Below, piece after piece: positions 1-64,000 of a DNA stretch of 64,000 nucleotides. Made by a program: the position numbers and the translations under genes. Source of the DNA: Methyloceanibacter caenitepidi (GTDB taxonomy: Bacteria > Pseudomonadota > Alphaproteobacteria > Rhizobiales > Methyloligellaceae); the NCBI RefSeq assembly GCF_000828475.1, contig NZ_AP014648.1, forward strand, positions 868,001-932,000, given 5' to 3'. Each line of letters starts with the position of its first letter. Position 1 is the stretch's first letter. The notes under the pieces were generated by a model. That model was not told the DNA's origin. It was given only the letters and a program-made list of their open reading frames with translations, and searched no databases.

Positions 1-1129
1 ACGTGAGGCAATCCTCCATCTGTGAGATCGCGACGAACTCATCCGCCGCGTGCGCCTGCGCGATGTCGCCGGGCCCACATACGACCGCGGGACAACCGGC
101 GTCCTGGAAGAGCCCGGCCTCCGTGGCATAGGACACGCCGGAGGCCCGGTTGGCGCCGGTCAGCGTCATCGCCAACGATACGGCTTCGGAGTCAGGACCG
201 GCCGAGAACGCGGGCACGGACGTTTCGGTTTTCGTATCGATTGACGCATCCGGCGCGACAGCGCGCATGCCGGGCAGCAGCGTTCTTTCCGCGAAAGCCT
301 CGAGCCGTTCGGGCGAGTCCTTGGCCTTGCTGCCGGGCAACCCGCGAAGCTGCCACAGCACGTCGCAATTGCGCGGCACGATGTTCGGCGCCGTGCCGCC
401 GTCGACCATAGCCACCATCACCGTGGAATAGGGCGGATCGAAATGCGGATCGCTCTCGGACGCAGCGACCTCGGCAGCCATGCGGTCGATTTCTTCGACG
501 AGCTTGGAAGCGGCGGAGATCGCATTCACGCCGATCACGGGCATGCTCGAATGCGCTTCCTTGCCGGTCACGGTGGTGCGGAACACATCGATGCACTTGT
601 GGCCGTCGATGACCTGCATGCCGGTGGGCTCCCCGACAATTACGACCCGGGGCCGCGGCAAGTCCTCGCCAAGCCGGGCGATCATCGGCCGGACGCCGAC
701 ACAGCCCACCTCCTCGTCATAGGAAATGAGGATATGGATAGGCTCAGATAGCGGCGCGGACTTGAACAGGGGCACGGCGGCGAGCACGCAGGCGATGAAC
801 CCCTTCATGTCGCATGTGCCCCGGCCATAGAGCTTGCCGTCGCGCTCGGTGAGCGTGAACGGATCGGACGTCCAGGACTGCCCAATCACTGGCACGCAGT
901 CACTATGGCCCGAAAGCCCGACGCCGCCTTCGCCTTCACCAATGGTGGCAAAAAGGCAAGCCTTCTTGCCGTCGCCGTCCGGCACCAAGGTCGAGGCGAT
1001 CCCGTACCCATCCAGGTACTCCCGCACGAAGGCGATCAGATCGAGGTTCGATTTCGCACTCGTCGTATCGAAAGCGATGAGCTTTGCGAGAAGCCCGATT
1101 GCGTCCTGAGTGCTTGTCGGTGTCGGCAT
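1..1129 (-). CDS. argE: M20 family deacylase, acetylornithine deacetylase-like (3' end outside window)
   Basis: This is a zinc-dependent M20 amidohydrolase, most like acetylornithine deacetylase (ArgE), which releases ornithine from N-acetylornithine in the cytoplasm. The N-terminus reads MPTPTSTQDAIGLLAKLIAFDTTS. Visible M20 features are GHSDCVPV (metal-binding His and Asp), YGRGTCDMKG (bridging Asp), the catalytic Glu-Glu in SYDEEVG, and GEPTG. About 376 residues are visible and the family is usually about 380-390, so only a few C-terminal residues lie beyond base 1. The ATG starts 4 bases after the metZ stop, so both are probably read from the SAM-controlled metZ transcript. DapE or another M20 deacylase cannot be excluded; the ArgE assignment is by similarity of motifs. 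Confidence 0.82.
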   Translation of the reverse strand, partial: MPTPTSTQDAIGLLAKLIAFDTTSAKSNLDLIAFVREYLDGYGIASTLVPDGDGKKACLFATIGEGEGGVGLSGHSDCVPVIGQSWTSDPFTLTERDGKLYGRGTCDMKGFIACVLAAVPLFKSAPLSEPIHILISYDEEVGCVGVRPMIARLGEDLPRPRVVIVGEPTGMQVIDGHKCIDVFRTTVTGKEAHSSMPVIGVNAISAASKLVEEIDRMAAEVAASESDPHFDPPYSTVMVAMVDGGTAPNIVPRNCDVLWQLRGLPGSKAKDSPERLEAFAERTLLPGMRAVAPDASIDTKTETSVPAFSAGPDSEAVSLAMTLTGANRASGVSYATEAGLFQDAGCPAVVCGPGDIAQAHAADEFVAISQMEDCLT

Positions 1130-1133
1130 GCTG

Positions 1134-2333
1134 CTATGTCAATGTTGCGAGGGCTTGCTCGAGATCGGCTTCGAGGTCGCCGGCGTCCTCGAGCCCGATG
1201 GAAATCCGGATCGTGTTGTCGAAGATGCCGAGTTCCGCGCGGGCCTCGGGGCTGAGGCGCTGATGCGTGGTGGTGGCCGGATGCGTGGCCAGGCTCTTGG
1301 CGTCGCCGAGATTGTTGCTGATCCTGACGATCTCGAGCGCGTTCAGAACGGCGAAAGCGTCTTCCTTTCGCGATCCGACCTCGAGGGCGACGAGCGGCCC
1401 GCCGAACGCCATCTGCTTCTTGGCGATGTCGTGCTGCGGATGATCCGCGCGGCCCGGATAGTGGACCCGTGTGACAGCAGGGTTGTCCGCGAGAAAGTCA
1501 GCGATGCGGGCCGCGGACTCGCAATGACGCGCCACGCGCAAGGGCAAAGTCTCCAGCCCCTTGAGCAGGACCCACGCGTTGAACGGGCTCAGCGAAGGGC
1601 CGGTGTGCTTCAGGAACGTGTGCAAGGTCTCGTCGATGAATTCCTGGGGGCCCAAGACCACGCCGCCGAGGCACCGTCCTTGGCCGTCGATGTGCTTCGT
1701 CGCCGAGTAGACGACGATATCGGCGCCGAGCGCCAGGGGCTTCTGGCCGAGCGGCGTCGCGAACACATTGTCGACAATAGTGAGCGCGCCGCAGCCTTTG
1801 GCGATCTTGGCCACAGCCCCGATGTCGACCAGATCCAGAACCGGATTGGTCGGCGTCTCGAAGAAGAAGGCCTTTGTGTTCGGCGTGACGGCCGCCTCCC
1901 AGCCGCCGAGGTTGCCGCCGTCCACGAGGGTCGAGGTGATGCCGTAGCGCGGCAGCAGATCCTCGACGATATAGAGGCAGCTGCCGAACAGCGCCCGGCT
2001 GGCCACGACGTGGTCGCCCGCCTTGAGTTGGCATAGGAGCGAGGCCGCGACCGCAGCCATGCCGCTTGCCGTGCCGCGGGCGGCTTCGGCGCCTTCCAGG
2101 GCGCACATGCGTTGCTCGAACATGGAGACGGTCGGGTTCGCGTAGCGGCTGTAGACATAGCCGTCCGTCTCGCCCTTGAACCGTGCCTCGGCTTCCTCGG
2201 CGTTCTCGTAGACATAGCCCGAGTTGAGGAAGACCGCTTCCGAAGTCTCGCCAAACTGGCTGCGCAGCGTTCCCTCGTGCACCAGCTGCGTGGCGGGACG
2301 CCAACGATCGCGGCTCTTGTTCTTCCCGGCCAT
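1134..2333 (-). CDS. metZ: O-succinylhomoserine sulfhydrylase MetZ
   Basis: MetZ is a PLP enzyme of the Cys/Met metabolism family. It joins sulfide to O-succinylhomoserine to form homocysteine, the direct-sulfhydrylation route to methionine. The 399-residue product has the family hallmarks: SRYANPT, the GSCLYIVEDLL region, ETPTNP, DNVFATPL and the PLP lysine in YSATKH. The chosen ATG (MAGKNKSRDRW) has GAGGAG upstream. A longer in-frame reading would run back into the riboswitch leader and is rejected. The leader carries a SAM-II aptamer and a terminator, so expression should fall when SAM is high. It consumes the sulfide made by the sulfate-assimilation operon at 45.7-53.8 kb. Confidence 0.95.
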   Translation of the reverse strand: MAGKNKSRDRWRPATQLVHEGTLRSQFGETSEAVFLNSGYVYENAEEAEARFKGETDGYVYSRYANPTVSMFEQRMCALEGAEAARGTASGMAAVAASLLCQLKAGDHVVASRALFGSCLYIVEDLLPRYGITSTLVDGGNLGGWEAAVTPNTKAFFFETPTNPVLDLVDIGAVAKIAKGCGALTIVDNVFATPLGQKPLALGADIVVYSATKHIDGQGRCLGGVVLGPQEFIDETLHTFLKHTGPSLSPFNAWVLLKGLETLPLRVARHCESAARIADFLADNPAVTRVHYPGRADHPQHDIAKKQMAFGGPLVALEVGSRKEDAFAVLNALEIVRISNNLGDAKSLATHPATTTHQRLSPEARAELGIFDNTIRISIGLEDAGDLEADLEQALATLT

Positions 2334-2383
2334 GACCAACACTCCTCGTACGTTCTTACTGGACGCGATTCTGGCCGGCGGCA

Positions 2384-2421
2384 TAAAAAAACCCGGATCT
2401 GGCAAGCGCCAAAAGCCGGGA
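2384..2421 (-). terminator. Intrinsic terminator in the metZ leader
   Basis: Read on the minus strand, CCCGG pairs with CCGGG around an inner TGGC/GCCA stem and is followed by seven T. It lies between the SAM-II aptamer and the metZ start, so it is the likely expression platform or attenuator, not an end-of-operon terminator. Confidence 0.7.
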
Positions 2422-2437
2422 AGTGTCTCGTCCGCGG

Positions 2438-2495
2438 CCTTTTAGCGACTTGTTTTACGTGGCTGCAAGCCGGCCGGCCAAATCACCACAGGCGA
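2438..2495 (-). promoter_or_regulatory. SAM-II (SAM-alpha) riboswitch
   Basis: On the minus strand the leader contains GTGATTTGGCCGG, then CGGCTTGCAGCCACGT, then AAGTCGCTAAAAG. These are the conserved blocks of the alphaproteobacterial SAM-II pseudoknot aptamer, including the CTTGCAGCCACG helix and the 3' CGCTAAA segment. The position upstream of metZ is classical for this class. SAM binding is expected to reduce expression of metZ and the adjacent M20 gene. Confidence 0.9.
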
Positions 2496-2539
2496 ATTAA
2501 TGTCGCGTGGGGGAAGGGGCGTCAAGCAAAAGGGCGCCT

Positions 2540-3271
2540 TTACCCGTCCGTCGGCACGGATACGCCGAGCCGGCGGGCCACGTCCCGCGCCGTCTGTTCC
2601 CGCCGCGCGGTCAGTCCGGCGGTCGCATTTCGAACGGCCGAAACGGCGGCTTCCGGCGCAGTATCGGGACTGCCGGCGTCGAACGGCGGATCCGGCGCAT
2701 ACTGCATGGCGAGCTGGATTGTCTTCGCGGCCTCATCTCCCCGCAGTATCGCGGCGACGCGCAACGCCCCGTCGATCCCAGACGTGACGCCGCCCGCGCA
2801 GACCAGATTGCCGTCCACGACCACACGGGCATCCACCGGCGTCGCGCCGAACAAAGGCAGCAGATGCTGGACTGTCCAATAGGTCGTGGCCTTGCGCCCT
2901 TTCAAGAGACCCGCAGCCCCGCAGATCAGCGCGCCCGTGCAAACCGAGAACAGGATTTTCGCCCCTTCCGCCTGGCGGCGGATCCAATGGAGCAGGGCCT
3001 CATCCCGCATGAGGGCTTCCTGGCCCCCGCCGCCCGGAATGTGCAGCACGTCCAGCTGGGGCGCATCCAGGACCGATCCGTCAGGCGTGAGCCGCAAGCC
3101 GCCCACGTCCGTTACCGGCGCGTCCGTCAGGCCATAGAGGCGGGTGGTGGTGTTGGGCAGACGGGCAAACACCTCGAAAGGGCCCGTGAGGTCGATCTGG
3201 TCCAGCCCCTCGAACAGCAACGAGCCGATCTCGAGGGGCTGATCGTCTGGAATCCGGCCTTCCGGGATCAT
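2540..3271 (-). CDS. DJ-1/PfpI family protein, isonitrile hydratase-like
   Basis: A 243-residue DJ-1/PfpI (class I glutamine amidotransferase-like) protein. The nucleophile elbow is FSVCTGALICGAAGLL, with the reactive Cys in VCTGA. LLFEGLDQIDLTGPFEVF is the typical N-terminal segment of the isonitrile hydratase (InhA)-like branch, and TYWTVQHL and VVDGNLVCAGGVTSGID are further family blocks. Isocyanide hydration to N-formamide is the biochemistry known for the nearest named family, but many members have unknown substrates. The ATG at MIPEGRIPDD is preferred because AGAGGG lies just upstream; an in-frame ATG 45 bases further up lacks this. It is divergent from the dCTP deaminase gene across about 90 bases. 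Confidence 0.8.
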   Translation of the reverse strand: MIPEGRIPDDQPLEIGSLLFEGLDQIDLTGPFEVFARLPNTTTRLYGLTDAPVTDVGGLRLTPDGSVLDAPQLDVLHIPGGGGQEALMRDEALLHWIRRQAEGAKILFSVCTGALICGAAGLLKGRKATTYWTVQHLLPLFGATPVDARVVVDGNLVCAGGVTSGIDGALRVAAILRGDEAAKTIQLAMQYAPDPPFDAGSPDTAPEAAVSAVRNATAGLTARREQTARDVARRLGVSVPTDG

Positions 3272-3360
3272 GGGATGCCCTCTGGTGTTCCTTGTGAATC
3301 CGGGGGAGAATCGCATTCCCAGGATGACCCGCCACGCGGCAAATGCAATGAAGATCGGTT

Positions 3361-4554
3361 ATGAGCCAGCCCGACCCAGTTTTTGACGCGCCCTCCGGGG
3401 AGGCGGCCCCCACAGGCGCCGCAGACGGAGCGAGCCGTGCCCTGTCCCGGACCGGCGTCCTTCCGAGTCAGGCGCTCCGCGCTCTCATCGCCGCAGGTGA
3501 AGTCGGCGGGTCGACCCCAATTGAAGAAGCCCAGATTCAGCCCGCCAGTCTCGATCTTCGATTGGGCGAGGTGGCCTATCGCATCCGGGCGAGCTTTCTG
3601 CCCGGCACCAAGGCGACGGTTCGCGACAAGCTCGAAGGTCTCACCTTCCACGAGATCGATCTGACCAAGGGGGCCGTGCTCGAAGCAGGCTGCGTCTATC
3701 TCGTTCCCCTCCAAGAGCACCTCGCGCTGCGTCCGACCATCGCGGCATTTGCGAACCCTAAGAGTTCCACGGGCAGGCTCGACGTGTTCACCCGGCTGAT
3801 CGCCGACTATCAAGAAAGCTTCGACTACGTGGGAGAGGGCTATCGGGGTCCGCTCTTCGCGGAGATCTGCCCCCGGACCTTCTCCGTCAAAGTGCGCACG
3901 GGCACGCGCCTCAATCAGATCCGTTTCCGCCGCCGAGTCAGTCAGCAGGCGGACGAAGCGCCCGGCAGGATCGGCGACAAGCACTTGCGGGCCATCCACT
4001 CCGATGTGGGGCTTGTCGAGGGCGAGGCCGCCATCCGCGATGGACTCAATCTCCGCATCAGCCTCGCGCCGGTCGAGCCGGGCGGTATCGTAGGCTATCG
4101 CGCCCGGCGCTATGCGGGCGTGATCGATATGGACAATGTCGGCGGCTACGACGTCGGGCAATACTGGGAGGCAGTTTATCTCGGCAGCGACCAGCGCCTC
4201 GTTCTGGACCCGCAGGAATTCTACATCCTTGCGTCCAAGGAAAGCGTGTCGGTGCCGCCGGAATATGTGGCGGAGATGGCCCCGTTCGACCCGATGATCG
4301 GCGAGTATCGGGTGCATTACGCCGGCTTCTTCGATCCGGGTTTCGGCTACGCGGCCGGCAAGGTGCCGGGTGCCAAGGCGGTGCTCGAAGTCCGCAGTCT
4401 CGATATCCCGTTCATCGTGGAGGACGGTCAGATCGTGGGCCGGCTCGTCTATGACCGGCTCACTGAAATCCCCGAGACCCTTTACGGCCAGGGCATCGGC
4501 TCGCATTATCAGGCGCAAGGGTTGAAGCTGTCGAAGCATTTTCGTCAGCCTTAG
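3361..4554 (+). CDS. dcd: 2'-deoxycytidine 5'-triphosphate deaminase, two-domain type
   Basis: Converts dCTP to dUTP for thymidylate synthesis in the cytoplasm. The 397-residue product is about twice the length of E. coli Dcd (about 190) and belongs to the long alphaproteobacterial form, with two dUTPase/Dcd-like folds in tandem. Visible blocks are IQPASLDLRLG near residue 60, NPKSSTGRLDVFTRL near 140 and GYRGPLFAEI in the first half. HYAGFFDPGFGY and AVLEVRSLDIPF in the second half form the trimer-type active-site strand with an acidic residue. The first ~35 residues are low-complexity and probably disordered. It is a single gene, divergent from the DJ-1 gene. The function is well supported for the family; whether both domains are active is not visible. 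Confidence 0.88.
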   Translation: MSQPDPVFDAPSGEAAPTGAADGASRALSRTGVLPSQALRALIAAGEVGGSTPIEEAQIQPASLDLRLGEVAYRIRASFLPGTKATVRDKLEGLTFHEIDLTKGAVLEAGCVYLVPLQEHLALRPTIAAFANPKSSTGRLDVFTRLIADYQESFDYVGEGYRGPLFAEICPRTFSVKVRTGTRLNQIRFRRRVSQQADEAPGRIGDKHLRAIHSDVGLVEGEAAIRDGLNLRISLAPVEPGGIVGYRARRYAGVIDMDNVGGYDVGQYWEAVYLGSDQRLVLDPQEFYILASKESVSVPPEYVAEMAPFDPMIGEYRVHYAGFFDPGFGYAAGKVPGAKAVLEVRSLDIPFIVEDGQIVGRLVYDRLTEIPETLYGQGIGSHYQAQGLKLSKHFRQP

Positions 4555-4629
4555 GCCTATGGGACATCTGGGGTAGGGCCCGCATCAGCAACGCGGCGGC
4601 CCGCAATGGGGATCGGGGGGAATATCGCC

Positions 4630-5991
4630 ATGGAGACGCTGACGGCAGCCATCACGTGGCTGAGCGGGATCGTTTGGGGCGTGCCGATGCTGGTGCTCCT
4701 GCTGGGCGTCGGCCTCTATCTGACCTTTGGCCTGAATCTCCGCACGATCAGGAATATGCCGCTCGCCTTTTGGATGCTGTGGCGTGGCCGCGTGGCCGAA
4801 GGCAAGGGCGATATCACGCCGTTCAATGCCTTGATGACCGCTCTTGCGGCGACCATCGGCACAGGCAACATCGCCGGCGTCGCCGCGGCGATTTTCATCG
4901 GTGGACCGGGCGCGGTGTTCTGGATGTGGATGACGGCCCTTGTCGGGATGGCCACCAAGTTCGCCGAGGCCGTGCTGGCCGTGCGCTACCGCGAGGTCGA
5001 CGAGGACGGCAACTATGTCGGCGGTCCCATGTATTACATCAAGAACGGCATGGGCGCTCGCTGGGCTTGGCTCGGCACCTGCTTTGCCTTGTTTGCGGGC
5101 TTTGCCGGGTTTGGCATCGGCAACATGGTCCAGGCCAACTCCGTGGCGGACGCGCTCGAAGCGGCGTTCGGCATGCCCTTTTGGGCGACGGGCGTGTTGC
5201 TCGCTCTTCTCACGGGCCTCGTCCTGGTAGGCGGCATTCACCGCATCGGTGCCGTCGCCGGAAAGCTCGTGCCGTTCATGGCTATCAGCTATATCGTCGC
5301 CGGCACCGCCGTGTTGATCCTCCATGCCGACGCGATTCCCGGAGCCTTCGGCCTCATACTGACCCACGCCTTCTCGCCGATCGCCGCGACCGGCGGTTTC
5401 GCCGGCGCTGCTGTATGGGCGGCGATCCGCTTCGGCGTGGCACGGGGCGTGTTCTCCAACGAGGCCGGGCTCGGTTCCGCGCCGATCGCGCACGCCGCGG
5501 CCGAGTGCAAGGGGCCTGTCAGTCAGGGCCTTGTCGCTATGCTCGGCACCTTCATCGATACGCTTATCGTCTGCACGTTCACCGCGCTGGTGATCCTGAG
5601 CACCGGCGCTTGGACCAGCGGCGAGACCGGAGCGGAGTTGACCTCGCTTGCCTTCGAGACCGGGCTGCCCGGAATCGGCAGTCTGATCACGTCGCTCGCT
5701 CTTGCCGTCTTCGCCTTCACCACTTTGGTCGGCTGGAGCTACTACAGCGAGCGCGCTTGGCAATATCTGCTTGGCGTGAAATCCATCGTGCCCTTCCGGG
5801 TTATCTGGTCGTTGGCTCCCATCGTAGGCGCCACGATGAAGCTGAGCTTCATTTGGCTGCTTGCTGACGTGCTGAACGCCATGATGGCGATCCCGAATTT
5901 GATCGCGTTGGCCGTGCTCAGCCCCGTGGTGTTTGCCGCGGCGCGGGAGTTCTTCGCCACGCGCGGCAAGTCCGAAGACAATCCCTTTTAG
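4630..5991 (+). CDS. Alanine/glycine:cation symporter (AGCS family)
   Basis: A 453-residue inner-membrane sodium (or proton):amino-acid symporter of the AGCS family, which takes up alanine or glycine. Many hydrophobic segments are visible. Family motifs include ALAATIGTGNIAGVAAAIFIGGPGA near the N-terminus, the conserved WMW segment after it, GGPMYYIKNG, and FSNEAGLGSAPIAHAAA in the middle. The ATG at 4630 (METLTAAITW) is chosen because GGGGGGAAT precedes it; an ATG 24 bases upstream is possible but sits in the ribosome-binding region. It follows the dCTP deaminase on the same strand at 75 bases without functional linkage. Substrate specificity cannot be read from the sequence. Confidence 0.9.
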   Translation: METLTAAITWLSGIVWGVPMLVLLLGVGLYLTFGLNLRTIRNMPLAFWMLWRGRVAEGKGDITPFNALMTALAATIGTGNIAGVAAAIFIGGPGAVFWMWMTALVGMATKFAEAVLAVRYREVDEDGNYVGGPMYYIKNGMGARWAWLGTCFALFAGFAGFGIGNMVQANSVADALEAAFGMPFWATGVLLALLTGLVLVGGIHRIGAVAGKLVPFMAISYIVAGTAVLILHADAIPGAFGLILTHAFSPIAATGGFAGAAVWAAIRFGVARGVFSNEAGLGSAPIAHAAAECKGPVSQGLVAMLGTFIDTLIVCTFTALVILSTGAWTSGETGAELTSLAFETGLPGIGSLITSLALAVFAFTTLVGWSYYSERAWQYLLGVKSIVPFRVIWSLAPIVGATMKLSFIWLLADVLNAMMAIPNLIALAVLSPVVFAAAREFFATRGKSEDNPF

Positions 5992-6000
5992 CCTTCGTGC

Positions 6001-6249
6001 CTAACCGCCAGCACTCTTGACCGTTTCGGCCCACATCAGGAAGCCGAGGGCGCCCGCGTTGACGACCATCCACAGCAGCGTAAGCAGCCCGACCCGAATG
6101 AGCATGGGCCGGTCGACGGTGCCTGCCTTGTCGCGCTGGCGGTACCACAGCCAGATCAGGACGAGCGGGAGGATCAGTAGGAGCAGCGAGAACGCCAGGT
6201 AGGCGCCTCGCAGGGCGGGATCGGAAAGCGCTTGGGCGAATGCATGCAT
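6001..6249 (-). CDS. Small two-helix membrane protein, unknown function
   Basis: An 82-residue protein with two hydrophobic segments: residues about 15-36 (AYLAFSLLLLILPLVLIWLW) and about 50-72 (a VGLLTLLWMVVNAGALGF stretch). They are separated by a short charged loop, YRQRDKAGTVDRP. It converges with the AGCS symporter, leaving 9 bases between the two stops. I do not recognise a named family. The clean two-helix pattern and charge distribution support a real small membrane protein, but the start codon is not backed by a strong ribosome-binding site. Confidence 0.55.
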   Translation of the reverse strand: MHAFAQALSDPALRGAYLAFSLLLLILPLVLIWLWYRQRDKAGTVDRPMLIRVGLLTLLWMVVNAGALGFLMWAETVKSAGG

Positions 6250-6384
6250 GGCTGGACCCTAGATGGGAGTGCCCCAGTGGGCAATCCTGCCGTGGTGACG
6301 CAGCCTTGCAGTGGCGTAAGGCCTGTCCATATGCGATTGTCACGTATTCCAGCGGCAAACGACATTTCAGGGGTTCGGGGGAAG

Positions 6385-7038
6385 ATGAGACACGTTGCGA
6401 GCGCATTCCTGGTGGCTGTCGTCATGAGCGTCAGCGCCGGACAGACCGGTCACGCCCAGAGCGTTCAGGAACTTGCGAAGAGTGCCGCGAGCGAGGCGAA
6501 GAAAGGCAACGATCTCGAGGCCTACAATACGATCCGCAAGGCAGCGCTGAGTATCTGGGAGCAAGGCCCGCTCATGTTCCGAGAGGCCCTCTTCGTGAAG
6601 TCTGCGCCGACCGGCTACGGCATCTACGATCCCCGTCCCAACGCCGTCTTTAAGCCGGGCGAAAAGCTGATCATCTATGTGGAGCCCGTGGGCTTCACCT
6701 GGAAGAAGCAGGGCGGCTTGAACCACGCGGAGCTCGTCTCCGACCTCATCCTGAAGGACAGCGAGGGAAAGGTGCTGGGCGAGCAGGAGGGCTTCGGGAC
6801 CTTCACCTTCGACAGCCGCGACAACAATATGGAAGTAATGACGGCCCTCACGATCGATTTCACCGAGGCGCCGACCGGCAAGTACGTGGCGGAACTGAAA
6901 TTCACCGACAAGCTTGGAAAGAAGTCCGCCTCCTTCGAACTTCCCTTTGAAATCAAGGCCGAGGACAGCGAGCCCGACAAGACCGATGACGGCAAGCCCG
7001 ACAAGGCCGAGGACGGCGAGTCCGGCACGGATCAGTAG
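6385..7038 (+). CDS. Secreted/periplasmic protein of unknown function
   Basis: A 217-residue protein with a clear Sec signal (MRHVASAFLVAVVMSVSAGQ, cleavage after GHAQ). The mature part begins with an alpha-helical segment (VQELAKSAASEAKKGNDLEAYNTI). A beta-rich domain follows with GYGIYDPRPNAVFKPGEKLIIYVEP, GKYVAELKFTDKLG and SFELPFEI. The C-terminal tail is acidic and repetitive (EPDKTDDGKPDKAEDGESG) and is probably disordered. The ATG is chosen because GGGGGAAG lies just upstream; a longer in-frame reading has no signal peptide. I do not recognise a named domain. No functional neighbour is evident: the upstream gene is divergent and the downstream one belongs to the quorum-sensing cluster. 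Confidence 0.65.
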   Translation: MRHVASAFLVAVVMSVSAGQTGHAQSVQELAKSAASEAKKGNDLEAYNTIRKAALSIWEQGPLMFREALFVKSAPTGYGIYDPRPNAVFKPGEKLIIYVEPVGFTWKKQGGLNHAELVSDLILKDSEGKVLGEQEGFGTFTFDSRDNNMEVMTALTIDFTEAPTGKYVAELKFTDKLGKKSASFELPFEIKAEDSEPDKTDDGKPDKAEDGESGTDQ

Positions 7039-7079
7039 CCCGGCAGGCGGCGTCCGCGACGTGAGGTTCTCAGTGACTT

Positions 7080-7107
7080 CCGTTTTGGCCGAAAACGGGA
7101 GTGTTTT
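7080..7107 (+). terminator. Possible weak terminator hairpin
   Basis: CCGTTTT at 7080 pairs perfectly with AAAACGG at 7092 around a 5-base loop, followed by GAGTGTTTTGTT. The T tract is interrupted, so termination between the secreted-protein gene and luxR is plausible but not strong. Confidence 0.35.
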
Positions 7108-7113
7108 GTTGAC

Positions 7114-7132
7114 TTGCAATTATTAGATGCAA
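7114..7132 (+). promoter_or_regulatory. lux-box-like dyad upstream of luxR
   Basis: TTGCAATTATTAGATGCAA has perfect inverted ends (TTGCA and TGCAA) around a 9-base AT-rich centre and is 19 bases long, close to the size of LuxR/TraR-type operators. It ends 38 bases before the better-supported luxR start at 7171. Autoregulation by the LuxR protein is inferred from position and symmetry only. Confidence 0.4.
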
Positions 7133-7170
7133 CAATTGCGCATCGCACTTATTTGTACGGGGCTCGCGCA

Positions 7171-7914
7171 TTGGAGACGTCCGCTTCGCCATACGCCCAT
7201 CGGCCGCTCGACTTTGTCGAGAAGATCGAGGGCCTAAAAGACTATGACGCCATTTGTGCTGCGATCTCCGAGGAGCTGGCCTGGTACGGCTTCACGTGCG
7301 TCACCAGCTTCATCATGCCCGGACCTGGTGAGCCCTTTAAGAAGGGCGTGCATCTCAATACCCGGCCCCAGGACTACGTCGATCACTACGAAGAAAAGAA
7401 CTACATCCTGCGCGACCCCGTGGTCACGGAGTTGCGCGATTCGGTGCGGCCGTTCTCATGGAGCGATGTGGTGGAGCGCCGGGACCTGAGCCGGGCAGAC
7501 AAGCGGATTATCGAGGAGGCGCGGGAGTTCGACGTCAATGACGGGCTGATCATCCCGATCGTGACCCTGTCCGGCGGGCTGTCCGTGTTCAGCCCGTGCG
7601 GCCGGAACCCGGATCTCTCCCAAGAAGCACGCCGCGCCGTTGAACTGATATCGCTGTACAGCCATCAAGCGCTCAAGCGTGTCCTTCTGGAGCAGGTTCG
7701 CGGCAGCGAAGCGCATACGCCGCTGACGCCCCGCGAGAAGGAGGTGATGCGCTGGATCGCCGCCGGGAAATCCGACCAGGAAATCGCCGGCATTCTGTCT
7801 ATCTCGCCAGCCACCGTGACCGTGCATGTGGAGCGCGCCAAGCGCAAACTCGATGCATTCCGGCGCACTTTCGCCGTCGTAAAAGCCATCCGCTTTGGCG
7901 AAATCACGCTGTAA
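7171..7914 (+). CDS. luxR: LuxR-type quorum-sensing regulator
   Basis: A 247-residue transcription factor with an N-terminal acyl-homoserine-lactone binding domain (about 10-165) and a C-terminal LuxR helix-turn-helix (about 178-240). Aligned by eye with TraR, the ligand-pocket residues Tyr61, Asp70, Pro71, Trp85 and Gly113 have counterparts: Y73, D82, P83, W97 and the GGLSVFS glycine. TraR Trp57 is replaced by Tyr (Y69). The HTH has the canonical LTPREKEV, AAGKSDQEIA and ISPATVTVH pattern. No ATG is available. TTG at 7171 has GGGG 8 bases upstream; TTG at 7114 is an alternative but overlaps the dyad. It lies directly upstream of luxI in the same direction and is probably the cognate receptor. 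Confidence 0.9.
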   Translation: METSASPYAHRPLDFVEKIEGLKDYDAICAAISEELAWYGFTCVTSFIMPGPGEPFKKGVHLNTRPQDYVDHYEEKNYILRDPVVTELRDSVRPFSWSDVVERRDLSRADKRIIEEAREFDVNDGLIIPIVTLSGGLSVFSPCGRNPDLSQEARRAVELISLYSHQALKRVLLEQVRGSEAHTPLTPREKEVMRWIAAGKSDQEIAGILSISPATVTVHVERAKRKLDAFRRTFAVVKAIRFGEITL

Positions 7915-8022
7915 TGCGCTGATTTATCTGAAAAATTTAGGCAATACAAAGAAACTAGGATAGTCCTGGCCCTCTTCTTTACGGCCTGATTGCCCCCGCG
8001 ATTCAACTCGGGGGGCTTGACG

Positions 8023-8691
8023 ATGGTCCAGGTCATTGAGGGTAAGGACAGGGCGCGCCACGCTAATCTGTTCGAGACGATTTTCCGCGCACGGTACGAG
8101 ACATTCGTCGTCAATCGCTGCTGGTCTCTGCCCGCCCGAAATGGGCTTGAGATCGATCAGTACGACACCGAGCAAGCTGTTTACTTCGTCGACATCGACG
8201 AGACCGGGCATTTGCAGGGGGCTGTACGCCTGACGCCCACGACCGTCGCGTCGCTCACCGCCGACTACTATCCGCACCTGTCCGATGGCGGCACCGCCTT
8301 GCGCGATCCATTCGTGTATGAGGGGACCCGCTACATCGCATCGCCGCGGGAGAAGACGGCCGAGAGCAACCGGGTCGTGAAGGCCCGCATCCTCGGCGCC
8401 ATGACCGAGTGGGCTTGGAGCTTCGGCATCCGGCATATCCAGACGGTCATCGATGCGCCGCTCCTAAGAAGCTTCAAAAAGGTCAATTCGCAGACCTTCG
8501 CACTCGGGTCCGCGCACCCTTACGGCGGCGGCAAGGGAGTGCCCGGCGGCGGCACCTGCATGGCCATCCGGCTTCCCGTGACCGAGCGCGCCATTACCGA
8601 GATTCGAAGCTACGGCGCGCTGGACTCATCGCCGGCGCCGGAACCCTTCGCTTATCCGAATACTGCTCCGCAGTTCAGAGACGTTGCCTAG
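8023..8691 (+). CDS. luxI: Acyl-homoserine-lactone synthase (LuxI family)
   Basis: Makes an N-acyl-homoserine lactone from SAM and an acyl donor. The 222-residue product keeps the near-invariant LuxI residues: R24 and F28 (RARYETF), W34, E43, D45 and D48 (GLEIDQYD), R69 (GAVRLTP), and E100/R103 in YEGTRY. The ATG at 8023 has GGGGGG 8 bases upstream. It sits about 110 bases after luxR and 27 bases before a dioxygenase gene, so luxI, the dioxygenase and the small ORF after it probably form one transcript. The acyl chain cannot be predicted. SAM use links it to methionine metabolism only in a general way. Confidence 0.92.
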   Translation: MVQVIEGKDRARHANLFETIFRARYETFVVNRCWSLPARNGLEIDQYDTEQAVYFVDIDETGHLQGAVRLTPTTVASLTADYYPHLSDGGTALRDPFVYEGTRYIASPREKTAESNRVVKARILGAMTEWAWSFGIRHIQTVIDAPLLRSFKKVNSQTFALGSAHPYGGGKGVPGGGTCMAIRLPVTERAITEIRSYGALDSSPAPEPFAYPNTAPQFRDVA

Positions 8692-8718
8692 CGCTGTTCA
8701 TCAGAGGGAGTTGATCAG

Positions 8719-9747
8719 ATGTCACACCACATCACACGAGCGGTGACGCAAGACGAAATTGCAGCCTACAAGCAGGCCGGGGTGGTTCTTCTAAAGGGCA
8801 TTCTCAGCCTCGCGTCGGTCAATAGCTTGAGACGTTCCATCGATCTCACGGTGAACAAGCTCGACGATAGCCCGAGCGGATACGACTTCACCAAAATCCT
8901 GAAGGCCACGGCCGACAACGACTTCGATCAGCTCCGCGCCATGAGCGACGGTCAGTACGACCTCGAGGCGATCATGGATTACGTCAAATCGACCGGGAAG
9001 CCGCTTCTGGCCGATGAGGGTTCCGAAGCGCGCCAGGGGGCGTACTTCATCGATACTGGCGTCGCCGCGCGGCTCGACAGCTATCGCCAGCTTTGTACGC
9101 ACGGCGCGCTGCCGGAGATCGCGGGACAGTTGCTGCAATCGGGCACGGTCCGGTTCTTCGGCGATCAGGTCTTTGTCAAGGAGCCCAACACGCCTGGCAA
9201 GACCGCCTTTCATCAGGATGCGACCTATTTCGAGATCGAAGGCGAGCAATGTTGCGTCATGTGGGTTCCCGCCGATCCGGTCACCTTGGAGACAGGCGCG
9301 ATGATGTATGTGCGCGGCTCGCACCGCGACGGCACGCTCTACAAACCCAATGTCTTTATCTCGCAGGCGCCGCTGCCGGGATCGGAAGGCGCGGATCTGC
9401 CAGACATCGAGAACAATTTGGACGACTACGACATCGTCCACTTCGACGTGGAACCGGGCGATGTCCTTGTCCATCATTACCGGACCATCCACGGCACGGG
9501 CGGAAACCAAAGCCGCTACCAGGTCCGCCGGGCCGCGTCGATCCGCTACTGCGGTGACGACATTCGTTTCAAGGAACGTCCCTGGGCGCCGGCTCAGCTG
9601 CATCACACCAGCCGGCTGAAGACGGGCGATCCGCTAAGCGGTCCGGACTTCCCGATCGTCTGGGAGAGCAGCCCCGGCGATCCGATGGTTATGGACGCGG
9701 GAGCCGGAACGGCTGCGGATCAACTAGCCGGGACCCACGCGGCGTGA
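8719..9747 (+). CDS. Phytanoyl-CoA dioxygenase (PhyH) family protein
   Basis: A 342-residue Fe(II)/2-oxoglutarate-dependent oxygenase of the PhyH family. The metal-binding facial triad is visible as H165-x-D167 in FHQDATYF and a distal His in TIHGTGG (about H258). A following Arg (about 266-270) is available for 2-oxoglutarate. MYVRGSHRDG and EPGDVLVHHY are typical PhyH strands. It follows luxI by 27 bases on the same strand and its last codon overlaps the next ORF. From memory, phyH genes next to luxI/luxR occur in sphingomonads, so a role in making or modifying the acyl signal, or as a quorum-controlled output, is plausible. The substrate is unknown. Confidence 0.82.
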   Translation: MSHHITRAVTQDEIAAYKQAGVVLLKGILSLASVNSLRRSIDLTVNKLDDSPSGYDFTKILKATADNDFDQLRAMSDGQYDLEAIMDYVKSTGKPLLADEGSEARQGAYFIDTGVAARLDSYRQLCTHGALPEIAGQLLQSGTVRFFGDQVFVKEPNTPGKTAFHQDATYFEIEGEQCCVMWVPADPVTLETGAMMYVRGSHRDGTLYKPNVFISQAPLPGSEGADLPDIENNLDDYDIVHFDVEPGDVLVHHYRTIHGTGGNQSRYQVRRAASIRYCGDDIRFKERPWAPAQLHHTSRLKTGDPLSGPDFPIVWESSPGDPMVMDAGAGTAADQLAGTHAA

Positions 9748-10046
9748 GGCGCCGCCCTACCAGTGCCGGCTGGCCGCCGCTGGAGAACGAGTCCATTGAG
9801 GCGAACGACGGTGGGATCGACGAAATTGCCGATCCCGATCCCACCGTGAATTTCCCACAATGGTCTCGGACCCTGCTGCTATTGCTCGACTACGCCATTA
9901 TCGAGGGACTGCAGCACCGGCAGCACAATTTCGTGCACTACTTGAAGCTCGCGGAAGCTGAATTGAGCAAGGTCCTCGCCGACAGCGTGGAGTGCGAGGA
10001 CTCCGACGTCGGAGAAGAAGCGCCTTCGCCGTCGAAGGCGCATTGA
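9744..10046 (+). CDS. Small protein translationally coupled to the PhyH gene
   Basis: A 100-residue product that starts at a GTG overlapping the phyH stop (GTGA), an arrangement typical of translational coupling. The N-terminus is polar (MRRRPTSAG) and acidic (about 18-35). A predicted helical core follows (WSRTLLLLLDYAIIEGLQHR and HNFVHYLKLAEAELSKVL), and the end is an acidic tail (ECEDSDVGEEAP). There is no signal peptide and no known motif. Its linkage to luxI and phyH suggests a role in the same quorum-sensing output, which is an inference from position only. It ends 11 bases before the convergent XRE regulator gene. Confidence 0.6.
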   Translation: MRRRPTSAGWPPLENESIEANDGGIDEIADPDPTVNFPQWSRTLLLLLDYAIIEGLQHRQHNFVHYLKLAEAELSKVLADSVECEDSDVGEEAPSPSKAH

Positions 10047-10057
10047 GTTGGCTCGAC

Positions 10058-10453
10058 CTACTTGGCGCCGTTCTCTTCAGGCTGGCTGCCCGCGATACCT
10101 TCCACGAGGTTCACGACCGAGCGTCGCAGCGCTGCGTCGTCGATATCGGCGAAAGCGCGGACAAGGCGTAGAGCCTGTTGATCGCCGACGAACTTGATGG
10201 GCGACTCTGTTTCATCCGTCTGTGGGCCTGCTCCGTCAAAGAAGGCGTGGATCGGCACATCGAGAGCTGTGGCGATCTGCATGAGCCGGCTCGCACCTAC
10301 GCGATTTGCACCGTTTTCGTACTTCTGAATTTGCTGGAAGGTCAGACCAAGAAGGTTGGCAAGATCGGTCTGTGACATCTTCCGCTCTAACCGCCAAAAA
10401 CGGATGTTGTGTCCAACTACCACATCTGTCTGTTGCGGCGATTTCTTTCCCAT
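10058..10453 (-). CDS. XRE-family helix-turn-helix regulator
   Basis: A 131-residue cytoplasmic DNA-binding protein. The XRE HTH occupies about residues 12-68: VVVGHNIRFWRLERKMSQ, then TDLANLLGLTFQQIQKYENG, then ANRVGASRLMQIATALDV. A short C-terminal helical domain follows (DQQALRLVRAFADIDDAALR). This layout is common in Hyphomicrobiales. The ATG (MGKKSPQQ) has AGGAG 6-7 bases upstream and is preferred over a longer in-frame reading. It converges on the quorum-sensing cluster. The target genes are not visible. Confidence 0.88.
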   Translation of the reverse strand: MGKKSPQQTDVVVGHNIRFWRLERKMSQTDLANLLGLTFQQIQKYENGANRVGASRLMQIATALDVPIHAFFDGAGPQTDETESPIKFVGDQQALRLVRAFADIDDAALRRSVVNLVEGIAGSQPEENGAK

Positions 10454-10598
10454 ATTCGCTCCTGTGATGCGCTGAGTGTCGATAACCAATTACAGTTGTT
10501 GGCCCCGGTTGCAATAGGGCTTAAGACAGAGCAGGCGCATAATTTAGAGTCATTATAGACTAGGGCGTAAGTCTCTGAAGTTGCGTGATAGGTTGGGT

Positions 10599-11588
10599 CT
10601 ATCCAACCGGCCCTGCTGAGCATGATGCCCCGCCCAGCACGCAAAACCGCGCACAGTGCGGGTGGCAAAGTTTGACCGTACCCTGATCAAATAAGCCACC
10701 ATCGGCCGCGGCCGCCTGCGCCAGCGTGGCGCCCATACCAAAACGTGGAACGTCCGTGAGCAGAGTGCAGGGCAGTACGACAGGGACTGTGTCGCCCCGC
10801 CTCTTCGCAACCATGCGGCTCGACGCGCACATCATTTTGCTGGGCGAAAGATTCAAGATGTCCCAGCACCCCTCGGTGATCTCAGGCACATCTTCTTGCG
10901 CATCCATTTCGGGAAACAGCACAAGCGCATCCGGCCGTTCAGCAGGAATGGGCCACGAGCGGGCTGCGATCAGCGCGGCATAACCGGCCCGCGCGGCTCG
11001 TTCTGATTCGCCCCAGCATGTCCGCCCGGCGAGCGCGATCGAAAAGCCCTCCGCCGCGAGCCAGTCGATCCCTTCCAGTGTCTTGTCGAATGTGCCGGCG
11101 CCGCGCTCTTCGTCGTGCAGCGCAGCCGTGTAGTGATCGAGACTTACGCGTAGAGTCAGCCGGTCGCCGTGCGCCTCCCGGAGCGCGAGCAGCCCGTCGC
11201 GCACATGCCGCCGCATCATCGGCTGCATGGCGTTCGTTAGGACGAGGGCGGAGAAATGCCGATCGAGCGCGTCCTCGAGCATCCCGAGCATGTCGGGGTT
11301 CATGAAAGGCTCACCGCCCGTGAACCCGATCTCCCTCACCGGCCAGCCGTCGTTCTCGATCTCGTCGAGGAACGCGGCTGCTTCCGCCCGGCTGATATAG
11401 ACGAAGGCGTCGTTCGTCGGACTCGATTCGATGTAGCAGTTGCGGCAGGCGATGTTGCAAAGCGTGCCCGTATTGATCCACAGCGTACGCAGCTGCGCGA
11501 GCGGGACACGGGCGCGGCGTTTGCCGTCGGCGGTCAGGTCCGGATCGGAGAACTTTTGTGTCGGCGTAACGAGAGTAGCGTCAGTCAT
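10599..11588 (-). CDS. Radical SAM protein with C-terminal cysteine cluster
   Basis: A 329-residue radical SAM enzyme. The SAM 4Fe-4S motif is CNIACRNC (CX3CX2C) near residue 40, followed by the GFTGGEPFMNP SAM-binding loop. The C-terminal part has more cysteines (EGCWDIL, MMCASSR, LPCTLL, then CHPHCARFCVLGGASCS), which look like an auxiliary cluster site as in SPASM-like proteins. The ATG at MTDATLVTPTQKF is used, because the in-frame extension upstream reads through the antisense of the tRNA-Gly gene and is an artefact. No precursor peptide gene is evident next to it, so the substrate is unknown. Confidence 0.8.
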   Translation of the reverse strand: MTDATLVTPTQKFSDPDLTADGKRRARVPLAQLRTLWINTGTLCNIACRNCYIESSPTNDAFVYISRAEAAAFLDEIENDGWPVREIGFTGGEPFMNPDMLGMLEDALDRHFSALVLTNAMQPMMRRHVRDGLLALREAHGDRLTLRVSLDHYTAALHDEERGAGTFDKTLEGIDWLAAEGFSIALAGRTCWGESERAARAGYAALIAARSWPIPAERPDALVLFPEMDAQEDVPEITEGCWDILNLSPSKMMCASSRMVAKRRGDTVPVVLPCTLLTDVPRFGMGATLAQAAAADGGLFDQGTVKLCHPHCARFCVLGGASCSAGPVG

Positions 11589-11740
11589 CGGCGCGGCGGC
11601 TCGATCCTCAGTGCTTTTGCGCGCATTAACCGATGCGGCCTGGCGAACCGCAAGCCCTACGATATTCACCCTTGCGTGAGGGCTGCTTGCTTTTCTGCCT
11701 TTCCAAGTCATTCTGCTCGGGCTACCCATGGTGGCCACGG

Positions 11741-11815
11741 GCGGGTGTAGCTCAGTGGTAGAGCAGTAGCTTCCCAAGCTACGTGTCGCGGGTTCGATTC
11801 CCGCTACCCGCTCCA
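11741..11815 (+). tRNA. tRNA-Gly (CCC)
   Basis: A full cloverleaf: acceptor GCGGGTG/TACCCGC, D arm GCTCAGTGGTAGAGC, anticodon stem GTAGC/GCTAC with loop TTCCCAA (anticodon CCC), T stem GCGGG/CCCGC with loop TTCGATT, and an encoded CCA. The last acceptor pair is G-T, whereas the distal copy at 15929 offers a C there and would pair perfectly. This suggests the present 3' half was supplied by an integrating element. Confidence 0.95.
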
Positions 11816-11838
11816 ATAAATCAATGACTTAGCAGACT

Positions 11839-11861
11839 TGGTACGCTGGCCGGTCTGGTAC
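11839..11861 (+). repeat. TGGTAC direct repeats, possible arm-type sites (left)
   Basis: TGGTAC occurs at 11839-11844 and again at 11856-11861. The same hexamer returns near the right end of the element at 13574-13579 with its inverse GTACCA at 13583-13588. Two copies near one attachment end and one or two near the other is the usual layout of integrase arm sites, but a hexamer is short, so this is tentative. Confidence 0.35.
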
Positions 11862-12020
11862 ATCGTACATTATAGGTTACAAGTCAGGCACCGTAGCCTC
11901 CCCAGCTATTGCCCGTCGCGCTCTAATGCCCTGTCTAAGCGTGGTCCTGCGCGGTCAACCTTGAGTATCCTAGTCGCTAACTTGTGGAGCGATTCGGGCT
12001 GCTTAGGGACCAACGGGACG

Positions 12021-12638
12021 ATGCTCAAGTTTTACCGGCGCTGGATTCACACTGCGGTTTTCCATTCGCTAGGACCCGTCGACCTGTGGACTGGCCTGAT
12101 CGCGTCTGCCCTCGGCGTTCTGGATCACTTTCTGCCAGAGCTTGGCCTAATGACGACCTATGGCTGGCAGATACCAGTCTGGGCATTCGCAGCCGTGATC
12201 ACGGTCCGGCTGCTCCTAGCTCCCTATTGGATGTGGCAAGAGAGCCAGAAGACTCTCCTAGTTTTGAGAGCAGCAGTCGATTCAAACCAGAACCGTGCTG
12301 AAGCGGCTGCCGCCAAGGCGGAGGGCTTCAAAACTCTAATAGCGCGCGGGAAGGAGTTGGCGCGTGAGGGTGTTCACTCGACTGAGGAGTACGCGGCATG
12401 GGACGCCAAATACGATTCTTGGGCGGAGGAAGCCAAGGAGTACATCAAGAACAATGAAGGGCATCGGGCGGCAGGTATTTTCCGGCGCGGCTCGATGATG
12501 GTTGTTCAGCGCATGCAGAACGCGTTTAACGATGACCACAACGCGCGTCTCAACATCCTTTGGGAGAAGATTTCCGATCTTACGACCCACTACGAAAATG
12601 CAATGGACGAGAAGCGTATATGGGCGGCGGACAAGTGA
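12021..12638 (+). CDS. Unknown membrane-anchored helical protein (element A)
   Basis: A 205-residue protein. Two hydrophobic segments lie in the N-terminal third (about 17-36, around LWTGLIASALGVLDHF, and about 47-70, around IPVWAFAAVITVRLLLAPYW). A long charged, Ala/Glu/Lys-rich helical region follows and is probably coiled coil (AEAAAAKAEGFKTLIARGKE; YAAWDAKYDSWAEEAKEY). The C-terminus resembles a cytoplasmic helical bundle. The ATG at 12021 (MLKFYRRW) follows GGGAC; a longer in-frame start exists but lacks a site. I do not recognise a family. It faces the other membrane-protein gene of the element, 19 bases away, and the local sequence is less GC-rich than the flanking core genes. Confidence 0.6.
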   Translation: MLKFYRRWIHTAVFHSLGPVDLWTGLIASALGVLDHFLPELGLMTTYGWQIPVWAFAAVITVRLLLAPYWMWQESQKTLLVLRAAVDSNQNRAEAAAAKAEGFKTLIARGKELAREGVHSTEEYAAWDAKYDSWAEEAKEYIKNNEGHRAAGIFRRGSMMVVQRMQNAFNDDHNARLNILWEKISDLTTHYENAMDEKRIWAADK

Positions 12639-12657
12639 AGCTCGATAGAGATGCGTT

Positions 12658-13512
12658 CTAGGCGGCTTTTGGCTGTGGCTTGTTTTTGGGCTCTCGCCCG
12701 TCGTCGATTTCGGAAGACTCTTGCCCATCCTTCACAGCTATCGATGCGGCTATGCGATCGTCTGTGTAGTACATGAGCACCTCGGGTCGAACGTCAAAGG
12801 CCACGGCATATACGCGCACGATAATTGGAAGCGCACTGGCCTCAGAGTAGCAGTACAAATGAAGCCGATTCCCTCGCCGAAGTCTCACGCTGCCGCGCAG
12901 CGCAGGACGCCATAGCAGGAGCACAGGAGCGACGGGGTGCAGGTAGAACCTGCCAACGAGCATGCACCGGATCAGGTGGGCAGGACCTTCGACTTCCATG
13001 ACATAGTCAACGAGAGAATCTTTCGGGATGCCACGAATTCTGTAGGCTTGGCCCGTTCCATTGTCGCTTGCTGACCATTCGTAAGTGAACAGGTGCTGTC
13101 GCTGGTGGTAGATGAACCGCGAGCCCTTCCAACATCCCTCGGCTCTCTCAGCGTAGTGGTTCCGAAAGGGTGCCAAGCAAATACTGATCAGTGCCCAGAC
13201 GGGCAGTGTTGCCAGCAAGGCGAGGCCGCCAGCGCTAATCATGATCGATTGATCGATGACTCCTTCCCAGCCTGCAAAGAGGAAAACAAAGAACAGGAAA
13301 AAGGGCACGCAACACAGCTGGAACAATGAGCCAGAACTCAATAGGGGGCTGGAAAACCCCCGCCAAAATTCCCTGCCAATCCCGCGTGCGCGCGACAGCC
13401 ATTTGATGACCGTGGGGTTCCTAATCCAGCGATCACGGCCACCCTTCTCCTGGTGAACAGCTGTTCCTGGTGGGACCCCTAGTTCGGCTTTGCGATTTTT
13501 GCGTGCAACCAT
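12658..13512 (-). CDS. Unknown two-helix membrane protein (element A)
   Basis: A 284-residue protein. The first ~60 residues are basic and soluble. Two transmembrane helices follow (about 62-83, LCCVPFFLFFVFLFAGW, and about 92-113, SAGGLALLATLPVWALI). After them comes a beta-rich soluble domain with YIYHQ-type aromatic strands (FIYHQRQHLFTYEW, YRIRGIPKDSLVDYVMEVEG, RLHLYCYSEASALPIIVRVY). The tail is short and charged (EPKNKPQPKAA). No catalytic motif or family is recognised. It converges on the coiled-coil membrane protein, and the two are the only genes between the tRNA-derived repeats, so they probably form a functional pair. A host-defence or exclusion role is a hypothesis based only on location. 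Confidence 0.6.
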   Translation of the reverse strand: MVARKNRKAELGVPPGTAVHQEKGGRDRWIRNPTVIKWLSRARGIGREFWRGFSSPLLSSGSLFQLCCVPFFLFFVFLFAGWEGVIDQSIMISAGGLALLATLPVWALISICLAPFRNHYAERAEGCWKGSRFIYHQRQHLFTYEWSASDNGTGQAYRIRGIPKDSLVDYVMEVEGPAHLIRCMLVGRFYLHPVAPVLLLWRPALRGSVRLRRGNRLHLYCYSEASALPIIVRVYAVAFDVRPEVLMYYTDDRIAASIAVKDGQESSEIDDGREPKNKPQPKAA

Positions 13513-13573
13513 CGCAGTACTCTAAACCGAGTCGCACATCCTGCTTGGTAGTAAAGAGGAAGATTAAGTCGAG

Positions 13574-13588
13574 TGGTACGACGTACCA
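13574..13588. repeat. TGGTAC/GTACCA palindrome near right end of element A
   Basis: TGGTACGACGTACCA is a near-perfect palindrome that repeats the hexamer found twice at the left end of the same element. It may be an arm-type recombinase site or an operator for the adjacent gene. Confidence 0.35.
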
Positions 13589-13683
13589 GGAACCCGTGAA
13601 CATCAGGGCAACACAGACGCGAAATGATACTTCGGGGAAACTTAAAAAGTAAATTTCTCAATGATTTAAGGGAAGCGCCGCAC

Positions 13684-13729
13684 CTTCCCAAGCTACGTGT
13701 CGAGGGTTCGATTCCCTCTACCCGCTCCA
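13684..13729 (+). repeat. Second copy of tRNA-Gly 3' half (att site between elements A and B)
   Basis: Repeats the tRNA from the anticodon loop through CCA. The 19-base core CTTCCCAAGCTACGTGTCG is identical to the tRNA. The T stem is GAGGG/CCCTC instead of GCGGG/CCCGC, a compensated change, so it derives from a functional tRNA sequence and has not simply decayed. Confidence 0.8.
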
Positions 13730-13764
13730 TTATTTCAATAACTTAGCGGAATTCGCCGCAAAGT

Positions 13765-13789
13765 GTTCCGACTTTGCGTTCCGACTTTT
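13765..13789 (+). repeat. Two GTTCCGACTTT direct repeats (left arm of element B)
   Basis: GTTCCGACTTT at 13765-13775 is repeated at 13778-13788, 13 bases apart, and a third copy is at 15846-15856 near the opposite end. Eleven identical bases in three places, confined to the two element ends, fit arm-type recombinase binding sites. Confidence 0.5.
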
Positions 13790-14307
13790 GGATCTGTCGG
13801 GTTCTGGGCCTGTCCGCCCGCCCCTTTTGGGGTGACCAGGAAGTCCTAACGCGCGCGCATTGAACCGCTGACTGCGAGCGTGGCATAATTTACGGGAATA
13901 CGGTTGGGTCGCCGAACTGATTAAGGGCGCCTGCTCTGCCGTTACGGCATGGTTCGTTCCGCTCGGGGCCTACATCTTGGGTTTTTCCCTTACGATGGAG
14001 GTGACGTTGGAAGCACATGTCGATTTGTGTGTGGTTATGCTCGCGGCGGCGTGGGTCCCGAGTGGGTAAAGGCAGAACCATGCAGGTAACGGAGCAACGG
14101 GCGCTGCGATCAGATTAGTGACCTAGGCTCGCCGCGTAGGGGGGTGCAATTCCCCCCACCCACACCCCTTCGGGTCCACTGTAGCGCATTCTCCAAAAGC
14201 GATGGCTTCACTCTAGCGCCAAGCGAGAGACGCAGTAGTTGTGGCTTGTGCAAGGGCAGCTCTTTGGTACACCTATAGGGGGATAATCAGACTTCGGGCA
14301 ATATGAA
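13790..14307. other. Non-coding stretch at the left of element B with a tRNA T-arm-like hairpin
   Basis: I find no convincing gene in these about 500 bases. At 14139-14157 six G pair with six C around the 7-base loop TGCAATT, followed by CCCACACC. The shape resembles a tRNA T arm plus acceptor strand with one base off the T-loop consensus, but no matching 5' half could be built. It could be a relic of a further attachment event, a terminator-like hairpin or a small RNA. Confidence 0.3.
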
Positions 14308-15444
14308 ATGGCGAAGGATCAGGACCTGGATGCCGCGGCGGCGGATCCGTTTCTACTCGAGAAGCTCTATCCTGATGCCACGACGCTGTTCAGCACACAT
14401 GTCGTTGGATCCGTCTCCGATGGGTCGATTTTGGTTGCGTTCGACACCAACTCGCTGCTGCTTCCCTACCAACTAAAGGGTGGCGACCTCGAAGAAATAA
14501 CTAAGGTGCTGACCAAACTATCCGACGAGAAGCGCCTGTTTGTGCCGGACCGTGTCGTACGGGAGTTCGCAAAGCACCGCGACAGCGACCTCGCCAAAGT
14601 CATTCACGCTCTTAACCTGAGAAAAGCTGTCCCCTCCGGCGAGATGCCTCCCATGATTAGAGAAATGGGCGGCCACGAAGAGGCTCAAAGTGCATACGAT
14701 GACTTGCTAGAAGCACACAAAAAATACGCAAAGAAGTTGGACGGGCTAATTCAAAAAATCAAGAAATGGCGGGGTGATGACCCAGTCTCGAATTTATATG
14801 AGCAAGTCTTCGATGCGGAGAGCATCATAAAGCTCCCGAACGACGAGGCCGACAAGGAGAAATATTTGGAGGAGTTGAGGTGGCGTTTCGATAACAAGGT
14901 GCCGCCCGGCTACAAGGACGCGAGCAAGGACGACCTAGGTATTGGGGACTTTTTGATCTGGAAAGCGCTATTGCAGTTGGGATCCTCGGAGAAGAAGGAC
15001 CTTGCGTTTGTAACCGGTGAGCAGAAGGCCGATTGGTTCGTTCGGGGTGACAAGGAGGCGCCGTATCTCCGGTATGAACTCATTGATGAATATCGCCGCG
15101 CGTCTGGTGGTAAGGCGGTTCGGCTACTTACCTTCAACCAACTTCTGAAAGAGATGGAGGCGCCAGACGCCGTAGTTAAGAAGGTCAGAAAGGCCGAAGA
15201 AGAAGCCAACACAGCTCTCTTGAAAGCCCGGATGGACCGAGTTGCGGGCTTGAGCACGTCGTTGGCCAAGACACTAAGAGAGCAAGGCGATCTTAGTCCC
15301 TCGGAATTTGACAAATGGATCGTCCACGCCAGTAAGCTAAGCCTGTCCCGTGAACTCGTGCGCAAGTGGGCTGATTACATTAAGGAGACCCCCACCGTTC
15401 TTCCGAGCGCTGAGGATCTGCCTGAGGAAGACGGCGACCAATAA
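14308..15444 (+). CDS. PIN-like domain protein, putative ribonuclease (element B)
   Basis: A 378-residue protein with a PIN-like nuclease fold similar to the PIN_8/DUF4935 type. Candidate metal ligands are D46 in VAFDTNSLLLPY, D81/E86 in VPDRVVREFAKH, D214 in GIGDFLIWKALL, and E238/D242 in FVTGEQKADWF. KVPPGYKDASKDD (about 198-210) is a recognisable block just before the third acidic site. A long charged helical insert lies at about 125-195 and a helical C-terminal domain at about 290-360. Proteins of this type are often found in defence or mobile loci. Here it is the main cargo between tRNA-derived repeats and faces an XRE regulator. RNase activity is inferred from the family. The upstream ribosome-binding site is weak. 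Confidence 0.72.
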   Translation: MAKDQDLDAAAADPFLLEKLYPDATTLFSTHVVGSVSDGSILVAFDTNSLLLPYQLKGGDLEEITKVLTKLSDEKRLFVPDRVVREFAKHRDSDLAKVIHALNLRKAVPSGEMPPMIREMGGHEEAQSAYDDLLEAHKKYAKKLDGLIQKIKKWRGDDPVSNLYEQVFDAESIIKLPNDEADKEKYLEELRWRFDNKVPPGYKDASKDDLGIGDFLIWKALLQLGSSEKKDLAFVTGEQKADWFVRGDKEAPYLRYELIDEYRRASGGKAVRLLTFNQLLKEMEAPDAVVKKVRKAEEEANTALLKARMDRVAGLSTSLAKTLREQGDLSPSEFDKWIVHASKLSLSRELVRKWADYIKETPTVLPSAEDLPEEDGDQ

Positions 15445-15498
15445 TAGTCCATGATCACCACACGGTGCGAATGCGCGTACCGAGTTAGATCGTCCTCA

Positions 15499-15774
15499 CT
15501 AGCCAAAACCGGTCTTCCGGACGCGACGGTTGAACGTCGGGATTGAGGCATCCGCAAAAAGCCACTCGACGTCCACACGACACGCGAGACAAAATCTCGG
15601 GATCAGGTGGTGGGGCATCAATGTGGGAGGTTGTCGAGCGCCTTCGTATTTCGAGTATGCGCTTTGTTTGATCCCTAGCAGCGTTGCGATCTCAGCTTGG
15701 GAGTAGCCAGATCGTTCGCGCGCCAACCTTACTCGAGCCGCAAACTGATCCCGGAATGCTTTTGGCGTAGCCAC
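15499..15774 (-). CDS. Small XRE-family helix-turn-helix protein (element B)
   Basis: A 91-residue DNA-binding protein with the XRE HTH in RVRLARERSGYSQAEIATLL and GIKQSAYSKYEGARQP (about residues 14-48). A short tail follows containing FCLACRVDVEWLFAD. The GTG at 15774 is chosen because GGGGGAAT lies 9 bases upstream. A longer in-frame reading runs into the tRNA-derived repeat and is an artefact. The gene converges with the PIN-like nuclease gene in the same element and could control it or the excision of the element. A toxin-antitoxin arrangement is possible but unusual, as the genes are convergent and not co-transcribed. Confidence 0.72.
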   Translation of the reverse strand: MATPKAFRDQFAARVRLARERSGYSQAEIATLLGIKQSAYSKYEGARQPPTLMPHHLIPRFCLACRVDVEWLFADASIPTFNRRVRKTGFG

Positions 15775-15845
15775 GGCGCCGTATTCCCCCAACCACACGG
15801 TCCCGAATGCTAGGGACACAATGTCCCCCACACAAGCCGAATAGC

Positions 15846-15858
15846 GTTCCGACTTTTT
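15846..15858 (+). repeat. Third GTTCCGACTTT repeat (right arm of element B)
   Basis: The same 11 bases as the pair at 13765-13788 occur here, about 70 bases inside the right attachment copy and upstream of the XRE gene. It may be an arm-type site or an operator for that regulator. Confidence 0.45.
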
Positions 15859-15928
15859 GCCAAATGACGACACGTTAGGGGAGCCAGAAAGTTGGAACAC
15901 TGCTTGATTTTGTAGGGAAAACCTTACG

Positions 15929-15974
15929 CTTCCCAAGCTACGTGTCGGGCGTTCGATCCGCCTCACCCGCTCCA
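15929..15974 (+). repeat. Third copy of tRNA-Gly 3' half (distal att, probable original host end)
   Basis: It starts with the same 19-base core CTTCCCAAGCTACGTGTCG and ends CACCCGCTCCA. CACCCGC pairs perfectly with the GCGGGTG acceptor of the tRNA 4.2 kb upstream, better than the TACCCGC now present there. This is the expected position of the displaced original 3' half after two successive integrations. Confidence 0.75.
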
Positions 15975-16015
15975 ATCTTTCCTCCCCTCCGTTTTTCCGG
16001 CAGGCACGCTACGAC

Positions 16016-17911
16016 TCACTGCGAGGCCCGCGCTTTCGCTCGGCTTCCGTGGTCCGTTTTCTCCCATTTGAAGGGGGCGACGACGAACTGCCACACAGCC
16101 CTGTAGGCAGCGATGGAGATCAGCAGCCAGTAGAGCGGCATGAGTGGGACCTGCCACAGCAGCCGGTCGAGCCCCCGTTGACGCAGGGCCAGCGCGCCAA
16201 GGCCCATGGCCGTCGCATAGCCGGCAACAAGGCTGAAAAGAGAAACCGTCCAGAACGGAAGGCCGAGCACGGTCTGTGGCAGGGCCAGCAATCGGCCGCC
16301 GGCGAGCTCCATCGCCAGGAGACCGTAGAACCACGGATGCGCAAGCGCCGACAGGATGGTACCGCCGATCATGATCTGAAAGGCCAGGAAGCCGCGGAGG
16401 CCCAGCTCGCGGAGAAGCGTGCGCGGCGCGCGCATATGCACAAGCCAGGTCTGGATGAAGCCCTTCAGCCAGCGGGTGCGTTGCCGGACCCATCCGCCGA
16501 GCCGCACGGGAGCCTCCTCATACGTCGTGGATCCGATCACCGCGCACCGATAGCCGGAGCGGGACAGGCGCACGCCGAGGTCGGCGTCTTCCGTCACGTT
16601 GTAAGGGTCCCAGGCCTGGAGCCATTTGAGAGCCTCGACCCGGAAGTGATTGGAAGTCCCGCCCAGCGGAATCGGCAGGTTCATCGCATCGAGCAGGGGC
16701 AGGAGCCCATCGAACAGGGCTGAATACTCGACGGTGAACTGACGCGTCAGCCAGTTTGCCTCCGGATTGTAGATGTTTAGGCGCGCCTGCACCGTCGCGA
16801 GGTTCGGTGGGCCTGACCGGAAGGCCTGATAGGCGCGCCGAAGCTGGTCGGGTTCGGGCCGGTCCTCCGCGTCATAGACGACAAGATGGTCTCCGCGCGC
16901 CAGCGGCAGCGCGAAGTTCAGCGCCTTCGGTTTCGTCCGCGGGGCAGTATCGGGCACGACGACGAGTTCGACATTGGCGGGCAAGCGCAAAGCCTGGGCG
17001 GCAGTGATCGTTTCGGTGTCCGCTGCCTCGAGGATCAGCTTGACGTCGAGTTTTGCGGCCGGCCAATCGAGCCGTGACAGCGCGTGCAGGAGCGGGCGCA
17101 GCATATGCGCCTCGCGATAAAGGGGCGCGAGGATCGTGTAGGTCGGTAGCTCCCGGTCGGCTTCGCGGACAGCATCCTTGCGCGCCTCGGGAGGGCGTGG
17201 GCGGGCGAGCGCGAAAGCGGCAAGCAGCCGGAAGACGATCACAGGCACGAAGACGAAAGCGAGGCCGATCGACATGGCATAAACGGTCGCGAGCGGTGCA
17301 GTCAGAACGCCCACCACGAGGGCAACGGCACCGAGCACGAGCGCCCATACCAACCAAGCGCCCGCCGGACGGTATGCGCTCAAGAGCGGGCGACGCGACG
17401 TCAACGCCGAAACGGCCCCCTGCGCGAGGCTCGAAGCGAAGCACTCAGCGGTCGCCCGCCGGAGTTCGCGCGGGGGCACAAGTGCAACGGGAAGCGGCGC
17501 GAGACGGGCGATGAGCGCCCGCATGGCGAAAGGGCGCAAGCACGTAAATCCGAGGAGCAGACGCCCCGCCGGTCCTGCTTCCTGCAGGATCCCGGTGGTC
17601 AGGCATTGCCGCAGGCTCGCCTTGCCGGGCACAGCCGCACTGCCCTCGGGAAGGCAAGGCAAGAAAGCGACGCCGGCCGAAGTCGCGAGCGCCCTCACAT
17701 AGGCCTCCTCGGTGAGGTGGCCGGTCGCGATCAGCACCTCGTGGGGTTGAACGCCCCACCGGGCGGCAAGGCGGCAGGCATGAGCGAGGGCCGCTGGGGC
17801 AAGCTGTGTACCAGCCAGGAAGCTATATTCGACCGACGCCGACAGCGGCGCATCAGCCGGAACGGACGCCTCCGGCCGATCCGCCGCCGGAGTCTCGTAA
17901 ACAAGCGACAC
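16016..17911 (-). CDS. GT2 family glycosyltransferase with N-terminal MshEN-like domain
   Basis: A processive-type membrane glycosyltransferase of family GT2, related to cellulose or beta-glucan synthases. The catalytic signature is complete: VYDAED (DXD), VTEDADLG (TED, the general base) and QRTRW (QxxRW). Hydrophobic helices lie before the GT domain (about 190-235) and after it (about 500-620). The first ~110 residues hold LAARWGVQPHEVLIATGHLT and RALATSAGVAFLP, which resemble the N-terminal domain of type II secretion ATPases (MshEN) and could bind c-di-GMP. The GTG at 17911 is preferred because GGGGGAAAT lies 7 bases upstream; the ATG at 17953 is an alternative that adds 14 residues. The polymer made is unknown. 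Confidence 0.82.
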   Translation of the reverse strand: MSLVYETPAADRPEASVPADAPLSASVEYSFLAGTQLAPAALAHACRLAARWGVQPHEVLIATGHLTEEAYVRALATSAGVAFLPCLPEGSAAVPGKASLRQCLTTGILQEAGPAGRLLLGFTCLRPFAMRALIARLAPLPVALVPPRELRRATAECFASSLAQGAVSALTSRRPLLSAYRPAGAWLVWALVLGAVALVVGVLTAPLATVYAMSIGLAFVFVPVIVFRLLAAFALARPRPPEARKDAVREADRELPTYTILAPLYREAHMLRPLLHALSRLDWPAAKLDVKLILEAADTETITAAQALRLPANVELVVVPDTAPRTKPKALNFALPLARGDHLVVYDAEDRPEPDQLRRAYQAFRSGPPNLATVQARLNIYNPEANWLTRQFTVEYSALFDGLLPLLDAMNLPIPLGGTSNHFRVEALKWLQAWDPYNVTEDADLGVRLSRSGYRCAVIGSTTYEEAPVRLGGWVRQRTRWLKGFIQTWLVHMRAPRTLLRELGLRGFLAFQIMIGGTILSALAHPWFYGLLAMELAGGRLLALPQTVLGLPFWTVSLFSLVAGYATAMGLGALALRQRGLDRLLWQVPLMPLYWLLISIAAYRAVWQFVVAPFKWEKTDHGSRAKARASQ

Positions 17912-18118
17912 GGGTATTTCCCCCACAACGCACCCAACGGTATTTTTCCGCATTTTCGTTGTGAGGCAACGATTGAATACAGGTGGGGCAGCGTATTCCG
18001 CCGGTTTACACGTTTTGAGTGTGGTTCGGCGTTCTGCAGCCGAAGGCGTCCGCCGCTCTGGCGATGGCCATCAAGGCGCGCTAAGACGGAGACGACTTAA
18101 GAGGCGTGGTGATCTTCA

Positions 18119-18988
18119 ATGATGAGATTTCTTGCGGGGCCGGTTGGCGCCGTCCTTGTGGCTCTCGCGGCGGTGGGTGCTGTGGCAGTTGCCGCGCACG
18201 CGCAGTCTCCGGGCACCGAGATCAAGCCGATCGTGCCGGACGCTTGGCAGGGCGACGCCTATCGGCCGAAGCCCGACTTAGCCGGCCTCAAGAAGATCCG
18301 CTTCATCACCGATTCCGACTACCCGCCGTTTCACTATTACGACGAGGTCGGAGCGTTGACCGGCTTCAATATCGATCTCGCCCAGGCGATTTGCGACGTT
18401 CTCGCCGTCGAATGCGAAATCACCGCGACGAACTGGAGCAGCCTGATGCCGGCGCTCGAAACCGGCGAAGCGGACGCGGCGATCGCTTCGATCCGGATTA
18501 CCGCCGAGGCGCTGAAATCGGCGGACTTCACCTTGCGCTACTACGCGACGCCGGCGCGATTCGCAGCGCGCAAGGACAGCGACATCGCCCAGATCAGCCC
18601 TGAGACGGTAGAGGGTCTTAAGATCGGCGTCGCCAAGGACAGCGGGCACGAGGCGTATCTCAAGACCTTCTTCCCGGGAGCGGCGGTTGCAGCGTTCGAG
18701 TCGAGTGAAGCGGCGCAGAAAGCGCTGAAGGAGGGAGCCATCGATCTCGTGTTCGCCGACGGGATCACGCTCGCCTTTTGGTTCAACGGTGTCGAGAGTG
18801 CGAATTGTTGCGAATTTCGCGGCGGACCGTATCTGGACTCGCGCTTCTTCGGTGAGGGGGTCGGCATTGCCGTGAAGAAGGGCAATCGTACGCTGGTGCA
18901 GGCGCTGAACTATGCGCTCGAGCAGGTTCATGCGCGCGGCACTTACGAAGAGCTCTTCCTGCGCTACTTTCCGATGAACTTCTTCTAG
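18119..18988 (+). CDS. Periplasmic amino-acid-type ABC transporter substrate-binding protein
   Basis: A 289-residue solute-binding protein of family 3 (SBP_bac_3). The N-terminus is a Sec signal (MMRFLAGPVGAVLVALAAVG, cleavage near AHAQS). Ligand-domain landmarks are IRFITDSDYPPFHYYDE, GFNIDLAQAICDVL, TNWSSLMPALETGEADA and GLKIGVAKDSGHEAYL. AHARGTYEELFLRYFP-type C-terminal residues close the fold. No permease or ATPase genes adjoin it, so it is either an orphan that uses a transporter elsewhere or a sensor-type binding protein. It converges with the sterol-desaturase-like gene, 9 bases apart. Polar amino acids are the usual ligands for the family. Confidence 0.87.
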   Translation: MMRFLAGPVGAVLVALAAVGAVAVAAHAQSPGTEIKPIVPDAWQGDAYRPKPDLAGLKKIRFITDSDYPPFHYYDEVGALTGFNIDLAQAICDVLAVECEITATNWSSLMPALETGEADAAIASIRITAEALKSADFTLRYYATPARFAARKDSDIAQISPETVEGLKIGVAKDSGHEAYLKTFFPGAAVAAFESSEAAQKALKEGAIDLVFADGITLAFWFNGVESANCCEFRGGPYLDSRFFGEGVGIAVKKGNRTLVQALNYALEQVHARGTYEELFLRYFPMNFF

Positions 18989-18997
18989 CAGCTTGGT

Positions 18998-19882
18998 CTA
19001 GCGGCGCGTGTCGGAGGCTCCGGCTGCATCGTCGGCCGGCCCTCTCGGCGCGCGGCTCTCCTCTGCCGGGTAGCCCAAAACGGGAAGCCAAAGACTCCAG
19101 CCGAGCCGTGTGGGCGAGGATGTCTGGTATGGGGCGAGCCCGATGCGCATGCCGACGTGGCCGTCCTTCGGTTGGGCGACATACGTGCGGAACAACCGGT
19201 CCCAGATCGAAAGATTGAAACCGTAATTGGAGTCATGTTCCGCCCTATACACCGAGTGATGCACCCGATGCATGTCCGGCGTGACGATTGCGAGACGCAA
19301 GAGCCGGTCGAGCGGCCGCGGCAGGTCCATATTGGCGTGATTGAACATCGCGCAGCCATTCAGAATGACTTCGAATAAGAAGACGGCCAGCGGCGAGGCG
19401 CCGAGCCCGATCACCACGACCATCTTCCACAACATCGACAGCCCGATCTCGATGGGGTGGAAGCGGATTGCCGTCGTCACGTCGATGTCGCGGTCGGCAT
19501 GATGGACCTGATGGAGCCGCCACAGGATAGGGATCTTGTGCGAGGCTAGGTGTTGGGCCCAGATCGCAAGATCCAGCACCAAGAGCGCAATGACGATTTT
19601 GAGCCAGTCCGGCCAATCCACGGCATTCAGCAGCCCGAACCCTTTTTGTTGTGCGTAAAGTGCCGCGGCAATGGCCGTCAGCGGCACGGCAAGCGCCGCC
19701 ATCAGCCGCAACAACAGGCTGGCGGTGACGCTGATGCCGAGATTGGTGAACCAGCGGCGTCCTTTCGAGACGACGAGCCGGCGGCGCGGCCACACATACT
19801 CGATCGCGGCGAACAGGATGAAGAGCCCGGCGAAAACACCGAAGCGCACCAGCGTATCGTCGAAGTAGAACGGCGTTTGCAT
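18998..19882 (-). CDS. Sterol desaturase/fatty acid hydroxylase family protein
   Basis: A 294-residue integral membrane di-iron enzyme of the fatty acid hydroxylase superfamily. The histidine clusters that bind iron are visible: HLASHK, LHQVHHADRD, FHPIE, FNHANMD, HRVHHSVYRAEHDSNYG. Four or so transmembrane segments occupy the N-terminal half (RFGVFAGLFILFAAIEYVW; LLLRLMAALAVPLTAIAAAL; IVIALLVLDLAIWAQHL). The ATG at MQTPFYFDDT is chosen, as a longer reading has no supporting signal. It may hydroxylate or desaturate a lipid, for example a hopanoid, sterol or fatty-acid derivative; the substrate is not visible. Confidence 0.85.
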   Translation of the reverse strand: MQTPFYFDDTLVRFGVFAGLFILFAAIEYVWPRRRLVVSKGRRWFTNLGISVTASLLLRLMAALAVPLTAIAAALYAQQKGFGLLNAVDWPDWLKIVIALLVLDLAIWAQHLASHKIPILWRLHQVHHADRDIDVTTAIRFHPIEIGLSMLWKMVVVIGLGASPLAVFLFEVILNGCAMFNHANMDLPRPLDRLLRLAIVTPDMHRVHHSVYRAEHDSNYGFNLSIWDRLFRTYVAQPKDGHVGMRIGLAPYQTSSPTRLGWSLWLPVLGYPAEESRAPRGPADDAAGASDTRR

Positions 19883-19967
19883 GGCCGGGAGTGTGCCGCG
19901 CTTCGCCGTCCAAACCAATGGCGCCGCGATCAAAAGGCCGCGAGGCGACCGTGCAAAATACGCGCAC

Positions 19968-19999
19968 AAAAAAAGGGGCGGCGCGCGATGCGCCGCCCC
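19968..19999 (-). terminator. Intrinsic terminator after the HdeD gene
   Basis: Read on the minus strand, GGGGCGGCGC pairs perfectly with GCGCCGCCCC around a 5-base loop and is followed by seven T. It sits 32 bases past the stop of the DUF308 gene and before the sterol-desaturase-like gene, separating the two transcripts. Confidence 0.9.
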
Positions 20000-20031
20000 T
20001 CGAACCTAGACGGCCAACTGGCCCGAACGGG

Positions 20032-20661
20032 CTAGGCCTTCGTGGTGGCATCCGCGGCCGGTGGGACCTTCCCGGCGTTCTCGTCCTTCTTGCCCTTGAG
20101 CTTGAAGCCGAGGATCAGCAACAGGATGCCGAAGGCGACGGCGTAGGCGCCGATCCACCATGTCAGCACCACCGCGCCGAGAACGGGCGCGATGAACAAC
20201 AGAATGCCGAAGATGACAGAGGAGATACCGGCCAGCGCTAGCCACCAGCGGCCATGGTCCAATTTCAGGCTGAAGGCCGCGTAGACCAGGAGTGCGCCGG
20301 AAATGACAGCCCAGATGCCGATGATGAGCACGAAAACGACGGCGGCCATGCCCGGCCACATGAAGGCAATGACACCGGCGGCGATGTCGACGATGCCTTC
20401 GAGGATCAACAGCCCCCAGCGCTTGCCGTTGCGCGCGGCCTTGACGCCGGAGATGATGGCGAGAACGCCGTCCACGAGCATGTAGGCCGAAAAGAACAGG
20501 ACGGCGGCGAGAATCGCGGCCGGGGTGAAGAAGAAACAGATCAGACCGAACAGGATGGCGACCACGCCGCGCAGCAGCACGACCCACCATTGATCGGCTA
20601 GAACTTCGCTGAGAGCCTCCTGATGCTCCGTGAGTTCTTTCGCGTTTTTCATTTCCGCCAT
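20032..20661 (-). CDS. HdeD family (DUF308) membrane protein
   Basis: A 209-residue inner-membrane protein with six predicted helices in three similar pairs (WWVVLLRGVVAILFGLICFF; ILAAVLFFSAYMLVDGVLAI; WGLLILEGIVDIAAGVIAF; and so on), the pattern of the HdeD/DUF308 family. E. coli HdeD is linked to acid resistance at high cell density; the role here is not known. The N-terminus is a short charged helix (MAEMKNAKELTEHQEALSEV). AAGGGGG lies 6 bases before the ATG. A strong terminator follows the gene, so it is likely monocistronic. Confidence 0.87.
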   Translation of the reverse strand: MAEMKNAKELTEHQEALSEVLADQWWVVLLRGVVAILFGLICFFFTPAAILAAVLFFSAYMLVDGVLAIISGVKAARNGKRWGLLILEGIVDIAAGVIAFMWPGMAAVVFVLIIGIWAVISGALLVYAAFSLKLDHGRWWLALAGISSVIFGILLFIAPVLGAVVLTWWIGAYAVAFGILLLILGFKLKGKKDENAGKVPPAADATTKA

Positions 20662-20796
20662 AGTTGCCCCCTTCGGCAGTGGATCGAGTTCAGATTGGTG
20701 CGCCGCTCCGCGTATCCGTCGGTGGTACCGGCTGGATCATGCGGCGCGAATATAACGCGCTTGTTGCGGCTTGGGGAGTTGCGTCGAGCTGCAAGC

Positions 20797-21732
20797 TCAA
20801 AGTTCGAGACTGTCTTCCGAAACCAGTGAGGCGATGGTCTGGCGCAGCCAGGTATGGCTCAGGTCCCGATTGAAACTGCCGTGCCAGAGCAGAGATATCG
20901 TGAAACGCGGCAGGTCGATTGGGACAGGGCTCGTCGCGAGCGAGAAGGCATCGGCGAAGTAGTGTGCGAGCCGCGACGGCATGGTGGTCAGGAGCGGCGC
21001 GCGGCGCACCACGAAGGGAACGGCCAAGAAGCCGGACGTCGTCAGAACAACTCTCCGCCGGAGCTTCCGTTTGGCGAGCGCCTCATCGACGACGCCGCGC
21101 GTGTCGTCCGCGAGGCTCGTCAGTATGTGCGGGCAGCGTAGGTAATCTTCGAGCGACAACGGCGCCGACACGCCGAGCTGTTCCGGGCTGAACAGGCAGA
21201 GAAAGTGGTCGGTGTAGAGCTGGCGGCGAAAATGGTGGACGTGCCCCTGTTCGAACACCCCGATACCGAGATCCAGCTGGCCGGTGTCGAGCTCTTCGAC
21301 CACGTCGATGCGGTTGGCGGGCCGCAGCCGGATGGAAACGCCGGGGGCCAGCGACAGGATGCGCTCGATGATGGCCGGCATGATCGCGACTTCAATCGAG
21401 TCCGCCAGCCCGATCCGGAACACGCGCTCGGCCGTGGCCGGGTTGAACGTGCCGCTTTCCAGGACGGCGGACTGAACCGTCCGGAGTGCGTTGCGGACCG
21501 GATCGGCGAGCGCCAGCGCCCGCGGGGTCGGCCGCATCCCGTCCGCGCTGCGGGTCAGGAGCTCATCGTCGAAGAGGCGGCGGAGCCGGGCGAGATTGTG
21601 ACTCATGGCCGATTGGCCGAGTCCGATGCGGCTGGCCGCCCGTGTCACACTCCGTTCGGACAGGAGCGCATCGAACGCAACGAGAAGATTGAGGTCCAAT
21701 CTGCTAAGATTAGTGTGATCGATATCCATCAT
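20797..21732 (-). CDS. LysR-family transcriptional regulator
   Basis: A 311-residue LTTR. The N-terminal winged HTH is LNLLVAFDALLSERSVTRAA, then SRIGLGQSAMSHNLARLRRL. The effector domain spans about 95-300 (ERVFRIGLADSIEVAIMPAI; LDLGIGVFEQG; TTSGFLAVPFVVRRAPLL). Two adjacent ATGs begin it (MMDIDHTN) behind AGGG. The overall look is like the NodD/PcaQ-type branch with a long HTH leader. It is divergent from the secreted-protein gene at 22086 across about 350 bases that carry an inverted repeat, and could regulate that gene, itself or hdeD downstream. No inducer can be assigned. Confidence 0.88.
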   Translation of the reverse strand: MMDIDHTNLSRLDLNLLVAFDALLSERSVTRAASRIGLGQSAMSHNLARLRRLFDDELLTRSADGMRPTPRALALADPVRNALRTVQSAVLESGTFNPATAERVFRIGLADSIEVAIMPAIIERILSLAPGVSIRLRPANRIDVVEELDTGQLDLGIGVFEQGHVHHFRRQLYTDHFLCLFSPEQLGVSAPLSLEDYLRCPHILTSLADDTRGVVDEALAKRKLRRRVVLTTSGFLAVPFVVRRAPLLTTMPSRLAHYFADAFSLATSPVPIDLPRFTISLLWHGSFNRDLSHTWLRQTIASLVSEDSLEL

Positions 21733-22085
21733 CGACCCTATCGATTGGATTAATTCTACGAGAAGACGCATGCTAGTCGCAACAGGATCATCTAAAGAGC
21801 CTGCTCAGGCGCAGGCTTTCGAGATGTCCTCGCGCGAACGAGATTGCTCCCTAGCGGCGTGAAGTGCGAGGCCCCGGCCGTCCTTCTGCTGAGCCAGCGG
21901 TGAGGGCGGCCGGACTTTCAGGCCCAGAGGAGCGGTAACCTTTTGTTATGGTTAACGCGCGGGCCTTCAAATCGCCACGAACCGCTTGAAAATTCACGGT
22001 TTCCGGAACGTGGAACGTCGTTGGGGCGTTAACCATAGAGTTCGGTTCGTCAGCACTCTGGGGCGTGGGGGAGGAAGCTGATGGA
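21733..22085. other. Divergent intergenic region between lysR and the gene at 22086
   Basis: I see no gene in these 353 bases. A minus-strand open stretch overlapping its right half runs antisense into the 22086 gene and has no ribosome-binding site. The region carries a 12-base perfect inverted repeat described separately and is expected to hold promoters for both directions. Confidence 0.5.
21947..22037. promoter_or_regulatory. 12-base inverted repeat with TTAACCAT half sites
   Basis: TATGGTTAACGC at 21947-21958 is repeated exactly inverted as GCGTTAACCATA at 22026-22037, with 67 bases between. TTAACCAT is one form of the CtrA box reported for alphaproteobacteria. The pair ends about 50 bases before the start of the secreted-protein gene, so a cell-cycle-type operator is possible. 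Confidence 0.4.
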
Positions 22086-23444
22086 ATGCGTATCGCTTGT
22101 GTCATCGCGCTTGGCGCCTTGAGCCTGTTCGGCTTTGCCCAGTCTAATGCTGGGTATGCCGCCGACGCGGCCGTGGCCACGCCGAACAGCAGCGCGTTCT
22201 CCAAAACGCCGGCGCCTCAGCCTTCGCGCCTTGCCCCGCCGCAACCGGGGCGCGCACCGGTGCAGGCTCCGGCCGCCCAAGCCGCACAGCCCTTGAGCAC
22301 ACCTCAGCCGACCGCAGCTGCCCAAAGCGCACCCGAGTCACGCGAGGTTGACCAAGGCGCCCCCGAAGTGACGGCACGCGGCGACGACGCCGATGTCCCT
22401 TACCAGGGCACCCCCGAAACGTCCTACGACCGGCCGTCTCTGCAGCTGCAAGGTCCGGCTCATCTGCAAGGACCGGCGACGCCGAGCTACGGGGCGCCGT
22501 CCGCACCGCCGGCGGGCCCGGCGGACTTCGCGTCCGCAGAGCGCCTGCTCGATTGGGTCTCGAACTACCGGGACAAGCCGCAATATTGGAAAGTCCCCGC
22601 CGCCGTCCATGCCATGCGCGACCACCGCCTCTTCACGGATGAGGAGCAGCGCTGGTTCTGTATCGGCTTCATCGCTGGCGTGCTCGGCACCAATCCGAAT
22701 GACGGCCCCGGTTTGATCCCTCAGATGTTCCCCATGCCGCCGAAGGAGCAGGAGGTTATCATCCGCGCGATCGCCTACTCGGGGCGGCCGGACTGGCAGG
22801 ATCTGCTCGTGAAGAATGCGGACCGCATGCCGCTGCGCAAACCGTTGATCGATGATCTGCTCAACGGACGGCGTCCAACCCTTCAAGCAATGGAACTCGA
22901 CACGGGCGGCACGACGGCGGTCTACGCTCTTTGGGGCTACTACGTGGCCTCGGGGCAGTACGAGCCCGTCATGCGGATCATGCAGGCGCTGAAATGGTCG
23001 AAGGGCGCCCAGGAGGCGGGCTTCTTCGAAAAGCTGGCCTCCGGCTGGGGCAAGGACGCCAACAATGTCGAGAAGGTCACGACCGGCGGGACCGCCAAAT
23101 GGACGCTTGCCTCCTACGCTGAGCGCGACCGCGACTTGATCGACCTCTACCGGGCCGAAATCGTCAGTCAACCGGAAGAGATCGCCGGACCTCTCAAGGA
23201 CGTCATCGAGGCGGCGTCCTTGTTCGAGGCCGAGAAGATCAGAAAAGAGCAATACGGCGCGATCGAGGACGCGGAGCGCCAACAGCTCACGGCCGACGCC
23301 GGCATGTCGAAGGGATGGACCGCAGGGTCGATCGCTATCGCCACGGGCTGCATGGCCGCCACGGCTCTCGGCCAAGCGCAGATCGCCGTGCCGTGCGTGA
23401 TTGGTGGTGCACTCTACTCAGGCGCAGGGAAACTCGCCCGCTAG
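22086..23444 (+). CDS. Secreted protein of unknown function with low-complexity linker
   Basis: A 452-residue protein. A signal peptide (MRIACVIALGALSLFGFAQS, cleavage near GYAADA) is followed by about 110 residues rich in Pro, Ala and Gln, probably a disordered linker. The folded domain starts near residue 145 (ASAERLLDWVSNYRDKPQYW). It contains QRWFCIGFIAGVLGTNP, MPPKEQEVIIRAIAYSGRPD and GGTTAVYALWGYYVASGQY, alpha-helical segments of HEAT or TPR character. The C-terminus has a Gly/Ala-rich hydrophobic stretch (GSIAIATGCMAATALGQAQI) that might anchor it. GGAGGAAG precedes the ATG. I do not recognise a named family. Confidence 0.65.
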   Translation: MRIACVIALGALSLFGFAQSNAGYAADAAVATPNSSAFSKTPAPQPSRLAPPQPGRAPVQAPAAQAAQPLSTPQPTAAAQSAPESREVDQGAPEVTARGDDADVPYQGTPETSYDRPSLQLQGPAHLQGPATPSYGAPSAPPAGPADFASAERLLDWVSNYRDKPQYWKVPAAVHAMRDHRLFTDEEQRWFCIGFIAGVLGTNPNDGPGLIPQMFPMPPKEQEVIIRAIAYSGRPDWQDLLVKNADRMPLRKPLIDDLLNGRRPTLQAMELDTGGTTAVYALWGYYVASGQYEPVMRIMQALKWSKGAQEAGFFEKLASGWGKDANNVEKVTTGGTAKWTLASYAERDRDLIDLYRAEIVSQPEEIAGPLKDVIEAASLFEAEKIRKEQYGAIEDAERQQLTADAGMSKGWTAGSIAIATGCMAATALGQAQIAVPCVIGGALYSGAGKLAR

Positions 23445-23466
23445 CATTCGCGTGCTTGCGGTTGGT

Positions 23467-23880
23467 CTAGAGCACCTGGTTGCGGGCCCGGATGCCGCGC
23501 TCGATCGCCGATTTTGTCAGCATGTCGATCTCTAGCGCCTCGGCCAGCAGTTCCAAGAACCGGGTTTCTTCCGGGCGCACATCGAGATCGGCCGCTGCGA
23601 TCTCGAGCGCGAGCGCATATGCCGTCTCGCGCAGCCGCATGGGCAGGCTGCTTCGGACGAGGTCCAGGACGATATCGAGTCCGGACTCGCTGCCCAGCAA
23701 TTCCCCACAGGCTTGAGATGCATCGACCAGACCGTTGGCGTCGTAGTCCGCGAAGATCGGCAAATGCGAAACGATCTCTCCAATGCGGGCAAGCTCCGCG
23801 CCGGACATGGTTCGGTCGACCGCCGAGGTCGTGACCATCGTGTAGATCAGCGCTTCGTGATGGTCCAAGGACTTCGTCAT
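23467..23880 (-). CDS. TerB-like protein
   Basis: A 137-residue all-helical protein similar to the TerB/tellurite-resistance fold. [20 protein letters not shown] and [18 protein letters not shown] form the first half, and [19 protein letters not shown] with [13 protein letters not shown] the second. The repeated AxADxxxxxEE-type acidic motif is typical of TerB metal sites. It is cytoplasmic with no signal peptide. It converges with the secreted-protein gene at 22086. Tellurite resistance is only the historical name; a general membrane-stress or metal-binding role is more likely for isolated members like this one. Confidence 0.75.
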
Positions 23881-24080
23881 CGGCTTTCAACCCTCTCTGG
23901 CCGTGGTTCTCCAAACGGGCGCGACGGTATGAAATTGAAGCGGGACGGGCAAGCGCCCGTGTGAGAAGAAAGTTAGGGAAACACTGGCGCCGCAGGGGAA
24001 TCTGTGAAATTTGTTGCCGTCAGAAGGCGCCTTTCGTCTTTGGTGCCCATGATCGCTTCTTCAGCACACCTATTTCAGTC

Positions 24081-25736
24081 ATGTCCGAGACCACGAGCGC
24101 TGGCCGCGACGCGGCCCCAATCGAGATCAATTCCGAACTCCTCGCCCACGCCCATGTGAGCAAGGCCTGGCCGTTCGAGGAGGCGCGCAAGGTCGTGAGC
24201 CGGCTGAAGCGGATCCCTCAGCCGACCGGTTCGATCATTTTCGAAACGGGCTACGGGCCCTCGGGGCTGCCGCATATCGGAACGTTCGGCGAGGTCGCGC
24301 GCACCACCATGGTGCGCCACGCCTTCCGGATCCTGACCGAGGACAAGATCCCGACGCGGCTGATCTGTTTTTCCGACGACATGGATGGCTTGCGGAAAGT
24401 TCCGGACAATATCCCGAACAAGGAGATGGTCGCCGCGCATCTGGAAAAGCCGCTGACCCAAGTGCCGGACCCGTTCAACCAGTATCCCAGTTTCGGCCAG
24501 CACAACAATGCGCGCCTGCGGACCTTTCTGGATACGTTCGGCTTCTCATACGAGTTCCTGTCGGCGACTCAGTGCTACACGTCGGGCCGGTTTGACGCGA
24601 CCTTGCTCAGGGTGCTCGAGCACTACGAGGAGATCCGGGACGTGATCCTGCCGACGCTGGGGCCGGAGCGGCGCGCCACCTATAGTCCGTTCCTCCCGAT
24701 CTCGCCGGCGACGGGCAAGGTGTTGCAGGTGCCGATCATCGATCGCGACCTCGCCGCCGGCTCAATTCTCTATAAGGACCCCGATACGGGGAAGCTGACG
24801 CAGGTGTCCGTGACGGGCGGCCACTGCAAGCTGCAATGGAAGGCGGACTGGGCCATGCGCTGGGCTGCGCTAGGCGTCGACTACGAGATGGCGGGCAAGG
24901 ACCTGATCGACTCGGTGCGTCTGTCGGGCCGCATTTGCCGTATCCTCGGCCGCCAGCAGCCCGAAGGCTTCAACTACGAACTCTTCCTCGACGAGAACGG
25001 GGAGAAGATCTCGAAGTCCCGCGGCAACGGTCTGACCATCGAGGAATGGCTGTCCTACGCCTCGCCCGAGAGTCTCGCGCTGTACATGTATCAGAGCCCA
25101 AAGAAGGCGAAGCGGCTCTACTTCGATGTCATCCCGCGCGCCGTCGACGAATATGCCGGGCACCTCGCGGCCTTCCCGAAGGAGGACCAGGCGGCGAAGC
25201 TGACCAATCCCGTCTGGCACATTCACGAGGGATCGCCGCCCGAGGCCGATCTGCCGATCAGCTTTGCCCTTCTGCTCAATCTCGCCTCGGCCTCGAACTC
25301 CGAGGACCGCTCGGTGCTATGGGGCTTCATCCAGCGCTACGCGCCGGAAGCGACCCCCGAGACCGAGCCCTTGCTGGACGAACTCGTGGGCTACGCGATC
25401 CGTTATTTCCACGACTTCGTGAAGCCGTCGAAGCAGTACCGCGCGCCGACGGATCAAGAGCGCGCGGCGTTCGCCGATCTCGACCAGCGGCTCGTCGCGC
25501 TGCCGGACGACGTGATGGCTGAGGAGATTCAGAACGAGGTTTATGCGGTGGGCAAGGAGCACGGGTTCGAGCCGTTGCGGGACTGGTTTCAGGCGCTCTA
25601 TCAGGTGCTGCTGGGCCAGTCGCAAGGCCCGCGCTTCGGATCCTTTGTGCAGCTATACGGGATCGACAACACACGCTCCCTGATCGCACGGGCCCTTGCG
25701 GGCGAGCTTCTTGGCGCAAATGTTTCAAATAATTGA
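24081..25736 (+). CDS. lysK: Lysyl-tRNA synthetase, class I
   Basis: Charges tRNA-Lys with lysine. The 551-residue protein is a class I aminoacyl-tRNA synthetase of the archaeal/alphaproteobacterial LysRS-1 type, not the class II enzyme of E. coli. The HIGH-like signature is [11 protein letters not shown] (about 60-70) and the KMSKS-like signature is KISKS near 315. [14 protein letters not shown] and [18 protein letters not shown] are further LysRS-1 blocks. The ATG ([11 protein letters not shown]) is chosen on family length; no strong ribosome-binding site is visible, and an upstream in-frame extension of 40 residues looks non-coding. It is probably monocistronic. It is the only tRNA synthetase in the window. 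Confidence 0.93.
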
Positions 25737-25976
25737 TTTGCGCCAGGATAGTAAAACTGCACAGCCTATGCCATAGAAGAACAAAATCTGGATAAAACGT
25801 GGCGAAAATTGCGTAAAACGCTAAAGAAGTGCGGATTTTATTGCCGCCAAATTGTCACATAATATTTCGGAACATTGCCTGCACCTTATGTGTTCTTCAC
25901 GTAACGGGGCCTGCGAAAGCGTGTCTTTCGCGGGTCTTGTTTTGAGTGACTAAGAAAAACGCAAAGGAGGTATGTG

Positions 25977-26342
25977 ATGAAACTCACGACCCTTACGACT
26001 GCGATCCTGATGTCGACGGCGGGCGTTGCGCTTGCCGGTGGTGGTGCTCCGGTGCCCGAGGGCGCCATGAAAGACGACCCGTCGGGGCGCCCGGGCAAGG
26101 TCCTGAGCGAGGCCGAGTGCACCAAGGCCTGGGAGATGGCGGGGCCTGACGGCGATACGCTGTCGAAGGATAAGGCCACGCCGTTCATTCTGAACTTCCA
26201 GATGGTCGACACGTCCGACGACGCGGAGATTTCGGCCGAGGAGTGGAAAGAGGGCTGTGCCAAGGGCTGGGTGAGCGCGGATGCGTCTACGGCCGATGAC
26301 ATGGGCGACACACCGTCCGAGCCTGAGTCCGACAAGATGTAG
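25977..26342 (+). CDS. Small secreted EF-hand-like protein
   Basis: A 121-residue exported protein. The signal peptide MKLTTLTTAILMSTAGVALA is followed by a Gly/Pro-rich start. The core pairs a degenerate loop (GPDGDTLSKDKA) with a good EF-hand loop DTSDDAEISAEE, which has Asp at 1, Ser at 3, Asp at 5, Ile at 8 and Glu at 12. The two core cysteines (AECTKAW and EGCAKGW) could form a disulfide in the periplasm. A near-perfect AAGGAGG lies 6-7 bases before the ATG and a strong terminator follows, so high expression as a single gene is likely. Calcium binding is inferred from the loop. It lacks the Pro at loop position 2 typical of lanmodulin. Confidence 0.78.
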   Translation: MKLTTLTTAILMSTAGVALAGGGAPVPEGAMKDDPSGRPGKVLSEAECTKAWEMAGPDGDTLSKDKATPFILNFQMVDTSDDAEISAEEWKEGCAKGWVSADASTADDMGDTPSEPESDKM

Positions 26343-26376
26343 TCTGACGACCGCAGTCGTCTAAGACGCCCAAGGC

Positions 26377-26410
26377 GCGCGGCTCCGTTTTTCGGAGCCG
26401 CGCTTTTTTT
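26377..26410 (+). terminator. Strong intrinsic terminator
   Basis: GCGCGGCTCCG pairs perfectly with CGGAGCCGCGC around a 5-base T loop, followed by seven T. It ends the transcript of the EF-hand-like gene and, read from the other strand, lies just past the SNase-like gene. Confidence 0.93.
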
Positions 26411-26437
26411 GAGCCAGGTCCGCGGCCCACAAACCGC

Positions 26438-27040
26438 CTAGCGCCAGATTCCGACCCGCCGTTCTCGCGCGGCGTCCGCGGCCTCGTTGAAGGCCGGTTG
26501 CGCCGGCTGCTTCGGCTTCGCCCACCCTTGGGCGACCATCCAGAAAGACAAGTCGTTGCCGCCGACAGAGCAGCGCGCCACGAGGGATTTGTGCTCGCCC
26601 TTCACGGGCACGTGGCACATTACGGCGCGGCCCCGGATCAGCCGTGTTAGCGCGGACCTGGCTGCCCGCCCGCACGGCCACTCCCGGCCGCGCGAATCCT
26701 TGCACTGGCCGGTGAGGCCCGCGACCTCGATTTCCGCGAGCGTGATGGTCGTGCCTCCGGTCTTTAGGGAGCCGCCGTCCTGCACCACGACCCTGTAGAA
26801 GCGCTTCGGTCGTAGTTGGGGCTGGGGCCGAGGCTTTTCGCTTGCAGCTTGGTCCGGCGAAGCGGCACCCGGGGGCACGGCCGTGTCCTTGGACAGTGGC
26901 TTGGTGAAAAGCTGGTCTTGGCCGGGTTCGGTTTGCGGCGGCGCGACCGAAACCGTGTCCTCATACTTGCCGAACGGCCAGAAGAACCAAACGGCCGCGA
27001 GGGCGACGAGCGCGAGGATGATGCGTGAGACGCGGAACAT
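26438..27040 (-). CDS. SNase-like (thermonuclease family) protein, membrane-anchored or exported
   Basis: A 200-residue protein. An N-terminal hydrophobic helix (about 6-23, RIILALVALAAVWFFWPFG) anchors or exports it. A Pro/Gln-rich linker leads to an OB-fold SNase-like domain (about 80-200) with TTITLAEIEVAGLTGQC, WPCGRAARSALTRLIRGRAV and LVARCSVGGNDLSFWMVAQG, ending WAKPKQPAQPAF and ARERRVGIWR. These match thermonuclease-family strands, but the catalytic Arg-Glu-Arg set of staphylococcal nuclease is only partly recognisable, so nuclease activity is uncertain. It is 22 bases downstream of an S24 repressor gene on the same strand and is probably co-transcribed with it. Confidence 0.72.
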   Translation of the reverse strand: MFRVSRIILALVALAAVWFFWPFGKYEDTVSVAPPQTEPGQDQLFTKPLSKDTAVPPGAASPDQAASEKPRPQPQLRPKRFYRVVVQDGGSLKTGGTTITLAEIEVAGLTGQCKDSRGREWPCGRAARSALTRLIRGRAVMCHVPVKGEHKSLVARCSVGGNDLSFWMVAQGWAKPKQPAQPAFNEAADAARERRVGIWR

Positions 27041-27062
27041 GGAAACGGCTTTCGTGCGGCGT

Positions 27063-27704
27063 CTACTGGCTCGCCCAGATGATGCGTGCGATCCACTCGA
27101 CCCGATCCAGCGGAAAAACGAAATTCGGGTGGTCGGGGTTCATGGAGGCGAGTTCGATTGTTTTGGCGCTCCGGCGGACGAGGAGCTTGGCCATGACCTC
27201 GCCGTCGGTCGTACGAATGATTACGCGGTCGCCGTTACGGGTCGGCGCGTTGGGCGACACGATCAGGATGTCGCCTTGCCGGTAAAGCGGCTCCATGCTT
27301 TCGCCAGTGACCTCCAACGCGTAGGCGTTTTCGTCCTCGACGCGCGGAAAGGGCACCTGCTCCCAACCGCCGCCCACGGGATAGCCGCCATCGTCGAAAA
27401 ATCCTCCGGCGCCGGCCTGGGTCATGCCGATCAGCGGAATCGGCAGGTTTCGGTTGGATTGTCCGGGGTCAGACGAGGCGAGCATGGTGAAATCCTCGAG
27501 CGTCGCTCCCGTCGCCTCCAGAACCTTGGCGATGCTTTCGGTGGTGGGCCAGCGCGGACGCCCATCGCCCGTGGCCCGCTTCGACCTGTTGAAGGCTGTG
27601 GGGTCCAAGCCCGACCGCTTGGCAAGACCCGATACGGAAAGTCCGTAGCGATGCGCCAGGGCGTCTATGGCAGACCAGATTCGGTCGTGTGTGAGCCTTC
27701 TCAA
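27063..27704 (-). CDS. S24 family LexA/CI-like repressor
   Basis: A 213-residue repressor. The N-terminal HTH (about 8-65) has IWSAIDALAHRYGLSVSGLA and KRSGLDPTAFNRSKRA. The C-terminal S24 peptidase domain (about 88-210) has the catalytic Ser in TGESMEPLYRQGDIL and the Lys in EVMAKLLVRR, so RecA- or stress-stimulated self-cleavage is possible. The linker AGAGG near residue 98 contains an Ala-Gly pair that could be the scissile bond. It starts at TTG with GGAG 8 bases upstream. The SNase-like gene directly downstream is a likely co-transcribed partner. It is phage-repressor-like, but no other phage genes are nearby. Confidence 0.82.
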   Translation of the reverse strand: MRRLTHDRIWSAIDALAHRYGLSVSGLAKRSGLDPTAFNRSKRATGDGRPRWPTTESIAKVLEATGATLEDFTMLASSDPGQSNRNLPIPLIGMTQAGAGGFFDDGGYPVGGGWEQVPFPRVEDENAYALEVTGESMEPLYRQGDILIVSPNAPTRNGDRVIIRTTDGEVMAKLLVRRSAKTIELASMNPDHPNFVFPLDRVEWIARIIWASQ

Positions 27705-27876
27705 AGAAACGGCTCCGGTCCTACGAATTGAGCAAGGAAATAATACCTATCCCCCTCTTTATGACGCAACTGCGCCCGCCGGTCCACCGTACCGGAATTG
27801 AAGTGGGGAACCCGGCTCACCTGCCACGTGTGAACCTTGTTGGTGGGAACCAGGGCCGCTAGTGTGGCACCGCACC

Positions 27877-28224
27877 ATGGACGAACCCATCTACAAGATT
27901 CTCGCCGACGCCGCCTACGAGGCAGCCAAGAGCGAAGGGCGTTTCCTCGGGACGTCCGACGATCTGCGTGACGGGTTCATCCATTTCTCCGCTGGCCATC
28001 AGGTCGCCGAGACGCTGGCCAAACACTATGCAGGGCAAGAGGATCTGGTGCTGCTTGCCATCGATCCTAACCGGCTGGGCGAGGCCCTGAAGTGGGAGGA
28101 ATCCCGTGGGGGAGATCTGTTTCCCCACCTCTATGCGCCGCTCGATCTCGACGCGATCGTCGCGGAGGCGCCGCTCGACCTCGACGACGACAACCGCCAC
28201 ATCCTGCCCGAGGGCATCGCGTGA
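27877..28224 (+). CDS. DUF952 family protein
   Basis: A 115-residue cytoplasmic protein of the DUF952 family. YKILADAAYEAAKSEGRFLG is the family N-terminus (bacterial members usually read like IYKIL...W). DGFIHFSAGHQVAETLAKHY and DLFPHLYAPLDLDAIV are the other conserved blocks, including the invariant FIHFS. The ATG at 27877 is used, although the GTG at 27862 would add five residues. Its stop overlaps the GTG start of pyrD (GTGA), so the two are translationally coupled. This gene pair recurs in alphaproteobacteria. The biochemical role is unknown. Confidence 0.85.
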   Translation: MDEPIYKILADAAYEAAKSEGRFLGTSDDLRDGFIHFSAGHQVAETLAKHYAGQEDLVLLAIDPNRLGEALKWEESRGGDLFPHLYAPLDLDAIVAEAPLDLDDDNRHILPEGIA

Positions 28225-29294
28225 ACCCGCTGTTCGGCCTCGGCCAGGCCCTGATGCTGGCGCTCGACCCGGAGCGCGCCCACACCCTGACGATCAAGAG
28301 TCTCGAGATGGGGGTCTACCCCCGCTGCGTCGCCCCCGACGATGCGCGGCTGCGCCAGACCCTGTGCGGACTGGACTTCCCCAATCCTATCGGCATTGCG
28401 CCGGGTTTCGACAAGAATGCGCGCGTCGTGACGGCGCTGTTCAACATGGGCTTCGGCTTCGTCGAGGTCGGCACGCTCACCCCGCGCCCGCAAAGCGGAA
28501 ATCCGTGCCCGCGCGTGTTCCGCTCGGTGGAGGACCACGCCGTGGTCAACCGGCTCGGCTTCAACAACGAAGGGCAGGCGGCAGCTTTGGAGCGATTGCA
28601 GCAGAGTGCCCCCGGGATTATCGGCATCAATTTGGGCGCGAACCGCAATAGCGACGACAAGATTGCCGACTACGTGACGGGTGTGACGCGAATGGCGCCG
28701 GTCGCATCCTATCTCACGGTGAATATCTCATCGCCCAACACGCCGGGCTTGCGAGACCTTCAAGCGCCGAAGGAACTGGCGACACTCCTGACCAAGGTCG
28801 AAAAGGCGCGCGCGACGCTGCCCGGTCACAAACCACCATTGTTCGTAAAGCTCGCCCCGGACCTCGCGGATGCGGACTTGCCGGAGATTGTCGGGATCAT
28901 CCAGGGCAGCGGCGCCGACGGCATTATTGTCTCGAACACGACGCTCGCACGCGACGGCCTCACGGACGAGTCGCTGATCGCCGAGCAGGGCGGTCTGTCG
29001 GGACGGCCTCTGTTCGATCGCTCGACCCGCATGCTGGCGCGGGTCTACAAGCTAACGGCCGGCACCATGCCGCTGATCGGCGTCGGCGGTATCGACTCCG
29101 CCGCAACGGCCCTCGCCAAGATCGAGGCCGGCGCGTCACTCATTCAGATGTACACAGGGCTGATATTCGAAGGGCCTGACCTGATCGGCCGCATTAAGCG
29201 CCGCCTGGTTCAGGCTGTATCTGACGCCCATGCCAACACGCTGTCGCCCCTCATCGGGCGGCGCGCCGAAGAATGGGCGCAAAAGTCGCTCTAG
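28221..29294 (+). CDS. pyrD: Dihydroorotate dehydrogenase (quinone), class 2
   Basis: Oxidises dihydroorotate to orotate in pyrimidine synthesis and passes electrons to membrane quinone through FMN. The 357-residue protein has an amphipathic N-terminal segment (MNPLFGLGQALMLALDPERA) for membrane association, typical of class 2. FMN and substrate blocks are PIGIAPGFDKNARV, NRLGFNNEGQ, the base serine in NISSPNTPGL, VKLAPDL, SNTTLARDGL and IGVGGIDSAA. GTG is used as start and overlaps the DUF952 stop by four bases. arsC follows after 26 bases on the same strand. Confidence 0.95.
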   Translation: MNPLFGLGQALMLALDPERAHTLTIKSLEMGVYPRCVAPDDARLRQTLCGLDFPNPIGIAPGFDKNARVVTALFNMGFGFVEVGTLTPRPQSGNPCPRVFRSVEDHAVVNRLGFNNEGQAAALERLQQSAPGIIGINLGANRNSDDKIADYVTGVTRMAPVASYLTVNISSPNTPGLRDLQAPKELATLLTKVEKARATLPGHKPPLFVKLAPDLADADLPEIVGIIQGSGADGIIVSNTTLARDGLTDESLIAEQGGLSGRPLFDRSTRMLARVYKLTAGTMPLIGVGGIDSAATALAKIEAGASLIQMYTGLIFEGPDLIGRIKRRLVQAVSDAHANTLSPLIGRRAEEWAQKSL

Positions 29295-29320
29295 GAGCAA
29301 GATCCTTCGGGAGAAAACGA

Positions 29321-29668
29321 ATGACCGTCACGATCTACCACAACCCGCGCTGCTCGAAGTCGCGCCAGACCCTGGCCTTGGTCGAGGAACAGGGCATTGC
29401 CCCGGTCATCGTGGAGTATCTGAAAACCCCGCCGAGCGCCGGCGACCTCAAGGCGATCTTGAAGAAGCTCGGACTCAAGCCGCAGGATATCGTGCGGACG
29501 AAGGAAGCGCGCTACGCGGAACTCGGCCTGAAAGAGCGCAACGTCGCGGACGACGAACTGATCGCGCTCCTGGCCGACAATCCCATCCTGATCGAACGGC
29601 CCATCGTAGTGGCCGGCAACAAGGCCGCTATTGGCCGCCCACCGGAGAAGGTTTTGGCGATTCTTTAG
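29321..29668 (+). CDS. arsC: ArsC/Spx-family arsenate reductase (glutaredoxin type)
   Basis: A 115-residue thioredoxin-fold protein. The active Cys is in YHNPRCSKSRQTLAL at residue 11, and ILIERPIVVAGNKAAIGRPP is the conserved C-terminal region with the Arg used by glutathione-dependent arsenate reductases. The ATG follows GGGAGAAAACGA. It lies 26 bases after pyrD in the same direction. No other ars genes adjoin, so the physiological substrate may not be arsenate. Its 3' end overlaps the convergent DUF6460 gene by 41 bases. Confidence 0.9.
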   Translation: MTVTIYHNPRCSKSRQTLALVEEQGIAPVIVEYLKTPPSAGDLKAILKKLGLKPQDIVRTKEARYAELGLKERNVADDELIALLADNPILIERPIVVAGNKAAIGRPPEKVLAIL

Positions 29669-29984
29669 CGGACGCAGCCACACGCGGCTCCCGCTCCGGC
29701 GGCACCAATTCCTCGGACGAGGCATCGCCACCGCCGAACACTTTGAACACCCGCATCAGGAACCAGATCGGGAAGACGATCACCGCGCCGAGCAGGAAGT
29801 AGCGGAAGCCCTTCTCCACGGCGGCAAAGCCCATGTCGTAAAGGCGCTGAATAAGGTCCCGCACGGTCTGGACGAGGTCATAGGGGCTGAAGCCCAAGGC
29901 CGCCAGGACGACGCCGACGATCAGCGATATGATCGCGAGTCGTGCGAGGACGAGAGCCGGATTGCCGCCAAAAAACCGTTCCAT
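29628..29984 (-). CDS. DUF6460-like small membrane protein
   Basis: A 118-residue membrane protein. MERFFGGNPALVLARLAIIS begins it, followed by a helix (SLIVGVVLAALG) and a short soluble loop (FSPYDLVQTVRDLIQRLY). A second hydrophobic stretch (FLLGAVIVFPIWFLMRVF) and a polar tail end it. The RFFGGNP start and the SLIVGVVL-ALGF-DL pattern fit DUF6460, which is common in Hyphomicrobiales. I chose the ATG at 29984, with GGAGG 12 bases upstream; an ATG at 30005 is possible. The end is antisense to the last 41 bases of arsC, an overlap of coding ends that is rare elsewhere in the window. Confidence 0.7.
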   Translation of the reverse strand: MERFFGGNPALVLARLAIISLIVGVVLAALGFSPYDLVQTVRDLIQRLYDMGFAAVEKGFRYFLLGAVIVFPIWFLMRVFKVFGGGDASSEELVPPEREPRVAASAKESPKPSPVGGQ

Positions 29985-30122
29985 AAACACGCGTAGCCTC
30001 CGCATCGTGGGCGTTGCTTCAAGTCTGTAGCAAAAGGTGGGGGGCAAACGCCCGAAGATCAAGGCGAGTGGGACCGAGAGGCGGACGCGGCCTAGGGGTG
30101 GGCAAACGAGGGATTCACGTCA

Positions 30123-32726
30123 GTGAGTGTGCGAACGACCAGACAGACAGCAGAGGAGGCATCGTATTCCTCGCCCGTGCTGTTGCCCAAACCGTTCGCC
30201 GACTGGTTTACCTCGCGGGGCTGGCATCCGCGCGTCCATCAGCTCGATCTGCTGGAAACGGTCCAGCGGGGGTCCGATGCGTTGCTTATCGCGCCGACGG
30301 GCGGCGGTAAGACGCTGGCGGGTTTTCTGCCGAGCCTGATCGATATCGCAGGCCGGCCGCTCACGAAACAGAGCCACGGCGTGCATACGCTCTATGTCTC
30401 GCCACTCAAAGCATTAGCAACCGATATTGCCCGCAATCTCGCAACGCCAATCGCCGAGATGGAGCTGCCCATCCAAATCGAGACCCGGACAGGCGACACG
30501 CCGCAGTCACGCCGCGCGCGCCAGCGCGTGTTGCCGCCGGATATTCTCCTTACGACGCCGGAACAGATCGCGCTGATGCTGTCCCATACAAGCGCGGCGC
30601 AGATATTCGGCAACCTCAAATATCTCGTCCTCGACGAGTTGCATGCTTTGAGCGCCTCCAAGCGGGGCGATCTCCTGGCGCTCGATCTGGCGCGGCTCCG
30701 GTCGTTGTCGCCGGACTTGCGGGCCATCGGACTCTCGGCCACCGTTGCGCGTCCTTACGAGCTTTCCGCCTATCTCGTGCCTCAGCAGGACGGCGGGGCG
30801 CCCGCGACCCATTTCGCCGAGATCGTCACCGCCGAAGGCGGCGTGCAGGCGGACATCAGGATCCTCAAATCCGATGCAGATTTGCCCTGGGCCGGTCATT
30901 CCGCGCGCTATGCGCTGCCGGAAATCTACGCGGCCATCAAGGCGCACAAGATGTCCCTCATGTTCGTCAACACGCGCTCGCAAGCCGAGATGCTCTTCAA
31001 CGAGCTGTGGCGCTACAACGACGACAATCTGCCGATCGCGCTCCATCACGGCTCGCTCGACGTGGGCCAGCGGCGCAAAGTCGAGGCGGCCATGGTGGCG
31101 GGAAAACTCCGCGCGGTCGTGTGCACTTCGACGCTCGATCTCGGCATCGACTGGGGCGATGTCGACCTTGTCGTCAATGTCGGCGCGCCGAAAGGATCGA
31201 GCCGGTTGGCCCAGCGCATCGGCCGCGCCAATCATCGCCTCGATGAACCGAGCAAGGCGCTGCTGGTGCCGGCCAACCGCTTCGAAGTCATGGAGTGCCA
31301 GGCCGCGCTCGAAGCCGCGGGCGAGGGTCAGCAGGACACGCCAGCCACGCGCCCAGGCGCGCTCGATGTGCTGGCGCAGCACATTCTCGGCACGGCCTGC
31401 GCGGAACCTTTTGACTCCAACTTGCTTTTTAAAGAGGTCACGAGCGCGGCGCCTTATCGCGACCTCTCCCGCGAGAGTTTCGAGTCGGTGCTCGCGTTCG
31501 TGGCCACGGGTGGCTACGCGCTCGCGAACTACGACCGTTACGCCAAACTGAAACGCACGAAAGAGGGCGCCTACCGCGTGGCTCATCCGCGTATCGCGCA
31601 GCAATACCGCTTGAACGTGGGCACCATCGTAGAGGCGCCCATGCTGCGTGTGCGGCTCGCGCGACTCAAGGGCGGCGCGCTCAAGCCGACAGGCGCGCTC
31701 GCGGGCGGACGCATCCTCGGAGAGGTCGAGGAGCACTTCATCGAGCAACTCGCTCCGGGTGATACGTTCGTCTTCGCCGGCGAGGTGCTGCGCTTCCAGG
31801 GCTTGCGCGAGATGGACGCTATCGTGACCCGGGCGCACGCAACGGACGCCAAGGTGCCCGCCTATCAAGGCGGGAAGTTCCCGCTGTCCACCTATCTCGC
31901 CGAACGCGTGCGCCTCATGCTGGCAGACCGCCGCCACTGGGCGAAACTCCCGGAACAGGTGTCCTATTGGCTGAAACTGCAATCGGTCTTCTCGGTCGTC
32001 CCCAATGCGCAGGAAATGCTGATCGAGACCTTCCCGCGCGGGCAGCGCTACTATCTCGTCTGCTATCCCTTCGAGGGCAGGCTGGCGCATCAGACGCTCG
32101 GCATGCTGCTCACGCGGCGTCTTGAGCGGGCGGGTGCCGCGCCGCTCGGTTTCGTCGCCAATGAATATGCGCTGGCCGTCTGGGGCCTCAACAACATGAG
32201 TGCGATGATCCGCTCCGGGCGGCTCAACCTGAGAGACCTGTTCGACGAGGACATGCTCGGCGATGACCTAGATGCATGGCTCGCCGAGTCCAACCTGATG
32301 AAGCGCTCCTTCAAGGTCTGCGCCATCATCTCCGGCCTGATCGAGCGGCGCCATCCCGGCCAGGAAAAGTCCGGTCGTCAGATGACCGCCTCGGCGGACC
32401 TCATCTACGACGTGCTGCGTCAGCACGAGCCCGATCATGTGCTGTTGAAGGCGGCCTTCGCCGACGCCGCCACGGGCCTGATCGATTTGCGCCGGCTAGG
32501 CGAATTCTTGAAGCGTATCGGCGGACGAATCAGGCATAGTGAGGTGAGTCGCGTATCGCCGCTTGCTGTTCCTGTGATGCTCGAGATCGGGCGAGAAAGC
32601 GTTCCTGGCGATGCGGGCGACACCCTGTTGCGTGAGACCGCCGAAGAACTCGTTGCCGAAGCCCTAGGAGAGGAGGCTTTGAGCAGCGGGACGCAGAGCC
32701 CTGGGGGGGAGCATGCTGCACGCTAG
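30123..32726 (+). CDS. Ligase-associated DEXH-box helicase, Lhr-like
   Basis: An 867-residue superfamily 2 helicase of the Lhr-like, ligase-associated type. Walker A is APTGGGKT (about 58-65), motif Ia YVSPLKALA, motif Ib TTPEQIALML, motif II DELH near 170, motif III SAT and motif VI QRIGRANHR. The C-terminal half has the winged-helix and Lhr-core domains seen in this family (GTIVEAPMLRVRL, PLGFVANEYALAVWG). It starts at GTG with GAGGG upstream. The metallophosphoesterase gene pdeM overlaps its end, the standard pairing in DNA-repair loci that also encode an ATP-dependent ligase and an exonuclease. Those two partners are absent here. Confidence 0.92.
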   Translation: MSVRTTRQTAEEASYSSPVLLPKPFADWFTSRGWHPRVHQLDLLETVQRGSDALLIAPTGGGKTLAGFLPSLIDIAGRPLTKQSHGVHTLYVSPLKALATDIARNLATPIAEMELPIQIETRTGDTPQSRRARQRVLPPDILLTTPEQIALMLSHTSAAQIFGNLKYLVLDELHALSASKRGDLLALDLARLRSLSPDLRAIGLSATVARPYELSAYLVPQQDGGAPATHFAEIVTAEGGVQADIRILKSDADLPWAGHSARYALPEIYAAIKAHKMSLMFVNTRSQAEMLFNELWRYNDDNLPIALHHGSLDVGQRRKVEAAMVAGKLRAVVCTSTLDLGIDWGDVDLVVNVGAPKGSSRLAQRIGRANHRLDEPSKALLVPANRFEVMECQAALEAAGEGQQDTPATRPGALDVLAQHILGTACAEPFDSNLLFKEVTSAAPYRDLSRESFESVLAFVATGGYALANYDRYAKLKRTKEGAYRVAHPRIAQQYRLNVGTIVEAPMLRVRLARLKGGALKPTGALAGGRILGEVEEHFIEQLAPGDTFVFAGEVLRFQGLREMDAIVTRAHATDAKVPAYQGGKFPLSTYLAERVRLMLADRRHWAKLPEQVSYWLKLQSVFSVVPNAQEMLIETFPRGQRYYLVCYPFEGRLAHQTLGMLLTRRLERAGAAPLGFVANEYALAVWGLNNMSAMIRSGRLNLRDLFDEDMLGDDLDAWLAESNLMKRSFKVCAIISGLIERRHPGQEKSGRQMTASADLIYDVLRQHEPDHVLLKAAFADAATGLIDLRRLGEFLKRIGGRIRHSEVSRVSPLAVPVMLEIGRESVPGDAGDTLLRETAEELVAEALGEEALSSGTQSPGGEHAAR

Positions 32727-33438
32727 ACTTGATCTCATGCCAGAGACCGCGCCGACATTGCGCTCGCATCTCACCATCGGAAAGCATTCGTTTCGGCCGC
32801 TTGTGGCGGGGGCCCTCTACTGGCCGTCGCAGGACGCGCTCCTCGTCGCCGATCTTCACTTGGAGAAAGGCGCCGCCTTCGCCGCGCGCGGCATGCTGCT
32901 GCCGCCTTACGATACGCGGGCGACCCTGTCGCGGCTCGGCAAGCTCATCGAGGCGCTCGACCCGCAGCGTATCGTCGCCCTTGGCGATAGCTTTCATCGC
33001 AGTGAATGCGCGGACAGGCTCGTTGACGACGACTTCGCGTTGCTGCGGTCGCTGCAGAAGGGCCGCGACTGGTTCTGGATCTGCGGCAACCACGATCCGC
33101 ATCTGCCCGAGAGCGTCGGTGGGACGGTTTGCGGGTCGCTGACCATTGAAGGCGTCGTGCTGCGCCACGAGCCGTCCGAGGAGGCGACAGGACCCGAGAT
33201 CGTCGGCCACCTACATCCCATCGCCCGTATTTCCCGGCGTGGCGCCGTCGTGCGCCGCCGGTGCTTCGCGAGCGACGGCAACCGCCTCGTCATGCCGGCG
33301 TTCGGCGCTTATACGGGCGGGCTCAACGTCATGAACGATGTCTTCAAGCCGCTATTCTTCTGGCACCAGCTTGAGGCCTGGATGATGGGGCGGCACGCGG
33401 TCTATCCGGTGCTCGGCAGCCTGCTTCTTCCCGACTAG
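32713..33438 (+). CDS. pdeM: Ligase-associated metallophosphoesterase PdeM
   Basis: A 241-residue calcineurin-like phosphoesterase. Metal-binding motifs are visible in order: VADLHLEKGAA (DxH), LGDSFHRSE (GDxxH), CGNHDPHLP (GNHD), VLRHEP and VGHLHPIARI (GHxHP). The last block, RLVMPAFGAYTGGLNVMND, is characteristic of PdeM, the DNA end-processing enzyme linked to Lhr-like helicase and ligase in a repair cluster. The ATG overlaps the helicase 3' end by 14 bases with GGGGGGGAGC before it, so the two are translationally coupled. It converges with the TIGR02186 gene. Confidence 0.93.
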   Translation: MLHARLDLMPETAPTLRSHLTIGKHSFRPLVAGALYWPSQDALLVADLHLEKGAAFAARGMLLPPYDTRATLSRLGKLIEALDPQRIVALGDSFHRSECADRLVDDDFALLRSLQKGRDWFWICGNHDPHLPESVGGTVCGSLTIEGVVLRHEPSEEATGPEIVGHLHPIARISRRGAVVRRRCFASDGNRLVMPAFGAYTGGLNVMNDVFKPLFFWHQLEAWMMGRHAVYPVLGSLLLPD

Positions 33439-33461
33439 ACGTTCTTCAGTGTTGGACGCTC

Positions 33462-34274
33462 TTAGTCCTTGCGGAAGGCGAACCAGCCCATGAGGCCAGC
33501 AAGCACCGCGATGGCGATCCCGAGAAGGCCGTAAAGAAACGGCTGGTGAAAGGCGAGGTTGTAGATCGTCGCCTCCATGCCGGCCTTGTTGACCTCCAGC
33601 GAGCCTTTCGTCTTGCTCGCGAGGGTGCCGTCCCGAAAGAGATAGACCTCCACCCGGTAGCGGCCCGTCGGGACATTCGTCGGCAGGGCCACTGTCGAGC
33701 GGAACAGGCTGCGGCCGATAAACACCACACCGGAATCGTCTTCCGTATACAGACCCCTCTCTTCCATCAGCCGGATCAGGGCGGATTCGAAGCTTTGTTC
33801 CTGCGGGCTGCCGGCGGTCTCACGGCCGAAATTGAGCTCCGACAGGCCGATGTCAAGCTCCTTGAGGGTGTCGTTAGACGCGATCGCGCGGACCGGTCGC
33901 GATGAGAGGACGGCATAGAAGCTCGGCGCATCCGGATAGGTCGCACTCGGGCCATTCACCCAGATCCCGCCCACGCGTGTCTTCCGCCGGATTGTGATGG
34001 GTTCCGTGGGGCCGCGCACCAGGGCGATAACGTCGTACTTGCCACGGGTCGGCATGCGGGCGTCGCTGAAATCGATGCTGCCGAAGATGATAATTTCGAT
34101 GCCGCTGAAGTTCGACTGGATCGCGACCTCGCGCGTAGAAATATCCGCCAGTACCCTTTCGTGGCTTGTGCCGGGCTTCAGCACAGGTGCAGGCGGCGCA
34201 GTGCTCTGGCCGTAAGAGGGAGCGGCGAGAAACGCCAGTGTTAGAAGAGTGGGAATGAGCAGAGCCGCTCGCAT
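33462..34274 (-). CDS. TIGR02186 family protein (TSUP partner)
   Basis: A 270-residue exported protein with one C-terminal transmembrane helix. Signal peptide MRAALLIPTLLTLAFLAAPS is followed by a beta-rich domain (TSHERVLADISTREVAIQSN, SGIEIIIFGSID, RGKYDVIALVRGP) and the family block IWVNGPSATYPDAPSFYAVL. It ends with an anchor (PFLYGLLGIAIAVLAGLMGW). The TIGR02186 family in alphaproteobacteria is found directly with a TSUP permease, as here. The start is one base after the TSUP stop, so it is co-translated. Its role, perhaps as a periplasmic partner of the permease, is not established. Confidence 0.85.
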   Translation of the reverse strand: MRAALLIPTLLTLAFLAAPSYGQSTAPPAPVLKPGTSHERVLADISTREVAIQSNFSGIEIIIFGSIDFSDARMPTRGKYDVIALVRGPTEPITIRRKTRVGGIWVNGPSATYPDAPSFYAVLSSRPVRAIASNDTLKELDIGLSELNFGRETAGSPQEQSFESALIRLMEERGLYTEDDSGVVFIGRSLFRSTVALPTNVPTGRYRVEVYLFRDGTLASKTKGSLEVNKAGMEATIYNLAFHQPFLYGLLGIAIAVLAGLMGWFAFRKD

Positions 34275-34275
34275 C

Positions 34276-35202
34276 TCAGCTCCCCACCATCGGAACGATG
34301 CTGTAGAGGTCCGCCGGACGCACCACCAGGTCGATCAGGATTCGCGCCGCAACGCCGAGCACCATGAGCGCCAGCAGCGCGCGGAGTTGTTCGCCGCGGA
34401 GCTTCTGTCCGGCGCGCACACCGAACTGACCGCCAATCACGCCCCCCACGATCAACAGAAAGGCGAGCAGAATATCCAGCGTGTGATTAAGCGTGGCGTG
34501 GAGCAGTGTGACGAGAGCGGTCACGAAGATGATTTGGAAAATCGAGGTGCCGACAACGACATTTGTCGGCATGCGCAGGATGTAAATCATGGCCGGTACC
34601 ATGATGAAGCCGCCGCCCACACCCAGGAATGCCGCGAGCAGACCGACGAGGGCGCCGATCACCAGCGGCGGGATCGCGCTGATATAAAGTCGCGAGCGCG
34701 GAAAGCGCATCTTGAACGGGAGGCCGTGAATCCAATTGTGCTGGCCCGACTTCCGTGCAGAGACGGTCTTCCCGGCCCGATGACGCCGCATCACGTTGAC
34801 GCTCTCCCACAACATCAACGCGCCGATGGAACCGAGGAAGACGACATAGGTGAGGGAGATGATGAGGCCAGCCTGACCGACGCCGCGCAGATAGCGCAAG
34901 AGAAGCACGCCGATGAGCGCGCCCGCGACACCACCGGCGATGAGGATGGCTCCCATATGCAAATCGACATTGCCGCGCCGCCATTGCGCGAGCGTGCCGG
35001 ATACCGAGGTGCCGACGATTTGGTTGGCGCCCGTGGCCACGGCGATGGCCGGAGGAATGCCCGAAAGCATTAAGAACGGGGTGAGAAGAAATCCGCCGCC
35101 GACGCCGAACATGCCCGACAGGAATCCCACCGCCGCACCCAGACCCAGCATCACCAAGAGGTTCACTGAAATCTCGGCAATAGGCAGATAAATCTGGAAC
35201 AT
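34276..35202 (-). CDS. TSUP (TauE/SafE) family permease
   Basis: A 308-residue inner-membrane permease with the duplicated TSUP motif GFLSGMFGVGGGFLLTPFLM in the first half and GLLAAFLGVGGGFIMVPAMI in the second. Eight or so helices are visible. The cytoplasmic loop in the middle is basic (MRRHRAGKTVSARKSGQ). TSUP members export sulfite, taurine-derived sulfonates or other small organic anions; this member is grouped with the TIGR02186 protein, which gives no substrate. It is a different branch from the TSUP gene at 53031, which is next to the sulfate operon. Confidence 0.88.
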   Translation of the reverse strand: MFQIYLPIAEISVNLLVMLGLGAAVGFLSGMFGVGGGFLLTPFLMLSGIPPAIAVATGANQIVGTSVSGTLAQWRRGNVDLHMGAILIAGGVAGALIGVLLLRYLRGVGQAGLIISLTYVVFLGSIGALMLWESVNVMRRHRAGKTVSARKSGQHNWIHGLPFKMRFPRSRLYISAIPPLVIGALVGLLAAFLGVGGGFIMVPAMIYILRMPTNVVVGTSIFQIIFVTALVTLLHATLNHTLDILLAFLLIVGGVIGGQFGVRAGQKLRGEQLRALLALMVLGVAARILIDLVVRPADLYSIVPMVGS

Positions 35203-35346
35203 TGGCTGATCGGTCAGAAGGCGGGCGCCTGTGCACCGTGTTCGCCGCAGGTCGGTGAGTCAATGCGCGAAGCGGTAAAAGCGCATTTCTCACCGAATTT
35301 CAGGCGGAAGTGTGGACAGGCCCTTCTGCGGCCGAGGGAACGACCC

Positions 35347-38300
35347 CTAGCTTGCGAGCGCCTCGAGCTGGCTGACGAGCGGAATGGTGATCTCGCCGGT
35401 CTGAGCGAGACCGTTCCGCTCTTGGAAGCGCTTGACGCCGGCGCGGGTCTTCTCGCCGGCCAAGCCGTCGGGGACACCTACATCGTAACCCAGCTTGTTG
35501 AGGAGGGTCTGGGCCCGGTTCACCAGCGTGGCTCCCTGCGGCGTCTTGGTTTCGGCGGAAGAGGTCGCGCCGCTACCCCACGAGTCCGGCTCGGTTACGG
35601 AATTGGCTTCGGGCGACATCGCCTTCGGCTTCCAGGACGCAATCCTGCCGTCGATGGTAAGGATCGTTTTTGGGGAAAGCTGAGCACTGACGATATCGCG
35701 GCGCTTCTGAGCCTCCATATCGCCCTGATTGCCCGCAAGGACGTACCATTTGTAGGCTTCGGCGAGATTCTTGGTTTGGCCCAGGCCGTGCTCGGCCAGG
35801 ATGCCGAGATTGAACTGGCTGTCGGCGAGGCCGCGCAGCGCCGCTTGCCCATACCATTTGGCCGCAAGAGCGTAGTTCGGTGTTGCCCCCCCGCCGCCGC
35901 TAACGCTGACAGCTAGATTGTGCATGGCTTTGACGTTGCCGCGTTCAGCGGCTGCGAGATACCAGCTGCGAGCAGTATTGATATCGGCGCTTACGCCGAT
36001 GCCGCGCTCATACATTGTGCCAAGCCGGTATTGCGCCGGGGCGAGTCCGCTCCGCGCCGCGCGCTCCATCCACTCGGCTCCGGTCTTCGGATTGGCTGTC
36101 ACACCCGTTCCGTCGATGTAGCGGGAGCCGATGACGTATTGCGCGATCGGGTTGCCGCTCGCCGCGGCCTCGCGGAGCGCCTTGGAGCCAAGGTCTTCCG
36201 GCGGCAGCGGTCCTTTCACGGACGTCGTGGCCAGCTGCTCGGCCAGAGCGATTTCTGTCGCGGACGCAGGCTCTTCAACCGAGAAGACCACGTCGCTCGG
36301 GAGCGAACCCGTATCGTCGGAGCGGAGCGACGCGAGTTGGGGTGCCGGTGTCACGCTGCTTGCGGGAGCGGCCTGGCTCGGCGATTTGGGAATATCCGTC
36401 ACGCCGGGTTCTGCTTTGCCGACCCGATCCTCTAGGGGCAAGAGCCCGGGCACGGACGTGGTCTCAGGGACGGGCGCAAAACCGAACATTCCCGATTGCT
36501 GATCGGCGGGCGTTTCCACGGGCGCTGCTGGGGCCGTTTGGTTCGACGCTTCGGGGGAGGCCGCCTCCTCGCCCGGCAGAACCGCTCCGCTTTGCGGCAG
36601 TGCGGGCGTTTCGTCGGCGGACTTGGATCCCAGCCGTCCGTACAAGAGGAACGCGCTGATGGTGAGAAGTACCGCCGCGGAAATGATGAGATAGGGGCGT
36701 TTGCGGCTGCGAGTCTGGTCGTCTGTTGCGAGATCGACACGCGGCTGCCGGCGCACCGGACGCTCCTCGCGGCTTTCGGCGAGGGCGGCAGCCTGAGCGG
36801 CCGCGGCCTGGGCCGCACGCCGAGCCGCCGCAACCATGTCCTCCGAAGCCCCACTCTCACGGGGATCGTCCGCGCCAAGATCCTGGGCGGCTGCTTCCAC
36901 ATGCGGGGCGCGGGCGCGTTCGAAGGCGGCCAGAAGATTGCGCGGTTTCGCATTGGGCGCCGTCGCATCGAGGCGGTTCCGCAGCGTCTCCTTGACGCGC
37001 ATTTCGGCCTCGTCGGCACTCGCGCGCGGCGGGCGCGCCGCCGCAGGCTGCGGATTGGCGCTCGCACTGGGCTCACGCGGTTGCTGCGGCGCCGGTTGCG
37101 ACTTGGGTTCGGGGGCAGGGGCAGAAGCCGGTTCCTGCGCAGGGGCAGCCGGCTGCGCAGCTTTGGCAACAGGCTCGGACTGAGCGGAACCATCTGATCC
37201 GCCAGGGATGGACCGCTTGCGTTCGGTTTTCGCAACGAATGGATTCGTCTGAGGCGAACGTGCGACGGGCCGTTCGACTTGCTGCACGAGCTGTCGCAGC
37301 GACTCGTGAACCGATTGAAGCGTACTGTTCAGCTTGTCGTCGGCCTGGCGGGTGGTGTCGCCCACGGCGTTCAGCTCGCGCTGCATGGCTTCGAGCCGGT
37401 CGGTTGTCTTCTGCGAGTCGTCAGCGACGAGGCGGGCGGCTTCGACCGCGGCCTTGGCGGCGATTTCCTGAAGCTGCGCCGCATCGATTTCGGCGGGCTT
37501 GGGAGCCGTGTCCGTGGTCTCCAGGCGCGAGAGAAGCTGAACCAAGCGCTCCTCGACACCGCCGAGGCGGCCGAGCTGTTCCTCGGCGCGGTTCAATTGC
37601 CGTCCCATGTCGGCGATTTGCTGCTCGACATGTTCCAGGGCTGCCCGGCTCGGCGCGGCCTCTAGAGATTGAGCGATCTGGTTGCCGATTTCTTCGAGGC
37701 GGGCGTTCAACGCTTCGATCGTGCTGCTCGGCATGGCCGCGCCGATCGACTGTTCCAGCCGGTTTGCCATCTCGGTCAGGCGGTTGTCGAAATCGACGGG
37801 AGCCGGGGCAGGCCTGGACTCCCAGGGCCATTCGACCGGTGGGGCAAGCTCGGGCGCCAGATGATTGGTGCTGCGGGCGTGTTGGATCGACTGGGCGAAG
37901 GGGCTGGGCGCCGGCGCCTCGTGGGTCGTCCCGTAGGGCTGCTCATCGAGGTCGCCGCGCATGCCGCCGGTGATCGCGCGGCCCAGGCGTTCGAAGTCGT
38001 CGAGGTGTGTCCTGGGCTCGCTCTCGAGCCGCTTAGCCAGGTTGCTCACCTGCTCGTGCAGCCGATCGAACGTGTCGGCGTTCTCCGGCGTGCTCGTGCT
38101 GCGTGCCGCGTTCGTCGTCTGCGACAGTTGATCGAGGCGGGAATGGAGTTCGTTGAGGGCTCGGCCGTAGCGGCGTTCGGTCTCCTCGACGCGGTCAACC
38201 AGACGCCGCAGCAGGGACTCGACGGTCCGCTGATCCATCGGTTCGGACAGAAGTGCGTCCATCGACGATTTCAGGGACGGGCTGCCCGGTGTCTCCCAGC

Positions 38301-38394
38301 GACGCTCGGACCACCGGTCGTCGGTTGTGTCCTCTTGCCCCCCGCTGCTTGCGGACGTTTGCCAACCTGCGTTCGAAACCATACCGTTCCCCAT
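35347..38394 (-). CDS. podJ: PodJ-like polar organising protein with Sel1 repeats and peptidoglycan-binding domain
   Basis: A 1015-residue protein resembling Caulobacter PodJ, which organises the old/new cell pole. Cytoplasmic residues 1-565 contain long coiled coils (QRTVESLLRRLVDRVEETER; EALNARLEEIGNQIAQSLE) and a Pro/Ala-rich linker. One transmembrane helix lies at about 568-590 (PYLIISAAVLLTISAFLLYG). The periplasmic part has Sel1 repeats (about 740-900: AQYRLGTMYERGIG; AKWYGQAALRGLADSQFNLG) and a C-terminal peptidoglycan-binding domain (about 945-1015, AQTLLNKLGYDVGVPDGLAG). The ATG at 38394 is given; an ATG at 38382 has GGGGAA just upstream and is equally likely. It is probably a single-gene transcript. 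Confidence 0.85.
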   Translation of the reverse strand: MGNGMVSNAGWQTSASSGGQEDTTDDRWSERRWETPGSPSLKSSMDALLSEPMDQRTVESLLRRLVDRVEETERRYGRALNELHSRLDQLSQTTNAARSTSTPENADTFDRLHEQVSNLAKRLESEPRTHLDDFERLGRAITGGMRGDLDEQPYGTTHEAPAPSPFAQSIQHARSTNHLAPELAPPVEWPWESRPAPAPVDFDNRLTEMANRLEQSIGAAMPSSTIEALNARLEEIGNQIAQSLEAAPSRAALEHVEQQIADMGRQLNRAEEQLGRLGGVEERLVQLLSRLETTDTAPKPAEIDAAQLQEIAAKAAVEAARLVADDSQKTTDRLEAMQRELNAVGDTTRQADDKLNSTLQSVHESLRQLVQQVERPVARSPQTNPFVAKTERKRSIPGGSDGSAQSEPVAKAAQPAAPAQEPASAPAPEPKSQPAPQQPREPSASANPQPAAARPPRASADEAEMRVKETLRNRLDATAPNAKPRNLLAAFERARAPHVEAAAQDLGADDPRESGASEDMVAAARRAAQAAAAQAAALAESREERPVRRQPRVDLATDDQTRSRKRPYLIISAAVLLTISAFLLYGRLGSKSADETPALPQSGAVLPGEEAASPEASNQTAPAAPVETPADQQSGMFGFAPVPETTSVPGLLPLEDRVGKAEPGVTDIPKSPSQAAPASSVTPAPQLASLRSDDTGSLPSDVVFSVEEPASATEIALAEQLATTSVKGPLPPEDLGSKALREAAASGNPIAQYVIGSRYIDGTGVTANPKTGAEWMERAARSGLAPAQYRLGTMYERGIGVSADINTARSWYLAAAERGNVKAMHNLAVSVSGGGGATPNYALAAKWYGQAALRGLADSQFNLGILAEHGLGQTKNLAEAYKWYVLAGNQGDMEAQKRRDIVSAQLSPKTILTIDGRIASWKPKAMSPEANSVTEPDSWGSGATSSAETKTPQGATLVNRAQTLLNKLGYDVGVPDGLAGEKTRAGVKRFQERNGLAQTGEITIPLVSQLEALAS

Positions 38395-38559
38395 GAATTA
38401 GCGGCCGTTTCCGCTCCCCAAGCGGCTGTCGGCGCAACCGCGATGGCGTTTCCGCAGCGGTCCATTGAACGGTGGCAAGTCAGGGTAAATTTTCTCTTAA
38501 GGATTGACCGATATTGGGACAGGCCGGTCGCTTAGCCGGAACGAGAAAGGGGAGCGCCT

Positions 38560-38994
38560 GTGGCTGGTTTGGAAGAGAGGAGCCATGTCTTGACCGTGCC
38601 GACGCGCGGGAAGGGCTTTGTCAATTTCACGCGGGCGGTCGCCGGATGGCTCGAGTCGATCCGAGCTCAAGGCGGCCTGCTGACGGTCTTTGTGACCCAC
38701 ACGTCGGCATCCCTGACCATCCAGGAGAACGCCGATCCGAATGTACGGGTCGATCTGCTGGACGCGCTTGAGCGGATCGCGCCGGAGGACCACCCCTACG
38801 CCCATCACGAAGAGGGGCCCGACGACATGCCAAGTCACATCAAATCGATGCTCACCTCCGTGAGCCTCTCGATCCCCGTGAGCGAGGGCGCGATGACGCT
38901 CGGCATCTGGCAGGGCATCTATCTGATCGAACATCGCACCGAGCCCAATCGGCGCCAGGTCGTGCTGAGCTATATCGGCAGTGTTGGCCGCTGA
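38560..38994 (+). CDS. YjbQ family (UPF0047) protein
   Basis: A 144-residue cytoplasmic protein of the YjbQ/UPF0047 family, often annotated as secondary thiamine-phosphate synthase. Family blocks are VFVTHTSASLTIQENADPNV, ALERIAPEDHPYAHHEEGPD and DMPSHIKSMLTSVSLSIPV. The last third, MTLGIWQGIYLIEHRTEPN, includes the conserved GIWQGIYLIEHR. GTG is the start with AAGGGGAG 6 bases before it. It is divergent from the podJ-like gene, and its stop is 3 bases from the stop of the convergent iminopeptidase. The true reaction in vivo is unsettled. Confidence 0.9.
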   Translation: MAGLEERSHVLTVPTRGKGFVNFTRAVAGWLESIRAQGGLLTVFVTHTSASLTIQENADPNVRVDLLDALERIAPEDHPYAHHEEGPDDMPSHIKSMLTSVSLSIPVSEGAMTLGIWQGIYLIEHRTEPNRRQVVLSYIGSVGR

Positions 38995-38997
38995 CGG

Positions 38998-39969
38998 TCA
39001 GTCGCCGGCGAACATCCGCGTTTCGGCGATCAGAGCGTGAACGATGCCGGGTTCCGTCATGGCATGTCCGGCGTCGGGGACGATGCGCAGTTCCGCCGTT
39101 GGCCATGCCCTCGATAGGTCGAACGCATTCTTCATCGGCGTGACCACGTCGTAGCGGCCATGGATGATTGCGCCGGGAATGTCGGTCAGGCGATCCGCAT
39201 TCTGCAACAGCTGTTCGTCATCCTCGAAGAATCCTCCGTTCACGACGTAGTGGCATTCGATACGCGCGAGCGCGAGGGCGTAGCGGTCGGCCGTCAGGTA
39301 GCGTGTGCGGTCATGGTCTGGCAAAAGTGAAAGGGTGCGGCCCTCCCAAGATGTCCACGCACGGGCCGCTTCCAGTTGGACGGACCTGTCCGGACTGGTC
39401 AGCCGCTTGTAGTAGGCGCCGATCATGTCGGCGCGCTCGTGTTCGGGAATGGCGCTGGAAAAGTCTGCGAACGCCTCGGGGAACAACCAGCTGCAGCCGT
39501 CACGATAGAACCAATCGAGCTCGGAACGCCGCATCAGGAAAATGCCGCGTAGGATCAATTCGCTGACCCGGTCGGGATGCGTCTGCGCATAGGCGAGGGC
39601 AAGTGCCGATCCCCACGAGCCGCCAAACACCTGCCAGCTCCCGATCTCGAGATGTTCGCGCAACGCTTCGATGTCGGAGACCAGGTCCCACGTCGTGTTG
39701 TTCTCGAGCGAGGCATGGGGATGCGAGCGGCCGCAGCCGCGCTGATCGAATAGCACAATGCGGTAGAGCCGCGGATCGTGGAAACGGCGCATGACGGGCG
39801 ACACACCAGCGCCCGGCCCACCGTGAAGGATGACGACGGGCTTGCCGACCGGCGAGCCACACTCCTCGAAGTGCAGTTCATGCCCCCCGGACACTTGAAG
39901 ACGCCCCGTGCGGAAAGGCGCGATCGCGGGGTAAAGCTGAAAACGTTGTGGCTCGGTCAGGTTATCCAA
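38998..39969 (-). CDS. pip: Proline iminopeptidase
   Basis: An alpha/beta hydrolase that removes N-terminal proline from peptides in the cytoplasm. The 323-residue product has the oxyanion-hole HGGPGAG, DQRGCGRSHPHA, the nucleophile Ser in FGGSWGSAL, and the catalytic Asp and His in IIHGRYDVVTP and VPDAGHAM. The start is probably TTG at 39969 (family members begin just before RFQLYPAIAPF), 10 bases after the stop of the symporter gene upstream, so translation may be coupled. A much longer in-frame reading inside the symporter gene is not credible. The operon is DUF4212, symporter, pip. Confidence 0.88.
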   Translation of the reverse strand: MDNLTEPQRFQLYPAIAPFRTGRLQVSGGHELHFEECGSPVGKPVVILHGGPGAGVSPVMRRFHDPRLYRIVLFDQRGCGRSHPHASLENNTTWDLVSDIEALREHLEIGSWQVFGGSWGSALALAYAQTHPDRVSELILRGIFLMRRSELDWFYRDGCSWLFPEAFADFSSAIPEHERADMIGAYYKRLTSPDRSVQLEAARAWTSWEGRTLSLLPDHDRTRYLTADRYALALARIECHYVVNGGFFEDDEQLLQNADRLTDIPGAIIHGRYDVVTPMKNAFDLSRAWPTAELRIVPDAGHAMTEPGIVHALIAETRMFAGD

Positions 39970-39979
39970 GCTTGAACCG

Positions 39980-41824
39980 TTACTCTGTCTTGTTCTGCGC
40001 GGCTGAGGCTTGTGCTTCAGCCTGATCGTAGAGCGTTTCGCCGTCGGGGCGCCGCATCGCCTCGAAGAGCGCGGTGTCAGCCGCCTTGGCCGCAGGTCCG
40101 TAGAGACTGGCGCCGATGCCGCCGACGAGCGCGAGCAGTGCCGAGACGAGGCTCGCCGCCGCCGTGCCGGCCGCGGTGTCGGCGATACCGACAAGGCTGC
40201 CCGCAACGAGGCATAGAAGCATAACGCCAAACCCCGTCGCCATGCTCGCGAGTGCTCCCCACACTGTGTACCGTTGCCACCACGTCGACAAGAACAGAGC
40301 AGGGAAGAACGTCGCGCCGGCAAGAGCAAAAGCTGTCACCACGTAGCTCAAGGCGTCGACGTCGGCGATGAACAGATAGATCGTCATGATCAGCGCGGTG
40401 CCGGCGATGGCCGTCCAAGCCAGCAGCAGGCGAGGCAGAACGATGGGCTGCGGATCGATCGAGCGATACAGATCGTCCGACAGGCTCGCCCCGAGCGTGA
40501 AGAGGTGGGAGCCTGACGCGGCAAGCGCGATGGCAAGTCCGGCCGTGGCCATGAGCGCGGTGAGGATATAGGGCAGCGCCGCGAGTGTCGGCAGCGCCAG
40601 TGCGACACCGTCGCGCGCGACGAGAAGGTCGCTGAAACTGATCGACCCGTCCCCGTTCAGATCCGTTGCGCGCAGGAGCTGAAGGGCGCTCAAATCGTTG
40701 AACCAGGCCGGCAGACCTTGCGTGGGGATGAGGACGATATCTGCGAACATGAGGACTTTCGCGAAGACAACCAGAGCCGGCGCCGTCATGGCGAATAGGG
40801 CGACGAGAAGCAGCGCCCAGGCCGCGGATCGACGTTGGTCGGCGACGGAAGCGGTCACGCCGCTCCGGGCCAGAAGGCTGGGCAAAGCGGCCGTTCCGAG
40901 CGCGAAGCAGACAAACAGCGCAAAGAAGCCCGCCTCCGATATCGTGCTGAAGGCCTGCAGAAACGGCGCCACGGCGGCGACCGGTTCGTGACCGGGGAAG
41001 CCCGCAACCGGGTCCGGACCGGCCGCCCCAACGCCGGCCGCAGCTTCCGCGTTCGCCAGGGAGCCGAGCAGGCCCCCATACGTGAATTGCGGCGCCGGCA
41101 GGTTTGTCAGGACCACCGCGATCACAGTCAGCGGAATGGCGAGGCCGAGGCCGCCCGTGATGAACTGGGCGCTGCCCGACCATGTCAGGGCGCGCATGCC
41201 GCCGAGAATTCCCGTCGCGGCAATGAACACGATCACAATCAGCACGGCCACCCAGTACGCCGCAGGCAGGAAGAGCGCGACCACCATCGCCGCAATTTTC
41301 GCTTCGGCGGCCAGCAGGAGAAAGATCGGTGCGATCTGAAGCGCGCTTGCCACCATGCGCGTCAGAGGCGATCGGAAGCGGAGACCAAAATAGGCCGGCA
41401 ACGTGTAGGTGCCGACACGGCGCAAATAGGGCACGAACAGCACGGCGGCGAGCAACAGACCGCAGACCCAGCCGACACCGATCGCCAGACCGTCGAAGCC
41501 GACGAAGAATAGCGCGCCCGTATAGGCGAAGAAGCCCGTGCCCCCGACGGTGATCGCCGCCATGAGGAAGCCATTATAGATTTGTGGAACGCGGCGCCCC
41601 GACGTGAAGAAGTCCTCGATATTGAGTGTGCGTGCCGCGACCGCAATCGCCATGTAGAGGACCATGGGCATCAGGATCATCAGCCGCGCGATTGATCCGC
41701 CGCCCCACCCCAATTGTTCCGCCATGGCCAGCAGGATCGCGAGCGACACGAAGGCGCTGGCCACGATGCCGTAATAGGCGCCGAGATGGGGGTTCGGCGT
41801 GCGCTGGCGCGATTGCAGGGCCAT
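39980..41824 (-). CDS. Sodium:solute symporter (SSS family, VC_2705 type) with an EF-hand loop
   Basis: A 614-residue SSS transporter, probably for acetate, pyruvate or another carboxylate, with about 13 helices. The SSS core is visible in FFTSGRRVPQIYNGFLMAAI, TLPAYFGLRF and ITGGLGLAIPLTV. A cytoplasmic loop near residues 388-402 carries a canonical EF-hand calcium loop, DLNGDGSISFSD, followed by LLVARDGVALALPTLAALPY. This matches VC_2705-type proteins, where similar insertions occur. The short subunit gene (DUF4212) is 3 bases upstream, forming a two-part transporter. Calcium regulation is a possibility from the loop, not known. Confidence 0.9.
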   Translation of the reverse strand: MALQSRQRTPNPHLGAYYGIVASAFVSLAILLAMAEQLGWGGGSIARLMILMPMVLYMAIAVAARTLNIEDFFTSGRRVPQIYNGFLMAAITVGGTGFFAYTGALFFVGFDGLAIGVGWVCGLLLAAVLFVPYLRRVGTYTLPAYFGLRFRSPLTRMVASALQIAPIFLLLAAEAKIAAMVVALFLPAAYWVAVLIVIVFIAATGILGGMRALTWSGSAQFITGGLGLAIPLTVIAVVLTNLPAPQFTYGGLLGSLANAEAAAGVGAAGPDPVAGFPGHEPVAAVAPFLQAFSTISEAGFFALFVCFALGTAALPSLLARSGVTASVADQRRSAAWALLLVALFAMTAPALVVFAKVLMFADIVLIPTQGLPAWFNDLSALQLLRATDLNGDGSISFSDLLVARDGVALALPTLAALPYILTALMATAGLAIALAASGSHLFTLGASLSDDLYRSIDPQPIVLPRLLLAWTAIAGTALIMTIYLFIADVDALSYVVTAFALAGATFFPALFLSTWWQRYTVWGALASMATGFGVMLLCLVAGSLVGIADTAAGTAAASLVSALLALVGGIGASLYGPAAKAADTALFEAMRRPDGETLYDQAEAQASAAQNKTE

Positions 41825-41827
41825 CGC

Positions 41828-42133
41828 CTAGGTGATCTCCTCGTTCATGCTCCGGGTCAGGTCGATCCGTTCCTGGACGCGCACGTACCAGAACGTGACG
41901 AAGACCGCGAAGAGGACGAGGCCCTGCGCGAGCAGGTAGAAGCCGAGCGGGAAGTTCAGGAACCAGATGCGGTTGAGCGGAACCGCATAAAGGATGGCGA
42001 CGACCACGGCGAACAGCACGACCGAGATGGAGGTGATCGCTACAGCGAGAGTCCGCAGCTGGTGACGGTCGCGGGCTGCGTTCTCGATCTCAAGGTCGTG
42101 CTGCGCGTCCTGGTCGGTGTTGTGCGTCGTCAC
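41828..42133 (-). CDS. DUF4212 small symporter subunit
   Basis: A 101-residue membrane protein with two helices (ITSISVVLFAVVVAILYAVP and FPLGFYLLAQGLVLFAVFVT). The conserved DUF4212 sequence NRIWFLNFPLGFYLLAQG lies between and into the second helix, and FWYVRVQERIDLT ends it. DUF4212 proteins are the small partner of SSS transporters of the VC_2705 type. It ends 3 bases before the ATG of the large subunit. The first gene of the operon DUF4212-SSS-pip, it sits about 200 bases from the autotransporter-like gene end. Confidence 0.92.
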   Translation of the reverse strand: MTTHNTDQDAQHDLEIENAARDRHQLRTLAVAITSISVVLFAVVVAILYAVPLNRIWFLNFPLGFYLLAQGLVLFAVFVTFWYVRVQERIDLTRSMNEEIT

Positions 42134-42338
42134 GCGTCCTGCCCCGTTGCATGGTTGAGGTGCCGCCGAGACCGCCTGCCATCAGGGCACGGTAGCCAGA
42201 CCGCCCCTTAGCGGTACCGTGAATGCACTTAGCAGCCGGGCCAGCCAATGCAAACCGTCCTTCGCCAACAAGGAGGCCAAAATGCGGTGGGCGCAGGAAG
42301 CGGACCCCGCGCGACTTGCGTTCCGGGAAGGGAAGCGC

Positions 42339-45236
42339 CTACCAGGTGAGGCGCATGCCGCCTCTGGCGCTGACGCCTTCCGTCTGATCCGCGAAGATAT
42401 AGTCCACCTTGGCGAACACGGCGGTTTGGGCCTCCGGGTTGAAGAAATTCACGCCGCCCGATACTTCGCCCCAAACCTCGTCCGGTTTGTCGGTGAAGAC
42501 GAAGTCCGTCCCCCGGGAGGTCAGCGTCGCGCTGTGTTCTCCGGAGAGCACGCCCCAAAAGCTTCCTGTCACGAAGGGCTCGAACGTGGTGCCTTCCCAA
42601 ATCTGCGACGACGTGCCCACGCGCAGGCCGAGGCGTCCGCGGACCTGCTCGTCGTCGCCGAAGTCGACGGCATTGCCCTGGTGGGAGAAGTCGTCGACAT
42701 GCGTCCATGAGATCGCGATCGTACCAAGCGGCTCGACGAACGGCCCGTCCTTCAGACCGCCGAAGCGGTAGCCGCTGTCCATGCGAAGGCCGTAGGTTTG
42801 CGTATCGAGCGTCTCTGGATACTCGACCGCTGCCGTCGGCTCGACCGTGCCGAAGAAGGCCTTGAACAACGTATCGAGGAAGAATCCGCCGCGCAGATAG
42901 GTTGCGTAGGCGCCTGCTTCCAAGGTGCTGATCTGAAACGAGCGCGCGATGGCGGCGTACTCGAGCGACGACTCCACCGCGCCGCCAAGCAGGCCGAAGA
43001 CGAGCATATCGTCCGGTGAGAGGATGTTTTCCTTGCCGAAATCCACGCCGGACTCGACCTGCCATATGTCGAGGGTGCGGCCGAGGTCATACCGGTAGGT
43101 GCGGCCGTTGGCCTTGGTCGTTCCATTGTCGTCGAGATTAAGCCAGGTGCCGCCACCCCGCGCCCATACAGCGGGGACAAGGTCGTATATATCCTGACAG
43201 CGGATCCGTTCTTGAGGATCCGAAATGTCGTCGCATACAGATCCGCGCGCCAGGAGCGCGCGCAAATCGACGCTCTGATCGAACCACGTTTCCGTCGATT
43301 GATGGAAGACTTCGTGTGTCGCGGTGATCACATGCGGCAGGATATGGGACCCGCCGCCGGCATGGCTCTTCAGGTCGAAGCGTCCGCTCCCTGTCGGCGT
43401 GAACACCAAGTCGTAGTCGAAAAAGCCCGCATCGATCGGCTTCTCCAGGTAGAAGTTGGCGGCATTCACGTTGCCGTCCACAAACACGACCGGAATGCCC
43501 TGGCGGTTGAGCTGGCCCGGTCCCGGATTGACATTGTTGACCAAAAGGCGTGTGCGCCCGGTCGTGGTGCCTTCGACGGTCAGCGTATCGGACTTCGATC
43601 CCGGACCGCCGAGAAAGGCGTCGACGCCAAGCGTGGATTTGCCGGAGCCTCTGAACCGCAGGTCGGTTCCCCCTGGCGTATTCGACATGGTGAAGGAATC
43701 GCCAATCTTCCCGTCCACCAAGGTGATGAGGCCCTTGTTCTGAAAACGCTCGAGGCCGGTGATGCGCGTGCTCTCGCTCGCTGCTGAATCGGCGGTGCGC
43801 AGCGTGCCGCCGGCTTGGTTGACGAAAAGGTCGGAGCCGTCTCTGAACCGGCTGGTGCCGCTCGCGTTGAACTCGCCGCCTGACATATTGGTGAACGTGT
43901 CGCTGCTGTTCGTCAGGTCCACGAAACCCGTGATCAGGCCTGAGTTGCTGATGGACGAACTCGCGCCGATCGTGTCGATGGCCAAACCCGAACCGGCGGA
44001 GATGTCGCCGCTATTGTTGATCTTCGTCGACGTCGCGCTGTAGCTGAAGAGGCCGATGGTCGATCCATACAGCTCACCGCTATTGTTGACGGTAATTTGC
44101 GACCCTGGCCCGGTGGACAGGGCGGCGATACCGTAGCCAAGTCTTCCTTCGGCGCGGACGGAGCCCGAGCTATTGATGGTAATGTCGCTGTTCACGTTGC
44201 CGGTATAGGCGAAAATGCCATCCGCGAGCGCGCCTCTGACCTGAATGTCGCCGTCGTTGGTGATCGTAATGTCGGACTTGCGCCCAAATGTGCTTGCTCT
44301 GATGCCTTCTGCCGAAAAGCCGCTTGTTGCGATTGTGCCGCTGTTGTTGGCGGTGATCGATGACAACTGGCGATACGTCGAGAGATACATACCTTCGGCG
44401 TCAAAACCCCGGGTGCTGATGTCGCCGGTGTTCGTGGCGGTGATGTCGCTGTTCCGGCGCAATGTGTAGCCGTAGATGCCTTCCGCGTTGAGTCCGCGCG
44501 TGGTGATCGTGCCGTCGTTGGTAACTTTGATGTTGCTGTTGGGGCCGTAGGTGTACGCGTAGACGCCGTAAGCATTGAAGCCGAGGGTCGCGACGTCACC
44601 GTTGTTCGTAACTGTGACATGGCTCCGGTTGCCGCCTGTGATGCCCACGATTCCTGCGGCCCGTGCCCCGGCGGTGGCGATTTCGCCGTCGTTGGTGATT
44701 TTGACGCGGCTTCTATTTCCGCCCGTATAGCCGACGATCCCTGCGGCGCCGGCGCCCAACGTCGCAATATCTCCGGTATTGGTGATCGTAATCGAACTGC
44801 CGTTGCCGCCGGTGTACGTGCTGATGCCCGCGGCGACGAGCGCCAAGGCTGCCAGGTCGCCGTTATTTGTGAGATTGATTGGACTGTTCGGAGAGAACGT
44901 CGTTGTCGCAAAGATTGTCCCGGCGACGGGTCCGGTCGCGGCCAGGTCGCCGTTATTAGTGAGATTGATTGGCGCGGAAAAGAAGGGATTGACTGTTGTG
45001 ACGGACAGGCATGTCACGAGGAACAAGCAATCCGTGTTTTTGGTGAAATTGACGGGGCCTGCCGAGGCGATGATGGTGGCTTGCGCCGCCGCGGGCACGG
45101 GATCGGACAGAATGAAGGCTGTCGCCAGGGCTGTTCCCGCCAAGAGAACGCGTCGTCGCATACGATTTACGTCGAAGTGCCTGGCTGTGCCGCCGCACGA
45201 ACCCCCTGTGCGGCGAAGCGCCCTTTGACGTCCCAT
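42339..45236 (-). CDS. Autotransporter-like outer membrane protein with beta-helix repeats
   Basis: A 965-residue type V secretion-like protein. The start with GGGGGG upstream gives a 25-residue basic extension before the signal peptide (MRRRVLLAGTALATAFILSD, cleavage near AAAQA), like the extended signal regions of autotransporters. Residues about 80-470 are ~30-residue repeats (for example VKITNDGEIATAGARAAGI, VTVTNNGDVATLGFNAYGV) predicted to form a passenger beta helix. After a conserved bridge (GLITGFVDLTNSSDTF; IPVVFVDGNVNAANFYLEK), the last ~300 residues are a 12-strand-type barrel ending in an aromatic residue (MRLTW). A shorter start at 45161 is possible. A paralogue begins at 61.7 kb. 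Confidence 0.85.
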   Translation of the reverse strand: MGRQRALRRTGGSCGGTARHFDVNRMRRRVLLAGTALATAFILSDPVPAAAQATIIASAGPVNFTKNTDCLFLVTCLSVTTVNPFFSAPINLTNNGDLAATGPVAGTIFATTTFSPNSPINLTNNGDLAALALVAAGISTYTGGNGSSITITNTGDIATLGAGAAGIVGYTGGNRSRVKITNDGEIATAGARAAGIVGITGGNRSHVTVTNNGDVATLGFNAYGVYAYTYGPNSNIKVTNDGTITTRGLNAEGIYGYTLRRNSDITATNTGDISTRGFDAEGMYLSTYRQLSSITANNSGTIATSGFSAEGIRASTFGRKSDITITNDGDIQVRGALADGIFAYTGNVNSDITINSSGSVRAEGRLGYGIAALSTGPGSQITVNNSGELYGSTIGLFSYSATSTKINNSGDISAGSGLAIDTIGASSSISNSGLITGFVDLTNSSDTFTNMSGGEFNASGTSRFRDGSDLFVNQAGGTLRTADSAASESTRITGLERFQNKGLITLVDGKIGDSFTMSNTPGGTDLRFRGSGKSTLGVDAFLGGPGSKSDTLTVEGTTTGRTRLLVNNVNPGPGQLNRQGIPVVFVDGNVNAANFYLEKPIDAGFFDYDLVFTPTGSGRFDLKSHAGGGSHILPHVITATHEVFHQSTETWFDQSVDLRALLARGSVCDDISDPQERIRCQDIYDLVPAVWARGGGTWLNLDDNGTTKANGRTYRYDLGRTLDIWQVESGVDFGKENILSPDDMLVFGLLGGAVESSLEYAAIARSFQISTLEAGAYATYLRGGFFLDTLFKAFFGTVEPTAAVEYPETLDTQTYGLRMDSGYRFGGLKDGPFVEPLGTIAISWTHVDDFSHQGNAVDFGDDEQVRGRLGLRVGTSSQIWEGTTFEPFVTGSFWGVLSGEHSATLTSRGTDFVFTDKPDEVWGEVSGGVNFFNPEAQTAVFAKVDYIFADQTEGVSARGGMRLTW

Positions 45237-45706
45237 GATCCCCCCGGAAACTGTCGGTACGACCGTAGCAAAATGGCGGAAAAGTGTGATGGGTGCCAGG
45301 GGATGCGCCCGAATGCTCCACAGCCGAATGCTGATTCACAGCAGCAGTTGCTGGAAAGAAACAGTTTTCCGCATTGCACCCCTGCCGGAGAATTCGTTCG
45401 CCAATCCGTCTCGTGAAAGAAAAATTTCCTTCGGTTTAGGTTTATTAGGAACAATTTTGCACTAGAACCAGCGTATGGACATTTATCGGGGAATGATTTT
45501 TCTGTAGTTCTTCCTATTTACGGGACTGAAAGTCCTCTGTCGGGGTGTTGGCGCGGTATCCGACCAAGGCAGGTTCCGCCCGGTCCCCGCGGGAGCCGAG
45601 CGGGCGGTCAGGATTTGCCATTTTGCGGACTTGCGGGGCGGACCGCCGCCAAGTACACGGGCCGTTCCTTTTCAACCTCGACGCCTTTTGGAAGGTGGCA
45701 TGAGAG
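45237..45706. other. Intergenic region with a GC-rich hairpin upstream of the ferredoxin-cysG operon
   Basis: I see no gene in these 470 bases. At 45576-45607 CCGCCCG pairs with CGGGCGG, and the 18-base interior contains the palindrome CCCGCGGG, so a stable two-part hairpin is likely in the leader of the downstream operon. AT-rich stretches around 45415-45515 may hold divergent promoters for the autotransporter and the ferredoxin operon. No known riboswitch class is recognised. Confidence 0.4.
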
Positions 45707-46066
45707 ATGTTTATCAACGTGCGCATGCCGGACGGATCCACGCACCGCCTCGAGGCCATGGAGGGGTGGCGTGTGATGGAGGTCATCCGCGATTGGGGTC
45801 TGCCCATCAAGGCGGAGTGCGGCGGCGCCTGCGCGTGTGCCACCTGCCATGTCTGGGTGGCGGAGGAGTGGGTCGACAAGCTCGTTCCGCCGACCGACGA
45901 AGAGACCGAAATGCTCGATGGTGCTTTTTCCGTGGACGACCGGCGCTCGCGGCTTTCGTGCCAGCTCCTGATGACGCCCGAACTCGACGGGCTCGTGGTT
46001 GAGCTTGCGCCCGAAAGCCTCACCGACATTGTCGACAGCACGGCAGCGACAGGAACATCTGGGTGA
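45707..46066 (+). CDS. 2Fe-2S ferredoxin (adrenodoxin/ISC type)
   Basis: A 119-residue electron carrier. Cluster ligands follow the C-x5-C-x2-C pattern in ECGGACACATCHVW, with the fourth Cys in SRLSCQLL. The N-terminus (MFINVRMPDGSTHRLEAMEG) and DEETEMLDGAF are typical of vertebrate-type ferredoxins. Its stop overlaps the cysG start (TGATG), so it is co-translated with siroheme synthase. In this operon it may supply electrons to CysI, since no flavoprotein CysJ is encoded nearby. That is an inference from order; ISC-type ferredoxins also act in Fe-S assembly. Confidence 0.9.
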   Translation: MFINVRMPDGSTHRLEAMEGWRVMEVIRDWGLPIKAECGGACACATCHVWVAEEWVDKLVPPTDEETEMLDGAFSVDDRRSRLSCQLLMTPELDGLVVELAPESLTDIVDSTAATGTSG

Positions 46067-47511
46067 TGCGGACCTTTCCCATCTTTGTGAGATTCGATGG
46101 CAAGCCGCCGCTCGTGGTCGGCGGGGGTCCGCTTGCGGCCATCAAGACGCGGCTGCTCCTGAAGCGGGCCGACCGTGTCGACGTGGCGGCTGAAGGGCTG
46201 AACCCGGAACTGTCGAGCCTTGAGGCCGAGGGCAAGGTGGTCATGCAGCCGGCTCACCCGGACATGGATCAGATTCGCGGCCGCCCGCTCGTGATCTCGG
46301 CCACCGAGATCGAGGACGAGGACGCACGAATCGCCGAGATCGCGCGCGCCTTGGGCGTTCCCGTTAACGTCCCGGACCGCCCGGCTCTGTGCACCGCAGC
46401 GCTGCCGGCGATCGTGGATCGCGGCGAGGTCACGGTGGCAATCGGAACGTCGGCCGCCGCGCCGGTCTTGGCCCAGCGTCTGCGTGCTTGGCTGGAGAAC
46501 GAGTTGCATCCGCGGCTTGGCGACTTGGCCGAACTTGCGGGGCAGTTTCGCGAGCGCGTGGCCGGCAGTCTCGCCGAGGGGACTGGACGGCGCCGCCTGT
46601 GGGAGAAAATTTTCGACGGCCCGGCCGCACAGGCCATGCTCCACGGCGACGAGGAGACGGCCCGCAAGCTGATCGACCGGGAAATTGAGAGCGCCGCTTC
46701 TGCCGGCAACGACGCAGCCCACGCGCCGCATGGCCGTGTTTTTCTCGTTGGCGCCGGTCCCGGGGACCCCGAGCTACTCACCATGAAGGCGATTCGGGCG
46801 CTCAAGGCCGCCGACGTCGTTCTATACGACAAGCTCGTAGGAGACGGTGTCTTGGAACTGGCGCGCCGCGAAGCGGAGCTGATCTCTGTCGGCAAGGCAA
46901 AGGGGGCCCATAGCGTGCCGCAGCCGGAGATCAACGCGTTGCTGGTCGCGCGCGCGAAGGCCGGGCGCACCGTCGTGCGGCTTAAGGGTGGCGACCCCTT
47001 CATCTTCGGACGCGGCGGCGAGGAACTCGATGCGCTCCGGGCCGAGAACATTGCCGTCGAGGTCATTCCCGGTGTCACGGCCGGTGCTGCTGCTGCGGCG
47101 AGCTTGCAGATTCCGCTGACCCATCGCGACGTGTCGCACACGGTGACGTTCGTGTCGGGCCATGAAGCGGGCGGTAAGGCCCCGAGCTTCGAGCATCTCG
47201 ACCTGAAGGCGTTGGCCTCCGGCAACAACACGCTGGTCGTCTATATGGGCGTCACGACGGGGGCGGTGATTGCACAGCGCCTTCTGGAGGCCGGGTTCCG
47301 CGAGGCCCTGCCCGTGATCGCCGTGGAGAACGCGAGCCGTCCGAACGAGCGGCGCGTCGCCACGACGATTTCCACGCTGGCGAACGACGCCGACAGCCTC
47401 GGCTTGAACAGTCCCGCCGTCCTCATCTTCGGAGAGGTCGCCGGGCTTCCCGCCGCCGGCGCGGTCGAAACGATTTTGGCTCATGAGGAGGTTGCGCGCG
47501 CCTATGCCTAG
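46066..47511 (+). CDS. cysG: Siroheme synthase CysG (trifunctional)
   Basis: A 481-residue enzyme that makes siroheme from uroporphyrinogen III, in three steps: two methylations, NAD-dependent dehydrogenation and ferrochelation. The N-terminal domain has the NAD loop VVGGGPLAAIKTRLL and SxTS-type chelatase features. The C-terminal SUMT domain has VFLVGAGPGDPELLTMKAIR, YDKLVG, RLKGGDPFIFGRGGEE, and VIPGVTAGAAAAASLQIPLT. The start overlaps the ferredoxin stop and the end overlaps DUF2849 by 8 bases. Siroheme is the cofactor of CysI, two genes downstream. Confidence 0.95.
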   Translation: MRTFPIFVRFDGKPPLVVGGGPLAAIKTRLLLKRADRVDVAAEGLNPELSSLEAEGKVVMQPAHPDMDQIRGRPLVISATEIEDEDARIAEIARALGVPVNVPDRPALCTAALPAIVDRGEVTVAIGTSAAAPVLAQRLRAWLENELHPRLGDLAELAGQFRERVAGSLAEGTGRRRLWEKIFDGPAAQAMLHGDEETARKLIDREIESAASAGNDAAHAPHGRVFLVGAGPGDPELLTMKAIRALKAADVVLYDKLVGDGVLELARREAELISVGKAKGAHSVPQPEINALLVARAKAGRTVVRLKGGDPFIFGRGGEELDALRAENIAVEVIPGVTAGAAAAASLQIPLTHRDVSHTVTFVSGHEAGGKAPSFEHLDLKALASGNNTLVVYMGVTTGAVIAQRLLEAGFREALPVIAVENASRPNERRVATTISTLANDADSLGLNSPAVLIFGEVAGLPAAGAVETILAHEEVARAYA

Positions 47512-47800
47512 CGTCGTTACAGCAAACCGCTTGGATGACGGCATCGTTGTCTATCTCGCGCCGGGAGGTGCGTGGACGGAGGACATTGCCGAGGCGGCCC
47601 GCGCCGAGAGCGAGGACGAGGTCAAGGCGCTTGAGGCGACCGCGGAAGAGGCCGTCCGCAAGCGCCTCGTCATCAGCGTCTATCCCATGCCGATCGAGGT
47701 CCGGGATGACGGCACTGTCGATCCCATTTCCGTGCGCGAACGCATTCGCGCTTCACACCGCACGACACTGACAAAGGACTGGTACGATGTACCGCTATGA
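47504..47800 (+). CDS. DUF2849 family protein
   Basis: A 98-residue cytoplasmic protein of the DUF2849 family, which is nearly always found in alphaproteobacterial sulfite-reductase operons. The family start is VVTANRLDDGIVVYLAPGGA and the family end DWYDVPL. YPMPIEVRDDGTVDPISVRE is a third block. The ATG at 47504 is inside the end of cysG and is preceded by GAGGAGG; an ATG at 47483 is possible. It overlaps the cysI start by 14 bases. The function is not known, but position implies a role in sulfite reduction or its assembly. Confidence 0.88.
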   Translation: MPSVVTANRLDDGIVVYLAPGGAWTEDIAEAARAESEDEVKALEATAEEAVRKRLVISVYPMPIEVRDDGTVDPISVRERIRASHRTTLTKDWYDVPL

Positions 47801-49442
47801 TGAATTCGATCATGCCTTCGTAAACGAGCGCGTCGCTGAGTTCCGCGACCAGGTCGGACGACGGCTGACCGGGGAGCTTTCCGAGGAAGAGTTCCGTCCC
47901 TTGCGCCTGCGCAATGGGCTCTATCTGCAGCTGCATGCCTACATGCTGCGGATCGCCGTCCCCTATGGCCAGTTGTCGCCGCGCCAGATGCGGCAACTCG
48001 CGATGATCGGACGCAAGTGGGATCGCGGCTACGGCCATTTCACGACGCGCCAGAACATCCAGTTCAACTGGATAAAGCTCGTCGATGTGCCCGATGTGCT
48101 GGCCGCGTTGGCTGAAGTTGAGATGCACTGCATCCAGACGAGCGGCAATTGCGTGCGCAATGTCACCTCCGACCCGTACGCGGCCGCCGCGAACGACGAG
48201 TTGGAGGACCCGCGGGTCTGGTGCGAGATTCTGCGCCAGTGGTCGACGCTGCATCCGGAGTTCAACTGGCTACCGCGCAAGTTCAAGATTGCCGTTTCCG
48301 GTGCCGCGGAAGACCGCGCTGCCACGGCATTTCACGATATCGGACTGCGCATCGTGCGCGGCCCGAACGGCGAGAATGGGTTCCGCGTACTCGTCGGCGG
48401 CGGCATGGGGCGCACTCCCTATGTAGGCCAGGTGATCCGCGAGTTTCTGCCGAAGGAGCATTTGCTCTCTTACGTGGAGTCGATCCTGCGCGTATACAAT
48501 CTGCTGGGGCGCCGGGACAATCTGTACAAGGCCCGCATCAAGATCCTTGTGAACACCCTCGGCATCGAGAAATTCCGCGAAGCTGTCGAAGACGACTGGA
48601 ATGCGACGGTCAAGGTCGGCATCGATCTTCCCGACGGCGAGGTCCGCCGCATCGCGTCCTATTTCGCGCCGCCGGATCTGCCGGAACGCGCCCCCCGCGA
48701 TGAGGCCCTGGCAGCGCGCCGAGAGAGCGATCCGGGTTTTGCGACCTGGTACCGCAACAACGTGCTGCCGCATCGCGTGCCGGGTTATGTCTCCGCCGTG
48801 ATCTCGCTGAAGGAGCCGGGACGCACGCCGGGCGATGCCTCGTCGGACACGATGGATCTCGTGGCGGATCTCGCCGAACGCTTCGGTCACGACGAGATCC
48901 GGGTCAACTACACGCAGAACCTGGTCCTGCCGCATGTGGCGCTGGCGGACATTCCCGCGCTCTATGACGCGCTTGCGGAGGCAGGGCTCGCGGTCGGCAA
49001 CAACGAATTGCTGGGCGATATGATCTGCTGCCCGGGTCTCGACTACTGCAACCTCGCCAATGCGCGGTCCATCCCCATCGCGAAGGAGATCGCCAAGAAG
49101 TTCGAGGATCCCGCGCGGCAGGATGAGATCGGTAAGATCCGCGTCAACATGTCGGGCTGCATCAATGCCTGCGGTCATCACCACGCCGGCAATATCGGCA
49201 TCCTCGGTGTCGATAAGAAGGGTACGGAGCTTTACCAGATCACGCTCGGCGGCAGCCCGAAGGATGACGCCGCGGTTGGTACCATCATCGGTCCCGGCTT
49301 CCGCGCCGAGAAGGTGCCGGAAGCGATCGATACGATTGTCGAGACCTATGTCGAAAACCGAAACGAGGGAGAGAGCTTCCTCGAGACCTGGCGCCGTGTC
49401 GGCGCCGCGCCGTTCAAGGAGGCTCTCTATGGTGCTCGTTGA
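47787..49442 (+). CDS. cysI: Sulfite reductase, siroheme 4Fe-4S hemoprotein (nitrite/sulfite reductase family)
   Basis: Reduces sulfite to sulfide with six electrons. The 551-residue protein has two ferredoxin-like siroheme domains. Substrate and siroheme contacts include GHFTTRQNIQFNWI and TSGNCVRNVTSDPYA. The cluster cysteines are in MICCPGLDYCNLA and MSGCINACGHHHAGNIG, the typical two-part set of this family. It lacks a CysJ partner nearby, so electrons probably come from ferredoxin. The ATG lies within the end of DUF2849 and the end overlaps the DUF934-cysH gene by 14 bases, giving tight translational coupling. Nitrite could also be a substrate, but the sulfate genes around it favour sulfite. 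Confidence 0.94.
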   Translation: MYRYDEFDHAFVNERVAEFRDQVGRRLTGELSEEEFRPLRLRNGLYLQLHAYMLRIAVPYGQLSPRQMRQLAMIGRKWDRGYGHFTTRQNIQFNWIKLVDVPDVLAALAEVEMHCIQTSGNCVRNVTSDPYAAAANDELEDPRVWCEILRQWSTLHPEFNWLPRKFKIAVSGAAEDRAATAFHDIGLRIVRGPNGENGFRVLVGGGMGRTPYVGQVIREFLPKEHLLSYVESILRVYNLLGRRDNLYKARIKILVNTLGIEKFREAVEDDWNATVKVGIDLPDGEVRRIASYFAPPDLPERAPRDEALAARRESDPGFATWYRNNVLPHRVPGYVSAVISLKEPGRTPGDASSDTMDLVADLAERFGHDEIRVNYTQNLVLPHVALADIPALYDALAEAGLAVGNNELLGDMICCPGLDYCNLANARSIPIAKEIAKKFEDPARQDEIGKIRVNMSGCINACGHHHAGNIGILGVDKKGTELYQITLGGSPKDDAAVGTIIGPGFRAEKVPEAIDTIVETYVENRNEGESFLETWRRVGAAPFKEALYGAR

Positions 49443-50583
49443 TTTGTCGACAGGCGGGCTTGTCGCGGACCCCGATGAGCCGGCCACCGTCTTGGAACCG
49501 GCCGCGGACCACGACGCGCTGGCCTCCGCCGCTGGCGGCAATGCCGGGCCGATTGCGATACTGTTCCCGAGTTTCGCGGATGGGCGCGGCTTCAGCCTTG
49601 CCCGCATTCTCCGCGATCGCCTCGGCTTCACCGGCGAGATCCGCGCCGTCGGGTCGCTTATTCCGGACCAGTCGCAGTTTCTCTTGCGGTCCGGTTTCGA
49701 CACAGCCGAGATCGCCGACCCTGACGCGGCCGAGACGTGGAAGAAGACGCTCACCATCATTGGCCGCAGCTATCAGCCCTCGGCACGCAACCCGCTGCCG
49801 CTGCGCTGGAACGCATCCGCTACGGCCGCGGCCGAGCTCGATCAAGCGCTCGCCGCGACGGACGATCTCGTCGAGCGCATCAGGTTGATCGCAGAGCGCA
49901 TCGAAGGCCGCATCGCGTTCTCGACGAGCGTCGGTCTCGAAGACCAGGTAATCCTGCAGGCCATTGCCAAATCGGGCGTGGTGAAGGCGGGCGCCGACAT
50001 TGATGTTTTTACGCTCGACACTGGCCGGCTGTTCCCGGAAGTCCTGGAGACGATCGAACTGTCCGAGCTGCGCTACCGCACCCGGATCCGGCTTGTCGCG
50101 CCCGACGCGCGCGAGGTCGAAGAGCTGGTGTCCCGCGATGGCGTATACGGCTTCCGCCAATCCGTCGAAAACCGGAAGAGTTGCTGCGAGATCCGTAAAG
50201 TCCGTCCCTTGAACCGGGCCTTGCAGGGCGCGCAAGGGTGGATCACCGGCCTGCGGCGCGAGCAGTCGCAGGCCCGTGCGGATGTGCCGCTGGCCGAATG
50301 GGATGCGGAGCGCGGGCTCATCAAGATCAACCCGATTGCCGATTGGCCCGATAAGCGCCTGAACGACTACATCGACGCCAATAATGTCGTGATCAATCCG
50401 CTGCACGCGCAAGGCTTCGTCTCGATCGGCTGCGCGCCGTGCACGCGCGCGATTGAGCCGGGCGAAGACCCGCGCGCAGGCCGCTGGTGGTGGGAAAGCG
50501 AAGACAAGAAGGAATGCGGACTGCATGTGGCCGAATCCGAGCGTTCGGTAGCGCCAGTCGCACACCGGGAGAAGGCTGCATGA
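49429..50583 (+). CDS. cysH: DUF934-APS/PAPS reductase (CysH) fusion protein
   Basis: A 384-residue single ORF. Residues about 1-130 are DUF934 ([40 protein letters not shown]). Residues about 145-384 are Cys[65 protein letters not shown] and the catalytic ECGLH. The CC...CxxC set is that of 4Fe-4S APS reductases, so it probably reduces APS (perhaps also PAPS) to sulfite. In most relatives DUF934 and cysH are separate neighbouring genes; here there is no stop or restart between them. The start is within the end of cysI. The stop overlaps cysD (ATGA). Confidence 0.9.
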
Positions 50584-51485
50584 CCGCACTCACATCTCAC
50601 CTCAAGCTTCTCGAAGCAGAGAGCATCCACATCTTCCGCGAGGCCGCGGCGCAGTTCCGTGCGCCGGTGCTGCTGTACTCGATCGGCAAAGACTCGACGG
50701 TTCTGCTGCATCTGGCGCGCAAGGCGTTTTGGCCGGCTAAGCTCCCGTTCCCGCTGCTTCATGTCGACACGACATGGAAGTTCCGCGAGATGATCGCGTT
50801 CCGCGACCGGACCGCATCCGAAATGGGGCTCGATTTGATCGTGCATACCAACCATGACGGCGCGGCAAAGAATATCAACCCGTTCGATTATCCGCCGTCT
50901 GTCTATACGGACATCATGAAGACCCAGGCGCTGCGCCAGGCGCTCGACAATGGCGGCTACGATGCCGCGTTTGGCGGCGCGCGCCGCGACGAAGAGGCAT
51001 CCCGGGCGAAGGAACGCGTGTTCTCGTTCCGGGCTGGCGGCCATAGCTGGGATCCGCGCCTGCAGCGACCGGAGATGTGGCAGCTCCTCAACGGGCGTCT
51101 GGGCAAGGACGAAACCGTCCGGGTCTTCCCGATGTCGAATTGGACCGAGGCGGATGTCTGGCGCTACATCACGCTCGAGCAGCTCGACGTGGTGCCGCTC
51201 TATTTTGCGAAAGAGCGTCCCACGGTCGAACGCGACGGTCAGATCCTGATGGTCGACGACGAGCGCATGCCTCTCAAGCCGGGCGAGAAGCCCACGATGC
51301 GCAAGATCAGATTCCGCACGCTTGGATGCTACCCGCTCACCGCGGCGATCGAGTCCGAAGCGGCCGACCTTGACTCGCTCGTGACCGAAACCTTGGGCGC
51401 GCGTGTTTCGGAGCGGGCCGGGCGTCTGATCGACCATGACGAGGCCGGTGCGATGGAGATGAAGAAGCGCGAGGGGTACTTCTAA
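50580..51485 (+). CDS. cysD: Sulfate adenylyltransferase subunit 2 (CysD)
   Basis: The ATP-pyrophosphatase subunit of ATP sulfurylase, which forms APS with CysN. The 301-residue protein has the PP-loop [18 protein letters not shown] near residue 35, [38 protein letters not shown], and the C-terminal [20 protein letters not shown]. The length matches the family. It starts at ATG overlapping the cysH stop and ends with TAATG, where cysN begins, so the three are co-translated. Confidence 0.96.
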
Positions 51486-52969
51486 TGACTTTGGCAGCGG
51501 TCTCTCAAACGGAAGCCTTGCAGCCGGTCCTCCAGCCCGGCGACAAGTCCGAGGCCATGTTGCGGCTCCTCACCTGCGGCTCCGTGGACGACGGCAAGTC
51601 GACCCTGATCGGCCGTCTGTTGTGGGATGCGGCCGGCGTGACCGACGATCAGCGTGCGCAGGTCATGCACGCCTCGCACGCCCGTGCCGTCAACGGGGAA
51701 CGCATCGACTTCTCGCTCCTGCTCGACGGCCTCGTTGCCGAACGCGAGCAGGGCATCACGATCGACATCGCATGGCGCTATTTCGAGACCGAGCGGCGCC
51801 GGTTCGTGATCATCGACTCGCCGGGGCACGAGCAATACACCCGCAACATGGCGACCGGCGCCTCGCATGCGGACGTCGCCATCCTGCTGGTCGATGCGCG
51901 CCATGGCGTGAAGCGTCAGACGCGGCGGCATGCGGCGATCTGCAACCTCGTTGGCATCAAAAAGGTCATTCTCGCCGTCAACAAGATGGATCAGATCGGC
52001 TGGTCCGAGGAGCGCTACCGCGCCATCGAAGAAGACTTCCGCTCCCTCGCGGGCAACTTCAGCTTTACGGATATCACCTCGATTCCCGTGGCGGCGTTGA
52101 CGGGGGCGAATGTCGTTGCGCGATCCGAGGAGATGCCGTGGTACGGCGGCCCAACGCTTTTGGAATACCTCGAGAGCGTCGAAGCCAGGACCGAGCCCGA
52201 GGACGCGCCGTTCCGGATGCCGGTGCAGATGGTCTTGCGGGCGGCGAACGACTTTCGCGGTTATGCGGGCACGGTGACGTCGGGCACGATCCGCGTCGGC
52301 GAGCGCATCGTCGATGCGCGCAGCGGACTCGGTGCGACCTTGCAGCGCATCTCGACCATGGACGGGGATCTGGCAAGCGCGTCGAGCGGCGATGCGGTCA
52401 CGCTCGTACTCGATACCGACCTCGACATTTCGCGTGGCGCCGTGCTGACGGAAACGCAGCGGCGGCCCACCAATGCCGATGTCATCGAGGCGCGTCTCGT
52501 TTGGCTGTCCGAGAAGCCGTTCGATCCGGAAGCAGGCTACCTGCTGCGCACGGCGACCGATCTAACGCCGGTCACTTCGGTGAGCGTCTCTACACTGATC
52601 GATTTCGAGACGCTTTCCTCGACACAGGCCCACACCTGCAGCATGAACGACATCGCCGACTGCCGCATTCTCCTCGGCCGGTCGACGGCGTTGGACCTCT
52701 TCGGCGATCTCCCGCTGACGGGCAACTTCGTCCTCGTCAATGCACTGGATGGCGCGACCGTCGCCGGCGGCGTGATCACATGGGTACAAACTGGTGCGGC
52801 GGCCGTTGGGGACAACGTACTGGTGCTTGACCGGGCCCGGCTGTCTGGCCTATGCGCGGACCTTGGCGATTCTCCGGAAGACAGGGCCGAATACGACAGA
52901 CGTGCCCAAGAGGTGGCGATTCTGTTACGGTCGGCCGGCGTTCCGGTGCTGATTGAGACGGATCGCTGA
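51485..52969 (+). CDS. cysN: Sulfate adenylyltransferase subunit 1 (CysN) with a vestigial APS kinase tail
   Basis: The GTPase subunit of ATP sulfurylase, 494 residues. GTPase motifs are complete: TCGSVDDGKSTLIGRLL (P-loop), EREQGITIDIAWRYF, DSPGHEQYTRNM, and NKMDQIGW. The EF-Tu-like domains end near residue 440. The last ~49 residues (VLDRARLSGLCADLGDSPED, then AEYDRRAQEVAILLRSAGVP) align with the interior of APS kinase (CysC), which in fused CysNC proteins reads VLDGDNVRHGLNRDLGF. The P-loop and the end of CysC are missing, so no kinase activity is expected. This agrees with an APS-type CysH upstream. The start is at the TAATG overlap with cysD. Confidence 0.93.
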   Translation: MTLAAVSQTEALQPVLQPGDKSEAMLRLLTCGSVDDGKSTLIGRLLWDAAGVTDDQRAQVMHASHARAVNGERIDFSLLLDGLVAEREQGITIDIAWRYFETERRRFVIIDSPGHEQYTRNMATGASHADVAILLVDARHGVKRQTRRHAAICNLVGIKKVILAVNKMDQIGWSEERYRAIEEDFRSLAGNFSFTDITSIPVAALTGANVVARSEEMPWYGGPTLLEYLESVEARTEPEDAPFRMPVQMVLRAANDFRGYAGTVTSGTIRVGERIVDARSGLGATLQRISTMDGDLASASSGDAVTLVLDTDLDISRGAVLTETQRRPTNADVIEARLVWLSEKPFDPEAGYLLRTATDLTPVTSVSVSTLIDFETLSSTQAHTCSMNDIADCRILLGRSTALDLFGDLPLTGNFVLVNALDGATVAGGVITWVQTGAAAVGDNVLVLDRARLSGLCADLGDSPEDRAEYDRRAQEVAILLRSAGVPVLIETDR

Positions 52970-53030
52970 AAAACCGTTGGATCCGTCTCGGTCCTGATCG
53001 TGCGGGATAAGTCGGGGGAGGCCCTCATAG

Positions 53031-53828
53031 ATGATTGATCTCAGCGGGGTCGTCGCCCTGCTGCCCCTCGCTGGTGCCGGATTCGGCGTCGGCTTCTTGG
53101 TGGGACTGACAGGCGTTGGCGGCGGCGCACTGATGACGCCGCTGCTTATTTCGAGTTTCGGCGTTCCGCCTTCCGTCGCGGTCGGTACGGACCTTCTCTA
53201 CGCGTCGGTGACCAAAACGGTCGGCGGCTGGCGGCATCATGTGCAGGAGAATGTCGACTGGCCGATCGTGCTGCGGCTGGCGATGGGATCGCTGCCGGCT
53301 TCGATCGTTCTGTTGGCCATCATCGCCTATGTGCCGTTGGACACCGAAGCGATGGCCGGGTGGATTCGCTTCGGCCTAGCCTTTGCGCTCCCCGTCAGTG
53401 CGCTGGCGATCGTGCTCTATCCCATCATGATGAAGGCGCACGTGAACGGGACCGAGACGGACGGTCCGCCCAAGCGTGCTGTGCTTACGGTACTGTTCGG
53501 CGCCGCCCTTGGGTTTCTCGTTACGCTCACCTCTGTCGGTGCCGGCGCCATCGGTGTGGTCGTGCTGGCGCTGCTGTTCCCGGCTCTTCCGGCCAAACGC
53601 ATCGTCGGGTCGGACATCGCCCATGCCGTGCCGCTGACGCTCGTCGCGGGGGCAGGGCACCTTGGACTGGGCCATGTGGATTTCGGGATTTTGGCGGCGC
53701 TACTGGTCGGGTCGATCCCGGGCATCTTGCTCGGCACGCGCCTTGCGGGTGTCGCACCGGAGTGGCTGCTCCGGCCGCTGCTCGCGATAACTTTGTGCTA
53801 CGCCGCGTACGCGCTCCTCACCAAGTAA
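53031..53828 (+). CDS. TSUP family permease linked to sulfate assimilation
   Basis: A 265-residue inner-membrane permease with the TSUP motif GFLVGLTGVGGGALMTPLLI in the first half and LGFLVTLTSVGAGAIGVVVL in the second. Eight or so helices. It follows cysN by 61 bases in the same direction, so it may be the last gene of the sulfur operon and could export excess sulfite or take up sulfate or a sulfur compound. The sequence is not close to the TSUP at 34276. Substrate is inferred from neighbours only. Confidence 0.87.
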   Translation: MIDLSGVVALLPLAGAGFGVGFLVGLTGVGGGALMTPLLISSFGVPPSVAVGTDLLYASVTKTVGGWRHHVQENVDWPIVLRLAMGSLPASIVLLAIIAYVPLDTEAMAGWIRFGLAFALPVSALAIVLYPIMMKAHVNGTETDGPPKRAVLTVLFGAALGFLVTLTSVGAGAIGVVVLALLFPALPAKRIVGSDIAHAVPLTLVAGAGHLGLGHVDFGILAALLVGSIPGILLGTRLAGVAPEWLLRPLLAITLCYAAYALLTK

Positions 53829-53871
53829 GATGTGAGGAGCGCCCGAGCCCGGCGATCGTAGAAATCGTGCC

Positions 53872-54090
53872 TTAGGCAACCCGTTTCTCGGGTTCAACGC
53901 CGAGATACTCGTCAACATTTTGCTTGGCTGCCGCGAGTGCCTCCTCGGGCGTGGACGAAAGCGTCCGCAAGGGGGACATGGCCAGCATAGGAAGATCGTC
54001 CCGTGTAGGGATGATGTTCGCACACCAATTCGACCATTCCTGACGAAGCCGGATTTCGTAGCCTCGGTATTGGGACTTATCGCTTACCAT
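53872..54090 (-). CDS. Small conserved-type cytoplasmic protein, unknown
   Basis: A 72-residue protein without a signal peptide: MVSDKSQYRGYEIRLRQEWS begins it, a WCANIIPTRDDLP segment follows, and the end is a helical LSSTPEEALAAAKQNVDEYL. The YRGYEIRLRQEWSxWxAxIxPT pattern resembles small single-domain beta-hairpin proteins common in Hyphomicrobiales, but I cannot assign a family. GGAGG sits 7 bases before the ATG, which supports expression. It converges with the TSUP gene. Confidence 0.7.
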   Translation of the reverse strand: MVSDKSQYRGYEIRLRQEWSNWCANIIPTRDDLPMLAMSPLRTLSSTPEEALAAAKQNVDEYLGVEPEKRVA

Positions 54091-54364
54091 TGTCGCTACC
54101 TCCGCGATTCACGTCCCCCGTGCCTCTAGACATTGGGATTGCCACGGAACTTTCAATAGGAACGGCCCAGGATCGCACGCACGGCGGGGCTGGAGACGTG
54201 GATCCCGCCTCTATGGTTAAGTAGGACTTATCAGAGTGTTAGCCGCGGCGGTGGTCTTTCCGGACCACTGGAGAGACGCCGATATTGCGAAGATTTAATC
54301 TCGGCCGCACCGGCGTTTTTTTTGGCCTACTTGGCCGTGGCGGCTTTTGTCCTCGCCGCCGGGG

Positions 54365-54595
54365 TTAGCACCTGTTCTTGAGGAATCCGCGGTTCATGAA
54401 GCGCGGATTGCGCATGAAGGGCGGCACGGGCGCTTTCTTGCAATCCTTGGCGGCGGTGCTCTTCTTCTTTTGCTTCTTTTGAACGCTCGCTTTTTCATCC
54501 GAATATTTCTTCGCGACGACGGGGCCGCTCGCGAGACCCACCGCACCGCACAGAACGATTGCGATGATCGTCGGTAGGCGGACTAGCATTCTCAT
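54365..54595 (-). CDS. Small secreted basic protein, unknown
   Basis: A 76-residue protein with a hydrophobic N-terminus (MRMLVRLPTIIAIVLCGAVG, cleavage near VVAKK) and a strongly basic mature part (YSDEKASVQKKQKKKSTAAK), ending in PFMRNPRFMNRGFLKNRC. GGAGGAG lies 7 bases before the ATG, which overlaps the stop of the upstream gene as ATGA, so the two are coupled. I do not recognise a family. Two cysteines may be linked or metal-bound. Confidence 0.65.
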   Translation of the reverse strand: MRMLVRLPTIIAIVLCGAVGLASGPVVAKKYSDEKASVQKKQKKKSTAAKDCKKAPVPPFMRNPRFMNRGFLKNRC

Positions 54596-54993
54596 GTGGC
54601 TTCTCCTCCGTGCGTTTTGTCGCGCGTCTTCCGCGCCAGGACGTGCTCGAAAGCAGTCGGCAGCGACACGTTGTGCGGCGCTGTTGCAAACATCGGCGCG
54701 ATGTCTTCCGGGCTGTAGCCCGCCAGGCGGCAGCCGATGGGTGCGACGTCGAACAAGGCCCAGGGGCGCATCCGCGTGAAGCGGAGAAAGTCGTTCACGC
54801 TCGCGGCGATGTCTTGGCGCGGCCGTGGCCTGCCCGTACCGCTCCGTGTGGGAATCGCATAGGCGTTTCCTTGCGGCCCGCAACCCCGACCGTAGACCGC
54901 GCCACGGGTGCGCAGCGCGACCAGGGCGTCGCCGTCAGTATGGTGTCCGGCAATATCGGAACCGAACACAAAGACTGGACGGTCCATGTGCAT
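54592..54993 (-). CDS. A1S_2505-like (phage non-structural protein-like) small protein
   Basis: A 133-residue cytoplasmic protein. PVFVFGSDIAGHHTDGDALV, GAVYGRGCGPQGNAYAIPTR and DVAPIGCRLAGYSPEDIAPM match the A1S_2505 family, whose members typically read FVFGSNLAGRHGxGAA and AYAIPTK. The fold is likely macro-domain-like, so a nucleotide or ADP-ribose-related role is possible but untested. GGGAGG lies 8 bases before the ATG. The stop overlaps the start of the small secreted basic protein, an unusual partner for this family. Confidence 0.78.
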   Translation of the reverse strand: MHMDRPVFVFGSDIAGHHTDGDALVALRTRGAVYGRGCGPQGNAYAIPTRSGTGRPRPRQDIAASVNDFLRFTRMRPWALFDVAPIGCRLAGYSPEDIAPMFATAPHNVSLPTAFEHVLARKTRDKTHGGEAT

Positions 54994-55048
54994 CGTTTGG
55001 CCTCCCGATTTTGAGCGGCGCGCCCCGCCGGGCGAGGCGCGCCCGATA

Positions 55049-55378
55049 CTAGCGAATGCAGGCGTTGTATTTATTGCGCCACTTGGCCGCGCGCGTTTCC
55101 TGATACCGCTTGCGGTAATACTCGCAGTTCCGCGTCAAAGCGGCGTGGCCCGCGCCGACACCGGCGCCGACCCACAGTGCGCGTGTGCCCCAGCGGGCGC
55201 CCTGATACACGCCGCGGCCCACCCCGCGCGCGCCTCGGTAGACACCCCGCGTTGCAGCGTTGAGCCCGTTGCCGACGCTCCTCGCAACGTGCGGCCGTGC
55301 ATCCACGGGCGCGTGGAAAGTGACCGTCGCGGCAAGCGCGACAAAGCAAAAGATCGCAAGTGCTGTGATTGTTTTCAT
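55049..55378 (-). CDS. Small secreted Arg/Gly-rich protein
   Basis: A 109-residue exported protein. Signal peptide MKTITALAIFCFVALAATVT is cleaved near VDARP. The mature chain is rich in Arg, Gly and Tyr (ATRGVYRGARGVGRGVYQGA) with a hydrophobic Gly-zipper-like stretch (LWVGAGVGAGHAALT). It ends with NCEYYRKRYQETRAAKWRNK and ACIR, whose two cysteines may pair. GGAGG is 11 bases before the ATG. No family is recognised. Confidence 0.65.
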   Translation of the reverse strand: MKTITALAIFCFVALAATVTFHAPVDARPHVARSVGNGLNAATRGVYRGARGVGRGVYQGARWGTRALWVGAGVGAGHAALTRNCEYYRKRYQETRAAKWRNKYNACIR

Positions 55379-55643
55379 GGCCCGGTTTCCTCCCTGTCCT
55401 AGCCGTCGCAAAGCCTAGCACATTGCCACGGGGTGATCTGCCCTTTGCGTTTGTGTTGATCGCTGCGCGGAGTACTGGGCACCTGACGCCCCAGCAAGGG
55501 TCCGGTCAGTGCGCGGTGCCGGGTGCCGGCATCCCCCGCGGAGCCTTCAAACAAGCCGGGCGAGAGTTAAGGATAACAGCGCTTTGGCCTAGCTTGGGAT
55601 TTTATCCGCATGCTGTATTTGCTGCTGTCCAAGGGAGAGAGAT

Positions 55644-55949
55644 ATGACCCGGAAATCCGCACTTTGCTTTTCGGCTGTTTGCGCTTCGATCTTTGCGTTT
55701 GCGCTGGTGATGTTCTCGCCGTCCCAGGCTTCCGCCTGCGGCCGCTATGTCGGCTATGGATACGCGACCACGTGCTGTTGTTCCTGCGTCACCTATTGCG
55801 GCGGCTATGCCCGTGGACGGGGTTACGGCCGTGCCTATGCTGGCTACAGCTATGCCTATCCCCGTTACGGCTACGCCTACCCGCGTTACCCGTATGCACG
55901 GGGCTATGCTCGGCGTCAGTTGCGCCGTGAGGCCATCCGCGGCTGGTAG
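55644..55949 (+). CDS. Small secreted Tyr/Gly/Cys-rich protein
   Basis: A 101-residue protein. The signal sequence is MTRKSALCFSAVCASIFAFA plus LVMFSPSQASA. The mature part has a Cys cluster (YATTCCCSCVTYCGGYARG) followed by tandem Tyr-Pro/Gly-Arg repeats (YSYAYPRYGYAYPRYPYARG) and a basic end (RRQLRREAIRGW). GGGAGAG lies 4-6 bases before the ATG. The composition suggests a surface or envelope structural protein, possibly cross-linked. It is divergent from the Arg/Gly-rich gene. Confidence 0.65.
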   Translation: MTRKSALCFSAVCASIFAFALVMFSPSQASACGRYVGYGYATTCCCSCVTYCGGYARGRGYGRAYAGYSYAYPRYGYAYPRYPYARGYARRQLRREAIRGW

Positions 55950-56076
55950 CGGGCGCGAGTCCCACCCCGCCCGATCTGGGCACACGAGCAGGACCTGAGG
56001 CCTGACTGCCGTCGCACGCGGACACGCGTTCGCCGAGCACGAGGCTGCTGGGGCCGCCGCGAAGTTTTTGGAAACC

Positions 56077-56151
56077 TGGTGCCGCCGGACAGGATCGAAC
56101 TGTCGACCTCGTCATTACCAATGACGCGCTCTACCACTGAGCTACGGCGGC
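56077..56151 (-). tRNA. tRNA-Thr (GGT)
   Basis: Read on the minus strand: acceptor GCCGCCG/CGGCGGC, D arm GCTCAGTGGTAGAGC, anticodon stem CGTCA/TGACG with loop TTGGTAA (anticodon GGT), T loop TTCGATC and an encoded CCA. No duplicate 3' half is seen around it, unlike tRNA-Gly. Confidence 0.95.
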
Positions 56152-56401
56152 GTTCCATTGACCTGACGGCGCGGCGCGATCTGTCGTGCGATCGCGAGGC
56201 TCCGTTGGTGGTCGGTGGGTCCGCGACGGGCGGGCTGACCTGAGAATCCCTTTTTAGGGAATCGTTGGGGGTGCCCCCTCCCGGTGCGGCGCGCAAACTG
56301 CCATAGCGGGCCTTGTGACGCAAGGATTCCGGATCCTCTTACCGCCTTCGAGACAATAGGGTAAAAGGCCCGGGCCCAGAAAGCCTGACAGGGGTGGCGG
56401 A

Positions 56402-56569
56402 ATGGCCGGAGAAGACAAGCGCGCGCCGAAATCAGCGCCTATACAGGCAAAGGATGCAAAGCAGGAGCGCCTGGCCCAGGCGCTGCGGGCCAACTTGTTG
56501 AAACGCAAAGAGAACGCCCGCGCCAAGCGCACGGGCTCGAAGGCCCCCGATGATGGGGGACAGGGATGA
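56402..56569 (+). CDS. Small basic protein upstream of murA
   Basis: A 55-residue protein (MAGEDKRAPKSAPIQAKDAK, ERLAQALRANLLKRKENARA, KRTGSKAPDDGGQG). It is highly charged and helical with no signal peptide. AGGGG lies 8 bases before the ATG. Small basic ORFs of this kind precede murA in other Hyphomicrobiales, so I call it a real gene, though the family name is not known to me. It is 102 bases before murA in the same direction. Confidence 0.65.
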   Translation: MAGEDKRAPKSAPIQAKDAKQERLAQALRANLLKRKENARAKRTGSKAPDDGGQG

Positions 56570-56671
56570 CGCGGAAAGGGTAGACTGGCCGCTTGCCGCA
56601 TCGCCGATCGCGGCCAATCAGGGGAAACGGGGCGCGTAAGACTCAAGGCGCTTCAGAGGGAGTAGCGCGTT

Positions 56672-57961
56672 ATGGATCGTATCCGCATTGTGGGCGGCGA
56701 ACGGCTCAAGGGCACCATTCGGATCAGCGGTGCCAAGAACGCGGCGTTGCCGCTGATGATTGCGAGCCTTCTCACCGATGAGACGTTGACGCTCCACGGC
56801 ATGCCGCGCCTCGCGGACGTGGCGTTGCTCGCGCGCATCCTCGGCAATCACGGTGTGGACGTGACCATCGCTGGCAAACGAGCCGGGCAAGACACGAACG
56901 ATGGACAGACCTACAAGCTGACCGCGGCCGAGATCGTCGACACCACGGCGCCCTACGAGATGGTCGCGCGCATGCGCGCCAGCTTCTGGGTGCTGGCGCC
57001 GCTGCTGGCGCGGTGCGGCGAGGCCAAGGTGTCTCTGCCCGGCGGCTGCGCCATCGGCACGCGCCCCGTCGACCTTCATCTTGTGGCGCTCGAGGCGCTC
57101 GGCGCCGACATCGAGCTCGACGCCGGCTACGTCATCGCCAAGGCGCCGAAGGGCCTTAAGGGCAACCGGATCCACCTGGCCAAGGTTTCGGTGGGCGCGA
57201 CCCACAATGCCCTGATGGCGGCGGTGCTGGCCGAGGGCGACACCGAAATCGTGAACGCCGCCCGGGAGCCCGAGGTTGGCGATCTCGCTGCCTGCCTGGT
57301 CGCCATGGGCGCAAAGATCGAGGGCATCGGCACCTCAACGTTGCAGGTCCAAGGCGTGTCCTCGCTGCACGGGGCCGAGCATCGCGTGCTGCCGGATCGC
57401 ATCGAGACCGGCACCTACGCCATGGCCGCGGCGATCACGGGCGGCGACATCTTTTTGGAAGGCGCTCGCGCTGAGCTTCTCCAGGAAGCGCTCGAGGCGC
57501 TGCGCTCGACGGGCGTCGAGGTTTACGAAGAGACCGGCGGCCTCCGCGTGTGCCGCAACGGTCACGGACTCGAGGCCGTGTCCGTGGAAACGCAGCCGTT
57601 CCCGGGTTTCCCGACCGACCTCCAGGCCCAGCTCATGGCGCTGATGTGCACGGCAAAGGGCGTTTCGGAGGTGCGAGAGACCATATTCGAGAACCGGTTC
57701 ATGCATGTGCAGGAACTGGCCCGGCTCGGGGCCCGCATAGATCTTCGCGGCGATACGGCGCTGGTGCACGGGGTCAACGGGCTCCGCGGCGCGCCCGTCA
57801 TGGCGACGGATCTGCGCGCGTCTGTCTCGCTCATCATCGCGGGGCTCGCCGCGCAAGGCGAGACCACAATCGGCCGCGTGTACCATTTGGACCGCGGATT
57901 CGACCGGCTCGAAGAGAAATTGCGCAACTGCGGCGCTCAGATCGACCGCATCGCCGGCTAG
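56672..57961 (+). CDS. murA: UDP-N-acetylglucosamine 1-carboxyvinyltransferase MurA
   Basis: First committed step of peptidoglycan synthesis: transfers enolpyruvate from PEP to UDP-GlcNAc. The 429-residue protein keeps K22 ([11 protein letters not shown]) and the PEP-binding, fosfomycin-target Cys at about residue 126 in [16 protein letters not shown]. Other blocks are [40 protein letters not shown] and [15 protein letters not shown]. It is probably the first large gene of the block murA-DUF2948-hisD-UPF0262-phosphatase, a standard order in the Hyphomicrobiales. Confidence 0.96.
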
Positions 57962-58047
57962 GCGCCTGATTTTCGGAATGTCTTCCGAAGCAGACCGAAA
58001 GCATGGTAGGTCCAAGTCAGTTATGCTCTTACCGGTGATTTCTTCTT

Positions 58048-58605
58048 ATGACGACGCTTAAGCTGCTCGCTCTCGACGAGGAAGACTTGCAAGTCGTGTC
58101 CTCGCAACTTCAGGACGCGGTCGTGCGGGTCGGTGATATGGCCTATTTGCCGTCGCAGAAGCGGTTCGCGGCTGTCCTGAACCGGTTCGACTGGCAGAGC
58201 GCCGCCGTAGACGCCGATGGAGAGCGTTTTCGCCGGCTGCGCACGGCGCTGCGCTTCGACCGGGTGCTCGGCGCCCGCCACAAGGCTCTCGCCCCGCAGA
58301 ACAAGGACCGGGTCCTGTCTCTGCTCGCTATTGGCTTCGAGGAGGGCGAGGCGCCCGGCGGCAGGGTCGTGCTGTATTTCGCGGGCGATGTGACGGTGCA
58401 ACTCGACGTCGAGTGCATCGAGGCGGAGATGCGCGACCTGGGGCCTGCCTGGCGGACCCGCAACAAGCCGAAACACCCAAGCGAAGGCGAAGCCCAAGGC
58501 GGCACCGAAGTCGACCCTCAGGTCGACCCGCAAGTCGATGCCCAAGGCGACGCTACGATGTCAGCCGAGACAGAGTCGAAACGCTCCAAAGCCGCGGGCG
58601 TTTGA
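58048..58605 (+). CDS. DUF2948 family protein
   Basis: A 185-residue cytoplasmic protein. LKLLALDEEDLQVVSSQLQD, AVVRVGDMAYLPSQKRFAAV and LNRFDWQSA mark DUF2948, and the middle is beta-rich (VVLYFAGDVTVQLDVECIEA). The C-terminal 35 residues are a low-complexity acidic tail with a repeated DPQVD element, longer than usual. Found next to hisD and murA in many Hyphomicrobiales. Function unknown. It ends 6 bases before hisD and is in the same operon. Confidence 0.88.
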   Translation: MTTLKLLALDEEDLQVVSSQLQDAVVRVGDMAYLPSQKRFAAVLNRFDWQSAAVDADGERFRRLRTALRFDRVLGARHKALAPQNKDRVLSLLAIGFEEGEAPGGRVVLYFAGDVTVQLDVECIEAEMRDLGPAWRTRNKPKHPSEGEAQGGTEVDPQVDPQVDAQGDATMSAETESKRSKAAGV

Positions 58606-58611
58606 GGTCGT

Positions 58612-59910
58612 ATGGTTCAGATGCTGGATACCCGTGAGGACGGCTTCGCGGCCCGCTTCGAGGCGTTGCTCGGCATGAAACGCGAGTCCTCGGCGGACGT
58701 GAACGACGCCGTCGCCAAGATCATCACCGATGTCCGCGCCCGCGGCGACGAGGCTCTCATCGATTTCACACAGAGATTCGATCAGCTCGATCTTCGCGAA
58801 GCCGGTATTGCCGTGTCGGAAGCCGATATTGCGGCCGCACTCGCCGCCTGCGACGAGGAGACGGTCGACGCGCTGAAACTCGCTCATGAGCGCATCCTCG
58901 CTCACCACAGCCGGCAGCTCCCGTCGAGCGAGACCTATACCGACGCCACGGGCGTGGAACTCGGTCAGCGCTGGTCGCCGGTCTCATCGGCCGGTCTTTA
59001 CGTGCCGGGCGGCACCGCCAGCTATCCGAGCTCGGTCCTGATGAATGCCGTGCCCGCCAAGGTCGCGGGCGTAGAGCGCCTGGTCATGGTGGTCCCATCG
59101 CCGCGCGGCGAGCTCAATCCTCTGGTGCTTGTGGCCGCCGCGCTCGCAGGCGTCGACGAGATCTACCGCGTCGGCGGCGCGCAAGCGATTGCCGCGCTCG
59201 CCTTCGGCACCGAAACGATCCGTCCCGTGTCGATCATCGTCGGCCCCGGCAACGCCTATGTCGCCGCGGCCAAGAGGCAGGTCTTCGGCCAGGTCGGCAT
59301 CGATATGGTCGCCGGGCCGTCCGAAGTGGTGGTCATTGCTGACAACGAGAACGATCCGGCTTGGATCGCCAGCGATCTGTTGGCGCAGGCCGAGCACGAC
59401 ACTGCAGCGCAATCCATTCTCATCACCGATGACGCCAACTTCGCCGACGAGGTCGTGGCGGCCGTGGAGACACAGTTGAAGACGCTCCCGCGTGCGCAGA
59501 CCGCACGGGCAAGCTGGGAGGATTTCGGCGCGGTGATCCTTGTCGAAAGCCTCGACGAGGCCCCAGCGCTGTCCGACCGGCTTGCCCCGGAGCATCTGGA
59601 AATCGCCACCGCGAACGCGGACGCGCTCACGGAAAAAGTCCGGCACGCGGGCGCCATCTTCGTCGGCCGCTACACGCCGGAGGTTATCGGTGACTACGTG
59701 GCGGGCACCAATCACGTCCTACCGACCGCGCGCAGCGCCCGGTTCGCATCGGGACTCGGCGTGCTCGATTTCATGAAGCGCACCTCGCTTCTCAAGCTCG
59801 ACGCCGAGAGCCTCAAGACGCTTGGGCCTGCGGCCATGACGCTTGCGCGGGCCGAAGGGCTCGATGCCCACCGCCGCTCCGTCGGCATCAGACTGAATCT
59901 GCCGGATTGA
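58612..59910 (+). CDS. hisD: Histidinol dehydrogenase HisD
   Basis: Zn and NAD-dependent enzyme for the last two steps of histidine synthesis. The 432-residue protein has [54 protein letters not shown], and [13 protein letters not shown] with the zinc ligands Gln and His. The C-terminal ligands are in [10 protein letters not shown] and AGTNHVLPT. The ATG is in [10 protein letters not shown]. The stop lies 2 bases before UPF0262, so co-translation is likely. Confidence 0.96.
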
Positions 59911-59912
59911 TC

Positions 59913-60416
59913 ATGACCGAGACGGACGACGACAGCCCTTTTCCGGATACCGCCCGTTTGCTTGCCGTCACGTTGGACGAGGCCTCGCTGGGCCGCGACA
60001 GCGTCGAAGTCGAGCATGAGCGCGAGGTCGCCATCTTCGATCTCCTGGAGAAGAACAATTTTCTTCTGGAGGGCGACGGGTTGGATGGGCCCTACACGCT
60101 GCATCTGTCGCTGGCCGACAACCGGCTTGTATTCGCCATCTCCGATGAAGACGGCAACGCGCTGCAGCAGATCATGCTGTCGCTGTCGCCGTTCCGCCGC
60201 ATCGTGAAGGACTATTTCCTGATCTGCGACAGCTACTACGCCGCCATCAAGACCCAACCCGCCTCCAAGATCGAGGCGATCGATATGGGGCGCCGCGGGC
60301 TGCACGACGAGGGGAGCCAGCTCTTGCTGGAGCGCCTGAAGGGCAAGGTCACGGTGGACATCGCCACCGCAAGGCGACTGTTCACGCTTCTTTGCGCGCT
60401 TCACTGGAAGGGCTGA
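59913..60416 (+). CDS. UPF0262 family protein
   Basis: A 167-residue cytoplasmic protein of UPF0262, a family typical of alphaproteobacteria and usually between hisD and a phosphatase gene. Conserved blocks are [59 protein letters not shown] and [20 protein letters not shown]. No catalytic motif is visible. The ATG at 59913 is used, two bases after the hisD stop. Confidence 0.92.
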
Positions 60417-60420
60417 TCCG

Positions 60421-60873
60421 TTGAGCGCTGGCGGGGATCTGCCCGGCGCCGTTCTCTTCGCGTGTGCCAGCAACGCTATTCGCTCGCCGATGGCCGCGGC
60501 CATGTTGCGCCATCTGGCGGGACGGCGGATTTATGTGGAATCCGCAGGCGTCCGGGCAGGTGAGCCCGACCCGTTTGCGATCGCGGTCATGGACGAGATC
60601 GGCATCGACATTTCGGATCACGTGCCGCAGGCCATCGACGATCTCCATGATCTCGGCTTCGACCGCATCGTCACCCTGGCGCCCGAGGCTCAGCACAAGG
60701 CGCTCGAACTCGCGCAAGGCTATGCCATCGACGTGGTGTATTGGCCAACGCCGGACCCCACGCTCGCCACGGGGCCCCGCGACGTGATTCTCGATGCGTA
60801 TCGCGCGGTTCGCGACCGCTTGTTCAGCAAGATCAAGGCCGAATTTCCGGTGCAAGGGGCCGGGGGCGTCTAG
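60421..60873 (+). CDS. Low-molecular-weight phosphotyrosine phosphatase-like protein
   Basis: A 150-residue phosphatase of the LMW-PTP/ArsC fold. The P-loop is CASNAIRS (C-X5-R-S) near residue 15, and the general acid region is YWPTPDPT (Asp near 124). It starts with TTG, 4 bases after the UPF0262 stop, a common arrangement. The usual next gene, infA, is not present here. The substrate is unknown. Confidence 0.88.
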   Translation: MSAGGDLPGAVLFACASNAIRSPMAAAMLRHLAGRRIYVESAGVRAGEPDPFAIAVMDEIGIDISDHVPQAIDDLHDLGFDRIVTLAPEAQHKALELAQGYAIDVVYWPTPDPTLATGPRDVILDAYRAVRDRLFSKIKAEFPVQGAGGV

Positions 60874-60971
60874 GCCTGGTTGCCGGGAGAGGAGATTCTT
60901 TCGCCGATCCGGGAACGCCTTGAGCGCGGAGCCGTTTTTCCTTCGTCCCCTAGTAACGATTGGACCGGACG

Positions 60972-61451
60972 ATGAATGAAATTCCGCGAACAAACGGCGC
61001 GAGCCCGCACTCAAGCCCGCATCAGGGCCAGCCGCAACGCCTAGAACTGTCCACGGACCAGGCCGTCGAAACCGCCGCTCTTGCAGGCGCTGCCGCCGTT
61101 CAGAAATTGGTATCGGAGCGTAATGAGTTGCGCACGCGCCTTGCGGCACAGGAGCAGGAGACCGCTGCCTACCGGGCGCTGAACAACGAGCTGCGCCGGC
61201 GCCTGTTGATGGTCCACCAGACCTATGTGGAGATGGCCAAGGGGGTCGTCGGTGATCTCGAACGCTTCGACGCCGCGCTGCGGGATTCCGCGCAAGACGC
61301 CCATGCCACGATCGAGGCCCAGATGCAGTGGGAAGAGGGCGCGGCGGCTCCCGCTCAAAACGGCGCCGCAAGGGTCGCTGGAACGCATATCAACGGCGCG
61401 CACGCCAATGGCGCTCACCAGCCGAACGGCCCCACACAAATAAAGCCGTAG
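60972..61451 (+). CDS. Coiled-coil protein of unknown function
   Basis: A 159-residue cytoplasmic protein. A coiled coil spans about 35-100 (KLVSERNELRTRLAAQEQET; ALNNELRRRLLMVHQTYVEM). A Gln/Glu helix follows, and an Asn/His/Gly-rich tail ends it (GTHINGAHANGAHQPNGPT). It follows the phosphatase by about 100 bases, where infA would usually be. The ATG has no strong ribosome-binding site. I do not recognise a family. Confidence 0.6.
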   Translation: MNEIPRTNGASPHSSPHQGQPQRLELSTDQAVETAALAGAAAVQKLVSERNELRTRLAAQEQETAAYRALNNELRRRLLMVHQTYVEMAKGVVGDLERFDAALRDSAQDAHATIEAQMQWEEGAAAPAQNGAARVAGTHINGAHANGAHQPNGPTQIKP

Positions 61452-61709
61452 GCTATACACGGTTGGCGGCGATCTATCCCCCTCGTATCTCGCGGCTGTC
61501 TTGCGCCATCTTTCTGAAGTACCACAGCTTTCAGCCATTCTAGGGCTCCAGAACGGCTGTCCGCCGATTCCGCCTGGGCGAAGCCATGGCGCCGCAATCT
61601 CTAGTCGAGTGTTGCGCCCCTGCACTAGTTGTATCATGCAGCCTTTGATTACAGTTGGATCCACAAGAACGATCGGCGCGATAGGGTGCGCCGATGGGCA
61701 GGGGGTTTC

Positions 61710-64000
61710 GTGGATTTCGGATGCACTGCGAGGCGGCAGTGGCCGTCTGCGCGAACGCGCAGACGTGCCGGGCGCGTGGATCGCCCTAGACCCGCCCACA
61801 AGGTTCTTCATCCCCGAATAACAAGCGCAGCGCGCCATTCGCTGCTGCTCGGCACGGCGCTCGCCTCGACGCTTCTGCTCGCGACAGTCACCGCGCCGAC
61901 GCCGGCTCATGCGGTCGTCACTTGCCCACCCGGCACTTTTCCGCCGCCAGGCCCGATCACGCTCAACCCTGCTGGAGACAGCGTCAATTGCGTGAATGTC
62001 TATGACCGCAACAACGCCGGCGATCCCGTTATCGACCTCGTCACCACCGGTGCTGGTCAATTCATTACGCTCAACAACAGCGGGGACCTGACGTCGCCCG
62101 ACGACCGCGGCATCCGCGCCTATAGCCAGGGCCTCAACAGTCCCGTCGATGTTTTCAACACCGGCGATATCGACTCCTACAGGGCAGGCATTTATGCCAA
62201 GACCCGGTTCGGCGCGCTCGACGTCTTCAACGCCGGCCATATCACCGGCCTCTATTCCGGTATCCAGGCTGCGACCGGCACGGGTGGGGGCCCCAACAGT
62301 CCTCTCAGTCTCATCAACACCGGCGACATCGATCTGCAGCAAGGCACAGCCATCAGCGCGAGTACCTACCAGGCGCAGAGCGAACTCTCTGTGGTCAACA
62401 CCGGTGCGTTGACGGGCGCCGAAATAGGGATACTCGCGAATACCGACAACGACGATAGCGATATCGACGTCACCAACCGCGGCAAGATCTCCGTGACCGG
62501 GAACAGCACCGACCCCGTCTTCGGCATTAACACCTTTGCATACGGCGCAAACAGTTCGACCACGATTGACAACACGGCCAATATTCGGGCGACGACGTCC
62601 TATGGTCGTGGCTTCGGCATTTATGCCCTTTCGGTTGATGACGACAGTGCCGTCACGATCACCAACAACGCCGCCATTAGCGTCGACGCAAAAAATGGCG
62701 CCTACGGCATCGTCGGCCTGACGTACGGAGACAACAGCCCCGTTAAAATCGACAACACCGGGGACATCACGGTGACGTCGACGGTAGGGGGCTTCGAGGC
62801 CGATGGCATTGACGCAATCACCGATGACGACGACAGCGCCATCACCGTCACCAATAGCGGCGACATCAAAGCCACGAGCCGGTCGTTTGCGGACGGCATC
62901 GACGCAGAGTCCGATGGCACGAATAGTTCCATCACCGTCACCAACAGCGGCAACTTGACCATCAAGGCGACGCTTGGGGGTGCTGAAGGCATCGACGCCG
63001 GTGCCTTCGACGACAACAGCGCGGTTGTGGTCATCAACGACGGCAGGATCCATGTCGACGGCTATTATGCGAATGGCATTGATGCGTATTCCACCGACGC
63101 TGGCAGCCCCGTCTCGGTTACAAATCGCGGCGACATTACCGCCAAGGCCAAGCAACGGACGTTGGGCATCTATGCCGGGACCTACGGCGACAACAGCCCG
63201 ATAACCGTCAACAACAGCGGCGACGTCAACGCCACGTCGACGCAAGAGAACGCGGTCGCTATCTCCGCGTACACCTATGGCCGGAACAGCCCGATCAGCA
63301 TCAACAATTCGGGTTCGCTCTACGCCAAGGGCGCCGCCGCCGACACGGGTATCGCCGCGTACAGCTACTACGCCAACAAGACGATGATCACCAACACGGG
63401 TGAGATCGGTGCGGCTTCTCACGTGGCCATTGACGTCAACGGTCAGGGAAGCGCCACGATTTTCAACGCGGGCCTCATCACGGGGCTCGTGGATCTGACG
63501 GAACAGAACGACCGCTTCTTCAACCAGGCGGGCGGTGTGTTCGAGACCAAGAAGACGTCGCTGTTCGGCGGCGGCGACGACCTGTTCGTGAACCAATCGG
63601 GCGCGACGGTGCTGGCGGCGACCAATCCGAATGGCCGTGAGATGAGCGGCTTCGAGGGTCTCGAGACCTTCAAGAACGCCGGCGGCACGATCTCGCTGGT
63701 GGACGGCGGTGTAGGCGACACGTTCACCATCGCCAACACGCCGGGCGGCGCGGACCTGAAGTTCGAAGGCGGCGGTTACTTGGCCGTGGATGCGAGCCTC
63801 AGTGGGCCGGGCTCGTCGGCGGACAATTTCATCGTCGACGGCGACGTGACGGGTCAGACCAAGGTGATGGTGAACAACACCAGCACCCAGCCCGGCATCT
63901 TCAACTCACAAGGCATCCCGGTCGTGTTCGTGGAGGGCAAGACGCCGAGCGCGGGCAACTTCGTGCTGGCGGACGGTCCCATCGACACCGGTCTGTTCGA
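61710..64000 (+). CDS. Autotransporter-like outer membrane protein (3' end outside window)
   Basis: Open to the window edge, 763 codons visible. The frame has a signal core at LLLGTALASTLLLATVTAPT before AHAVVTCPPG. GTG at 61710, with GGGGG 5-6 bases before it, gives a long basic extension (RRQWPSARTRRRAGRV), like the paralogue at 42339; GTG at 61776 is the alternative. Residues about 120-575 are repeats (LNNSGDLTSPDDRGIRAYSQ; ITVTNSGDIKATSRSFADGI). A bridge follows (GLITGLVDLTEQNDRFFNQA; GVGDTFTIANTPGGADLKFE; IPVVFVEGKTPSAGNFVLAD) matching the first autotransporter block for block. The barrel is not in the window. Confidence 0.82.
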   Translation, partial: MDFGCTARRQWPSARTRRRAGRVDRPRPAHKVLHPRITSAARHSLLLGTALASTLLLATVTAPTPAHAVVTCPPGTFPPPGPITLNPAGDSVNCVNVYDRNNAGDPVIDLVTTGAGQFITLNNSGDLTSPDDRGIRAYSQGLNSPVDVFNTGDIDSYRAGIYAKTRFGALDVFNAGHITGLYSGIQAATGTGGGPNSPLSLINTGDIDLQQGTAISASTYQAQSELSVVNTGALTGAEIGILANTDNDDSDIDVTNRGKISVTGNSTDPVFGINTFAYGANSSTTIDNTANIRATTSYGRGFGIYALSVDDDSAVTITNNAAISVDAKNGAYGIVGLTYGDNSPVKIDNTGDITVTSTVGGFEADGIDAITDDDDSAITVTNSGDIKATSRSFADGIDAESDGTNSSITVTNSGNLTIKATLGGAEGIDAGAFDDNSAVVVINDGRIHVDGYYANGIDAYSTDAGSPVSVTNRGDITAKAKQRTLGIYAGTYGDNSPITVNNSGDVNATSTQENAVAISAYTYGRNSPISINNSGSLYAKGAAADTGIAAYSYYANKTMITNTGEIGAASHVAIDVNGQGSATIFNAGLITGLVDLTEQNDRFFNQAGGVFETKKTSLFGGGDDLFVNQSGATVLAATNPNGREMSGFEGLETFKNAGGTISLVDGGVGDTFTIANTPGGADLKFEGGGYLAVDASLSGPGSSADNFIVDGDVTGQTKVMVNNTSTQPGIFNSQGIPVVFVEGKTPSAGNFVLADGPIDTGLF

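Follow-up and report, generated by a model that had tools for sequence, protein, structure and literature searches.

An integrase-less mini-island at tRNA-Gly(CCC) of Methyloceanibacter caenitepidi carries a PIN_8 protein, a candidate anti-phage ribonuclease

Introduction

What is the function of a 2.2-kb DNA segment that is held between two copies of a tRNA end, carries a nuclease-like gene and has no recognised integrase? Such a segment lies in the 64,000-nt stretch of DNA analysed here (the window; 868001–932000 of the 3.42-Mb single-contig genome of M. caenitepidi). The original prediction saw a PIN-like nuclease and an XRE protein that together formed a two-gene unit on a mini-element. 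The PIN protein and the mini-element stood up to our analysis, but the two-gene unit and one of the proposed active-site residues (D81) did not. The lack of a recognised integrase, the repeats near both ends and the prophage and defence genes around PIN relatives are additions to that prediction. On balance, we favour a stand-alone anti-phage effector that would cut RNA and resides on an integrase-less mini-island.

Results

Layout of the locus

The features of the locus are as follows (window positions).

11741–11815, plus strand: tRNA-Gly(CCC), the integration target (ARAGORN; Rfam tRNA, 70.3 bits)
11816–13683, no strand: element 1, 1.9 kb, two ORFs, absent from the two closest relatives
13684–13729, plus strand: attachment copy 2, 46 nt, a repeat of the tRNA 3' part and the boundary of elements 1 and 2
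13765–13788, plus strand: two arm-like repeats GTTCCGACTTT, 13 bp apart (starts 13765 and 13778), at the left end of element 2
14308–15444, plus strand: PIN_8 protein, 378 aa, predicted metal-dependent ribonuclease (Pfam, PHROG, acidic residues, model)
15499–15774, minus strand: XRE/HTH regulator, 91 aa, GTG start (Pfam HTH_31, HTH_3)
15813–15827, no strand: perfect palindrome GGGACA-CAA-TGTCCC upstream of the XRE gene, candidate operator (sequence)
15846–15856, plus strand: arm-like repeat GTTCCGACTTT at the right end of element 2 (sequence)
15888–15898, minus strand: inverted arm-like repeat GTTCCAACTTT, one mismatch (sequence)
15929–15974, plus strand: attachment copy 3 of 46 nt, at the right edge of element 2, from where the two closest relatives align again

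Element 2 is the segment bounded by the two 46-nt copies of the tRNA-Gly(CCC) 3' part, as expected of the predicted second mini-element. It stands in tandem with the unrelated element 1, which comes first after the tRNA. The PIN gene faces the XRE gene tail to tail, with a gap of 54 bp between the ORFs. Apart from these two, element 2 showed no gene-like ORF that begins with a usual start codon, in agreement with the original prediction; the 576 bp at 13732–14307 hold no ordinary gene. This gene-poor part contains a 65-codon open frame (13872–14066) that has no usual start and appears hydrophobic by eye; profile scans gave no noteworthy family match for it. The same part also contains a perfect G/C hairpin around TGCAATT (14137–14160), which we take to be reminiscent of a tmRNA 3' end. 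The hairpin has no second copy in the genome at up to 3 mismatches and no Rfam match. Elsewhere in the window, a SAM-alpha riboswitch is present at 2422–2499 on the minus strand; these riboswitches are ordinary in alphaproteobacteria.

The two ORFs of element 1 (11838–12638, plus strand; 12658–13512, minus strand) are also convergent. Neither had a Pfam match at E ≤ 1 or was found in viral contigs, and the 284-aa protein matched nothing in NCBIfam or in plasmids. The two ends of element 1 share no word of at least 8 bases. They carry 4 of the window's 47 GGTAC/GTACC words, a weak hint at other sites.

Insertion at tRNA-Gly(CCC)

The 19-nt tRNA core CTTCCCAAGCTACGTGTCG occurs three times in the M. 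caenitepidi genome and once in each of 11 of the 29 other family genomes. An exact match was absent from the remaining 18, where a changed core or an assembly gap may explain the result. In the two closest relatives (G008 and G018), the flanks (86.8–88.5% identity) are joined at the tRNA and 11818–15927 is missing; both segments are therefore insertions. In 8 of the other 9 relatives, the alignment is weaker and the right flank starts again no more than ≈ 0.65 kb from the tRNA (in G015, it aligned from 18051 on); in the ninth, G017, the contig ends ≈ 0.5 kb past the tRNA. The G+C content is 55.0% in element 1 and 54.8% in element 2, versus 61.2% and 63.6% in the flanks. The PIN gene was not found in the 29 other family genomes. 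Element 2 thus has the direct attachment repeats as flanks and the empty site in relatives that define a cis-mobilizable element (CIME).

We aligned the tRNA of the window with those of 10 relatives (n = 11; G004, which has a one-base deletion, was omitted). Nucleotides 1–48 were identical, and all six variable positions fell within 49–65. The relatives had been searched with the 19-nt core, whose constancy is thus partly the result of selection; the first 29 nucleotides lie outside that pattern. The variation comprises two compensated T-stem pairs (49/63 and 51/61, pairs taken from the Rfam alignment), position 64 of the T-stem, where C or T faces G48 and the change is one-sided, and position 65, the first base of the acceptor.

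The three copies in the window equal or resemble those of different relatives, a possible trace of repeated swapping of 3' halves by integrating elements. The 3' part of the present tRNA (11789–11815) equals that of G008, and the 3' part of copy 2 (last 27 nt) is identical to the tRNA of G018. The 3' part of copy 3 resembles G004, and its CACCCGC pairs fully with the tRNA 5' end GCGGGTG; copy 3 is therefore possibly the displaced original 3' half. The simple reading of these sequences is that each element would have brought its own tRNA 3' half and displaced the original to copy 3. The 3' half of the present tRNA-Gly(CCC) was then probably brought by element 1.

Mobilisation

None of the four element proteins matched integrase, relaxase or phage structural families in Pfam, PADLOC or PHROGs. 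The non-coding stretches contain 14 open frames of at least 40 codons; none of them matched an integrase PHROG, and the 4 that were scanned with Pfam gave no integrase relic. Four proteins and, by PHROGs, 14 frames are thus free of recognised integrase, relaxase and transfer genes, as is expected of CIMEs. The genome has 10 Phage_integrase matches, none of them inside element 1 or 2.

Element 2 carries a 13-base repeat, CGTTCCGACTTTT, near both ends. It has no further exact copy in the genome; two copies with one mismatch occur elsewhere, and the reversed pattern, used as a control, gave 4 genome matches versus 4 for the real pattern. The 11-mer GTTCCGACTTT (≤ 1 mismatch) was found four times in the window, always within element 2; dinucleotide shuffling of the window reached that number in 1 of 100 rounds. 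The counts of 8- to 11-mers shared by the two ends were reached by 0 of 300 mononucleotide shuffles, for repeats that were noticed after the fact. End repeats of this kind have the look of arm-type sites of a tyrosine recombinase. Judged by their sequence, those of element 2 may be arm sites that serve a recombinase acting in trans. A search for a helper with the 13-mer gave nothing elsewhere in the genome, and the only match among 387 order genomes was the M. caenitepidi genome itself. Exact matching of the end repeat gave nothing in viral contigs, and the 11-mer was in none of the genome's 10 integrase loci (3.3–3.6 kb each).

The sections consulted of a study on Streptococcus salivarius describe CIMEs as att-flanked elements of 1.2–13 kb that have no recombination genes and stand in tandem with ICEs or IMEs (PMC7563491). 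Integrase-less islands at ssrA appear in the corresponding part of a Dehalococcoides study (PMC3146451); the part of PMC11476347 that was consulted contains nothing on a tRNA-Gly(CCC) site. The window elements are likewise att-flanked, free of recombination genes and in tandem (1.9 and 2.2 kb). Unlike the described CIME arrays, however, this one holds no ICE, IME or integrase-bearing island and its cargo is a PIN_8 protein; no parent element or helper was found. Elements 1 and 2 fit a tandem pair of CIME-like elements, and their tandem arrangement fits accretion.

The PIN_8 protein

The 378-residue protein matched Pfam PIN_8 (PF18476, formerly DUF4935) with E = 6.9 × 10−35 and 121.5 bits versus a cut-off of 26.1, over profile positions 1–227 of 227. 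The PIN-like domain of the original prediction is therefore confirmed. PIN_12 also matched (34.5 bits against a cut-off of 32), and the Pfam scan at E ≤ 1 gave in addition only a sub-threshold PIN_9 match, and none to PIN_5 (HARP). PHROG 9788 (phrog_9788) matched residues 42–284 with E = 3.3 × 10−34. No PADLOC-DB family (library of 2023) matched at E ≤ 1.

In an alignment of 12 rows (A1), E86, D214 and D242 were kept in all rows, and D46 was kept in all 11 rows that reach its position. Position 238 was D or E in 12 of 12 rows, and D158 was kept in 11 of 12. The conserved acidic residues of a PIN active site are thus present. The predicted series of ordered acidic residues holds for D46, E86, D214, D242 and the acid at 238, but not for D81, which is not conserved since it occurs in 2 of the 12 rows.

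An AlphaFold model was built from six sequences. Its mean pLDDT was 68.1; the ten-residue means ranged from 56 to 93 over residues 41–300, and residues 1–31 and 337–378 were below 50. The model contains the long helical insert that had been anticipated, at ≈ 107–211, flanked by the helices that carry E86 and D214 (insert helices modelled at 115–195). The best Foldseek match in the PDB had E = 0.73, which is not significant alone. Foldseek's list was then compared using VIA-align, for which Z values near 8 can be common according to the tool's own warning. Three hypothetical archaeal proteins and Pyrococcus horikoshii VapC4 (Z = 9.2) came out on top with Z of 9.1–9.4, followed by a Rickettsia VapC at 8.8, so that the top five rows span 8.8–9.4; RNA-free RNase P chains scored 7.0–8.1. 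Among the best 25 rows, 17 were titled VapC, VapBC, toxin–antitoxin or FitAB (12) or RNA-free RNase P (5). With a model of moderate confidence, the predicted fold thus best matches PIN nucleases, which agrees with the proposed PIN fold. A PDB sequence search with the PIN profile gave no match at E ≤ 10.

From these data we infer that the protein is a metal-dependent ribonuclease. The likeness to PIN/HARP-type folds with a helical insert points to RNA, perhaps tRNA, as the likeliest substrate. HARP, a minimal RNase P, is described in the part of PMC8266387 consulted as a PIN domain with an inserted spike-helix domain that is a proposed tRNA binder and forms the dimer. The window protein shares with HARP a PIN domain with inserted helices, with the VIA-align scores given above. 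However, HARP belongs to PIN_5, whereas the window protein is of another Pfam family and has a longer insert and extra N- and C-terminal parts. It shares the PIN fold of VapC in the model comparison but is more than twice the size, and no VapB partner was seen.

The C-terminal part (15130–15441) is faintly like MC5, an ABC-3C middle component (L005:1255–1770). The match had E = 9.1 × 10−4 in 1 of 397 genomes; BLASTP gave 28% identity over 100 residues and hhalign gave 35% probability over 45 columns. There was no Pfam match for this link and nothing below E = 1 in plasmids.

Relatives of the PIN_8 protein and their surroundings

The protein query matched 4 of 397 order genomes (one of them in the C-terminal part only) and 6 of 385 class genomes, and the PIN_8 profile matched 9 of 385 class genomes with a patchy distribution; the M. 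caenitepidi genome is included in each count. Relatives were also found in 21 plasmid records, with plasmids of three bacterial phyla represented, and in 4 viral contigs, where a single-protein scan had given none. No match to phage records was obtained at E = 10−5.

We viewed the neighbourhoods of 25 loci (13 of the 21 plasmid, all 4 viral and 8 genome loci; L097 and L098 are near-duplicates). The closest relatives, with 41–46% identity in the best segment, are single genes. Three of them lie in viral contigs: L096, and the pair L097 and L098, in which genes for tail proteins and an endolysin are present. Another belongs to an integrase-bearing island next to tRNA-Met in Shinella (L002), and L003/L011 is a chromosomal copy, interrupted by a stop, whose neighbours are transport-type genes. 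As in the PIN_8 family, the window protein has the long stretch between E86 and D214, keeps the acids and matches the whole PIN_8 profile; its C-terminal part, however, is short and poorly predicted, whereas that of L002 and L096–L098 is longer and different. A further relative lies inside a prophage tail gene cluster (L018). Judged by eye, housekeeping-type genes surround those of L013, L014, L016 and the broken L011.

Candidate defence neighbours were chosen by eye and profile-scanned for part of the loci. Strong profile matches were obtained in four of them: AIPR/AbiU (L096), GmrSD/HEC-06 (L017), ABC-3C parts (L021), and a DrmC-like PLD protein with PIN_12 (L012). Weaker matches or annotation pointed to T5orf172 and a helicase (L015), an N-6 methylase (L119), a restriction endonuclease (L121) and ATPase-helicase rows (L123 and L124). 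Some of the scanned neighbours in L097, L012 and L096 had no profile match. In the two Roseobacteraceae plasmids (L123:1–7239 and L124:1317–5294), an ATP-binding protein is followed by a DEAD/DEAH helicase, an unknown protein and the PIN-like protein; this row is a candidate multi-gene defence system. On a Rhizobium plasmid (L118:595–5299), two protease genes, one for a trypsin-like enzyme and one for an S8 serine protease, lie directly upstream of the PIN_8 gene, perhaps a protease-triggered nuclease.

Two PIN_8 relatives are broken, by an internal stop (L011:9094–10437) or a split frame (L021:6558–7696), and the gene is therefore sometimes lost after arrival. Together with the gene-free 576 bp and the startless frame in element 2, they agree with decay of a larger island or prophage from which the integrase and further genes disappeared, while the PIN gene stayed behind as functionless cargo. 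We regard such a remnant as unlikely, because the PIN frame is intact with its catalytic positions kept, none of the 14 non-coding open frames matches an integrase PHROG and the repeats are preserved at both ends of element 2. The spread of relatives over plasmids of three phyla and viral contigs might instead suggest that the protein serves the mobile element, in RNA processing or in plasmid or prophage upkeep, rather than host phage defence. As relatives also occur as single chromosomal genes and beside defence genes, we find this quite improbable.

The XRE gene

The XRE frame, scanned with an upstream extension, matched Pfam HTH_31 and HTH_3 above the cut-off; the score against NCBIfam RstR was 30.7 bits, below the cut-off of 80. 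The best other match in the genome (50%, at 1558497–1558724) lies in prophage-like surroundings with phage-type replication, methyltransferase and repressor genes. Matches were found in 31 of 347 order genomes, M. caenitepidi included, and outside that genome the E-value was no better than 1.5 × 10−6. Eight phage records gave weak matches, some of them annotated as repressors; two viral contigs matched over 26 residues, and one plasmid matched. From its sequence, the palindrome at 15813–15827 may be the XRE operator.

The suggestion that PIN and XRE form an exact two-gene unit was not supported in either direction. The XRE protein and its prophage paralogue were compared by tblastn with up to 4 kb of flanking sequence at the 25 other PIN loci; no XRE relative was found within 4 kb of a PIN gene (best match E = 1.0), and the control recovered the known copies. 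In the reverse test, the PIN protein was compared by tblastn with 35 XRE loci and matched its own locus and 0 of the 34 others, which mostly extended 1.5 kb to each side. Since the pairing is absent from the 25 PIN loci and the 34 XRE loci, XRE is not a conserved partner of PIN. The two genes are convergent and form no operon, so that the conserved toxin–antitoxin operon of type II systems is not seen here.

A search for an RNA antitoxin or a structured leader gave in Rfam the tRNA and chance-level matches only. The leader folds no better than shuffles (z = 1.04) and has nothing in common, beyond chance, with the upstream regions of five relatives; terminator and promoter scans were at chance level.

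It is very doubtful that PIN is a VapC-like toxin that keeps the element in the chromosome, with XRE as antitoxin and autoregulator: the genes are adjacent on a mobile element, XRE weakly matches the HipB and MqsA antitoxin models (below cut-off) and some PIN relatives have a different type of HTH gene nearby (in L002 a weak match, one gene upstream; in L020 and L120 annotated genes 2–3 kb away), but the convergent arrangement, the missing pairing at the 25 and 34 loci and the 378 aa of the PIN protein versus 132–145 aa for the named VapC chains matched argue against it.

Discussion

The reading that we favour, a stand-alone anti-phage effector, may be described as follows. Element 2 would be a CIME-like mini-island that has no integrase of its own and forms a tandem at tRNA-Gly(CCC) with another element of this type. 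A tyrosine recombinase from elsewhere would have inserted element 2 by recognising the tRNA core and the GTTCCGACTTT sites. Upon phage infection, the PIN centre (D46, E86, D214 and D242) would cut RNA while the helical insert holds this substrate, most likely a tRNA or some other structured RNA, and the cut would stop either the phage or the cell. XRE would act as a phage-repressor-type regulator of the element and not as a dedicated antitoxin of PIN.

A bolder version seems to us a long shot. Here element 2 would be a minimal, trans-mobilised defence cassette of ≈ 2.2 kb, made up only of arm sites, a PIN_8 ribonuclease and a phage-type XRE repressor that may read the prophage state and time nuclease expression or excision, and it would be pooled among related species. 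The XRE paralogue of M. caenitepidi is itself located in a prophage-like region. If this were true, related species would share integrase-less tRNA-Gly(CCC) cassettes and swap tRNA 3' halves through them.

A PIN_8 protein and a CIME-like element are already known kinds. What is new is a PIN_8 cargo in an integrase-less tandem array, with matching end repeats and variation of the tRNA half. A literature search for PF18476 gave no paper and one for DUF4935 gave one Pseudomonas genome study; nothing on a PIN_8 nuclease was among the matches listed. The part of PMC8297831 consulted covers PIN_4 only.

This locus offers a clean setting: a PIN_8 protein makes up most of what the mobile unit carries, relatives have the site in single copy, and one gene is therefore open to phage-defence testing. 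The array also hints at traffic of integrase-less cassettes between species through a single tRNA, whose T-stem keeps a trace of it.
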